A stretch of 34,791 bases of DNA from Bacteroidaceae bacterium (GTDB lineage Bacteria; Bacteroidota; Bacteroidia; Bacteroidales; Bacteroidaceae): NCBI GenBank assembly GCA_017453465.1, contig JAFTEV010000009.1:1-34791 (forward strand). Direction: 5' to 3'. Below, piece by piece: positions 1 to 34,791 of the stretch (within the stretch, counting starts at the first letter, position 1; every line of letters begins with the position of its first letter). A model generated the notes under the pieces. It was not told the DNA's origin. It saw nothing but the letters and a program-made list of their open reading frames with translations, and made no database searches. The position numbers and the translations under genes were made by a program.

Positions 1-131
1 AACGTCAAATAATCAAGTCAAATGAGTGGATAAACGAACACTTTCGCGAGCCAACGATGCCCTTTGAGGCACTGAAACCAACTGAACTGATTCTGAAGGT
101 ACGGCTTCCACTCATAAATATTAATTTTTAG
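1..131 (+). CDS. C-terminal end of an unidentified protein (partial)
   Basis: An open frame runs from base 3 into the stop TAG at 129-131 and encodes 42 residues ending in KVRLPLININF. The start lies outside the window. The composition looks like real protein, with charged and aromatic residues such as NEWINEHFREP, but I do not recognise the family. It converges on the lipoprotein gene to its right, and a hairpin at 181-210 lies between the two stops. The region is AT-rich compared with the rest of the window. With so few residues, a chance open frame cannot be excluded. Confidence 0.35.
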   Translation, partial: RQIIKSNEWINEHFREPTMPFEALKPTELILKVRLPLININF

Positions 132-180
132 AACTCACCTATATAGATAGCTCAAAACATCATAATCTATCAATTAAAAC

Positions 181-210
181 AGCCACAATAGAAAAAAATC
201 CATTGTGGCT
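181..210 (-). terminator. Hairpin between convergent genes, likely terminator
   Basis: The arms agccacaat (181-189) and attgtggct (202-210) are perfect inverted repeats of 9 bp around a 12-nt A-rich loop. On the minus strand the hairpin is followed by gttttaatt, which suits an intrinsic terminator for the lipoprotein gene ending at 238. It could also act on the partial plus-strand gene. Confidence 0.5.
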
Positions 211-237
211 AAAATTGCTGAAAATGTAAAGTCTTTT

Positions 238-840
238 TTATTTTACTTCTGAGATTTCTCCGTCATCATTAACATAAAACACTTTCTTTTCAGGATTAGC
301 AACAAGATTATCTATATAGGCATTTACCATAGATGCAGAAACATATTGGTATGTTATTGTAGTCCCTAAAATATCGCCTCCTACACCTAAGTCATTTTTG
401 GATGAAAAAGCTTTTTTCTCTTTCTTTGAAGCTGACACAATACAAGAAATTCCATGTGCAAATATGAAAGAATCTTGTTCTTGCAAAACAGGCTGATTTT
501 CTTTTTTAACGTATTTCACAACCATACTTGACATTACACCCCAATCGTCTGCTAAAATAGATTTTGTCCAACTACAATTCAATATGGTTCTACGTATAGT
601 TACACCAGACATATTAACTTCCACATTGCCTTTCGACCAATCATTATCATTAATGACAATTTTTTCCTCTACACCATCTGCATTCGTAACTGTCACTTCT
701 GGTGTAACAAATTTCAACAAATCCTCGGAGCACTCCAAAGTATAAGCAAACTCTGCCTTTTTATCAGTAGAACAAGAAACCATACTGATTGATAGCAATA
801 AAAATGCTAACACCTTCAAATAAAAACTTTTTGTCATCAT
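238..840 (-). CDS. Putative lipoprotein of unknown function
   Basis: The product of about 200 residues starts with a classic lipoprotein signal: a basic start MMTKSF, a hydrophobic run (VLAFLLLSIS) and the lipobox-like MVSC, so Cys is at about residue 22-23. I chose the ATG pair at 840/837 because an upstream ATG at 909 would bury the signal peptide behind 23 extra residues. The mature part (about 178 residues) is acidic and mixed in composition, with no recognisable catalytic motif. The gene lies downstream of and on the same strand as the membrane protein starting at 1702. The gap is about 82 nt, or 13 nt if the 909 start is used, so the two are probably cotranscribed. Its function is unknown, and its AT-rich base content suggests accessory DNA. 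Confidence 0.6.
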   Translation of the reverse strand: MMTKSFYLKVLAFLLLSISMVSCSTDKKAEFAYTLECSEDLLKFVTPEVTVTNADGVEEKIVINDNDWSKGNVEVNMSGVTIRRTILNCSWTKSILADDWGVMSSMVVKYVKKENQPVLQEQDSFIFAHGISCIVSASKKEKKAFSSKNDLGVGGDILGTTITYQYVSASMVNAYIDNLVANPEKKVFYVNDDGEISEVK

Positions 841-922
841 TGTTTCAAACCCTGATTCGTGTCGGGCACAACTTTTTGTTATTAAAATCAGTTTTTCTAT
901 TCCATACAACTTTTATTTCTCA

Positions 923-1702
923 TTAGTTTTCAATCGCTTTTTCTTTGTGTAACAAATAAATATTTAGAGCCTTAAACAAAGCATAATTCACTTGGTGGGT
1001 AGAATAAAACTGATCAAAATAAGCATCTTCAAAAATTTTATCCTTTAAAAAATCCAATTTCCGTTTCTGACAGCTTTTTTCAGTTCCATATTTCGTCTGT
1101 ATAGCTAATAAACCATCGCGAATTTCCTCTTCCAGTTTTTTGCTCTTTTTTTTACGATAATGTACTTCTTTCATAGATATAGGATTTAATGCACAATTCA
1201 AAATAGGATCATTTGAAGTATGCAAAAAGCTTTTTTTATCATCTGTCACAGCTTCCGATATACTTATAAATTCATTTTGCAACATTATTGCACAATCCCA
1301 CCATTGACTAACTATAGATACAACAGAATCAACACCCATTTCTTTTACCATTTCATCCAGAGATACATTTGGTTTTTGTATCAGTGATACATAAGCCAAT
1401 TCCCAAGCATATATTCTGTTTTGAAGCATTCGTACCTGTTGTACTTCCTCTGTTGTTTCTAAAGAGTCTGGTAGAGTCACAGCTGTCCTAAAATGCTCTA
1501 ACTCTATTATATCATTATGCAATTTCTCTACTTTATTCGCAATTTTCAATCGTCCTTCAGCAGCCCATGCTCCTAATATAAAGGCTGCTATTATAGACAA
1601 TACAGTCAATACATTTTGAAAAGTGATCTTTTTCAAAATTTTTTGTAACACACTTTCTTCCTTTTCTAACTCTGTCAGACTTTTTTTGTTGTTCGTTTCC
1701 AT
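923..1702 (-). CDS. Single-pass membrane protein of unknown function with coiled-coil regions
   Basis: This protein of 259 residues has a lysine- and glutamate-rich cytoplasmic start, one transmembrane helix at about residues 29-48 (VLTVLSIIAAFILGAWAA), then a long helical, charged domain. The segment KIANKVEKLHNDIIELEHF just after the membrane looks like a coiled coil, and residues 180-200 are lysine-rich (RKKKSKKLEEE). There is no known catalytic motif. It is the upstream gene of a two-gene unit with the lipoprotein at 238-840, so the pair may work together in the envelope. This is inference from position only. No clear Bacteroidetes promoter box was found upstream. Confidence 0.6.
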   Translation of the reverse strand: METNNKKSLTELEKEESVLQKILKKITFQNVLTVLSIIAAFILGAWAAEGRLKIANKVEKLHNDIIELEHFRTAVTLPDSLETTEEVQQVRMLQNRIYAWELAYVSLIQKPNVSLDEMVKEMGVDSVVSIVSQWWDCAIMLQNEFISISEAVTDDKKSFLHTSNDPILNCALNPISMKEVHYRKKKSKKLEEEIRDGLLAIQTKYGTEKSCQKRKLDFLKDKIFEDAYFDQFYSTHQVNYALFKALNIYLLHKEKAIEN

Positions 1703-1801
1703 AATGTAATTGATATTTTTAAAGTTAATAATAAAAGCTTTTCGTTCTATGCGACAGCACTAACTTTAGGGAAAAAGAAAAGCGCAGCCTTCAATGTAAT
1801 T

Positions 1802-1920
1802 CCACTCAGGTCTGCGACAACCCTCAAAAACCTTACAGAGAAGCCCACGCTAAAAGCGTAGCTTCAATGGTTTTTGAGATTGCTCGTGAAAATCCGTGGT
1901 CGAGGTCGCAGTTCGAGTGG
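1802..1920. repeat. Cruciform-forming palindromic element, about 119 bp
   Basis: Nested inverted repeats span the element. The ends ccactc (1802-1807) and gagtgg (1915-1920) pair, then ctgcgac (1812-1818) with gtcgcag (1905-1911), then ctcaaaaacc (1823-1832) with ggtttttgag (1869-1878). The apex is gaagc/gcttc and acgct/agcgt around an AAA loop at 1852-1854. The layout suggests a MITE-like or REP-like element or a long RNA hairpin. It sits in the roughly 700-bp gene-free stretch between the accessory genes and dnaB. Confidence 0.55.
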
Positions 1921-2040
1921 AAAATTGAGCAAATAAAATGTCTGTGTTCCGAAGAACACGGCGCAAAGGTAGTAATTTTTATTTGAAACAAACAAATGTT
2001 TGCCAAGAAAAAATCTTGACAAAACAAAAAATTTTGATTC

Positions 2041-2160
2041 CGCATAGAATAATCTTAAAAGGTATTAGCAAAGGGACGCACTCGCGTAGGCAATCAATCC
2101 CAGACAATTGCCTACGCGGGAACGAAGCATTGCCTACGTGAGCGAGAGGCATTCTATACG
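2041..2160. repeat. Second palindromic element with nested inverted repeats
   Basis: The outer ends cgcatagaat (2041-2050) and attctatacg (2151-2160) pair with one mismatch. Inside, cgcgtaggcaat (2083-2094) and attgcctacgcg (2107-2118) form a perfect 12-bp stem with a 12-nt loop. A third copy, attgcctacg (2129-2138), offers an alternative pairing, and ctcgc/gcgag (2081-2085 and 2142-2146) add to it. The motif GCRTAGGCAA also forms the ends of the element at 25806-25923, so the two may be related. Confidence 0.5.
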
Positions 2161-2265
2161 TAAGGCTCTCAGTTTGTTTCTGCTGCGCATTGCAGATTGA
2201 TAATCAAGTCTGTTCTGTTGGGAAAGGGATGTTGTGCTACTGATGCCAACATTACTTAACACATT

Positions 2266-2297
2266 GCGGGTGCCTATCCTCACGGACGGGCACCCGC
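2266..2297. other. GC-rich hairpin
   Basis: The arms gcgggtgcc (2266-2274) and ggcacccgc (2289-2297) are perfect complements separated by a 14-nt loop. It lies about 115 bp beyond the dnaB stop. There is no clear T-run on either side, so it is a weak candidate for transcript-end processing rather than a canonical terminator. I see no gene between here and dnaB. Confidence 0.35.
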
Positions 2298-2412
2298 TCA
2301 AGCCTTTAAGATAAAAGTGAGAAAAATAGTGTTTTCATTCAATCTTACAACATACTCTCATACGAGATAAATCTTTTTTCTCACCGTTTGGAAAGCAGAA
2401 TTTTATCTAAGG

Positions 2413-3984
2413 CTAAAAGGGATAATCACCTTTTGCTGGATATAGGTCCCCAGGACCTAAGGCATCGAAGGCCGCGTCTTCGGTGGAAGAAGGAGCGGAC
2501 ACGTCGCTGTTCATCTTGGAGGAAGTCACCAGTTCTTCGTCCAGAGAGGCATCCGCGTCGCCAGCACCGATGTTCATGAAGCGCGCATACTGGCCTACGA
2601 AGCGCATCCGCACGTCACCCACGGCTCCGTTACGGTGCTTGGCAATGATGATTTCGGCAATGCCTTTCAGGTCGTTGCCGTAGGAGTCTTTGTATATCTT
2701 GTAGTATTCGGGGCGGTGAATGAAGCAGACCATGTCGGCATCCTGCTCGATGGCTCCCGACTCGCGCAGGTCGCTGAGCTGCGGACGCTTGCTGTCGGGC
2801 GTGTTCTCGGCATTGCCCACACGCTGCTCCACACTACGGTTGAGCTGCGAAAGGGCGATGATGGGGATGTTGAGTTCCTTGGCCAATCCCTTCAGCGAGC
2901 GCGAAATGGTGCTGACTTCTTCCTGGCGGGAGTTGTACGACATTCCGCTGGCGTTCATCAGCTGAAGGTAGTCGATGATGATGATTTTCACGCCGTAGTC
3001 GCGCACCAGTCGGCGTGCCTTGGTGCGAAGCTCAAAGACGGAGAGCGAGGGGGTGTCGTCGATGTAGAAAGGGGCGTGGAGCAGTTCGGTGATTTTGGTG
3101 TCGAGCTGTTCCCATTCGTAGGGAGCCAGCTGACCGCTCTTGATTTTTTCGCCCGTAATTTCGCAGACGTTCACAATCAGACGGTTTACGAGCTGCACAT
3201 TGGACATTTCGAGCGAGAACATCGCTACGGGAATCTTCTGGTCCACAGCCATGTTCTTGGCCATCGAAAGCACAAAGGCTGTCTTGCCCATTGCCGGACG
3301 TGCCGCAATGATGATGAGGTCGCTGTTTTGCCAGCCGCTGGTCATCTTGTCCAGTTTGTCGAAGCCAGAACTCAGGCCCGAAAGTCCGTCGGTGCGTGCA
3401 GCAGCCTTGCGCAAGAGGTCGTAAGCCTCCTGAATGACGGGGTCAATCTGCGTGAAGTCTTTCTTCATGTTCGACTTCGAGAGTTCAAACAGCTGCCCTT
3501 CGGCCTGCTGCATGAGTTCCTCAATGTCCTGGGCTTCGTCGAAGGCAGACCGCTGGATATTGCTTGTGTAGGTTATCAGTTCGCGTGCAAGGGCTTTCTG
3601 CGCAATGATGCGGGCATGAAACTCGATGTGGGCCGAACTCAGCACCTTGCGGCTCAGTTCGGTGATGGCCACAGGACCACCCACAAACTCCAGGTCACCC
3701 GTGCGGCGCAGCTGTTCGGTCACAGTCAAGATGTCCACTGGATGGTTCTCTGCGGCCAACGACTGGATGGCGGCAAAAATCTTCTGGTGCTTGGTGTCGT
3801 AGAATGATTGTGGCTTCAGATAGTCGGAAACCAGTCCAAAGGCATCGCGCTCTATCAGACAGGCACCAATGACAGCTTCCTCAAGCTCAAGAGCTTGTGG
3901 CTGCAATCGTCCTTGTTCGCTCAGTGCAGGAGCACTGGCTTGGTTCGTCCGTCGGTTGGAACTACGCCTGTTGGTTTCTGCCAT
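2413..3984 (-). CDS. dnaB: Replicative DNA helicase DnaB
   Basis: This 523-residue protein is the hexameric helicase that unwinds DNA at the replication fork and recruits primase. The N-terminal DnaB domain follows a basic, low-complexity start, beginning near residue 27 with LQPQALELEEAVIGACL. The RecA-like ATPase domain has a Walker A at residues 228-235 (ARPAMGKT) and a Walker B-like strand (KIIIIDYLQLM). Family motifs MFSLEMS, SQLNRSVEQR and DLRESGAIEQDADMV follow. The acidic tail is variable between species. Length is normal for the family and there is no intein. The gene is monocistronic by appearance: a promoter box lies 31-39 nt upstream of the ATG and prmA ends 126 nt further upstream. 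Confidence 0.98.
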   Translation of the reverse strand: MAETNRRSSNRRTNQASAPALSEQGRLQPQALELEEAVIGACLIERDAFGLVSDYLKPQSFYDTKHQKIFAAIQSLAAENHPVDILTVTEQLRRTGDLEFVGGPVAITELSRKVLSSAHIEFHARIIAQKALARELITYTSNIQRSAFDEAQDIEELMQQAEGQLFELSKSNMKKDFTQIDPVIQEAYDLLRKAAARTDGLSGLSSGFDKLDKMTSGWQNSDLIIIAARPAMGKTAFVLSMAKNMAVDQKIPVAMFSLEMSNVQLVNRLIVNVCEITGEKIKSGQLAPYEWEQLDTKITELLHAPFYIDDTPSLSVFELRTKARRLVRDYGVKIIIIDYLQLMNASGMSYNSRQEEVSTISRSLKGLAKELNIPIIALSQLNRSVEQRVGNAENTPDSKRPQLSDLRESGAIEQDADMVCFIHRPEYYKIYKDSYGNDLKGIAEIIIAKHRNGAVGDVRMRFVGQYARFMNIGAGDADASLDEELVTSSKMNSDVSAPSSTEDAAFDALGPGDLYPAKGDYPF

Positions 3985-4014
3985 GATTTCTCACTTCTAT
4001 CTGAAAAAAGTGAT

Positions 4015-4023
4015 GCAAAAATA
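4015..4023 (-). promoter_or_regulatory. Bacteroidetes -7 promoter box for dnaB
   Basis: On the minus strand the sequence reads TATTTTTGC, matching TAnnTTTGC exactly. Transcription would start near 4008, giving a leader of roughly 24 nt before the dnaB ATG at 3984. Confidence 0.6.
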
Positions 4024-4110
4024 CGGTCTTTTACCAACAGTATTGCAATGGGGCGTGCAAAAGTTATTAGAAAATTATCAACATTTCGACCCTAAACTGT
4101 TGACAAAATC

Positions 4111-4902
4111 CTACTTCAGCCGAAAGACAAGCACAGCCCAGTTGTTCTTTTCCATCTGCTCAATCAGCTGAAGTTTATATGCTTGTGCGGCTTCTGTCAC
4201 ACTGCTTGCATCTTCTGTGAAGAATCCAGAAGTTATCAACATTCCCCCTGCCAGCAAATGCTGAACATAGATGGGCAAATCGCGCAGGATAATGTTCTTG
4301 TGGATATTGGCAACGATGGTGGAAAACGTGCCACTGATGGCCGAAGCGTCGCCATGAATGGCCGTGACATTGGCTAACTGGTTCAAGGCAAAATTTTCCT
4401 TCGTATTGGCCACGCTCAGGTCGTCGATGTCGATGGCTACCACCTGCTCTGCCCCACTCCGCGCCATGGCTATGCCCAGCACGCCGGTGCCGCAGCCCAT
4501 GTCGAGCACACGCTGGCCGGTGAAGTCTTGCAGGCAAAGATACTCCACCAACTGATAGGTGGTCTCATGACTGCCCGAACCAAAAGCACCGTGAGGATTG
4601 AGCCGAATGTCAAAATCGCGTTCCAGCACGGGGTCGAAACTGTTCTGCTCCCATTCCACATTCCAGTCCTGGCTCTCGATGTTCTCCACATTATATATAA
4701 TATGGACGTTGGGAATGAAGAATTTCTCCACAACCTCCCGCACACACGGTTCCTGATAATCTGCCGCAGGGACGTATGCCTTCAGTCCCGTCTCTGTGTT
4801 TTCAAACGTGTCGAACCCCACTTCTCCCAGCATGGCCGAGAGCACATCCACAGCCTCCTCCGAATTGGGGGCGAGCGTAAAAGTAACTGCTTTGTATTCC
4901 AT
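4111..4902 (-). CDS. prmA: Ribosomal protein L11 methyltransferase PrmA
   Basis: This 263-residue SAM-dependent enzyme methylates ribosomal protein L11. The family signature NPHGAFGSGSHETT (about residues 102-115) corresponds to the DPGLAFGTGTHPTT motif. It is followed by the SAM-binding glycine loop LDMGCGTGVLGIA (about residues 133-145) and the active-site strand IVANIHKNI, the counterpart of the VVANI motif. The protein is slightly shorter than the E. coli enzyme because the N-terminal substrate-recognition domain is compact, as is usual in this phylum. The gene lies upstream of dnaB on the same strand, with a promoter of its own about 100 nt upstream. Confidence 0.93.
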   Translation of the reverse strand: MEYKAVTFTLAPNSEEAVDVLSAMLGEVGFDTFENTETGLKAYVPAADYQEPCVREVVEKFFIPNVHIIYNVENIESQDWNVEWEQNSFDPVLERDFDIRLNPHGAFGSGSHETTYQLVEYLCLQDFTGQRVLDMGCGTGVLGIAMARSGAEQVVAIDIDDLSVANTKENFALNQLANVTAIHGDASAISGTFSTIVANIHKNIILRDLPIYVQHLLAGGMLITSGFFTEDASSVTEAAQAYKLQLIEQMEKNNWAVLVFRLK

Positions 4903-5003
4903 TACATTGCCTTTTTAAAAGAATCGTTTTAACAAGAAAACTCCTCCCAAAAGAATATATTTCTTTCTATTAGCTCCATAAGCAAATGCCACGTTTCCGG
5001 CCA

Positions 5004-5011
5004 CAAAGATA
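5004..5011 (-). promoter_or_regulatory. Bacteroidetes -7 promoter box for prmA
   Basis: The minus strand reads TATCTTTG, an exact TAnnTTTG. A start near 4997 gives a leader of about 95 nt. It diverges from the RNA promoter at 5116-5124. Confidence 0.45.
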
Positions 5012-5115
5012 TATATAAATTTTGGATTTTTTACGCATGGTGAAAATAAAAACTTTTTACAGAGGAAAATTACAAAAAATTCAGTCCAAATCTTGCACAA
5101 ACAGAAAAAAACTTA

Positions 5116-5124
5116 TACTTTTGC
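5116..5124 (+). promoter_or_regulatory. Promoter of the structured RNA
   Basis: TACTTTTGC matches TAnnTTTGC exactly. A TTGC at 5092-5095, 20 nt upstream, can serve as the -33 element. Transcription should begin near 5131, 440 nt before the first credible start codon, which argues that the primary product is an RNA. Confidence 0.65.
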
Positions 5125-5130
5125 AGCGGA

Positions 5131-5488
5131 TTCCATTGTGCCAGCAATGCAATAAGTGCAAAAACTGGACAGACTGGATTCCACATAATATAGAAAGCGT
5201 TTACTTACGCTTTGTTCTTGGCGTTTCAAAGTCTCGCAAACTTGAATTGTTATACAGGACAAGGCAACAGTAGATGACTATGGGGATATGTCAACATATC
5301 AAGCCCTCATTGTACTCGCTTGTATAGGTAATAAAATGTGCTTATATGATTCAGTAGTACAAAGAGAGGGCTAATATTTGCATATTCAGCGTAGGCTTCT
5401 GCGTGTTGCTCGTTCTTATGACAATGGGCAATGCGAGACGCCTTGAAACGCAGGACGGGTAACAAGTACAGACTCCTGCGCTTTTTTA
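5131..5488 (+). ncRNA. Putative free-standing structured RNA, about 355 nt
   Basis: The interval begins just after a strong promoter box, ends in an intrinsic terminator and has no convincing ORF. A long-range helix closes most of it: gcgtttcaa (5221-5229) pairs with ttgaaacgc (5443-5451), and tctcgc (5232-5237) pairs with gcgaga (5433-5438). Inside are further stems. These are gatatg/catatc (5285-5300), gccctc with gagggc and ttgtac with gtacaa (5303-5315 with 5357-5371), and ttgctcgtt/aatgggcaa (around 5407-5432, including G-U pairs). A small hairpin aaagcg/cgcttt (5194-5213) lies 5' of the main helix. I do not see the conserved cores of RNase P RNA or tmRNA (no tag ORF). The promoter-to-terminator design resembles Bacteroidales-restricted RNAs such as the Bacteroidales-1 motif. 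Membership cannot be confirmed by eye. Confidence 0.6.
5449..5488 (+). terminator. Intrinsic terminator of the structured RNA
   Basis: The arms cgcagga (5449-5455) and tcctgcg (5474-5480) are perfect complements and are followed directly by ctttttta. The 5' arm overlaps the last bases of the long-range helix by three nucleotides, so folding of the RNA and termination may be coupled. Confidence 0.75.
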
Positions 5489-5572
5489 TATCATGTATAA
5501 AACACTTTTGTTCCACCACCATTTCCAGTGCCTTGGCGTGGGGAGACCGACAAGACACACAAATCTATCAAT

Positions 5573-5973
5573 ATGAAAATACCTCTATGCTTTCGTGCTG
5601 CTGCGCTGGCCCTGTTTCTGGCTACCGCTGCACAGGCACAAACCATGTACAATGTCCAATACTGGATGGAAAAGGCAACTACACCGAAGCCGCCAAATGT
5701 CTTCGTCCTCTGGCCGACGGCGGCAATGCCGAGGCGCAGACTCTGGCTGCCCAACTTTTCTTTGAGGGCAAGGGCGTAACGAAGAACGAGGCGCAGGGCG
5801 TAAAGTATGCAACACAGGCGGCAAAACAAGGCCATGAAGACTCGGACACCGTCACAGAGGTTTTCACTTTGGAATGTCAGCCTGGCGATATGGACGAAGA
5901 TGGCCGCATCAGCGTGGGAGACATCACACGTCTAATTGAACAATATCTACACCAGACAGGCGAGTCCAAATAA
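5573..5973 (+). pseudogene. Secreted Sel1-repeat/dockerin-like protein, frameshifted
   Basis: The ATG at 5573 opens a clean signal peptide (MKIPLCFRAAALALFLATAAQAQ) and continues TMYNVQYW. In that frame the protein then loses sense and stops at 5777-5779. The neighbouring frame (-1) continues from about 5660 with a Sel1 (TPR-like) repeat: GKGNYTEAAKCLRPLADGG, then EAQTLAAQLFFEGKGVTKNEAQGVKYATQAAKQGH. It ends with a calcium-loop, dockerin-like tail (GDMDEDGRISVGDI) and stops at 5971-5973. The switch lies near ATGGAAAAGG (5666-5675). The simplest reading is a one-base indel, either a pseudogene or a sequence error. A programmed -1 shift on the A-run is possible but the heptamer is not canonical. 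The intact product would be about 132 residues, secreted. Confidence 0.6.
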
Positions 5974-5982
5974 AGAGCGTAA

Positions 5983-6828
5983 TTACTCTTTATCTTTTGC
6001 CCGTTGTCCCAATGTCATCTTCACCAGCTGGTCGTAGGAGCCGTTGAAGACATTGACATCCACGTAGCCACGTATGCCGTCGATGCGTCCGGCATCGGTG
6101 TGCTGCCAGAAGTGCCAAGGTCCCTTGTAGGTGAGAGAGTCCACGTAGTAGTGGGCAATCCAGTAGGGATAGCGGTCGAAGTCTTTGGTGTTGAGATAGG
6201 AAGTCTTGAACTTGTAGGAGGTGTAAAGGATGGGAGTCACGCCATAGTGCTGCTCCACGATGTCCAGCCATGTGCGCACAGCGGAGCGCAGTTGCTGAGG
6301 CTGCAGGTCGCCCAGTGTCTCCACGTCGAGCACGGGGGGCAGGTCCTCGTCCTCCAGCTGCACAATCTTGCAGAAGAACTTGGCTTGCCGGGCGGCTGGG
6401 GTCTTGGTGCTGAAGAAGTGGTATGCCCCACGCACGATGTTGTTCTTGCGGGCGTTGTAGAAGTTCTGGTTGAAGTTTTCGTCAATGATGTCGGTGCCCT
6501 CAGTGGCCTTGACGAAGATGAAACTGAGGGGTTCGCCCTGCAAGCGTGCATTGCGCAGGTGTTCCCAGTCGATTTCCTCCTGATAGTGGCTCACGTCTAT
6601 GCCGCGCACGTTCCCTTCCGGATAGGTCACGGTGCCGTAGAGGGCTTTCCAGCGAATGGAATAAGGCGAGACAAAGGTGCGATAAAAGAAAACAACATAG
6701 ATGAGGACTACCACAAAGAGTAGTCCCCACAACAGAAAAGAAGGAATGCGACGCAGGGGATTCTTGCTGTTTCGGCTCCGTCTGGTCGCCCTCCTTCTTA
6801 CCGATTGTTTCTTTTTCGTCTGAACCAT
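5983..6828 (-). CDS. Membrane-anchored GH25 lysozyme
   Basis: This 281-residue protein has an arginine/lysine-rich N-terminus and one membrane helix at about residues 30-49, followed by a glycoside hydrolase family 25 domain. Members cleave the N-acetylmuramyl bond of peptidoglycan. Visible family motifs are RGIDVSHYQ with the active-site Asp at about 78, FVKATEGTD, RGAYHFFS, and PPVLDVET with Asp168 and Glu170. DVNVFNG occurs near the end. The catalytic domain should face the periplasm. The ATG directly abuts the TAA of the phosphofructokinase gene (6829-6831), so the two are almost certainly on one transcript, although their functions seem unrelated. Confidence 0.92.
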   Translation of the reverse strand: MVQTKKKQSVRRRATRRSRNSKNPLRRIPSFLLWGLLFVVVLIYVVFFYRTFVSPYSIRWKALYGTVTYPEGNVRGIDVSHYQEEIDWEHLRNARLQGEPLSFIFVKATEGTDIIDENFNQNFYNARKNNIVRGAYHFFSTKTPAARQAKFFCKIVQLEDEDLPPVLDVETLGDLQPQQLRSAVRTWLDIVEQHYGVTPILYTSYKFKTSYLNTKDFDRYPYWIAHYYVDSLTYKGPWHFWQHTDAGRIDGIRGYVDVNVFNGSYDQLVKMTLGQRAKDKE

Positions 6829-8463
6829 TTATGCCTTTTCCAGCTGCAAAGTCTTGGTTGGCTGGTCGCACACTTCGCTGGGTCCCCAGTACTGGATTGG
6901 GCCAGGATAAACGTATGCAGTCTGCTTAGCCCATTCTTCGCGCTTCGAAGCGAAATACTTGAAGGGTGCGCCGTCGAGTTCAACGAGTGCTTTGCGGATA
7001 ACGGGCTTCATCTTGCCGTTGCGCTTCTCCATGTTCATCATCATGGTGATGGGCACGCCACCTGCAATCCATTCGGCTGCGGGCTTGGTTGTGTTCTTGA
7101 TGATGGACATGTAGCCCGTCTTGCCGTTGGCGATGAGGCGGCTGGCGTTGTAGCCCAGTGAGTAGCAGTAGTCGGCATCGTAGTTTGACGGAGCGGCGCA
7201 GCGTCCTTCGTAACCGAAGAAGTGGTGCTGTGTGCCGAACTTGCCCACATACTTGTCCTCCTTCTTCCACTGGTCGAGCTTGGCACCCACCATGGTGGAG
7301 AGCAGCTTCTCTGTCTCGATGAGCGAAACTTGCACGTTGCCGTGTGGGTCGCGGTCGAGGGCCAGCTGGCGTGCCACGCTTGTTGGCAGAGAGTTGAATA
7401 CTTCACGGTTCTCTTTTGAGAGGTGCGACTTCACGAAGTCAATCTGCTCGCTGCGACCCAGGTTCTGAGCCTCAGGAGTAGCCAGGATGTCGTTGAGCTG
7501 TGCGATGAGCTTCTTGATGGCGGGGATGAATTCGATGAGACCTTCAGGAATGAGGACAGTACCGAAGTTATTGCCCTCTGCTGCACGTGCGGCAACGACT
7601 TCTGCGATGTAAGTCACAACGTCGTCGAGGCTCATGCCCTTGGCTTCCACTTCCTCGCTGATGAGGCAGATGTTGGGCTGACACTGCAGGGCGCACTCCA
7701 GGGCAATGTGGCTGGCCGAGCGGCCCATGAGCTTGATGAAGTGCCAGTACTTGCGGGCAGAGTTGCAGTCACGCTGAATGTTGCCGATGAGTTCGCTGTA
7801 AGTCTTGCAGGCTGTGTCGAAGCCGAAGCTGGTTTCAATCTGCTCGTTCTTCAGGTCGCCGTCGATAGTCTTAGGACAGCCGATGACCTGCACGCCGTAC
7901 TTCTTGGCTGCATAGTATTCAGCCAGCACACAGGCGTTGGTGTTCGAGTCGTCGCCACCGATGATGACCAGTGCCTTGATGCCCAGTTCGCGCAGAATCT
8001 GGATGCCCTTCTCAAACTGGTCTTCCAGTTCCAGCTTTGTGCGGCCAGAACCGATGATGTCGAAGCCGCCAGTGTTGCGATACTGGTCCATCAGCTCTGG
8101 AGTAATCTCCATGTACTTATGGTCAACCAGACCGCCTGGGCCCAGGATGAAGCCGTAGAGCTTGTTGGCTGGGTTGAGCGACTTCACACCGTCGAACAGG
8201 CCAGAGATGACATTGTGGCCACCAGGAGCCTGACCGCCAGAGAGAATGATACCCACGTTGAAGGGTTCCAACTTTGGCTGTTCGCCCGACTCAAAGGTGA
8301 TGATGGGCATACCATAGGTGTTGGGGAACTCTTCCTTAATCTCTTTCTGATTGCCTACAGATTCTGTAGCCTTGCCCTCAACTGCCACAACAGGACCCTG
8401 CAAGGCTTTTGGCAGTTTGGGCTGATAAGCAGCACGAGCTGCTTGGAGTTTTGAAATAACCAT
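6829..8463 (-). CDS. pfp: Diphosphate--fructose-6-phosphate 1-phosphotransferase (PPi-PFK)
   Basis: This 544-residue enzyme phosphorylates fructose-6-phosphate with pyrophosphate instead of ATP, reversibly, in glycolysis and gluconeogenesis. Sequence signatures are GGQAPGGHN (residues 76-84), GGDDSN (169-174), [10 protein letters not shown] (197-206) and MGRSASH (246-252). The Asp in GGDD and the Lys in PKTIDGD are the residues that mark PPi specificity; ATP enzymes have GGDGS and PGTIDND. The length of about 550 fits the long plant-beta-like PFP clade that is usual in Bacteroidetes. It lies 309 bp downstream of eda, with a palindromic repeat in the gap, and directly upstream of the GH25 gene. 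Confidence 0.95.
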
Positions 8464-8550
8464 AATTTATTTGACAATTTTACAAATTACAATTTGACAA
8501 TTGTTTTGCAGTTTACTTATTTAACTTATTTAAGTTCTACAGAATGATTT

Positions 8551-8737
8551 TTTCACCACAAATTGCACAGATTACACAGATTCTCTATGTTGACATTATA
8601 AAAATTGCACAGATTTTAGAGCCGTGAGCGGCTCTTTTGCGCCCTAATGACGAGGCTTTCAAGAAGGAATGCCTTCTCTGTGTAATTTGCTCAAATCCTT
8701 CTGAAAAATCTGTGTAATCAGCGAAATCTGTGGTTTT
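8551..8737. repeat. Intergenic palindromic repeat (CACAGATTACACAGATT family), copy 1
   Basis: The end at 8555-8583 (accacaaattgcacagat...) and the end at 8702-8736 (aatctgtgtaatcagc...ctgtggtt) are imperfect inverted repeats of about 30 bp around 120 bp. Shorter copies of cacagatt occur inside. It fills most of the 309-bp gap between eda and the phosphofructokinase gene; no gene is visible there. Confidence 0.6.
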
Positions 8738-8772
8738 AACATACTCGCGGAAGTTGAATCAATTTATTATTC

Positions 8773-9441
8773 TTAACTTCTTGCTTCCTGCACATAGCCC
8801 AGTGCTTCGCGGCACTTGTCGGTGACGTACTGCCAGTCGCCAGCCTTCACCTTGTCGCTGGGGAAGAGTTTGCTTCCCATGCCTACGCAGAAGACACCGG
8901 CCTTGAACCAGCCCTTCAGGTTTTCGGCTTCGGGAGCCACACCACCTGTGACCATAATCTTTGACCAAGGCATCGGGGCCTTCAGTCCCTTCACCATGTT
9001 GGGGCCAACCACATCGCCGGGGAAGACCTTCGTGAGGTCGCAGCCCAGTTCCTGTGCCTTGCCAATCTCGCTCACCGTCATGCAGCCGGGGCAGTAAGGC
9101 ACGAGGCGGCGGTTGCACACGGGTGCGATTTCGGGATTGAACAGCGGACCCACCACGAAGTTGGCTCCCAGCTGCAGGTAGAGCGCAGCCGTCGGCGCAT
9201 CCACTACGGAGCCGATACCCAGAGCCAGTTCGGGGCACTCCTTGTCAGCCCACTTCACCAGTTCGCCGAATATCTCGTGGGCAAAGTCGCCACGGTTGGT
9301 AAACTCGAAGGCTCGCACGCCGCCTTCATAGCACGCTTTCACTACGTTCTTGCACACGTCCAGGTCTTTGTGGTAGAACACTGGCACCATGCCTGTATCG
9401 CCAATCTTCTTCAGAACAGCTATTTTATCAAATTTTGCCAT
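8773..9441 (-). CDS. eda: 2-dehydro-3-deoxyphosphogluconate (KDPG) aldolase
   Basis: This 222-residue class I aldolase splits KDPG into pyruvate and glyceraldehyde-3-phosphate and often also acts on 4-hydroxy-2-oxoglutarate. The Schiff-base lysine is Lys138 in [10 protein letters not shown], and the catalytic Glu is at about residue 46 ([10 protein letters not shown]). Other family features are [25 protein letters not shown] and the phosphate-binding MVTGGVAPE. In this phylum the [10 protein letters not shown] segment replaces the more common PGVxTPTE. It lies downstream of kdgK on the same strand, separated by 194 bp containing a palindromic repeat. Together they complete the conversion of KDG. 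Confidence 0.95.
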
Positions 9442-9459
9442 AACTAATTTATATTATTT

Positions 9460-9613
9460 ACCACAGATTACACGGATTACACAGAACCATTGTGTGGAGT
9501 AATTCTTTTTCATATTACACAGATTTTAGTTTAATGCCTACCACTTGAACAATCAGTAGCAATTCTGTCTCATTCTATCCAAATGAATCTGTGAAATCTG
9601 TGAAATCTGTGGT
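9460..9613. repeat. Intergenic palindromic repeat (CACAGATTACACAGATT family), copy 2
   Basis: The left end (9460-9486, accacagattacacggat...) and right end (9586-9613, ...gtgaaatctgtggt) are inverted repeats of about 27 bp. The same words occur in the element at 8551-8737, so both gaps flanking eda carry a member of one family. Such elements may form hairpins in the kdgK-eda message. Confidence 0.6.
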
Positions 9614-9635
9614 GATTCACTTCAAATCAGAGAAA

Positions 9636-10658
9636 TCATCGTTGTACACGTCCGTTGGCAGCACCGCCGGCCAGGGCCTCGACTTCTTCCACGCTGACCA
9701 GGTTGAAGTCGCCGTTGATGGTGTGCTTCAGTGCGCTGGCTGCTACGGCAAACTCCAGGGCCTCGCCCTGTGTGGGCTTGGTGAGCAGACCGTGGATGAG
9801 ACCGCCGGAGAAGGAGTCGCCGCCACCGATGCGGTCGATGATGGGGTTGATGTCGTAACGCTTGCTCTGGTAGAACTCCTTGCCGTCGTAGATGAGTGCC
9901 TTCCATCCGTTGTGGGTGGCAGAGAACGACTCACGCAGGGTGCTGACTACGTACTCGAAGCCAAACTCTTCCTTCATCTGGCGGAAGATGCCTTCATAGC
10001 CGGCAGCATTGGTTTCGCCGCCTTCCACATCAGCGTCGGGCTTGAAGCCAAGACAGAGTTCTGCGTCTTCCTCATTGCCGATGCACACGTCAACATACTG
10101 CATCAGGGGGCGCATGATACTGATAGCCTTTTCGCTGGTCCACAGCTTCTTGCGGAAGTTCAAGTCAACACTTACTTTAACACCATGCTTCTTGGCAGCG
10201 ATACAGGCCTGGCGCAGACATTCGGCACTCTGGTCGCTGATGGCGGGTGTGATGCCGCTCCAGTGGAACCAGTCGGCACCCTCGAAGATGGCGTCGAAGT
10301 CGAAGTCTTCGGGCTTAGCCTCGGCGATGGCCGAGTGTGCTCGGTCGTAGATGACCTTGGAGGGGCGCATCGAGGCACCCGTCTCGGCGTAGTAGAGACC
10401 CACGCGGTCGCCGCCACGGGCAATGAAGTCGGTGTTGACACCATAGCGGCGCAGCGCGTTCACCGCAATCTGCCCGATTTCGTGCTTGGGCAGCTTGCTG
10501 ACGAAGTAGCACTGGTGGCCGTAGTTGGCACAGCTGATAGCCACGTTGGCCTCGCCGCCGCCGGGGATGATGCGGAAACTGTCGGCCTGGATGAAGCGGT
10601 CGTTACCTTCCGGAGAGAGGCGAAGCATGATTTCGCCCATTGTCACAATTTTAGCCAT
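9636..10658 (-). CDS. kdgK: 2-dehydro-3-deoxygluconate kinase (PfkB family)
   Basis: This 340-residue sugar kinase converts KDG to KDPG with ATP. The PfkB fold is shown by the N-terminal GEIMLRLSPEGNDRF, the substrate-binding IIPGGGEANVAI (about residues 30-41), and signature 2 DRIGGGDSFSGGLIHG with the catalytic base at Asp291. WFHWSGITPA and VSVDLNFRKKLW are typical of KDG kinases rather than ribokinases. Its downstream partner eda uses the product directly. A promoter box at 10743-10751 gives a leader of about 78 nt. The divergent LacI-type gene probably controls it. Upstream uronate enzymes (isomerase, dehydratase) are not in this window. Confidence 0.95.
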   Translation of the reverse strand: MAKIVTMGEIMLRLSPEGNDRFIQADSFRIIPGGGEANVAISCANYGHQCYFVSKLPKHEIGQIAVNALRRYGVNTDFIARGGDRVGLYYAETGASMRPSKVIYDRAHSAIAEAKPEDFDFDAIFEGADWFHWSGITPAISDQSAECLRQACIAAKKHGVKVSVDLNFRKKLWTSEKAISIMRPLMQYVDVCIGNEEDAELCLGFKPDADVEGGETNAAGYEGIFRQMKEEFGFEYVVSTLRESFSATHNGWKALIYDGKEFYQSKRYDINPIIDRIGGGDSFSGGLIHGLLTKPTQGEALEFAVAASALKHTINGDFNLVSVEEVEALAGGAANGRVQR

Positions 10659-10742
10659 GTTTTGTTTTTCTTAAGGGGGTTAAGTTAATTATTATCGTTA
10701 GTTTTTATTTCGCACGGCTGGATGGCAGCCTTCAATTCTTGT

Positions 10743-10751
10743 GCAAATTTA
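10743..10751 (-). promoter_or_regulatory. Bacteroidetes -7 promoter box for kdgK-eda
   Basis: The minus strand reads TAAATTTGC, an exact TAnnTTTGC. Transcription should start near 10736. It lies back to back with the regulator promoter at 10858-10866. Confidence 0.6.
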
Positions 10752-10857
10752 AGAAAAAACATCGAGATTATGATACTTTTTCCGCTGTTTTTTTAGAAAA
10801 TCCCTGTTTTTAACAAGTTTTTTCTATTAACTTGCTTACACAGAAAACAAAAATGCT

Positions 10858-10866
10858 TAACTTTGC
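10858..10866 (+). promoter_or_regulatory. Bacteroidetes -7 promoter box for the LacI-type gene
   Basis: TAACTTTGC matches the consensus exactly, with TTGC at 10832-10835 as a plausible -33 element. The start would be near 10873, giving a leader of about 77 nt. Confidence 0.65.
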
Positions 10867-10875
10867 ACGCTTTTT

Positions 10876-10892
10876 CGCACAGCATGTGTGCG
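10876..10892. promoter_or_regulatory. Candidate operator palindrome
   Basis: Cgcaca (10876-10881) and tgtgcg (10887-10892) are perfect inverted repeats around gcatg, lying at about +3 to +20 of the predicted regulator transcript. The position suits autoregulation by the LacI-family protein. A related half site, cgcac, occurs at about 10712-10716 near kdgK. It could also be a chance palindrome. Confidence 0.3.
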
Positions 10893-10949
10893 TTTACAAA
10901 AGCCGGAAGAGAATAGAAAGAGACATTTTTTAAGGTATAAAAAGATACA

Positions 10950-12020
10950 ATGGAAGTTCAGTCCAAAATTCGCATCAAGGACATTGCCGAAATGGCGGGC
11001 GTGTCGGTCGGCACGGTTGACCGTGTCATCCACGGGCGCACCAACGTGTCGCAGAAGTCATACGAAAAGGTGCAGCGCGTGCTCGACGAAATCAACTATG
11101 TGCCCAACCACTACGCTTCGGCACTGGCCAGCAACAAGGTGCACGAGTTTGCAGCCATCCTGCCCATGCACGAAGTCGATAGCTACTGGGCACGTGTAGA
11201 GAAGGGTCTGTACGACGGCGTGCGTAAGTTCAACGACTTCAAAATCAGTTTCAAGGTCTTCAGCTACGACCCCTTCAACGACGACTCGTTCAAGGCAGAG
11301 TGTGACAACCTCATCGAGTCGAAGCCCGATGCCGTCATCATAGGCCCCATCTTCAACCACAACATCATGAAGGGCTTTGTTGACCGCCTGGCCAGCGAGG
11401 AGATTCCCTACGCCCTGCTCGACAGCAACTGGCCCGAATTTGACCCCGTCACGTTCTACGGACAGGATTCGCTGAAGAGCGGCGAGTTTTCGGGCCGCAT
11501 CATGCACATGGCCATGGACAGCAAGGACAGCAAGATAGCCCTGTTCCGCGTGATGGGCGAAGGCCGCGTGGCCAGCCGCCAGCAGATGAACCGCGAGGTG
11601 GGCTTCCGCGACTACATGAAGCAGCACTGCCCCGACTGCCAGATTATCGACGTAAACCTCTATGCCTACGACAAGCAGGGCATGAAGCAGATACTCTCCG
11701 ACTTCTTCACCGAACACCCCGACGTGCTCTACGCCCTGTCCTTCAACTCCAGCATCCACCTGGTGGGCAACTACCTGCGCACCGAGATGCCGCAGCACCC
11801 CCACGTCACCCTGCTGGGCTACGACGCTGTGGACGCAAACGTGAAGTGCGTGAAGGACGGCACAGTGGATTTCCTCGTGGCACAGCACCCACACGACCAG
11901 GGCCTCAACTGCTTCCGCACCATGTTCAACGCCTGTGTGCTCCACATCAAGCAGAAGCGCGACCACTACGTCAGCATCGAGCTGCTCACGAAGGAAAACA
12001 TTGATTTCTACACCGATTAG
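10950..12020 (+). CDS. LacI-family transcriptional regulator, probable uronate/KDG control
   Basis: This 356-residue protein has an N-terminal helix-turn-helix of the LacI type (IRIKDIAEMAGVSVGTVDRVIHGR, residues 8-31) with the hinge NYVPNHYASALAS. A periplasmic-binding-protein-like sensor domain follows (FAAILPMHEVDSYWARVEKGL to the end), of the type that binds a sugar or sugar phosphate. The ATG is 84 nt downstream of the promoter box. It diverges from kdgK-eda, so regulation of that unit by a uronate intermediate is likely, though the ligand cannot be read from sequence. Many Bacteroidales pectin loci carry such a regulator. Confidence 0.92.
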   Translation: MEVQSKIRIKDIAEMAGVSVGTVDRVIHGRTNVSQKSYEKVQRVLDEINYVPNHYASALASNKVHEFAAILPMHEVDSYWARVEKGLYDGVRKFNDFKISFKVFSYDPFNDDSFKAECDNLIESKPDAVIIGPIFNHNIMKGFVDRLASEEIPYALLDSNWPEFDPVTFYGQDSLKSGEFSGRIMHMAMDSKDSKIALFRVMGEGRVASRQQMNREVGFRDYMKQHCPDCQIIDVNLYAYDKQGMKQILSDFFTEHPDVLYALSFNSSIHLVGNYLRTEMPQHPHVTLLGYDAVDANVKCVKDGTVDFLVAQHPHDQGLNCFRTMFNACVLHIKQKRDHYVSIELLTKENIDFYTD

Positions 12021-12243
12021 CACCCACACAAGCGTGGCACAGTTCTCCCGTCGCCACGCCACCGCATTGCCACGACCGCAGCAATGCTCTCCCACTGCCG
12101 CCGCACTGCACTGTCAGCGCGGCGGCACTGCATTCCCACCCTGGCGAGACTGCGGCCCCACAGCGGCGGCAATGCAGCCAAACCAAGGGCAAATAGCAGC
12201 ATTAGCAAAAAAGCCAAATGGCCAGTTCTGGGATTCTTCCAAG
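12021..12243. other. Gene-free GC-rich stretch with repeated GCA(A/C)TGC words
   Basis: After the regulator stop, a GC-rich, non-coding-looking segment repeats gcattgc/gcaatgc/gcactgc and gcggcggc words, for example near 12060-12180. No conserved start, ribosome site or domain is visible in any frame. It could fold into several small hairpins. I see no gene here. Confidence 0.4.
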
Positions 12244-12306
12244 CTGCTAACCGCTAATATGCTATATAGTATATAAATAACTATATAGCATATTAGCGGT
12301 TAGCAG
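12244..12306. repeat. 27-bp perfect inverted repeat with 9-nt loop
   Basis: The left arm (12244-12270, starting ctgctaaccgctaatatg) and right arm (12280-12306, ending gcatattagcggttagcag) are complementary at all 27 positions, around the loop atataaata. A hairpin this long and perfect between two genes suggests a transcript end structure or a small mobile element. There is no T-run on either side, so it is not a canonical intrinsic terminator. It would separate the regulator from the nqr promoter. Confidence 0.8.
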
Positions 12307-12477
12307 ACATGGCCGAAGTTTTTCCCAGCCCGCCCAATACTCATACATCATTGGCAAATGACTGATTTGTGCTCTCTGCATTGCATTGTATGGGTGGAAA
12401 GGGGCACAACGGAGAGAATAAGTTCGGGGAAAACGAAAATAACGTGCCCGAAATTTTCTTTTTCAAAGAATATGCAC

Positions 12478-12486
12478 TAACTTTGC
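12478..12486 (+). promoter_or_regulatory. Bacteroidetes -7 promoter box of the nqr operon
   Basis: TAACTTTGC matches the consensus exactly. A start near 12493 gives a leader of about 57 nt before nqrA. The T-rich stretch at about 12453-12463 may hold the -33 element. Confidence 0.65.
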
Positions 12487-12549
12487 AGTCTGAATGCGTC
12501 TTGTAGGCGCAAAACGAGAGAAACAATCCAAATTTTATTTATTAACAAT

Positions 12550-13893
12550 ATGGCGAATGTAATTAAGCTAAAGAAGGGCCTTGACATCAACCTGAAGGGC
12601 AAGGCTACCGGGAAGCTGTCTGCCGCCAACGCATCGAAAGTCTATGGACTGGTGCCCGATGCGTTCTGGGGCATGAAGCCGAAGGTGGTCGTGAAAGAAG
12701 GAGATGAAGTAAAGGCTGGCGATGCACTGTTTGTCAACAAGCTGCATCCCGAAATGAAGTTCGTCTCCCCCGTTGCAGGCAAGGTTAAACTTGTGGAGAG
12801 AGGCGAGCGTCGCAAAGTTTTAAGCGTTCAGGTCGAAGCCGCCGCACAGCAGAAGTACGTGGACTTCGGGAAGAAGCAGGTCAATTCGCTCAATGCAGAA
12901 CAGGTGAAGGCCGCCCTGCTGGAAAGCGGGCTTTTCGGCTTCATCATCCAGCGCCCCTATGCTGTCGTGGCCAATCCAGCCGACCAGCCTAAGGCGATTT
13001 TTATTTCTGCATTCAGCGACATGCCCCTGGCCGCCGACGTCAACATTGCGCTGAAAGGCCGCGAGCAGGAATTTCAGACGGGTGTCGATGCGCTGGCCAA
13101 GATTGCCCCAGTGCACGTGGGCGTGAAGGCCGGCAGCATCCTGGCTGGCACCAAGAACGCCACGCTGACAGAGTTCCAGGGCAAGTGTCCCGCCGGCAAC
13201 GTAGGCGTGCAGATTAACCACGTCAACCCCATCAACAAGGGCGAAGTGGTCTGGACACTGGGTGCCGAGGAGGTGGCCATGATTGGCCGTCTGTTCAGCG
13301 AAGGCAAGGCCGATTTCACCCGCACCATCGCCGTGGCCGGTTCGGAAATCAAGGAGCCGCAGTACAAGCAGGTGCTCATCGGCGCAACCATTGGCGACAT
13401 CGTGGCCGGCAATGTGAAGACCGACAAGAAGGTGCGCCTGATTGACGGCAACCCGCTGACGGGTCAGCAGACCTCGGAGGCCAGTTTCCTCATGGCCCAC
13501 AGCACCGAGCTGACAGCCATCCCTGAGGGCGACGATGCCGACGAACTGTTTGGCTGGATCAGTCCGCGCCTGAACGAGTTCAGTGTGAGCCGTTCCTACT
13601 TCTCCTGGCTCATGCCGAAGAGCAAGGAATACACACTGGATGCCCGTGTGAAGGGTGGCCACCGCCACATGATTTTCAGCGGCGAATATGACAGCGTGTT
13701 CCCCATGGACATCTATCCGGAACAGCTGGTGAAGGCTATCATCGCCGGCGACATCGACCGCATGGAGGCCCTGGGCATATACGAAGTGGCTCCAGAGGAC
13801 TTCGCCGTGGCCGAGTTTGTGGACAGCAGTAAAGTTGAACTCCAGCGCATTGTCAGGGAAGGTCTTGACATGCTGCGTAAAGAAAACGAATAA
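12550..13893 (+). CDS. nqrA: Na+-translocating NADH:quinone reductase subunit A
   Basis: This 447-residue peripheral subunit is on the cytoplasmic side of the six-subunit Nqr pump, which oxidises NADH, reduces quinone and exports Na+. The N-terminus VIKLKKGLDINLKGKATGKL is the usual NqrA start, followed by the biotinyl-like barrel (PKVVVKEGDEVKAGDALF, then PEMKFVSPVAGKV). The core motifs HVGVKAGSILAGTKNA and GEYDSVFPMDIYPEQLVKAI are typical of the family. It is the first gene of the operon, and nqrB starts 7 nt after its stop. Length is normal. Confidence 0.96.
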   Translation: MANVIKLKKGLDINLKGKATGKLSAANASKVYGLVPDAFWGMKPKVVVKEGDEVKAGDALFVNKLHPEMKFVSPVAGKVKLVERGERRKVLSVQVEAAAQQKYVDFGKKQVNSLNAEQVKAALLESGLFGFIIQRPYAVVANPADQPKAIFISAFSDMPLAADVNIALKGREQEFQTGVDALAKIAPVHVGVKAGSILAGTKNATLTEFQGKCPAGNVGVQINHVNPINKGEVVWTLGAEEVAMIGRLFSEGKADFTRTIAVAGSEIKEPQYKQVLIGATIGDIVAGNVKTDKKVRLIDGNPLTGQQTSEASFLMAHSTELTAIPEGDDADELFGWISPRLNEFSVSRSYFSWLMPKSKEYTLDARVKGGHRHMIFSGEYDSVFPMDIYPEQLVKAIIAGDIDRMEALGIYEVAPEDFAVAEFVDSSKVELQRIVREGLDMLRKENE

Positions 13894-13900
13894 GCACACT

Positions 13901-15064
13901 ATGGGACTTAAGAAAATTCTTGACAACTTGAAGCCTACCTTCTCTGAGGGAGGTAAGCTGAGCGCATTCGGCTCTTTCTACGACGCGATGGAGACCTTCT
14001 TCTACGTGCCCAACGAGACAGCCAAGCCTAAAGGTGCGCAAATACACGATGCAATCGACTCGAAGCGTTCCATCTTCTTCGTCATCATTGCAATGATTCC
14101 CGCCATCCTCTTCGGAATGTACAACATCGGCTATCAGCACAGCCTCGCCACGGGTTGCACCGAGGACTGCTGCGTCTGGAGCCAGTTCCTCTACGGACTG
14201 GGCGTGATGCTGCCCAAGATTGTGGTCAGCTACGCCGTGGGCCTGGGCATAGAGATTGCCGTGGCCCAGTGGAAGAAGGAAGAAGTGCACGAGGGTTTCT
14301 TCGTCACCGGCATCCTGATTCCGATGATTGTTCCCGCCAACTGCCCGCTGTGGATTCTGGCCATTGCAACGGCCTTCGCCGTCATCTTCGCCAAGGAAGT
14401 CTTCGGCGGAACGGGCATGAACATCTTCAACCCCGCACTCATCACACGCGCATTCCTCTTCTTTGCCTACCCGTCCATGATGTCGGGCGACAAGGTGTGG
14501 GTGAACGCAGACTACATGGACTGCATCAACGGCACGGTTGACGGCTACTCCTGCGCCACTCCGCTGGGACAGCTCGGCGCTGGTGAACCCGTGACCTACA
14601 GTGCCATGGACACCATCATCGGCACCATCCCCGGCTCTATCGGCGAGACCAGCGTCATTGCCATCCTCATCGGTGCAGTCATCCTCATCTGGGCTGGCGT
14701 GGCAAGCTGGAAGATTATGCTCTCCTGCTTTGCCGGCGGTGCTCTGATGGCCTACCTGCTGCCCTACGGCGATGCCCAGGCACTGAACTTCGAGTGGTGG
14801 GAACAGCTCACCGTGGGCGGCTTCTGCTTCGGCGCAGTCTTCATGGCCACCGACCCCGTGACCAGTCCGCGCACAGAGGGCGGCAAGTGGATCTTCGGCT
14901 TCCTCATCGGAGCCATGGCCATCATCATCCGCGTGCTCAACCCCGGCTACCCTGAGGGCATGATGCTCGCCATCCTGCTGATGAACGTGTTTGCACCGCT
15001 CTTCGACTATTTCTTTGTTCAGTCAAACATCAACATGCGCGCCAAGCGTGCAGCTAAAAAATAA
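13901..15064 (+). CDS. nqrB: Na+-translocating NADH:quinone reductase subunit B
   Basis: This 387-residue membrane subunit carries a covalent FMN and contributes the quinone and Na+ path. I placed the start at the ATG of MGLKKILDNLKPTF, 7 nt after nqrA; an upstream ATG in the same frame lies inside nqrA. It has about ten hydrophobic segments and the family motifs EVFGGTGMNIFNPALITRAF and ATDPVTSPRTEGGKWIFG. The FMN attachment Thr is Thr220 in SCATPLG, where the usual motif is SGAT, so a Cys replaces the Gly. The gene is followed by a strong Shine-Dalgarno for nqrC. Confidence 0.95.
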   Translation: MGLKKILDNLKPTFSEGGKLSAFGSFYDAMETFFYVPNETAKPKGAQIHDAIDSKRSIFFVIIAMIPAILFGMYNIGYQHSLATGCTEDCCVWSQFLYGLGVMLPKIVVSYAVGLGIEIAVAQWKKEEVHEGFFVTGILIPMIVPANCPLWILAIATAFAVIFAKEVFGGTGMNIFNPALITRAFLFFAYPSMMSGDKVWVNADYMDCINGTVDGYSCATPLGQLGAGEPVTYSAMDTIIGTIPGSIGETSVIAILIGAVILIWAGVASWKIMLSCFAGGALMAYLLPYGDAQALNFEWWEQLTVGGFCFGAVFMATDPVTSPRTEGGKWIFGFLIGAMAIIIRVLNPGYPEGMMLAILLMNVFAPLFDYFFVQSNINMRAKRAAKK

Positions 15065-15079
15065 GGAGGACACAAGACT

Positions 15080-15712
15080 ATGGCAAAATTGAATACAAAC
15101 AGCAACGCATATACTATTATATATGCCAGCGTGCTCGTCATCATCGTGGCGTTCCTCCTTGCCTTCGTTGCATCGGCCCTAAGACCGACACAGGACGCTA
15201 ACGTGGCACTCGACACAAAGAAGCAGATACTTTCGGCACTGAACATCCGCGACCTCTCCAATGCTGAGGCAGAAGCCAAGTACAGCGAGGTCATCACCAG
15301 CGGCGAACTCAACAGCCCTACCCTCACAGCCAATGTGGACGGCGAGGAGAAACTCATCGTGGCCGTCAAGGGTGCAGGTCTCTGGGGTCCGCTCTGGGGA
15401 TGGGTTTCCATCAACAAGGACGGCCAGACCGTGTATGGCACCTTCTTCAACCACGAATCTGAGACCGCCGGCCTCGGCGCACGCATCAAGGAGCAGTGGT
15501 TCCAGGATGAATTTCAGGGCAAGAAAATCTATGGTGCCGACGGCAACGTAGCCCTCGGTGTATATAAGAAAGGTAAGGCTCCAGCCACACTGTCGGCAGA
15601 CAACTACGTCGATGCTGTGACAGGTGCCACACTCACATCAAATGGTGTTAACGACATGATTCAGAAGTGCCTCACAGACAATCAGGGCGCAATTGAAGCA
15701 TTTAAAGAATAA
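15080..15712 (+). CDS. nqrC: Na+-translocating NADH:quinone reductase subunit C
   Basis: This 210-residue subunit has one N-terminal membrane helix (about residues 10-32) and an extracytoplasmic FMN domain. The FMN-binding Thr is Thr184 in VTGATLTSNGV, matching the S/TGAT motif. The segment GLWGPLWGWVSI is typical of NqrC and RnfG. It has a strong Shine-Dalgarno, AAGGAGG at 15063-15069, overlapping the nqrB stop. This is unusual for Bacteroidetes, where such sites are often weak. Like other Bacteroidetes NqrC it is shorter than the Vibrio form. Confidence 0.95.
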   Translation: MAKLNTNSNAYTIIYASVLVIIVAFLLAFVASALRPTQDANVALDTKKQILSALNIRDLSNAEAEAKYSEVITSGELNSPTLTANVDGEEKLIVAVKGAGLWGPLWGWVSINKDGQTVYGTFFNHESETAGLGARIKEQWFQDEFQGKKIYGADGNVALGVYKKGKAPATLSADNYVDAVTGATLTSNGVNDMIQKCLTDNQGAIEAFKE

Positions 15713-15726
15713 GGAGGACAAAGAAC

Positions 15727-16356
15727 ATGAGTTTATTTTCAAAAGAGAATGGCGAAATCTTCAAGGGTCCGCTTAACCTTAACAACCCTGTAGCCGTGCA
15801 GGTGCTTGGCATCTGCTCCGCACTCGCCGTCACTTCACAGCTGAAGCCTGCCATCGTCATGGGACTCTCCGTGACGGTCATCACGGCCTTCAGCAACGTA
15901 ATCATATCCCTGCTCCGCAAGACCATCCCCAACCGCATCCGCATCATCGTGCAGCTGGTGGTTGTTGCCGCGCTGGTCACCATCGTCAGCAACATCCTGA
16001 AAGCCTACGTCTATGATGTCAGCGTGCAGCTCAGCGTCTATGTCGGACTGATCATCACCAACTGTATCCTGATGGGACGACTCGAAGCCTTCGCCATGCA
16101 GAACGGCCCCTGGGAGTCATTCCTCGACGGCATCGGCAACGGCCTGGGCTACGCCTTCGTGCTGGTCGTAGTGGGCTTCGTGCGCGAAATCCTCGGCTTC
16201 GGCTCCATCTTCGGCATACAGATTATCCCCGACAGCTGCTACATGGAGAACGGCGGCCTCTACATCAACAACGGTATGATGACCATGCCTGCCATGGCCC
16301 TCATCCTTGTGGCCTGCTTCATCTGGGCACACCGTGCCATCAACAAAGAACTCTAA
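15727..16356 (+). CDS. nqrD: Na+-translocating NADH:quinone reductase subunit D
   Basis: This 209-residue integral membrane subunit has about six hydrophobic segments. It is homologous to NqrE and RnfE/RsxE, which together make an inverted-topology pair in the pump core and bind an iron centre via conserved Cys. Family motifs NNPVAVQVLGICSALAVTSQL and ITNCILMGRLEAFA (with the conserved Cys) are present. AAGGAGG at 15711-15717 supplies a strong ribosome site 9 nt before the ATG. The gene is fourth in the unbroken operon. Confidence 0.95.
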   Translation: MSLFSKENGEIFKGPLNLNNPVAVQVLGICSALAVTSQLKPAIVMGLSVTVITAFSNVIISLLRKTIPNRIRIIVQLVVVAALVTIVSNILKAYVYDVSVQLSVYVGLIITNCILMGRLEAFAMQNGPWESFLDGIGNGLGYAFVLVVVGFVREILGFGSIFGIQIIPDSCYMENGGLYINNGMMTMPAMALILVACFIWAHRAINKEL

Positions 16357-16381
16357 CCCCAATAAGAAAACAGATTAGACT

Positions 16382-17011
16382 ATGGAACATTGCATTAGCT
16401 TATTTGTCCGCTCCATCTTTGTGGACAACATGATTTTCGCTTTCTTCTTGGGTATGTGCTCTTACCTCGCTGTATCCAAGACCGTAAAGACCAGCTTCGG
16501 ACTGGGCATCGCAGTCACCTTCGTGCTGCTCATCACCGTGCCCGTCGATTATTTGCTACAGACGAAAGTCCTCGCCAACGGCGCACTCGCCGAGGGCGTT
16601 GACCTCACCTTCCTTGCCTTCATCCTCTTCATCGCAGTCATCGCCGGCATCGTGCAGCTCGTCGAGATGGTGGTAGAACGCTTCTCTCCCGCCCTCTACG
16701 CAGCACTGGGCATCTTCCTGCCCCTCATCGCCGTGAACTGCGCCATCATGGGTGCCAGCCTCTTCATGCAGCAGCGCATCCTGCTCGACCCCGAAACCTC
16801 CACACAGGCCATCAGCGGCGTAGCCGACTGTGTAGCCTACGCGCTCGGTTCGGGCATCGGCTGGACACTGGCCATCGTGGGCCTCGCTGCCATCCGCGAG
16901 AAGATGGCCTACAGCGACGTGCCCCGTCCGCTGCAGGGCCTCGGCATCACCTTCATCACCGTAGGTCTCATGGCCATGGCATTCATGTGTTTCTCTGGAT
17001 TAAAGATTTAA
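16382..17011 (+). CDS. nqrE: Na+-translocating NADH:quinone reductase subunit E
   Basis: This 209-residue membrane subunit is the partner of NqrD. The start [35 protein letters not shown] is the highly conserved NqrE N-terminus. [14 protein letters not shown] holds the second conserved Cys, and the C-terminal [21 protein letters not shown] is also typical. It has six membrane segments. It follows nqrD by 25 nt and precedes nqrF by 21 nt. Confidence 0.96.
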
Positions 17012-17032
17012 CAAAGAAAGGACATAGCAAAT

Positions 17033-18319
17033 ATGGATATGACATTTATATTATACAGCATCGGAGTCTTCCTGATTATCGTGCTCTTGCTCGTAATCAT
17101 GCTCCTCGTTGCTAAAAAGTACCTTTCTCCCAGCGGACAGGTCACTATCACCATCAACGGAAAAGACAAGCTCACTGTGGACCAGGGCAGCAGTCTGCTC
17201 TCCACCCTGGCAGCCAACGACGTTTACCTTCCCTCAGCCTGTGGCGGCAAGGGCTCATGCGGCCAGTGCAAATGCCAGGTAGTAGAAGGCGGTGGCGAAA
17301 TCCTCGACTCAGAGAAAGGACACTTCACACGCAAGCAAATCAAGGCTGGCTACCGTCTGGGCTGCCAGTGCAAGGTGAAGGGCGACCTCGCCATCAAGGT
17401 TGATGACAGCGTGATGGGCGTAAAGGAATGGGAATGCGAAGTCATTGGCAACCGCAACGTCGCCACCTTCATCAAGGAATACAAAGTGGCACTGCCCGCA
17501 GGCGAACACATGGACTTCGAGCCTGGAAGCTACGCACAGATCAAGGTGCCAGCATTCCAGATTGACTACGACAAGGACTTCGACAAGAGCCTCATCGGCG
17601 ACACCTACCTGCCAGCCTGGGAGAAGTTCGGCATGTTCGGCCTCAAGTGCGTCAACGACACGCCGACCATCCGTGCCTACTCCATGGCCAACTATCCCGA
17701 CGAGGGCGACATCATCACCCTCAACGTGCGTATCGCCACACCGCCATTCAAGCCCAAAGACCAGGGCGGCGGCTTCATGGACGTGAACCCTGGTATCGCC
17801 TCCAGCTACATCTTCTCGCTGAAACCAGGCGACAAGGTCATCATGTCGGGTCCTTACGGAGAGTTCCGTCCGCAGTACGGCACCGGACGCGAAATGATTT
17901 GGGTCGGCGGTGGTGCAGGTATGGCTCCGCTCCGTGCACAGATTATGCACATGCTGAAGGGCAACGGTGTCAGCGACGAAGACCGCAAACGCCCGATGCA
18001 CTACTTCTATGGCGCACGCGCACTGGAAGAAATCCCGTTCCTCGACGACTTCCTCCAGCTCGACAAGGAGTTTGACAACTTCCACTTCCACCTCGCACTC
18101 GACCGTCCCGACCCGAAGGCCGACGAAGCAGGAATCAAATACACTCCAGGCTTCGTAGCCCCCGTCATGGGCGACACTTACCTGAAGCAGCACGAAAGCC
18201 CCGAAGACGTAGAGTACTACCTCTGCGGACCTCCAATGATGGCTAAGACCGTGCTCGACCTGCTCCACTCTCTCGGTGTGGAAGACGACATGATTCGCTT
18301 CGACAACTTCGGTGGATAA
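17033..18319 (+). CDS. nqrF: Na+-translocating NADH:quinone reductase subunit F
   Basis: This 428-residue subunit is the NADH entry point. An N-terminal membrane helix (residues 4-27) is followed by a ferredoxin-like [2Fe-2S] domain with Cys70, Cys76, Cys79 and Cys111. The FAD-binding domain has [11 protein letters not shown], and the NADH-binding domain has [10 protein letters not shown] and YYLCGPPMM. This order is diagnostic for NqrF. The GDD..RFDNFGG end is complete. It closes the operon, and a strong terminator lies 23 nt after the stop. Confidence 0.97.
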
Positions 18320-18341
18320 CCCCCCGAAGCCCTCAAATATC

Positions 18342-18387
18342 AGCGGGCGAAGGTGCTATGTTTTGTCACTTTCGCCCGCTTTTTTAT
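18342..18387 (+). terminator. Intrinsic terminator of the nqr operon
   Basis: Agcgggcgaa (18342-18351) pairs with ttcgcccgct (18371-18380), with further pairing ggtg/cact inside. The hairpin is followed by ttttttatata. It is a textbook intrinsic terminator immediately after nqrF. Confidence 0.9.
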
Positions 18388-18455
18388 ATACTTTAAGGCA
18401 TTGCACTTTCAATTAAAAATTGTAAAATTGTAAGTAGCCCAATTATAAATTTTTG

Positions 18456-18464
18456 TACCTTTGC
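18456..18464 (+). promoter_or_regulatory. Bacteroidetes -7 promoter box for the MATE gene
   Basis: TACCTTTGC matches TAnnTTTGC exactly. It starts 32 nt before the chosen ATG at 18488, which supports that start over an upstream in-frame ATG at 18461 that overlaps this box. Confidence 0.65.
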
Positions 18465-18487
18465 AGCCGCAAAGCAAAATAACACCT

Positions 18488-19906
18488 ATGCAACAAAACA
18501 ATAGAACCAAGGAACTGGGCACGGCACCCATCGGCCAGCTGCTGATGAAGTATGCAGTGCCGGCTGTGGTGGCAATGACGGCTTCGTCGCTCTACAACAT
18601 GGTGGACCGCATCTTTATCGGGCATATTCCGGAGGTAGGTACGCTGTCGCTGGGCGGACTGGCTGTCACGTTCCCCGTGATGAACCTGAGCGCGGCCTTC
18701 GGTGCAATGGTGGGCGTGGGATGCTCCACACTGATGTCTATCAAGCTGGGCCAGAAGGACTACGAGACTGCGGAGCGCGTGCTGGGCAACCTGGTGTCGC
18801 TGAACATCATCATCGGCATCATCGTCGGCGGACTGGGCTTGCTGTTCATCGACCCACTGCTGCTGTTCTTCGGCGCAAGCGAGAACACGTTGCAATATGC
18901 ACGCGACTATATGTTCATCATCCTGCTGGGCAACGTGGTGACACATCTGTACCTCGGCCTGAACAGTGCACTGAGGAGCACGGGACACCCCCACGTGGCG
19001 ATGTGGGCCACGATTGCCACGGTGGTGGTCAATGCCGTGCTCGACCCGCTGTTCATCTTCACCTTCGGCATGGGCATCAAGGGTGCAGCCTACGCCACGA
19101 TTTTGGCACAGATGGTGGCTCTGGCCTTCATCGTGTATGTGCTGTCGAACAAGAACGACCTGATACATCTGCGCCGTGGCATCTATGGCCTGAGCAGACA
19201 CATCGTGAAGAGCGTGCTGAGCATCGGAATGTCGCCATTTGCCATGCAACTGTGTGCCTGTCTGGTGGTCATTCTCATCAACAAGGGACTGACAAAACAC
19301 GGTGGCGACCTGGCTATTGCTGCATACGGCATTGTGAACGGCATCACGTTCCTGTTCGTGATGGTGGTGCTGGGCATTTGTCAGGGAATGCAGCCCATTG
19401 CGGGCTACAACTTTGGCGCACAGCAGCCAAAGCGGGTCGATGAGGTGCTCAAGAAGGCCATTATGCTGGCAACCGTCACGATGTGTTGTTCATTCGTGCT
19501 GTGCGAATTTTTCCCCCACTATCCAGTGAAACTGTTTACCGATGACCCCGAACTGACGAAGTTGTCGGTGAGCGGTATGCGCATCATTGTGAGCCTGTCG
19601 CCCATCGTGGGTTTCCAAATTGTGACGGGCAATTTCTTCCAGAGTATCGGCATGGCCAAACGGAGCATCTTCCTGAGCGTAAGCCGTCAACTGGTGTTCC
19701 TGGTGCCCTTCCTGCTGGTGTTCCCAGAGGTGTGGGGCACGGACGGCGTATGGATGAGCATTGCCGCAGCCGACGGTGTGGCAGCCGTCACAGCTGGCGT
19801 AATGCTCTGGCACTTCTATCACACACAGCCTACACGCCGTGTGCCGCGCATCCGGCAGGAGAGTACGCTCAGGCGAGTATTTTTCCATAACCGAGTCACA
19901 CCATAA
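18488..19906 (+). CDS. MATE-family multidrug/cation antiporter
   Basis: This 472-residue protein has about twelve membrane segments. The MATE N-terminal motif is visible ([36 protein letters not shown]), as is the second-half counterpart ([14 protein letters not shown]), with [16 protein letters not shown] between. These exporters couple Na+ or H+ entry to export of organic cations, so the upstream Nqr pump could energise it; that is inference. The stop overlaps the truA start by one base (TAATG), so the two are cotranslated. The C-terminal basic tail is ordinary. Confidence 0.92.
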
Positions 19907-20649
19907 TGCGCTATTTCCTATATCTTTCTTACGACGGTGCATGCTATCACGGCTGGCAGGTGCAGCCCAACGGCATCAGCGTGCAGGAGGTCTTGAACAA
20001 GGCACTCACTACCCTGCTCCGCCACCCTGTCGAGGTGACTGGCGCGGGGCGCACGGATGCTGGGGTGAATGCGGGAATGATGGTGGCACACTTTGAAACG
20101 GATGCTCCCCTCCCCCCAAACCTCCCCTACCGCCTCAACAAGTTTCTGCCTGCCGACATCGCAGTTCAGAAGATTGTGCCAGTGAAGGCTGATGCTCATG
20201 CAAGGTTTTCTGCCACATCGCGCACGTACCATTATTATATCATTACCGAGAAGTCCCCGTTTGAGCCGTATGCCTACCGCTATCCGCAGCCACTGGATTT
20301 CGAGCTGATGAACGAAGCAGCCAGGGTACTGTTTGAGTACACAGACTTCACGTCGTTCTCCAAGCTCCACACCGACGTGAAGACGAACAACTGCCGCATC
20401 ATGGAAGCGCGGTGGACGCAGGTGTCCAGTGTGAAGTGGCAATTCACCATCACTGCCGACCGATTCCTGCGCAACATGGTACGTGCCATTGTGGGCACCC
20501 TGCTCGACGTAGGGCGCAGCGTGCTCACCATCGACGGTTTCCGCAACATCATCGAACAGAAAGACCGCTGCTCGGCTGGCACTTCCGTCCCAGCGGGTGC
20601 ACTGTTCCTGGACAATGTCAGTTATCCAGAAGATGTTTTTCTTACTTAA
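19906..20649 (+). CDS. truA: tRNA pseudouridine(38-40) synthase TruA
   Basis: This 247-residue enzyme converts U38, U39 and U40 of tRNA anticodon arms to pseudouridine. The catalytic Asp51 lies in [18 protein letters not shown], the family signature. [20 protein letters not shown] at the start and [18 protein letters not shown] near residue 190 are also typical. Length is normal. It overlaps the MATE stop by one base and is followed by a long palindrome before the convergent gene ending at 20738. Confidence 0.96.
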
Positions 20650-20652
20650 AAG

Positions 20653-20735
20653 TTAAAAATTAAAAGTTAAAAGTTAAAATGGGAGAGTGAAAAGCGCCCC
20701 GCATGACATTTTAACTTTTAACTTTTAATTTTTAA
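20653..20735. repeat. 29-bp perfect inverted repeat of AGTTAAA heptamers
   Basis: The left arm at 20653-20681 (ttaaaaattaaaagttaa...) and the right arm at 20707-20735 are perfect complements for 29 bp around a 25-nt loop. The arms are built from 7-bp units AGTTAAA. It lies between the convergent genes truA and the secreted protein ending at 20738, so a two-way terminator is possible. It also resembles the edges of the repeats at 29265-29400 and 30843-30958. Confidence 0.8.
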
Positions 20736-20737
20736 TT

Positions 20738-21595
20738 TCAGAAAGCAGCAGGTATCTGAATGTCGGCAATATGCAAGTTGGTGCCAAAGATTTTCTGGAA
20801 AACCAAGTTCAGACCTGAACGCTTCCACAGTTCTTCTACGATGGTGCCGTCGCCACGGTCAAACTTCAAGGTGAAAGTATCGGCATTCTTCCACGTAATG
20901 GTACACTCGCCATTGTCGCCCTCTTTGATGCACGTGTCGGACTTCACAGTGAGCGGCTTGTAGATGACCTTGCCGCCATCGAAATGGTCAAGACTGCAGA
21001 AGAGGAAAGTGACATCCCGCTCGCCATAGACTTTGTAGAGGTCTGTCCGTGGCCTCACCAGTATTCGCTCACCATCCACAGTGCCGTAGTTGCCCACCAT
21101 GCGCCAACAACCAGCAAAGCGGTGCGTGGGTTGTTCGTGCTTCATCTCCAGCATCCTGATAGAGCGTTCCATCTGCGGCTTCATGTCCTTGCGGTCGTAA
21201 TACTCTGTGATAAATTCATTCAGTGGAAAGACTTTCCCGCCGGGGCGTATGGTGTTGTACCACTTCAACGTGAAGTGGGTACTGTCCGAATCATAGATGC
21301 GGGTGCCGTGACCATCTTCGCCCACGGGAATATCGCCTGTGTAGGTGTAAGGATGCGGTTCGTCGGGACGGATGGCATACCTGTATTCTGCTGGCGTGTT
21401 GAGATACACCATCAGTGTCAGAGGGTGACTTCCAGAACAATACTTGTACTGCTCCATTTCGGGCACGTGGTCGGGCTGTCCGTTCTCATAGCCAAGACGT
21501 TGCAGTTTGTACAGTCCGCGTGGAGTCTCGCTTTGGGCGAAGGTGCTTGCCGTGGCTATCGTCAGGCAGGCAAGGAGGGTTGTCATTCTTTTCAT
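20738..21595 (-). CDS. Secreted protein with two lipocalin-like modules (DUF4488-like)
   Basis: This 285-residue protein has a signal peptide (MKRMTTLLACLTIATASTFAQ). The body looks like two related beta-rich modules: one from PRGLYKLQRLGYENG and one from FAGCWRMVGNYGTVDGER. Each starts with a G.(W/Y)(K/R) pattern common to lipocalin-like domains, such as DUF4488 in Bacteroides. No catalytic residues are recognisable. It is the last gene of the sigma-factor unit, 23 nt after the preceding gene. Its role is unknown; binding of a small ligand is possible by fold analogy only. Confidence 0.65.
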   Translation of the reverse strand: MKRMTTLLACLTIATASTFAQSETPRGLYKLQRLGYENGQPDHVPEMEQYKYCSGSHPLTLMVYLNTPAEYRYAIRPDEPHPYTYTGDIPVGEDGHGTRIYDSDSTHFTLKWYNTIRPGGKVFPLNEFITEYYDRKDMKPQMERSIRMLEMKHEQPTHRFAGCWRMVGNYGTVDGERILVRPRTDLYKVYGERDVTFLFCSLDHFDGGKVIYKPLTVKSDTCIKEGDNGECTITWKNADTFTLKFDRGDGTIVEELWKRSGLNLVFQKIFGTNLHIADIQIPAAF

Positions 21596-21618
21596 GCTGT
21601 TACGTTTGTTAATGGTGG

Positions 21619-22656
21619 TTATTTGATTTGTTTCCAGTTCTTCGGTATCCAGTATTCGCCGTCCACATCGAGACGCAGGACGTAGAGCGTTCCGCTCTTG
21701 TCGAGGTCGGCCATGAGGAAACTTGACTCTGCAATCTCGTTGACGTGATACTTCGTGGTGTTCTTGATGCCGCTCAGTTTAAAGTGCCTGTTGGTGTATT
21801 CCAGCACACAGCACTGTGTGGGGTTGACATCCAGATGGTGCTGCGCCGCACCGAGCAGGGTGCGATACAGGTCGGCGGCCCCCTGTTCTGGCCCCACGGT
21901 GTAGAGCGTTCCGCGTGACTCGCTTGCCCCCTTCGACTTTGGCAGCAGATAGTCCGTGTAATAATAAGTAGCGGCTTTGTCGATAGGCCGACCCGCTTCG
22001 TGCCTGTAGTGGACAGCGTGGCCACGCTCAAGGGACTGAAGCAAACTGTCGAGGGGAGCGATGTCGAAGTGGTAGTACATGCCCTGCGCCTCGTTTGCCT
22101 GCGTTATCATGGCAATGAGGTTGCCATGACCCAACACATAGTCGAACAGGGCTGCCTCGCGAGCACCAAAATACATTCGGCGGTTGTTGCCCTTGAGCAA
22201 ACGGAAGAACTGCAAATCCTGCATCATGTAGGGATTGGGATAGAAGTAAGAATGTGTCTTGCAGTAGTCGGTGTAGTCATTGGTCCAGTAGCTGCCAATG
22301 TCCTCCACGCGGTCCAGGTCAAGCAAGTAATCGTCATTTGCGCCATAGCCACACAAGGCAATGCTGTAGGTTATGGTGTCATTCCCATTGCGGTGACTCT
22401 CATATCGGTACGACTCCACGGCAGAGCGCGCCATTTCGTCGAGAAAACGGCAAATGCTGTCGGCCAGCAGTGGGTTGTCATCGAAAGCCGCCTGATAGCG
22501 ACGTGACAGGTGGTTCCGCTCGTTGACACGCGCCACCGACACCTTTGCGCCATGCTCCGCCAGTTCCTCCATGATGAGGTCAATGGGCAGTGAGGACTGC
22601 GCATCTGCAACCCTCATGCAGCCGAAAAGCAGGATGATACTCAGTATGCACTTCAT
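21619..22656 (-). CDS. Secreted protein of unknown function
   Basis: This 345-residue protein has a signal peptide (MKCILSIILLFGCMRVADAQ) and a soluble body with many Tyr, Asp and Arg. I recognise no family. A mixed alpha/beta composition with no repeats is visible; HLSRRYQAAFDDNPLLADSICRFLDEMARSAVESYRYE is helical. It starts 3 nt after the stop of the anti-sigma-like gene, so translational coupling is probable. By position it may act with the sigma/anti-sigma pair, either as a sensor or as a target gene product. Confidence 0.65.
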   Translation of the reverse strand: MKCILSIILLFGCMRVADAQSSLPIDLIMEELAEHGAKVSVARVNERNHLSRRYQAAFDDNPLLADSICRFLDEMARSAVESYRYESHRNGNDTITYSIALCGYGANDDYLLDLDRVEDIGSYWTNDYTDYCKTHSYFYPNPYMMQDLQFFRLLKGNNRRMYFGAREAALFDYVLGHGNLIAMITQANEAQGMYYHFDIAPLDSLLQSLERGHAVHYRHEAGRPIDKAATYYYTDYLLPKSKGASESRGTLYTVGPEQGAADLYRTLLGAAQHHLDVNPTQCCVLEYTNRHFKLSGIKNTTKYHVNEIAESSFLMADLDKSGTLYVLRLDVDGEYWIPKNWKQIK

Positions 22657-22659
22657 AGC

Positions 22660-23238
22660 TTATTCCATTTCTAATAGTTCTTGGTTCATAATCGCCATCG
22701 CCATGCGCAGGTCTTCACCCTGCTGACGCACAGCCTCCATGTCAATGTCAATCAGAGGCAAGGCTACGGGTTCTTCAGTCTGGGCGGCAGACTGCTCCAC
22801 TGCGGCCTCCACTGCCTTGGGCTTTTGCGTCTGCGGTTTGGGCTTCAGTGCCACAGGCTTTTCGGCTTTGGCAGGCAGCGGCTCCGCCTCTTTCACTGGG
22901 GGCTGCGGCTTCGGTTGCTGAACCGCCACTGGCCTACCCTGCTTGGGGACTTCTTCTTTCACGAACAGGAAACAGCACACTGGCAGCAGCACACTGGCGG
23001 CAATGCCAGCCATCAGCCACCGCATCGCGTGGCGGGAAGATTGGCTGACGGGGCCGATGTCCACCGCTCCGCTGTCGAACAGCGCAAACATCTCCTTGTA
23101 GTCCCTCCACGCTTCCTCCACCTTGTGAGTGCGAAAATACGCCGCCAACATCCGCTCTTCGTCCAGGCTCGTTTCGCCCGCCATGAACTTGTCGAGGGTG
23201 CGCGCTATTTCCTGTTTGCTGTACAGTCTTTTCATCAT
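22660..23238 (-). CDS. Membrane anti-sigma-like protein
   Basis: This 192-residue protein has a cytoplasmic N-terminal domain of about 70 residues with helical, charged sequence (SKQEIARTLDKFMAGETSLDEERMLAAYFR). One membrane helix follows at about 71-93, then a periplasmic part rich in Pro, Lys and Gln and a helical tail. This layout is that of anti-sigma factors paired with ECF sigma genes in Bacteroidetes. The ATG overlaps the sigma stop (ATGA). A strong Shine-Dalgarno-like AAGGAGG lies about 7 nt upstream, unusual for this phylum. There are two possible starts (23238, 23235). Identification is by layout and context, not by sequence family. Confidence 0.7.
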   Translation of the reverse strand: MMKRLYSKQEIARTLDKFMAGETSLDEERMLAAYFRTHKVEEAWRDYKEMFALFDSGAVDIGPVSQSSRHAMRWLMAGIAASVLLPVCCFLFVKEEVPKQGRPVAVQQPKPQPPVKEAEPLPAKAEKPVALKPKPQTQKPKAVEAAVEQSAAQTEEPVALPLIDIDMEAVRQQGEDLRMAMAIMNQELLEME

Positions 23239-23771
23239 TGGTTCCTCCTTTTTAATTTATCCATCAGTTCGTGTCTTGCCCGTGAGAGCAGCGTAGAGAC
23301 CGAAGTCTGCCTGATGCCCAGAATGTCGGCTATTTCGCTCAGTTCGCGATGTTCCAGTTGGCGCATGGTCAATACAATTCGTGACTTGGTGGGCAGTAGG
23401 CTTATCTGTTCGTCCATCCATGCCTCCAGCTCTGCGTACTCCAACCTGTCGTGCAGCGAATCCTCGTCAGCCACGAAGAGCACCTCCTCCACATCCCCAT
23501 GCCTGTGCATGGTACGCCACCGGTCGATGCACACGCGCTTCGCGATGATTGCCACCGAAGCCTTCATGTGTGCTGCATCGGCTATCTTTTCATGCAGACA
23601 CCACAGCTTGAGCATTACGTCCTGCGCAACATCCTCTGCTTCCTCTGGCGCAGTTCCATAGCTCCGAGCCACAGACAGGGCTTTCACACGCATTTCGCTG
23701 GCTATATGTACGAACTCTTCTTGTGTCATTCCATCTATATAACGAATGAACAGCCCAGAATTAAACAACAA
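23235..23771 (-). CDS. ECF-type RNA polymerase sigma factor
   Basis: This 178-residue sigma-70 factor (or 164 residues if the start is the ATG at 23729, MTQEEFVH, which fits the family better) has region 2 (ARSYGTAPEEAEDVAQDVMLKLW) and region 4 (LPTKSRIVLTMRQLEHRELSEIADILGIRQTSVSTLLSRARHEL). The middle is short, as expected for ECF factors. It redirects RNA polymerase to a small regulon. It leads a four-gene operon with the anti-sigma-like protein and two secreted proteins, and probably controls this operon itself, though no autoregulatory promoter could be identified by eye. Confidence 0.93.
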   Translation of the reverse strand: MLFNSGLFIRYIDGMTQEEFVHIASEMRVKALSVARSYGTAPEEAEDVAQDVMLKLWCLHEKIADAAHMKASVAIIAKRVCIDRWRTMHRHGDVEEVLFVADEDSLHDRLEYAELEAWMDEQISLLPTKSRIVLTMRQLEHRELSEIADILGIRQTSVSTLLSRARHELMDKLKRRNQ

Positions 23772-23839
23772 AGGCAGCTTTTTTCTGCTTTTCCGAGCAG
23801 AGCAAACAGCTACGTTAACAAAATCTCACAAAAAAGTCG

Positions 23840-23848
23840 TACCTTTGC
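23840..23848 (+). promoter_or_regulatory. Bacteroidetes -7 promoter box for the DMT transporter
   Basis: TACCTTTGC is an exact match. A start near 23855 gives a leader of about 180 nt, much longer than usual in this window, holding the purine and pyrimidine repeats below. Confidence 0.6.
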
Positions 23849-23876
23849 AGCCCAAACATATAAGAAAGGAATGGAA

Positions 23877-23993
23877 GGGAAGTTAAAGAGAACTTAAAGG
23901 GAAGTTAAAGGGACGATACTGAACTTTAGTAATGTCCTTTATCTCCGTCGCTGAAAGCGACATATCTCCCTATACCTCCCTATATCTCCCTAC
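23877..23993 (+). repeat. Leader repeats: GGGAAGTTAAAG direct pair and TATCTCCCTA tandem
   Basis: Gggaagttaaag occurs at 23877-23888 and 23899-23910. Three tandem 10-bp units close to TATCTCCCTA occupy 23961-23993. The G/A-rich part can pair with the C/T-rich part (aaggga with tcccta), so the long leader may fold and influence translation of the transporter gene. Confidence 0.5.
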
Positions 23994-24036
23994 TATTCAA
24001 CTACAGAACTCAAAGAATGAAAAAACTGCAAACAAT

Positions 24037-24957
24037 ATGATGTGGTTAGCACTCGCCTTCCTGTCAGCCTGTCTGCTGGGCTTCTACGACGTTTTCAAGA
24101 AGAAATCACTCAGGGGCAACGCAGTCATCCCCGTACTGCTGCTCAACACGCTGTTCTCGTCGCTCATCTTCCTGCCGTGCATCATCCTGTCGGCACAGGG
24201 CGTAATCAGCGAGGACAGCCTTTTTTATACCCATCAGTATGGATGGGCCGAACACAAATACATCGTGCTGAAGTCGTGCATCGTGCTCAGCAGCTGGCTT
24301 TTCGCCTATTTCGGACTGAAGAATCTGCCCATCACCATCGTGGGTCCCATCAATGCCACACGCCCCGTGATGGTACTCGTCGGCGCACTCACCTTCTTTG
24401 GCGAGCGGCTCAACCTGTGGCAATGGCTGGGTGTCACTGTGGCCATGGTGGGGCTGTGGATGCTCTCGCGCTCCAGCAAGAAAGAGGGCATCGACTGGAG
24501 CCACAACAAGTGGATTATCTTCGTCGTGCTGGCCAACGTGCTGGGCGCAGTGAGCGGACTCTACGACAAGTTCCTCATGACCAGCCCCAGGGACCACGGC
24601 GTGGGGCTTGACCAAATGGCCGTGCAGTCGTGGTACAACATCTACCAGTTCTTCATGATGCTCTGTATGCTCCTCTTGCTCTGGTGGCCCACACACAAGA
24701 AGACTACGCCCTTCCACTGGGACTGGTGCATCATCCTCATCTCCGTGTTCCTCTCCGCCGCCGACTTCGCCTATTTCTACGCGCTGGGCCTCCCCGGAGC
24801 CATGATTTCCATTGTCTCCATGGTGCGCCGAGGCTCTGTGCTCGTCAGTTTCCTCTTTGGCGCACTCATCTTCAAGGAGAAAAACCTGCGCTCCAAGGTT
24901 ATCGACCTCCTGCTCGTACTGCTCTCCATGCTGCTGCTGTTTGTGGGGTCAAGATAA
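24037..24957 (+). CDS. DMT/EamA-type membrane transporter
   Basis: This protein of 306 residues (305 from the next ATG at 24040) has ten hydrophobic segments in two similar halves, the EamA pattern. The first half ends in GPINATRPVMVLVGALTFFGERLNLWQWLGVTVAMVGLW and the second in SMVRRGSVLVSFLFGALIFKEKNLRSKVIDLLLVLLSMLLLFVG. I placed the start at MMWLALAF, because the open frame upstream runs through the leader repeats. Substrate is not predictable; family members export or import small metabolites. A DUF3109 gene follows by 39 nt. Confidence 0.85.
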   Translation: MMWLALAFLSACLLGFYDVFKKKSLRGNAVIPVLLLNTLFSSLIFLPCIILSAQGVISEDSLFYTHQYGWAEHKYIVLKSCIVLSSWLFAYFGLKNLPITIVGPINATRPVMVLVGALTFFGERLNLWQWLGVTVAMVGLWMLSRSSKKEGIDWSHNKWIIFVVLANVLGAVSGLYDKFLMTSPRDHGVGLDQMAVQSWYNIYQFFMMLCMLLLLWWPTHKKTTPFHWDWCIILISVFLSAADFAYFYALGLPGAMISIVSMVRRGSVLVSFLFGALIFKEKNLRSKVIDLLLVLLSMLLLFVGSR

Positions 24958-24996
24958 GGAAAGTAAAAATTCAAAGAATAAAAACCAATAAAGCAA

Positions 24997-25608
24997 ATGA
25001 TTGAAATAAAGAACACGCTGGTTTCAATGGACCTCTTCTCGGAATGTTTCTGTTGCGACCTGACAAAGTGCCACGGAATGTGCTGCGTGGAAGGCGATGC
25101 CGGTGCGCCCGTCGCACTGGAGGAGGTGGAGGAATTGGAACGGGCTTACGACGCGGTGAAGTCTGAGCTGCCGGCAAAGGCACAGCGCGAGGTGGAAGAG
25201 AACGGCGTGGTCTATCCCGACCGCGACGGCGAGCTGGTGACCAGCATTACAGGCGGAAAAGACTGTGTCTTCGTGCGATACGACAACATCACGACCGACG
25301 GCGGAAAGACTCGCGGACCGCGCTGTGCACTCTGCGCCATCGACGGAGCCTACAGGCAGGGACGCTTGCAGTGGCAAAAGCCCATCAGCTGCGCACTCTA
25401 CCCCGTCCGCATCAGCACAGTGGGCGGTGTGCCGGCACTGAACTACCACCGCTGGGACATCTGCCGCCCGGCGGTCGAACTGGGACGGCGGCTCCAGCTG
25501 CCACTCTACCAGTTCCTCCGCGAACCGCTCATCCGCCGCTTCGGACAGGACTGGTGGGACGAGTGCCACCTGGTCTATGGCGAACTCCGAAAGGCCGGAT
25601 ACCTTTAG
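24997..25608 (+). CDS. DUF3109 family cysteine-rich protein
   Basis: This 203-residue protein has conserved Cys clusters: C17, C19, C20, C25, C29 and C30 in ECFCCDLTKCHGMCC, then CALCAIDGAY, ISCALYPV and DICRPA. This pattern is that of DUF3109, related to putative zinc/iron-chelating YkgJ-like domains. Metal binding is likely but no reaction is known. It follows the transporter closely and is probably cotranscribed with it. A strong terminator lies 12 nt after its stop. Confidence 0.9.
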   Translation: MIEIKNTLVSMDLFSECFCCDLTKCHGMCCVEGDAGAPVALEEVEELERAYDAVKSELPAKAQREVEENGVVYPDRDGELVTSITGGKDCVFVRYDNITTDGGKTRGPRCALCAIDGAYRQGRLQWQKPISCALYPVRISTVGGVPALNYHRWDICRPAVELGRRLQLPLYQFLREPLIRRFGQDWWDECHLVYGELRKAGYL

Positions 25609-25620
25609 AAAGCCCCATCG

Positions 25621-25665
25621 GGGAGGGCCTGCAAGCCGACGAAACTTGCAGGCCCTCCCTTTTTT
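25621..25665 (+). terminator. Strong intrinsic terminator
   Basis: Gggagggcctgcaag (25621-25635) and cttgcaggccctccc (25645-25659) are perfect 15-bp complements around a 9-nt loop, followed by six T at 25660-25665. It ends the transporter/DUF3109 transcript. Confidence 0.93.
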
Positions 25666-25805
25666 GTGCCCTCCCGATTCGGCCTCCCCCAGCCGAGCAT
25701 GAGGGCACAGACACCGCCCACTGCGGGCTGGCTCGCCCAGCCATGCAAGGGAATACTGCCCACTGCAAGGTACAAACTCTGCCGCACCGCGCACCCAACG
25801 CTGCG

Positions 25806-25923
25806 GCATAGGCAAAAGTTCTATAAATCATTGTTTGATTCTTAAGAATCAAACAATGATTTACAAGAATCACACAATGATTTACAAGAATCACACAATG
25901 ATTCTTAGAATTATTGCCTATGC
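25806..25923. mobile_element. MITE-like element with about 38-bp terminal inverted repeats
   Basis: The ends gcataggcaa (25806-25815) and ttgcctatgc (25914-25923) are perfect complements, and the match continues inward with few mismatches for about 38 bp. Within it lies a 40-bp perfect palindrome at 25824-25863 with no loop, centred at gattctt/aagaatc. A 21-bp tandem direct repeat (caatgatttacaagaatcaca at 25854-25874 and 25875-25895) follows. It carries no ORF. I found no clear target-site duplication. Its outer motif resembles that of the element at 2083-2118. Confidence 0.65.
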
Positions 25924-25969
25924 GAATGAAAAAAGTGCGCAATCGCTTGGATTTTTGAAGAAAAGTTCG

Positions 25970-25978
25970 TAACTTTGC
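25970..25978 (+). promoter_or_regulatory. Bacteroidetes -7 promoter box for the HU-like gene
   Basis: TAACTTTGC is an exact match, with TTGG at 25947-25950 as a possible -33 element. The start would be near 25985, about 66 nt before the ATG. The MITE-like element ends 47 bp upstream. Confidence 0.65.
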
Positions 25979-26050
25979 AAAGCAGTTTCGGCACAGGGAC
26001 ACAGGTGCGAAACTGCGGGAAAAACACGTTGGGCTATACATTATTATATT

Positions 26051-26701
26051 ATGGCAGAATACATCAAACAGGAAATTAGCGAGCAGCTGGGCAATGGCCA
26101 GCTGACACAGCGGGCTTACTACAGGCTGAAGACCTATAGCAACTTCTCGATGGACCAGTTTGTCAGCTTCATGGTGAACAACCAGGGGCTGAAGGAGAGC
26201 GAAGTGCGCAGCGTCATCGTGGGCATGGCGCACGAGGTGGCAAAGATTCTGGCCCTGGGCCACACGGTGACCATCGACGGGCTGGGCACGTTCCGCACCT
26301 CGCTGGGCGTGGTGGACGACAAGGAGGTGGAGGGCTTCCCCCCGGAGGACGAGCACAGGCGCAACGCGCAGAGCGTGGGGGTGAAGAACGTGCTGTTCAA
26401 GGCCGACAAGCGGTTTGTGAGCCGTGTGAACGGGCGCATCAACCTGGAGCGCGGCGAGGACAGCCGCATCAGCCGCCCGCAGAGCACACGCGAGGAGCGG
26501 CTGGCCATGCTGCACGGCTACCTCGACAAGGAAGCCTTCGTCACCATAGCCCGCTACATGGCCCTGACGGGACTGAACCGCAGCGCGGCCACTCGCGAAC
26601 TGCGCAGCTTCTGTGAAGACGCGACCACGGGCATCGCCACGCAGGGCCGCCACTCGCACAAAGTGTATGTGCGCCGCACGAATGAAGAGACCGAGGACTG
26701 A
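26051..26701 (+). CDS. HU-family-related DNA-binding protein
   Basis: This 216-residue protein has an HU-like fold in residues about 1-130: MAEYIKQEISEQLGNGQLTQRAYYRLKTYSNFSMDQFVSFM, the helical arm, and GHTVTIDGLGTFRTSLG, the beta-arm base found in HU/IHF (G.GTF). A C-terminal extension of about 85 residues (RPQSTREERLAMLHGYLDKEAFVTIARYMALTGLNRSAATRELR) looks like a second helical, possibly winged, DNA-binding module. Bacteroidetes carry many such HU-related proteins. It probably shapes chromosome structure or a local site. GGGGCA/TGCCCC after the stop (26714-26729) forms a small hairpin. Confidence 0.85.
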   Translation: MAEYIKQEISEQLGNGQLTQRAYYRLKTYSNFSMDQFVSFMVNNQGLKESEVRSVIVGMAHEVAKILALGHTVTIDGLGTFRTSLGVVDDKEVEGFPPEDEHRRNAQSVGVKNVLFKADKRFVSRVNGRINLERGEDSRISRPQSTREERLAMLHGYLDKEAFVTIARYMALTGLNRSAATRELRSFCEDATTGIATQGRHSHKVYVRRTNEETED

Positions 26702-26789
26702 CGTCGCAGCGGCGGGGCAGCTGTGCCCCACCCCCTGCGGGCGGAGTCCCCTTTCATATTTTAACAACAACTAATACCTTTATTGACTT

Positions 26790-27197
26790 ATGGCTTACAA
26801 AATCATCGACATTGAGGGCGTTGGCGAGGTTTACGCCGAAAAGCTCATCGCCGCAGGCATCACCAAAGTGGACGAACTGCTGGAGAAGTGTGCAGCTCCC
26901 GCTGGACGCAAGGCACTGGCCGAAGAGACTGGCATCGCGGAGAAACTCATCCTGAAGTGGACCAACCATGCAGACCTGTTCCGCATCAGCGGCGTTGGCC
27001 CGCAGTTTGCCGAACTGCTGGAGGCTGCCGGCGTTGACACCGTGAAGGAGCTGAAGCACCGTGTGGCCGAGAATTTGCAGAAGAAGCTGGAGGAGGTGAA
27101 CGCACAGAAGAACCTCTGCAACCGAGTGCCTGCCGTCAGCGAAGTGCAGAAGATGATTGACCAGGCTAAGGAGCTGCCGCCCACAATGACCTACTAA
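26790..27197 (+). CDS. DUF4332 helix-hairpin-helix protein
   Basis: This 135-residue protein contains two helix-hairpin-helix-like units: IIDIEGVGEVYAEKLIAAGITKVDELLEK and LFRISGVGPQFAELLEAAGVDTVKELKHR, the DUF4332 pattern. Such folds usually bind DNA or nucleic-acid backbones non-specifically. The ATG follows the HU-like gene by 88 nt, so the two may share a transcript. A hairpin at 27242-27278 closes the unit. Confidence 0.88.
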   Translation: MAYKIIDIEGVGEVYAEKLIAAGITKVDELLEKCAAPAGRKALAEETGIAEKLILKWTNHADLFRISGVGPQFAELLEAAGVDTVKELKHRVAENLQKKLEEVNAQKNLCNRVPAVSEVQKMIDQAKELPPTMTY

Positions 27198-27241
27198 GGC
27201 GGGGCGGCTTCCGCTCGGCACTGCGCCGGGAGCCAACCAGA

Positions 27242-27278
27242 AAGCGTGGCAGTCTGCATCGTGCAGGCTGCCACGCTT
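27242..27278. other. Long stable hairpin after the DUF4332 gene
   Basis: Aagcgtggcag (27242-27252) pairs with ctgccacgctt (27268-27278). The stem continues through one wobble to ctgca/tgcag around the loop tcg, 17 bp in total. There is no following T-run, so it may be a processing or stabilising structure, or a Rho-independent end with a weak tail. Confidence 0.55.
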
Positions 27279-27369
27279 CGTTAGGGGGCGAATGAGACCG
27301 ATTTGCTTAAAATGTGTTAATTCCATAAAATCTCTGGCGAAAGATTTGGAGCGAATGGGAGAAAAGCAC

Positions 27370-27378
27370 TAATTTTGC
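27370..27378 (+). promoter_or_regulatory. Bacteroidetes -7 promoter box upstream of the AAA+ locus
   Basis: TAATTTTGC is an exact match. A start near 27385 gives a leader of about 430 nt before the AAA+ ATG at 27816, but only about 33 nt before the small ORF at 27418, so the small ORF may be the first cistron. Confidence 0.6.
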
Positions 27379-27417
27379 AGCGAAAACAAAATTTTAGGAT
27401 TACAAAACCACATTTTA

Positions 27418-27519
27418 ATGAGAACAGTCAATAAGCGAATATGCCGATGCAGAATAACGCTGCTGAAGACGAAGCCCACAGGAGGCAGTCGTTTCGTGCG
27501 CTATTCCATTGATTCGTGA
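27418..27519 (+). CDS. Possible 33-residue basic small protein or leader peptide
   Basis: ATG at 27418 opens MRTVNKRICRCRITLLKTKP and ends at TGA 27517-27519. The product is strongly basic (Arg/Lys-rich) with two Cys. Its distance from the promoter is normal for a first gene. No Shine-Dalgarno is visible, as is common here. A second short frame starts at 27523. Both could be chance. The rest of the stretch to 27815 shows small hairpins (cctgc/gcagg near 27670) but no gene. Confidence 0.3.
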   Translation: MRTVNKRICRCRITLLKTKPTGGSRFVRYSIDS

Positions 27520-27815
27520 TTGATGAAAAGCGTTTATTGGTTGTTCTTTGACATATTGATACTTATGCGTTTTGTAGTGAGTTTCCCTCTCTGACATTAT
27601 TGTCCCCACACGCTACTTTCCCGATAGGGCATGCTGCGGCATAGCCCCATGTGATTCCCTGCGCTCTACCCTGCCCTGCAGCAGGCCGTAAGAGCCTTAT
27701 TCTCTTTAAGTAACATTCATACAACATCTATGCAACAGTGTTCTCAATCTCTCTCATTTTAGTTCTCAATTTACAGATTTCTTACATCAACATTATTATT
27801 CAAAATTCTTTCAAC

Positions 27816-28997
27816 ATGAACAACACTGCTAACACATCCAGCCAACTCTCATTCAACTTTGTTCCCGATACCAACGAAACTCCCGCTACAGACGAAGACG
27901 ACTTTGACACTCAGGAATTCGAGCAGATGCTTGAAGAATACATGAAGAACGAACACATCAACGACGACGAAGACACAGAGGCCCCCGACGACGACGGAGA
28001 ATACCTTGACATCGACTTCGGTGGAGGCGCTGGCATCATTGACACAGACGACAACTTTGGCGAAGAGTTCCTCACCGACGAGCCCGACCTGCCCGAAGAC
28101 GAGTTCATGGTGGGCGGCGGCAACACCGTCAAAGTGGAAATCCTGCCACCCATCGACAATCCGCGAGAAGAACTGAACCGACTCATCGGCTGCAAGGAAA
28201 TCAAGAACCGCATCGACCAGCTCATCTTCCTCTCGCGCTACAACAAGATGATTCGCAACGAGGACCCCAAGGCCAAGCAACACGCGCTCTCGCTCCACGG
28301 ACTCTTCATCGGCAGGCCCGGCACAGGCAAGACCACCGTCTGTAAAATCTATGGCTCCCTGCTCCGGAAGGCGGGCATCCTCAGCCGAGGACACGTGGTC
28401 GTGGCCGGGCGCAGCACCTTCATCGGCAACTGCTGGGGTGACGAGGAGAAAGCCGTAAAGGCTCTCATCGAGAAGGCACAGGGCGGCGTGCTGATGATAG
28501 ACGAAGCCTACCAGCTCAACAGCAATCACCAGAGCGACCCCGGCAAAATGGTCATCCCCATGTTCATGGAAGCCCTGGCCGACGAAAAGAAGCGCGACTT
28601 CGCCGTCATCCTCTGCGGCTACAAGGACGAAATTGACAGCCTCATCGCCCTCAATCCCGGACTGCCCTCGCGCTTCCCCAATGTCTTCGAGTTTCCCGAA
28701 TTTAGCTTCGGCGAACTGCTCGACATCACGCGGATGCGCATTAAGGAATATGGCTACCACTTCACGCCCAACGCCTGGGCCAAGTACAAGGCCGTGCTCG
28801 CCCAGGCCTACGCCGTGCGCAACGCCAAGACCTGGGGCAACGCCCGCTACGTGGCCAACCTGCTGGAGCGCATCTACATGAACCACGCCAACCGCTGCGT
28901 GCGCAACCAGACCCGTGGCCCGCGCCTCTTCACCATCACGCAGGCCGACATCCAGCCCTTCGACCCGCCGAAGGCACCCAAGCGGATGGGCTTCTAA
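27816..28997 (+). CDS. CbbX/SpoVK-like AAA+ ATPase with acidic N-terminus
   Basis: This 393-residue protein has a highly acidic, probably disordered start (residues 20-100: many Asp/Glu, such as NDDEDTEAPDDDGEYLDIDF). A single AAA+ module follows. Walker A is GRPGTGKTT at 166-174, and Walker B is GGVLMIDEAY (Asp239, Glu240). The sensor region is VILCGYKDE, and the arginine-finger motif is NPGLPSRF. These match the CbbX/CfxQ/SpoVK-like clade, which remodels protein complexes. I placed the start at 27816; the upstream in-frame ATG at 27738 would add a non-conserved hydrophobic stretch. The target is unknown. The 51-residue membrane protein downstream is a candidate partner. Confidence 0.85.
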   Translation: MNNTANTSSQLSFNFVPDTNETPATDEDDFDTQEFEQMLEEYMKNEHINDDEDTEAPDDDGEYLDIDFGGGAGIIDTDDNFGEEFLTDEPDLPEDEFMVGGGNTVKVEILPPIDNPREELNRLIGCKEIKNRIDQLIFLSRYNKMIRNEDPKAKQHALSLHGLFIGRPGTGKTTVCKIYGSLLRKAGILSRGHVVVAGRSTFIGNCWGDEEKAVKALIEKAQGGVLMIDEAYQLNSNHQSDPGKMVIPMFMEALADEKKRDFAVILCGYKDEIDSLIALNPGLPSRFPNVFEFPEFSFGELLDITRMRIKEYGYHFTPNAWAKYKAVLAQAYAVRNAKTWGNARYVANLLERIYMNHANRCVRNQTRGPRLFTITQADIQPFDPPKAPKRMGF

Positions 28998-29004
28998 CAC
29001 ACAG

Positions 29005-29061
29005 GCAGAGCGCCGGGAGGCTTCGTGGCTCACGGGCCACCATGTCCTCCCGACGCTCTGC
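29005..29061 (+). other. Long hairpin between the AAA+ gene and the small membrane protein
   Basis: Gcagagcg (29005-29012) and cgctctgc (29054-29061) pair, then cgggagg with cctcccg, then gtggc with gccac around a short loop. There is no T-run after it. It would sit between two cistrons and could tune the relative expression of the two proteins. Confidence 0.6.
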
Positions 29062-29108
29062 GCAGTGCTTTCCTTCTAAATTCTTAAACCTCTTAAAACC
29101 CGATTTCC

Positions 29109-29264
29109 ATGGAAAAACTTAAGTCCAAAATCCAGTCAAAACTGGAAAATACCGAAGCCAAATTCATCACCAACCACTTCGTCGCCTTCGGCTACTTGCT
29201 CATCACCCTGCTCGCCTTCTCTGCGCTGTTCAACAAAGTCTTTGGGAAGAAAGGAAGAAGTTAA
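29109..29264 (+). CDS. Small single-pass membrane protein, 51 residues
   Basis: ATG at 29109 to TAA at 29262-29264 encodes MEKLKSKIQSKLENTEAKFI, then a membrane helix (about residues 22-43, VAFGYLLITLLAFSALF) and a basic end (NKVFGKKGRS). The amphipathic charged N-terminus, clear helix and positive tail are good signs of a genuine gene, with the basic end on the cytoplasmic side. It lies 111 nt after the AAA+ gene with a hairpin between. I do not recognise a family. A membrane anchor for the AAA+ protein is a fair guess and only that. Confidence 0.6.
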   Translation: MEKLKSKIQSKLENTEAKFITNHFVAFGYLLITLLAFSALFNKVFGKKGRS

Positions 29265-29400
29265 AAGTGAAAAAGTGAAGAGTGAACCTTTAGCTCGACG
29301 AAGTCAAAAGTGAAAAATCTAAGTTACTAAGGCTAAACGCAGCCTCATGGTAGTTAAACTGAAATTTAGATTCTTCACTTTTTACTCTTCACTTTTCACT
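29265..29400. repeat. AGTGAAA-type palindromic repeat, copy 1
   Basis: The edges are heptamers AGTGAAA/AGTGAAG (29266-29285) and inverted counterparts (29373-29400). The core 29310-29378 is 58/69 identical, without gaps, to the reverse complement of 30868-30936. The core is itself palindromic (aatctaag with a matching aatttagatt). It lies 42 bp before the stop of the envelope protein gene. Confidence 0.8.
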
Positions 29401-29442
29401 AAAAACATTCACTTTTCACTCCCCCAAGCCTCGCACTACAGG

Positions 29443-30744
29443 CTACATCTGCAAGCACCACTTTGCCTGGTCGGTAAGATAAGGCTCCAGCTTCTCGTAA
29501 GGCACAGTGAAGTGGAACGTTCCAGCGGCAAAGCAACAAATACTGTAGGGCTGGAAGGAGAAGACCACTCCGTCTGGGCCAAGGCCAAGGTCCACAGAGA
29601 TGTACCGGGCAGTGAGATTGCCGTTCTCGTCCTTTTCAAGGAAATAGCGGCGCGCTTCCTTGGTGCTCAACTTGCCCTTCGATTCGACAAAGTGCGGGTC
29701 GTTCTTTGCTGTACTGACGATAAGTCCCCAGACCTTGCTCCTGCTCTGCGGCAGGAACAGGTAATCCCAATCTATTTCCTGTTCGTGTACAGGGTCGTAG
29801 GAAATCAACATTTCCACATAGAACCCGTGTATACCTCCCTCATAGTTGTGAGCATACTTCTGGTAGGTCACAAACCGCTCCGTAGAAACCACAGCCCGCA
29901 TGTCGATGTCGCAAAACAGGGCCGGCATAAAATCGTTATCTTCATACTCAGCGTGTTTTGACCGAAAATAGCGGTTGGCAAAATGACGTGCCGCCGCGCT
30001 GTGTTTGTTTACATCGCCCTGAAACTGCGTCTTGCGGGTCTGGGGGAGCTTTGTGTCGAAAACTTCCACGTTGGGGTCGGTGGTTGTGTCAATGACATCC
30101 AGGAGCCACGACTTGATTTGCGAGCTGCCCGGCAATGTGTCCGAAGGGAAATCCACACAAAATCCGAACATGATACTGCTGTTGGCCTTGTCGTAGATGT
30201 CACGCCTGTACCTTGTAAACGAAGGCAGTTGCTGGGAAAGAAGCCCCAAGCGATAGATGGTTTTCGGCTTGGCAAAGTCCACCGTCACAGTTTTGGCCAC
30301 CGTGCGAACCTGAAACTTTGTCTTCGACAGCGGTCGTGCCACCAGCGTCGGGTCTTCAACCAGCGCCTTGTATTTGTCGAAGATAATAATCGTGCGGGCA
30401 TAGCCGTCGTTGGCAAAGAAATAGGGCTTGCCCTTTGCGCAGCACAACGTGTCGGCCATCCAATCGGTCGAGTCGAGCAAAGCTGCCACACGCGGCGGAA
30501 TCTCGATGGGCACATAGCTCGACTCCTCCCTGACGGTGTCTGGTTTGGACTCTTCCTTGCTCTCAAAATGTTCAGAAAGCAACGAGTCCTCAGATGCTTC
30601 CTTTTCAGCCGCCAACACACTCGCAGTCTTTTCTGCCTTTGCCGTTTTTCGCTGCCCATTGGCATGACAATTCAGTACACAGGCTCCGCAAATGCAACCG
30701 CACAGGAGCACCGCCAAAGCCACTGACATACACTTCTTTTCCAT
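29443..30744 (-). CDS. Envelope protein with C-terminal DUF3298-like domain
   Basis: This 433-residue protein has a hydrophobic N-terminus with several Cys (MEKKCMSVALAVLLCGCICGACVL), either a signal peptide or a lipobox at LLCGC or ICGAC. A Lys/Glu/Ser-rich linker follows at 32-75. The C-terminal part, from NYEGGIHGFYVEMLISYDP onward, matches the DUF3298/RsiV-type domain, with YISVDLGLGPDGVVFSFQPYSICCFAAGTFHFTVPYEKLEPYL at the end. That domain is found in PdaC-type deacetylases and anti-sigma factor RsiV, and may bind peptidoglycan or lysozyme. No deacetylase domain is present here. The gene stands alone between two inverted repeat copies. Confidence 0.75.
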   Translation of the reverse strand: MEKKCMSVALAVLLCGCICGACVLNCHANGQRKTAKAEKTASVLAAEKEASEDSLLSEHFESKEESKPDTVREESSYVPIEIPPRVAALLDSTDWMADTLCCAKGKPYFFANDGYARTIIIFDKYKALVEDPTLVARPLSKTKFQVRTVAKTVTVDFAKPKTIYRLGLLSQQLPSFTRYRRDIYDKANSSIMFGFCVDFPSDTLPGSSQIKSWLLDVIDTTTDPNVEVFDTKLPQTRKTQFQGDVNKHSAAARHFANRYFRSKHAEYEDNDFMPALFCDIDMRAVVSTERFVTYQKYAHNYEGGIHGFYVEMLISYDPVHEQEIDWDYLFLPQSRSKVWGLIVSTAKNDPHFVESKGKLSTKEARRYFLEKDENGNLTARYISVDLGLGPDGVVFSFQPYSICCFAAGTFHFTVPYEKLEPYLTDQAKWCLQM

Positions 30745-30842
30745 TTCCTTTTTCTTTTAGAGTTTGCAATCAATCTTCTGTTTCGCACATAAAGAGGATG
30801 ATTTCTCCTCGTTTCTATCAGAAGAAGAAGAAAAAGGAAGGT

Positions 30843-30958
30843 TAAAAGTAAAAGTGAAAAGTGAAGAGTGAAAAATCTGAATTTCAGTTTAGCCTGCATT
30901 AGGCTACGCTTAGCCCCAGTAACTTAGATTTTTCACTATTCACTCTTCACTTTTCACT
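30843..30958. repeat. AGTGAAA-type palindromic repeat, copy 2 (inverted)
   Basis: It has the same architecture as the copy at 29265-29400 but in the opposite orientation; core 30868-30936. The two copies bracket the DUF3298-type gene, with about 1.5 kb between them. The heptamer edges (aaaagtgaag and cttcactttt) resemble those of the 20653-20735 palindrome. Confidence 0.8.
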
Positions 30959-30979
30959 AAAAAATCCGTATGGCATTTT

Positions 30980-32266
30980 TTAAAGTCCATAGAACTGCGT
31001 GAAAGCCTTCACACAATAGGCGTGGTCGGCCACACTGCCCGTTTCGCGGCAACTGTGCATGGCGAGGATGGGATTGCCCATGTCAACACCGCGCAGGGGT
31101 ATGGACGAGGCGAGAATATTGCCGAGCGTGCTGCCGCCAGCCACATCGCTGTGGTTGACAAAGCGTTGGCAGGGCACTCCGGCTTCGCGGCAAATCTCTG
31201 CAAAGATGGCTGCCGAGACTGCATCGCTGGCATACTTCTGTGCGGCATTGAACTTGATGACGGGGCCGCCGCCCAAGACGGGATGGTTCGTGGGGTCGTA
31301 CTTGTCGCTGTAGTTGGGATGCCAGGCGTGGGCATTGTCTGCCGACACCATGAAACTGCGCTCCACAGCCTGATAGAATGCTTCCTCTGTGCCGCTCTGA
31401 GCCTGGGCAATGCGTTTCAGAATGGTGGCGAGGAACGGACTGCCAGCACCCTGCTTGGTCTGCGAACCCGTCTCTTCGTTGTCGAAGATGGCCAGCACCT
31501 GGGTCGTGGCCGTCTGGGGCGCAGCGAGCAGTGCCTCCAAACCTGCAAAACACATGGAGAGGTCGTCCAGTCGGCCTGAAGAAATGAACTCGTTGTGCAC
31601 ACCGAAAGTGCAGGCAGGCGTGGCATCGGCCAAGTAGAGGTCGAAGTCGAGGATATCGGTTGATTGGATGGCGAGTTCGTCACAGATGACGCGCAACAGC
31701 AGATTGCCTTTCTCCAGCTCGTCCTGGATAATGCCCAAGATGGGGAGCACGTCCTTCTGTCGGCTCAGCTTCACACCGTCGTTCACTTCGCGATTGAAAT
31801 GGATGGCCAGATTGCTGATTTGCAGCAGCGGACGCTTGATGTACAGGAGCAGTGTCTTTGGGTTCATGGGGTCCAGCCCCCTGACGATGACACGGCCAGC
31901 AAGGGTGAGCGGACGGTCGAACCACGTGGACATGATGGGGCCGCCATAGACCTCGGTGTTCAGCTTCACAATGCCGCCTTCCCCGTCCATTTCCGCATTG
32001 GGCTTGATGCGAAATGTCGGCGAATCGCAATGGGCACAAATCATGCGGAAGCCCACTTCGGCCATCGGCCTCTGCCCTATCCGGAAGGCATAGACCGAAG
32101 AGTCGTTCTTCGTTACATACAGTTCGTCACCAGCCTGGACGGAACCCAACGGCATTCGCGGGTCTATCTGCCGATAGCCAGCACGGTCCAGCTCTCCACA
32201 CAAATTCTTCACCGCAAGGAAATTCACCGGTGAAGCATCAAGAAAATTCAGCAAACGGTTAATCAT
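30980..32266 (-). CDS. apeB: M18-family aspartyl aminopeptidase
   Basis: This 428-residue metallopeptidase removes N-terminal acidic residues from peptides. Zinc ligands and catalytic residues visible in order are His79 (ICAHCDSPT), Asp234 or 235 (GRLDDLSMC), Glu264 and Glu265 (FDNEETGS), Asp310 (SADNAHAWHP) and His404 (LAMHSCRETG). GGGPVIKFNAAQKYASD is also typical. I used the ATG at 32266 (MINRLLNFL); an upstream in-frame ATG at 32329 would add 21 residues without family support. No clear promoter box is visible. The enzyme acts in the cytoplasm in peptide turnover. Confidence 0.92.
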   Translation of the reverse strand: MINRLLNFLDASPVNFLAVKNLCGELDRAGYRQIDPRMPLGSVQAGDELYVTKNDSSVYAFRIGQRPMAEVGFRMICAHCDSPTFRIKPNAEMDGEGGIVKLNTEVYGGPIMSTWFDRPLTLAGRVIVRGLDPMNPKTLLLYIKRPLLQISNLAIHFNREVNDGVKLSRQKDVLPILGIIQDELEKGNLLLRVICDELAIQSTDILDFDLYLADATPACTFGVHNEFISSGRLDDLSMCFAGLEALLAAPQTATTQVLAIFDNEETGSQTKQGAGSPFLATILKRIAQAQSGTEEAFYQAVERSFMVSADNAHAWHPNYSDKYDPTNHPVLGGGPVIKFNAAQKYASDAVSAAIFAEICREAGVPCQRFVNHSDVAGGSTLGNILASSIPLRGVDMGNPILAMHSCRETGSVADHAYCVKAFTQFYGL

Positions 32267-32470
32267 AGTCTTGTTATGTTTTTCTATTTCTAAAGTTACT
32301 GACGACCTTGCCACCATCTTTTTGCTCATGGGGTCGATAGTCGCAAGTATCTGACTATTTGAGAGTTTCTTTTCAGTAATTACAACAAATTCTCAAAGAG
32401 CTTTATCTGATTGAACTTTGTCATACCCTCCTTATATTTAAGCATCCTGTTTGAAATAGTATATGTAAAA

Positions 32471-34033
32471 TCATACCCCTCTCTCAGCCCAATCGCCTCT
32501 ATCTAAATTCCGATAGCCTATGGCCTCGGCAATGTGCACAGACAGGACCTTTTCGCTTCCTGCAAGGTCTGCAATGGTGCGAGCCACCTTCAGGATGCGG
32601 CTGTAGGCACGAGCAGAGAGTTTCATGCGCTCCATCGCCATGCGGAGCATGTTGAGCGAAGCATCGTCGGGTTCGGCAAACTCATGAATCATGTGCTCGG
32701 TCATCTGCGCATTGCAGTGGATGCCCTTAAAAGGTCTGAAACGTTCTAACTGAATCTTGCGGGCGGCAATAACACGCTCACGGATGCTGGCAGAGGGTTC
32801 GCCTGGCTTCATCTGCGAGAGCTGGGCGAAGGGAACAGCCTGTACCTCGCAGTGGATGTCGATGCGGTCGAGCAAGGGACCAGAGATTTTGTTCATGTAG
32901 CGTTGGATTTGTCCTGGAGTGCAGACACACTGGTGAGTAAGGTCGCCATGATAGCCGCAGGGACAGGGATTCATCGAGGCTACGAGCATAAACGAGCAAG
33001 GAAGTGTGAAGTTGTACTTGGCACGGCTGACTGTGATGATTCTGTCCTCCAATGGCTGGCGAAGGGTTTCAAGAACGGTGCGACTGAACTCCGGCAGTTC
33101 GTCCATAAAGAGTACACCGTTGTGTGCCAGAGAGATTTCACCAGGCATGAAGGTGTTGCCGCCCCCTACAAGGGCCACATCCGAAATGGTGTGATGTGGT
33201 GAACGAAAGGGGCGTTGACTGATGAGCGAAATATCCTTGTGCAATTTTCCTGCAATGCTGTGTATTTGCGTTGTTTCCAGACTTTCGTGGAGCGAAAGCG
33301 GGGGCAAGATGGAGGGGAGTCGTTTTGCCATCATCGACTTGCCGCAACCAGGACTTCCCACCAAAATAATGTTGTGCCCGCCTGCGGCAGCTACTTCAAA
33401 TGCACGCTTCACGTTTTCCTGTCCTTTGACATCGGCAAAATCGGCATCAAAGGCGGTCTGGTTCTTGTAGAACTCCTCGCGTGTGTTCACAATCGTGGGC
33501 TGCAAACTGATTTTGCCTTCCAGAAAGTCGATGACTTCCTGCAAGGTGTTCACGCCATAGACCGCAAGATTATCAACTACAGCAGCTTCACGCTCGTTCT
33601 CTTTCGGAACAAAAAGGTGTTTCACTCCCAGCTTCCGAGCTTTTATTGAAACGGGAAGTGCCCCTTTGACAGGCAGGATTGTGCCATCAAGACTCAGCTC
33701 CCCAATAAACATGGAATCTGCCAGCATTTGCTCATTGAAAAGAAGTATCTCGCTGGCAGACAGAATGCCAACAGCTATGGGGAGGTCGAGTCCTGAGCCT
33801 TCTTTCTTCAAATCAGCAGGAGCAAGATTCACGACGATTGATTTGGCATTCAGCCGAAGCCCATTCAGCCGAATAGCAGCAAGTATGCGCTCCAGACTTT
33901 CTTTCACTGCATTGTCGGGCAACCCAACAATGGTGAAGCGAGGTATTGCACCAGAAGAATATGCATCCACCTCCACCTTGATGGGTATGGCCTCCAATCC
34001 CTGTAATGTTGCGCTGTGTATTTGTGTGAACAT
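32471..34033 (-). CDS. ComM/YifB-family AAA+ ATPase (Mg-chelatase-like)
   Basis: This 520-residue protein has the family layout. The N-terminal ChlI-like domain (MFTQIHSATLQGLEAIPIKVEVD, GLPDNAVKESLERI, GELSLDGTILPVKGALP) precedes an AAA+ core with Walker A GSPGCGKS (226-233) and Walker B GVLFMDELPEFSR. The ARVEALEM region and C-terminal SARAYSRILKVARTIADL helix complete the Mg-chelatase-like fold. In E. coli and Vibrio, ComM is a hexameric helicase that promotes branch migration during natural transformation. The Cys-containing CPCGYHGD segment is conserved. The promoter at 34224-34232 gives a 180-nt leader. Confidence 0.93.
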   Translation of the reverse strand: MFTQIHSATLQGLEAIPIKVEVDAYSSGAIPRFTIVGLPDNAVKESLERILAAIRLNGLRLNAKSIVVNLAPADLKKEGSGLDLPIAVGILSASEILLFNEQMLADSMFIGELSLDGTILPVKGALPVSIKARKLGVKHLFVPKENEREAAVVDNLAVYGVNTLQEVIDFLEGKISLQPTIVNTREEFYKNQTAFDADFADVKGQENVKRAFEVAAAGGHNIILVGSPGCGKSMMAKRLPSILPPLSLHESLETTQIHSIAGKLHKDISLISQRPFRSPHHTISDVALVGGGNTFMPGEISLAHNGVLFMDELPEFSRTVLETLRQPLEDRIITVSRAKYNFTLPCSFMLVASMNPCPCGYHGDLTHQCVCTPGQIQRYMNKISGPLLDRIDIHCEVQAVPFAQLSQMKPGEPSASIRERVIAARKIQLERFRPFKGIHCNAQMTEHMIHEFAEPDDASLNMLRMAMERMKLSARAYSRILKVARTIADLAGSEKVLSVHIAEAIGYRNLDRGDWAERGV

Positions 34034-34223
34034 AGAATTAGTGTACGGTATTCGTTTTTCAGGAAAGCCCCGCCATGGTCGCGGCTCGAACTTTCTCTCT
34101 TATATATAAAGATGTATCCGAATGCTTTTATTCGGGGCAGTGGTCTGCGCTGCGACTAACAGCAACAAAACATCAAAAACTTAAGCAGTCCCGTTTTGAA
34201 GCATATTCAGCTAAATTTTGTTT

Positions 34224-34232
34224 GCAAAATTA
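34224..34232 (-). promoter_or_regulatory. Bacteroidetes -7 promoter box for the ComM-like gene
   Basis: The minus strand reads TAATTTTGC, an exact TAnnTTTGC. Transcription near 34217 leaves a leader of about 180 nt containing no obvious ORF. Confidence 0.5.
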
Positions 34233-34375
34233 ACGAAATGTACCAACTTTAAATTCATTTTCCACGTTTTTCTTTCAGAACCGCCTTGTTTTTAATATAA
34301 ATTAAGTCAGAAGCGGCAAGTTGTAACCATTCAGTTCACCCAGGATGTTCGGTCAACAAGAATTGGCTAAACGAA

Positions 34376-34413
34376 AATGCCATGCAGAGTCTTCGTGTAC
34401 TCCGCATGGCATT
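34376..34413 (-). terminator. Minus-strand intrinsic terminator
   Basis: Aatgccatgc (34376-34385) and gcatggcatt (34404-34413) are perfect complements, with gagt/actc inside. On the minus strand the hairpin is followed by ttcgttt, giving a T-rich tail. It would end a transcript coming from 34450-34700, where a 46-codon open frame without an ATG (34447-34587) ends. On the plus strand no gene needs it. Confidence 0.55.
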
Positions 34414-34612
34414 GTTCATTATGCATTGTGAATTAAAAATTAGAAATTAAGTATTGACTACGGCAAATTCACCAGAACCGCAGACGCGCTTACCGCCACC
34501 CAGCCCCAACAACAGCAGAACAACATCATGCTTGTGTTGAGAATCAGAAAATAAAAGTGAATTCTCTTTAAAGAAATCATTCTTTATTCATTGCTATTTC
34601 ATTTTTTCTTCC

Positions 34613-34621
34613 TACTTTTGC
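34613..34621 (+). promoter_or_regulatory. Bacteroidetes -7 promoter box
   Basis: TACTTTTGC matches the consensus exactly. About 80 bp downstream lies a second box, so the gene entering the window at 34719 could have two promoters. Confidence 0.45.
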
Positions 34622-34702
34622 AACAGAATTATACAGTAAACCAAATGTTAAACGGTTCTGCAAGATTTTGTGTTGGTAGGCGGTAATTCGCAATAGATAT
34701 TG

Positions 34703-34711
34703 TACCTTTGC
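34703..34711 (+). promoter_or_regulatory. Bacteroidetes -7 promoter box directly before the last gene
   Basis: TACCTTTGC matches exactly. The predicted start is near 34717, only about 2 nt before the ATG at 34719, so the transcript would be leaderless or nearly so. Confidence 0.5.
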
Positions 34712-34718
34712 ATGCTGT

Positions 34719-34791
34719 ATGAAATCAGCAGAAGAAATCCTACAGTCGATACTGCTTCCAGATGATCCCAATTGGAAAGTAACAGATGTTG
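34719..34791 (+). CDS. N-terminus of an unidentified gene (partial)
   Basis: ATG at 34719 opens MKSAEEILQSILLPDDPNWK and continues VTDV to the window edge, 24 codons in all with no stop. An acidic, helical start followed by LLPDDPNW gives no certain family. It follows two promoter boxes (34613 and 34703). Confidence 0.5.
   Translation, partial: MKSAEEILQSILLPDDPNWKVTDV

Follow-up and report, generated by a model that had tools for sequence, protein, structure and literature searches.

Regulation in the gut Bacteroidales has mostly been described in terms of sigma factors, invertible promoters and the UpxY/UpxZ proteins. A large leader RNA that promotes read-through, EAR (or epsC RNA, RF01735), precedes surface-polysaccharide genes. 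In a table of PMC2864571, EAR is listed for Bacillales, and the candidate structured RNAs of Bacteroidales include Bacteroidales-1, Bacteroides-1 and Bacteroides-2. In Bacteroides fragilis, UpxY prevents premature termination in its own 5' leader, as stated in a review and a later paper (PMC7819879, PMC7315117). In the LoaP-controlled dfn leader of Bacillus velezensis a separate small RNA hairpin, located before the terminator, is required for antitermination (PMC12691694).

The locus compared here with these systems comes from a Bacteroidaceae bacterium (contig JAFTEV010000009.1), and the whole stretch that was analysed, 34,791 nucleotides long, is called the window. A sequence-only reading had described a structured element at 5116-5488. 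The element is real, and the interpretation given with it is partly supported. The promoter box, the terminator, a second hairpin and the linkage to a downstream gene were all established by computation, as were both folds and the fact that they overlap. In our preferred reading, to which we assign a probability of about 0.72, the element would be a cis-acting, bistable attenuator leader that controls the access of the polymerase to accessory and surface genes. Under this model it represents a novel class of structured leaders, similar to an attenuator or a riboswitch expression platform, and it could act as a riboswitch, as a protein-controlled attenuator or as a polymerase-modifying element.

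The putative promoter, on the plus strand like all features described below for the window RNA, comprises TTG at 5093-5095 and the box TACTTTTG at 5116-5123, and transcription would start near 5131. The box agrees with the consensus of the Bacteroidetes -7 box (TAnnTTTG). As a single instance it is weak evidence, because the window contains 19 such octamers where 14.9 are expected. The assignment is based on the sequence and on the boxes across the copies of the RNA: TAnnTTTG is found 20-220 nt upstream of the first core hairpin in 90 of the 105 copies, a count that averages 11 and never exceeds 20 in 200 mononucleotide shuffles, and the promoter that had been proposed at 5116-5123 is thereby upheld. 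TTG lies 17-26 nt upstream of the box in 60 of the 90 box-bearing copies, a count that stands without a shuffle control. A generic scan for sigma-70 promoters and terminators, with a consensus that is not that of the Bacteroidetes and with terminator loops of at most 8 nt, did not report the window sites.

The fetched loci yielded 142 distinct copies. Removal of 12 that lack the 5' core by pattern and of one that lacks the anchor left 129, of which 107 are non-redundant; the 94 of ordinary length were aligned. In the window, the RNA from 5131 to 5488 has a minimum-energy fold of -128.8 kcal/mol (z = -8.4), and none of 100 shuffles is as stable. The fold begins with a leader hairpin, P1 (5132-5178), the sequence of which varies among copies (leader hairpins were folded in 25 of them), and with P2 (5194-5200/5207-5213), which carries the conserved GCGTTTAC motif and has 96.4% of the cells of the 94-copy alignment paired. 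What follows is a long rod between the two halves of the RNA. Its 5' strands (5214-5260) are 5214-5218, P3 5221-5229, P4 5231-5238 and P5 5246-5254 plus 5256-5260, and its 3' strands (5412-5456) are P5 5412-5425, P4 5432-5439, P3 5443-5451 and the base at 5452-5456. A conserved stretch at 5263-5282 pairs in the rod with the 5' arms of the terminator (5263-5268/5405-5410 and 5278-5282/5390-5394; helix 8, 90.6% of cells paired). The variable apical hairpin P6 (5302-5372; 5302-5308/5366-5372 and 5306-5316/5356-5366) has a within-copy pairing z of -14.4. The long-range helix that had been suggested at 5221-5237/5433-5451 is exact at 5221-5229/5443-5451 and 5231-5238/5432-5439, and covaries strongly over the 107 copies. 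Homologs with covariation do exist, so that one of the findings named in advance as fatal to the sequence-only reading, a lack of covariation, is not borne out. An early reading of P4 as a kissing loop was discarded, because P3, P4 and P5 are nested.

The pairing of the rod is largely specific to each copy. When the rod strands of the 107 non-redundant copies were paired all against all, the mean energy was -37.3 kcal/mol for own strands and -20.9 kcal/mol for foreign strands. In 5000 permutations, which leave the relatedness of the copies in place as do the shuffles used for the rod and for the alternative fold, the values centred on -21.0 (SD 0.35), none went beyond -22.3 kcal/mol and 0 of 5000 reached the own-strand value. 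Compared with the 106 others, the own 3' strand is the best partner of the 5' strand in 86% of the copies. On the 94-copy alignment 90.2% of the rod cells are paired, both sides have changed in 34 of 52 pairs, and the covariation score is 0.376, against 0.193 when shuffled and at most 0.090 when slid. P5 is the weakest long helix (69.9% of cells), and a conserved core sequence is present in addition to the helices. The rod model derives from single-copy folds and duplex tests. RNAalifold, applied to 26 copies and to 94 copies (two settings), did not return the rod; its output contained the 3' domain of an alternative fold and, for 94 copies with the second setting, the 5' domain as well.

This alternative, terminator-containing fold consists of two separate domains. 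The 5' domain (5196-5279, approximately 5196-5224/5246-5279), predicted from folding snapshots and covariation, pairs GGCGTTTACT with GGTAGATGCC and TTTGTTCTTGAC with GTCAAAGACAAAG, and P2 doubles as its 5' strand. The 3' domain is formed by P8 (GCGTGGG/CCCACGC) and P7 (GTTGCTCGTTC/GGACGAGTAAC), with long-range 5' arms within 5389-5415 (P8 5389-5395, P7 5405-5415) and 3' arms at 5453-5463 (P7) and 5475-5481 (P8), directly followed by a T-run at 5482-5487. The terminator region (5449-5487) also contains a local hairpin, 5449-5455/5474-5480; the G+C-rich 3' arm at 5474-5481 that precedes the T-run therefore has two alternative partners, 5449-5455 locally or 5389-5395 at long range. A T-run of at least four is present in 104 of the 107 copies. 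Over the 94 copies 94.0% of the cells of the alternative fold are paired, both sides have changed in 23 of 45 pairs, and 0 of 500 shuffles score as high on any of five measures. The paired fraction is 98.4% for P7, 99.1% for P8 and 95.4, 91.3 and 81.7% for the helices of the 5' domain, the inner one being the weakest. The local terminator hairpin, which uses the same 3' arm, has 94.3% of its cells paired, with two of the five measures inside the shuffle range. The within-copy preference of P7, P8 and the local hairpin is modest (z of -7.1, -7.7 and -8.1).

The two folds draw on the same strands. In the minimum-energy folds the 5' half holds the 5' arm of P8 in 83 of 94 copies and that of P7 in 89 of 94, so that the rod and the alternative fold are largely mutually exclusive; a pseudoknot of the rod with P7, keeping part of both, is possible in our model. 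In the minimum-energy fold of the window the 5' half also holds the 5' arm of the local terminator. The suspicion that folding and termination are linked has therefore gained support, since both the local and the long-range terminator lose their 5' arms to the rod. As in attenuator leaders, we find two exclusive conserved folds of which one ends in an intrinsic terminator, with the relatedness of the copies incompletely controlled.

Folding the 5' half and P6 without the rest yields at least 70% of the pairs of the 5' domain in 86 of 94 copies; for the complete element, the minimum-energy structure contains at least 70% of the rod in 82 of 94 copies and the P7-P8 hairpin in one. Because the rod wins energetically in most copies and forcing P7 and P8 costs a mean 11.6 kcal/mol, the 'off' state must depend on kinetics or on a factor. 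Snapshots of the growing window RNA give the 5' domain at 5330 and at 5370, displacement of the outer helix at 5410 and the full rod at 5450, ahead of the synthesis of the terminator arm. Judging from this order, the RNA would relax into read-through, and termination would require that the 5' domain is held. The rod may not block termination fully, because the local terminator can coexist with most of it, at a mean cost of 4.4 kcal/mol and of at most 2 kcal/mol in 34 of 94 copies.

In the mechanism that we propose, a single Bacteroidetes-type promoter would start the leader, and the 5' half would fold first, on its own. It could then unzip and pair anew with the emerging 3' half; the resulting rod, some 230 nt in size, would keep the terminator's upstream arms occupied and so lead to read-through. 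Alternatively, the 5' half would remain folded, and the 3' half alone would make the P8-P7 hairpin right before the T-run, upon which transcription would stop. Translation of the read-through mRNA may be tuned by a second, small hairpin, which has a loop of the GGGGA type and lies some 18 nt ahead of the start codon. The two folds would thus compete in the cell, with a common factor or ligand acting on the 5' domain or on the conserved core of the rod; which of the states gets triggered is likewise something we infer. A shared cellular signal is likely, because the same device heads many accessory genes per genome (up to 17 matches). The downstream genes are too diverse to point to a particular signal.

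A gene starts 60-90 nt past the terminator in 79 of 135 copies, as compared to 67 of 463 random positions in the same loci under the same rule. The 135 are those of the 142 copies that have enough sequence and a downstream ORF; starts 45-135 nt away are preferred by the rule that picks the ORF, which was therefore also run at random positions as a control. The automatic start codons are sometimes wrong (e.g. L011, L019, L023). Within the 90 nt after the terminator TAnnTTTG is found in 3 of 107 copies. As in attenuator leaders, then, the promoter lies upstream of the RNA and seldom between the RNA and the gene. By its position we take the RNA class to be the 5' leader of the downstream gene on the same strand. 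The neighbouring prmA, beside which the element had been placed, is merely the divergent upstream neighbour in the window, whereas the partner throughout the class is the downstream same-strand gene.

Between the terminator and the start codon many copies carry a small hairpin of which the stem varies from copy to copy while the complementarity is kept, with a loop close to TTGGGGAGTC. It was detected in 62 of 100 leaders, against 9.6 +- 2.7 after shuffling, and a stricter rule still detects it in 48 of 101, with 13 of 297 gene starts passing in the control set. In the window it was read by eye at 5528-5558 in the read-through RNA (5528-5535/5551-5558, 7 of 8 pairs, loop GCGTGGGGAGACCGA), 14 nt before the ATG at 5573; the automatic criterion skipped it because of one mismatch in the stem. 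Selection on structure past the terminator would imply that the read-through RNA matters. In two upxY leaders (L232 and L237), from two genomes with at least eight UpxY genes, TGTGAT-AGGGGAGAGTCTTGAG-ATCACA stands just before the start codon, resembling the second hairpin of the window class, and the big RNA is absent. The small hairpin may be an element in its own right.

The genes behind the RNA are varied. Of 134 first-gene proteins of at least 50 aa, 126 were scanned and 8 were excluded as short or very long. The largest groups are BspA-type LRR proteins (10), UpxY (9), BACON lipoproteins (5), LytTR regulators (4) and DUF4988 proteins (3), next to single cases such as AbiH, ZorA2, a C10 peptidase and MBOAT. 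A secretion-like start, scored by a home-made rule, is present in 59 of 96 non-redundant first proteins versus 110 of 320 control ORFs. In the window, the downstream gene (5573-5973) starts at 5573 with a secretion-signal-like stretch, followed by a Sel1 repeat (E = 3.2e-8). Its frame is broken: 5573-5779 is read in one frame, which has the secretion-signal-like start, and then a frame ending at 5973 carries the Sel1 repeat and an acidic tail that we take to be EF-hand- or dockerin-like. The split gene would be either a pseudogene or an assembly error. The controlled unit in the window is this one short gene, after which comes a convergent gene. A short first gene recurs in seven loci (L008, L009, L010, L012, L083, L100 and L227) and encodes a small protein with HIGQLIKEELERQERTVSWFARKLYCDRSNVY or a similar motif, presumably helix-turn-helix-like.

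The RNA is widespread at the family level and beyond. At the DNA level, the window copy has five matches in its own genome including itself, the other four being 72-86% alike over 36-98 query bases, and 21 of 45 genomes of the genus have matches, often several each and mostly 70-80% alike. More copies were found with R1, a covariance model of the 3' half of the RNA (26 copies, 101 positions), which matches the window at 5381-5487 with 84.2 bits. At E 0.01, R1 has 11 matches in the own genome and 17 in another, and matches 38 of 45 genomes of the genus. At E 0.001 it matches 265 of 398 sampled genomes of the family (19 of 22 genera), with at most 10 candidates per genome scored, and at E 0.0001 69 of 392 genomes of the order (39 of 205 genera); searches over more than 40 genomes used stricter filters. 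In a phylum-wide sample at E 0.0001, 0 of 295 genomes matched besides the window's own, and this sample therefore doubles as a specificity control for R1. A scan of named genomes gave at least 118 stretches, and among the 80 listed the labels are Bacteroides, Prevotella, Paraprevotella, Parabacteroides, Muribaculaceae, Paludibacteraceae and Salinivirgaceae. Two listed copies (L099 and L113) lie on contigs labelled Firmicutes and Clostridiales, which are probably misbinned Bacteroidales contigs, although this is unproven. The supposed limitation to Bacteroidales thus holds for nearly all copies in the samples searched, and is blurred by these two labels; to speak of Bacteroidales only rests on the phylum sample and on taking the two as binning errors. 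In a collection of viral contigs a pattern search returned one stretch.

Some copies depart from the common form. Four in the own genome (L223, L224, L225 and L226, on contigs C34, C50, C6 and C37) belong to a subtype that is shorter and has diverged further; each of them is followed by a first long ORF of more than 700 codons that starts with MKRKLLLA or MKKKFTLF, which has a secretion-signal-like look. Two further copies (L017 in G002 and L031 in G001), near contig ends, keep the 5' half, and the family sequence ends past GCGTGGGCTCT, where a similar foreign sequence follows in both. The break is possibly due to an insertion element within the RNA.

No Rfam family covers the element. In the window no Rfam 15 model reached its gathering score, the best sub-threshold hit being to a microRNA family (23.2 bits versus 49), so RNase P, tmRNA, SRP, 6S and the other Rfam families were set aside. 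ARAGORN reported no tRNA or tmRNA gene on the window, and the sequence-only reading was right to see neither RNase P nor tmRNA. Among 20 loci with other copies the single Rfam match was an abiF RNA outside the RNA (RF03085, 58.5 bits, L013 1076-1112, minus strand), which precedes by a few hundred bases a copy with a first gene that seems to encode a SIR2-type protein; L067, run alone, gave nothing near threshold. The Bacteroidales-1 motif that had been offered as an identity found no Rfam 15 match at gathering score in the window or at the RNA in these 20 loci, and the other suggestion of the sequence-only reading, that the RNA is new, fits the lack of any matching family; the class is probably new. 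A coding reading was rejected as well. Total lengths are evenly spread modulo 3 (32/31/31 for the 94 copies), in line with the earlier remark that some 355 nt lack a credible ORF, yet a frame is open throughout in 13 of the 94.

Several other explanations share part of this evidence with the attenuator. The element has its own promoter and an intrinsic terminator whose T-run is nearly always kept, which is what a free-standing small RNA acting in trans would have, with the downstream gene incidental; moreover, terminated leaders would arise anyway and could act in trans. The independence from a neighbouring gene that such an RNA should have is not seen, however: gene starts cluster past the terminator, a promoter box in between is rare, and a self-complementary hairpin is maintained in the read-through RNA. 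For these same reasons the label 'free-standing' has to be dropped, and we consider a trans-acting small RNA quite unlikely. The many copies per genome could suggest a dispersed repeat, or a miniature mobile element bounded by hairpins. This is extremely improbable, as the DNA-level matches in the own genome are just 72-86% alike with the helices kept by compensation, promoter, terminator and gene spacing are kept across copies, and blastn with the window copy found no match in 72,556 plasmid or 50,697 phage records. A metabolite riboswitch with one small ligand would be a special case of the attenuator reading, and the multi-helix RNA, the conserved core and the expression platform with competing terminator and antiterminator are what one would look for; the functional coherence expected of its target genes was not found among the 126 first genes, which come from many families and have no metabolic theme, and its absence makes this option doubtful.

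The remaining two explanations invoke the polymerase itself. If the element were a processive antiterminator of the put or EAR kind, the folded RNA would bind the polymerase and make it resistant to its own and to later terminators. This model would suit an RNA class that occurs ahead of many unrelated genes, among them those for UpxY, the regulator that heads capsule loci, and that has a core sequence conserved in addition to the helices. It is nevertheless unlikely in view of the controlled unit in the window, one short gene before a convergent one, of the two competing folds, which point to a switch at the RNA's own terminator, and of the EAR model RF01735, which gave no match at gathering score. 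Alternatively, the leader might terminate unless UpxY, a NusG-type antiterminator of capsule loci, rides on the polymerase. This is attractive given what UpxY does in its own B. fragilis leader and given its frequency as first gene; in addition, R1 matches a few hundred nt upstream of six UpxY genes among the rows listed (G188, G206, G237 and three in G261). The search for UpxY gave hits in 361 of the 398 genomes of the family (E 1e-18, at most 8 candidates scored per genome). Against it, R1 without filters matched 0 of 20 whole UpxY-leader regions, which were taken from the upper rows, belong for the most part to a single genus and do not include the rows of G188, G206, G237 and G261; the UpxY start was located by motif in 9 of the 20, one of them probably wrongly, and all 20 were searched whole. 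Two further UpxY regions reached at most 8.4 bits. Moreover, G250, G276 and G284 (about 5.0-5.3 Mb) have at least eight UpxY genes each and no R1 match, whereas R1 is present and UpxY absent at E 1e-18 in G110 (8), G161 (6), G085 and G141 (5 each) and G168 (4), where weaker UpxY genes could exist. The RNA is thus found neither in UpxY leaders generally nor only together with UpxY, and most first genes are others. UpxY as a general partner is therefore unlikely, and a leader that serves as its recognition element is very unlikely; UpxY is among the targets, with 9 of the 126 first genes, and is separable from the RNA.

With somewhat less than even odds, we suggest that an order-wide class of switching leaders puts genes for capsule regulators, adhesin-like proteins, lipoproteins, regulators and defence under one signal through the control of termination, either as a new class of riboswitch or via a shared RNA-binding or polymerase-associated factor. 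If true, this would be a global regulon in gut Bacteroidales that is wired by RNA and not by a DNA-binding protein. An RNA class that occurs in two thirds of the sampled family genomes, and of which both switch states are visible in covariation, would add a layer of leader-RNA control for surface and defence genes. The structure model and the search model are supplied and could become an Rfam family. They make it possible to ask in laboratory strains which signal flips the switch and which genes share it.

The open-licence literature, as far as its text was covered, did not yield a description of the class; a large list of candidates, such as that of PMC8040213, may contain it without a name. 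Bacteroidales-1 (RF01693) and Bacteroides-1 (RF01694), the two that were compared, give no match at gathering score in the window or at the RNA in the 20 loci; for Bacteroides-2 the table in PMC2864571 has no Rfam number. EAR differs in that RF01735 has no match at gathering score to the window or to the 20 loci. The dfn leader (PMC12691694) has in common a leader with an intrinsic terminator and a separate small RNA hairpin; it comes from another phylum, and in our class the small hairpin lies after the terminator and the main RNA is far larger. The upx leaders of the B. fragilis capsule loci share the premature termination in a long leader and the order, and some copies of our RNA head upxY. 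The control logic is similar, because there UpxY counters premature termination. In contrast, all 20 picked UpxY leaders are without the window RNA and most copies head other genes, and the RNA is a different and broader device than the UpxY leader system. With terminator/antiterminator leaders in general, i.e. attenuators and riboswitch expression platforms, the class shares a promoter, a structured 5' leader, two exclusive folds and an intrinsic terminator shortly before the gene. It differs from them in that it matches no known aptamer, heads many unrelated accessory genes and builds its antiterminator, a rod of about 230 nt, by exchanging strands between its two halves.
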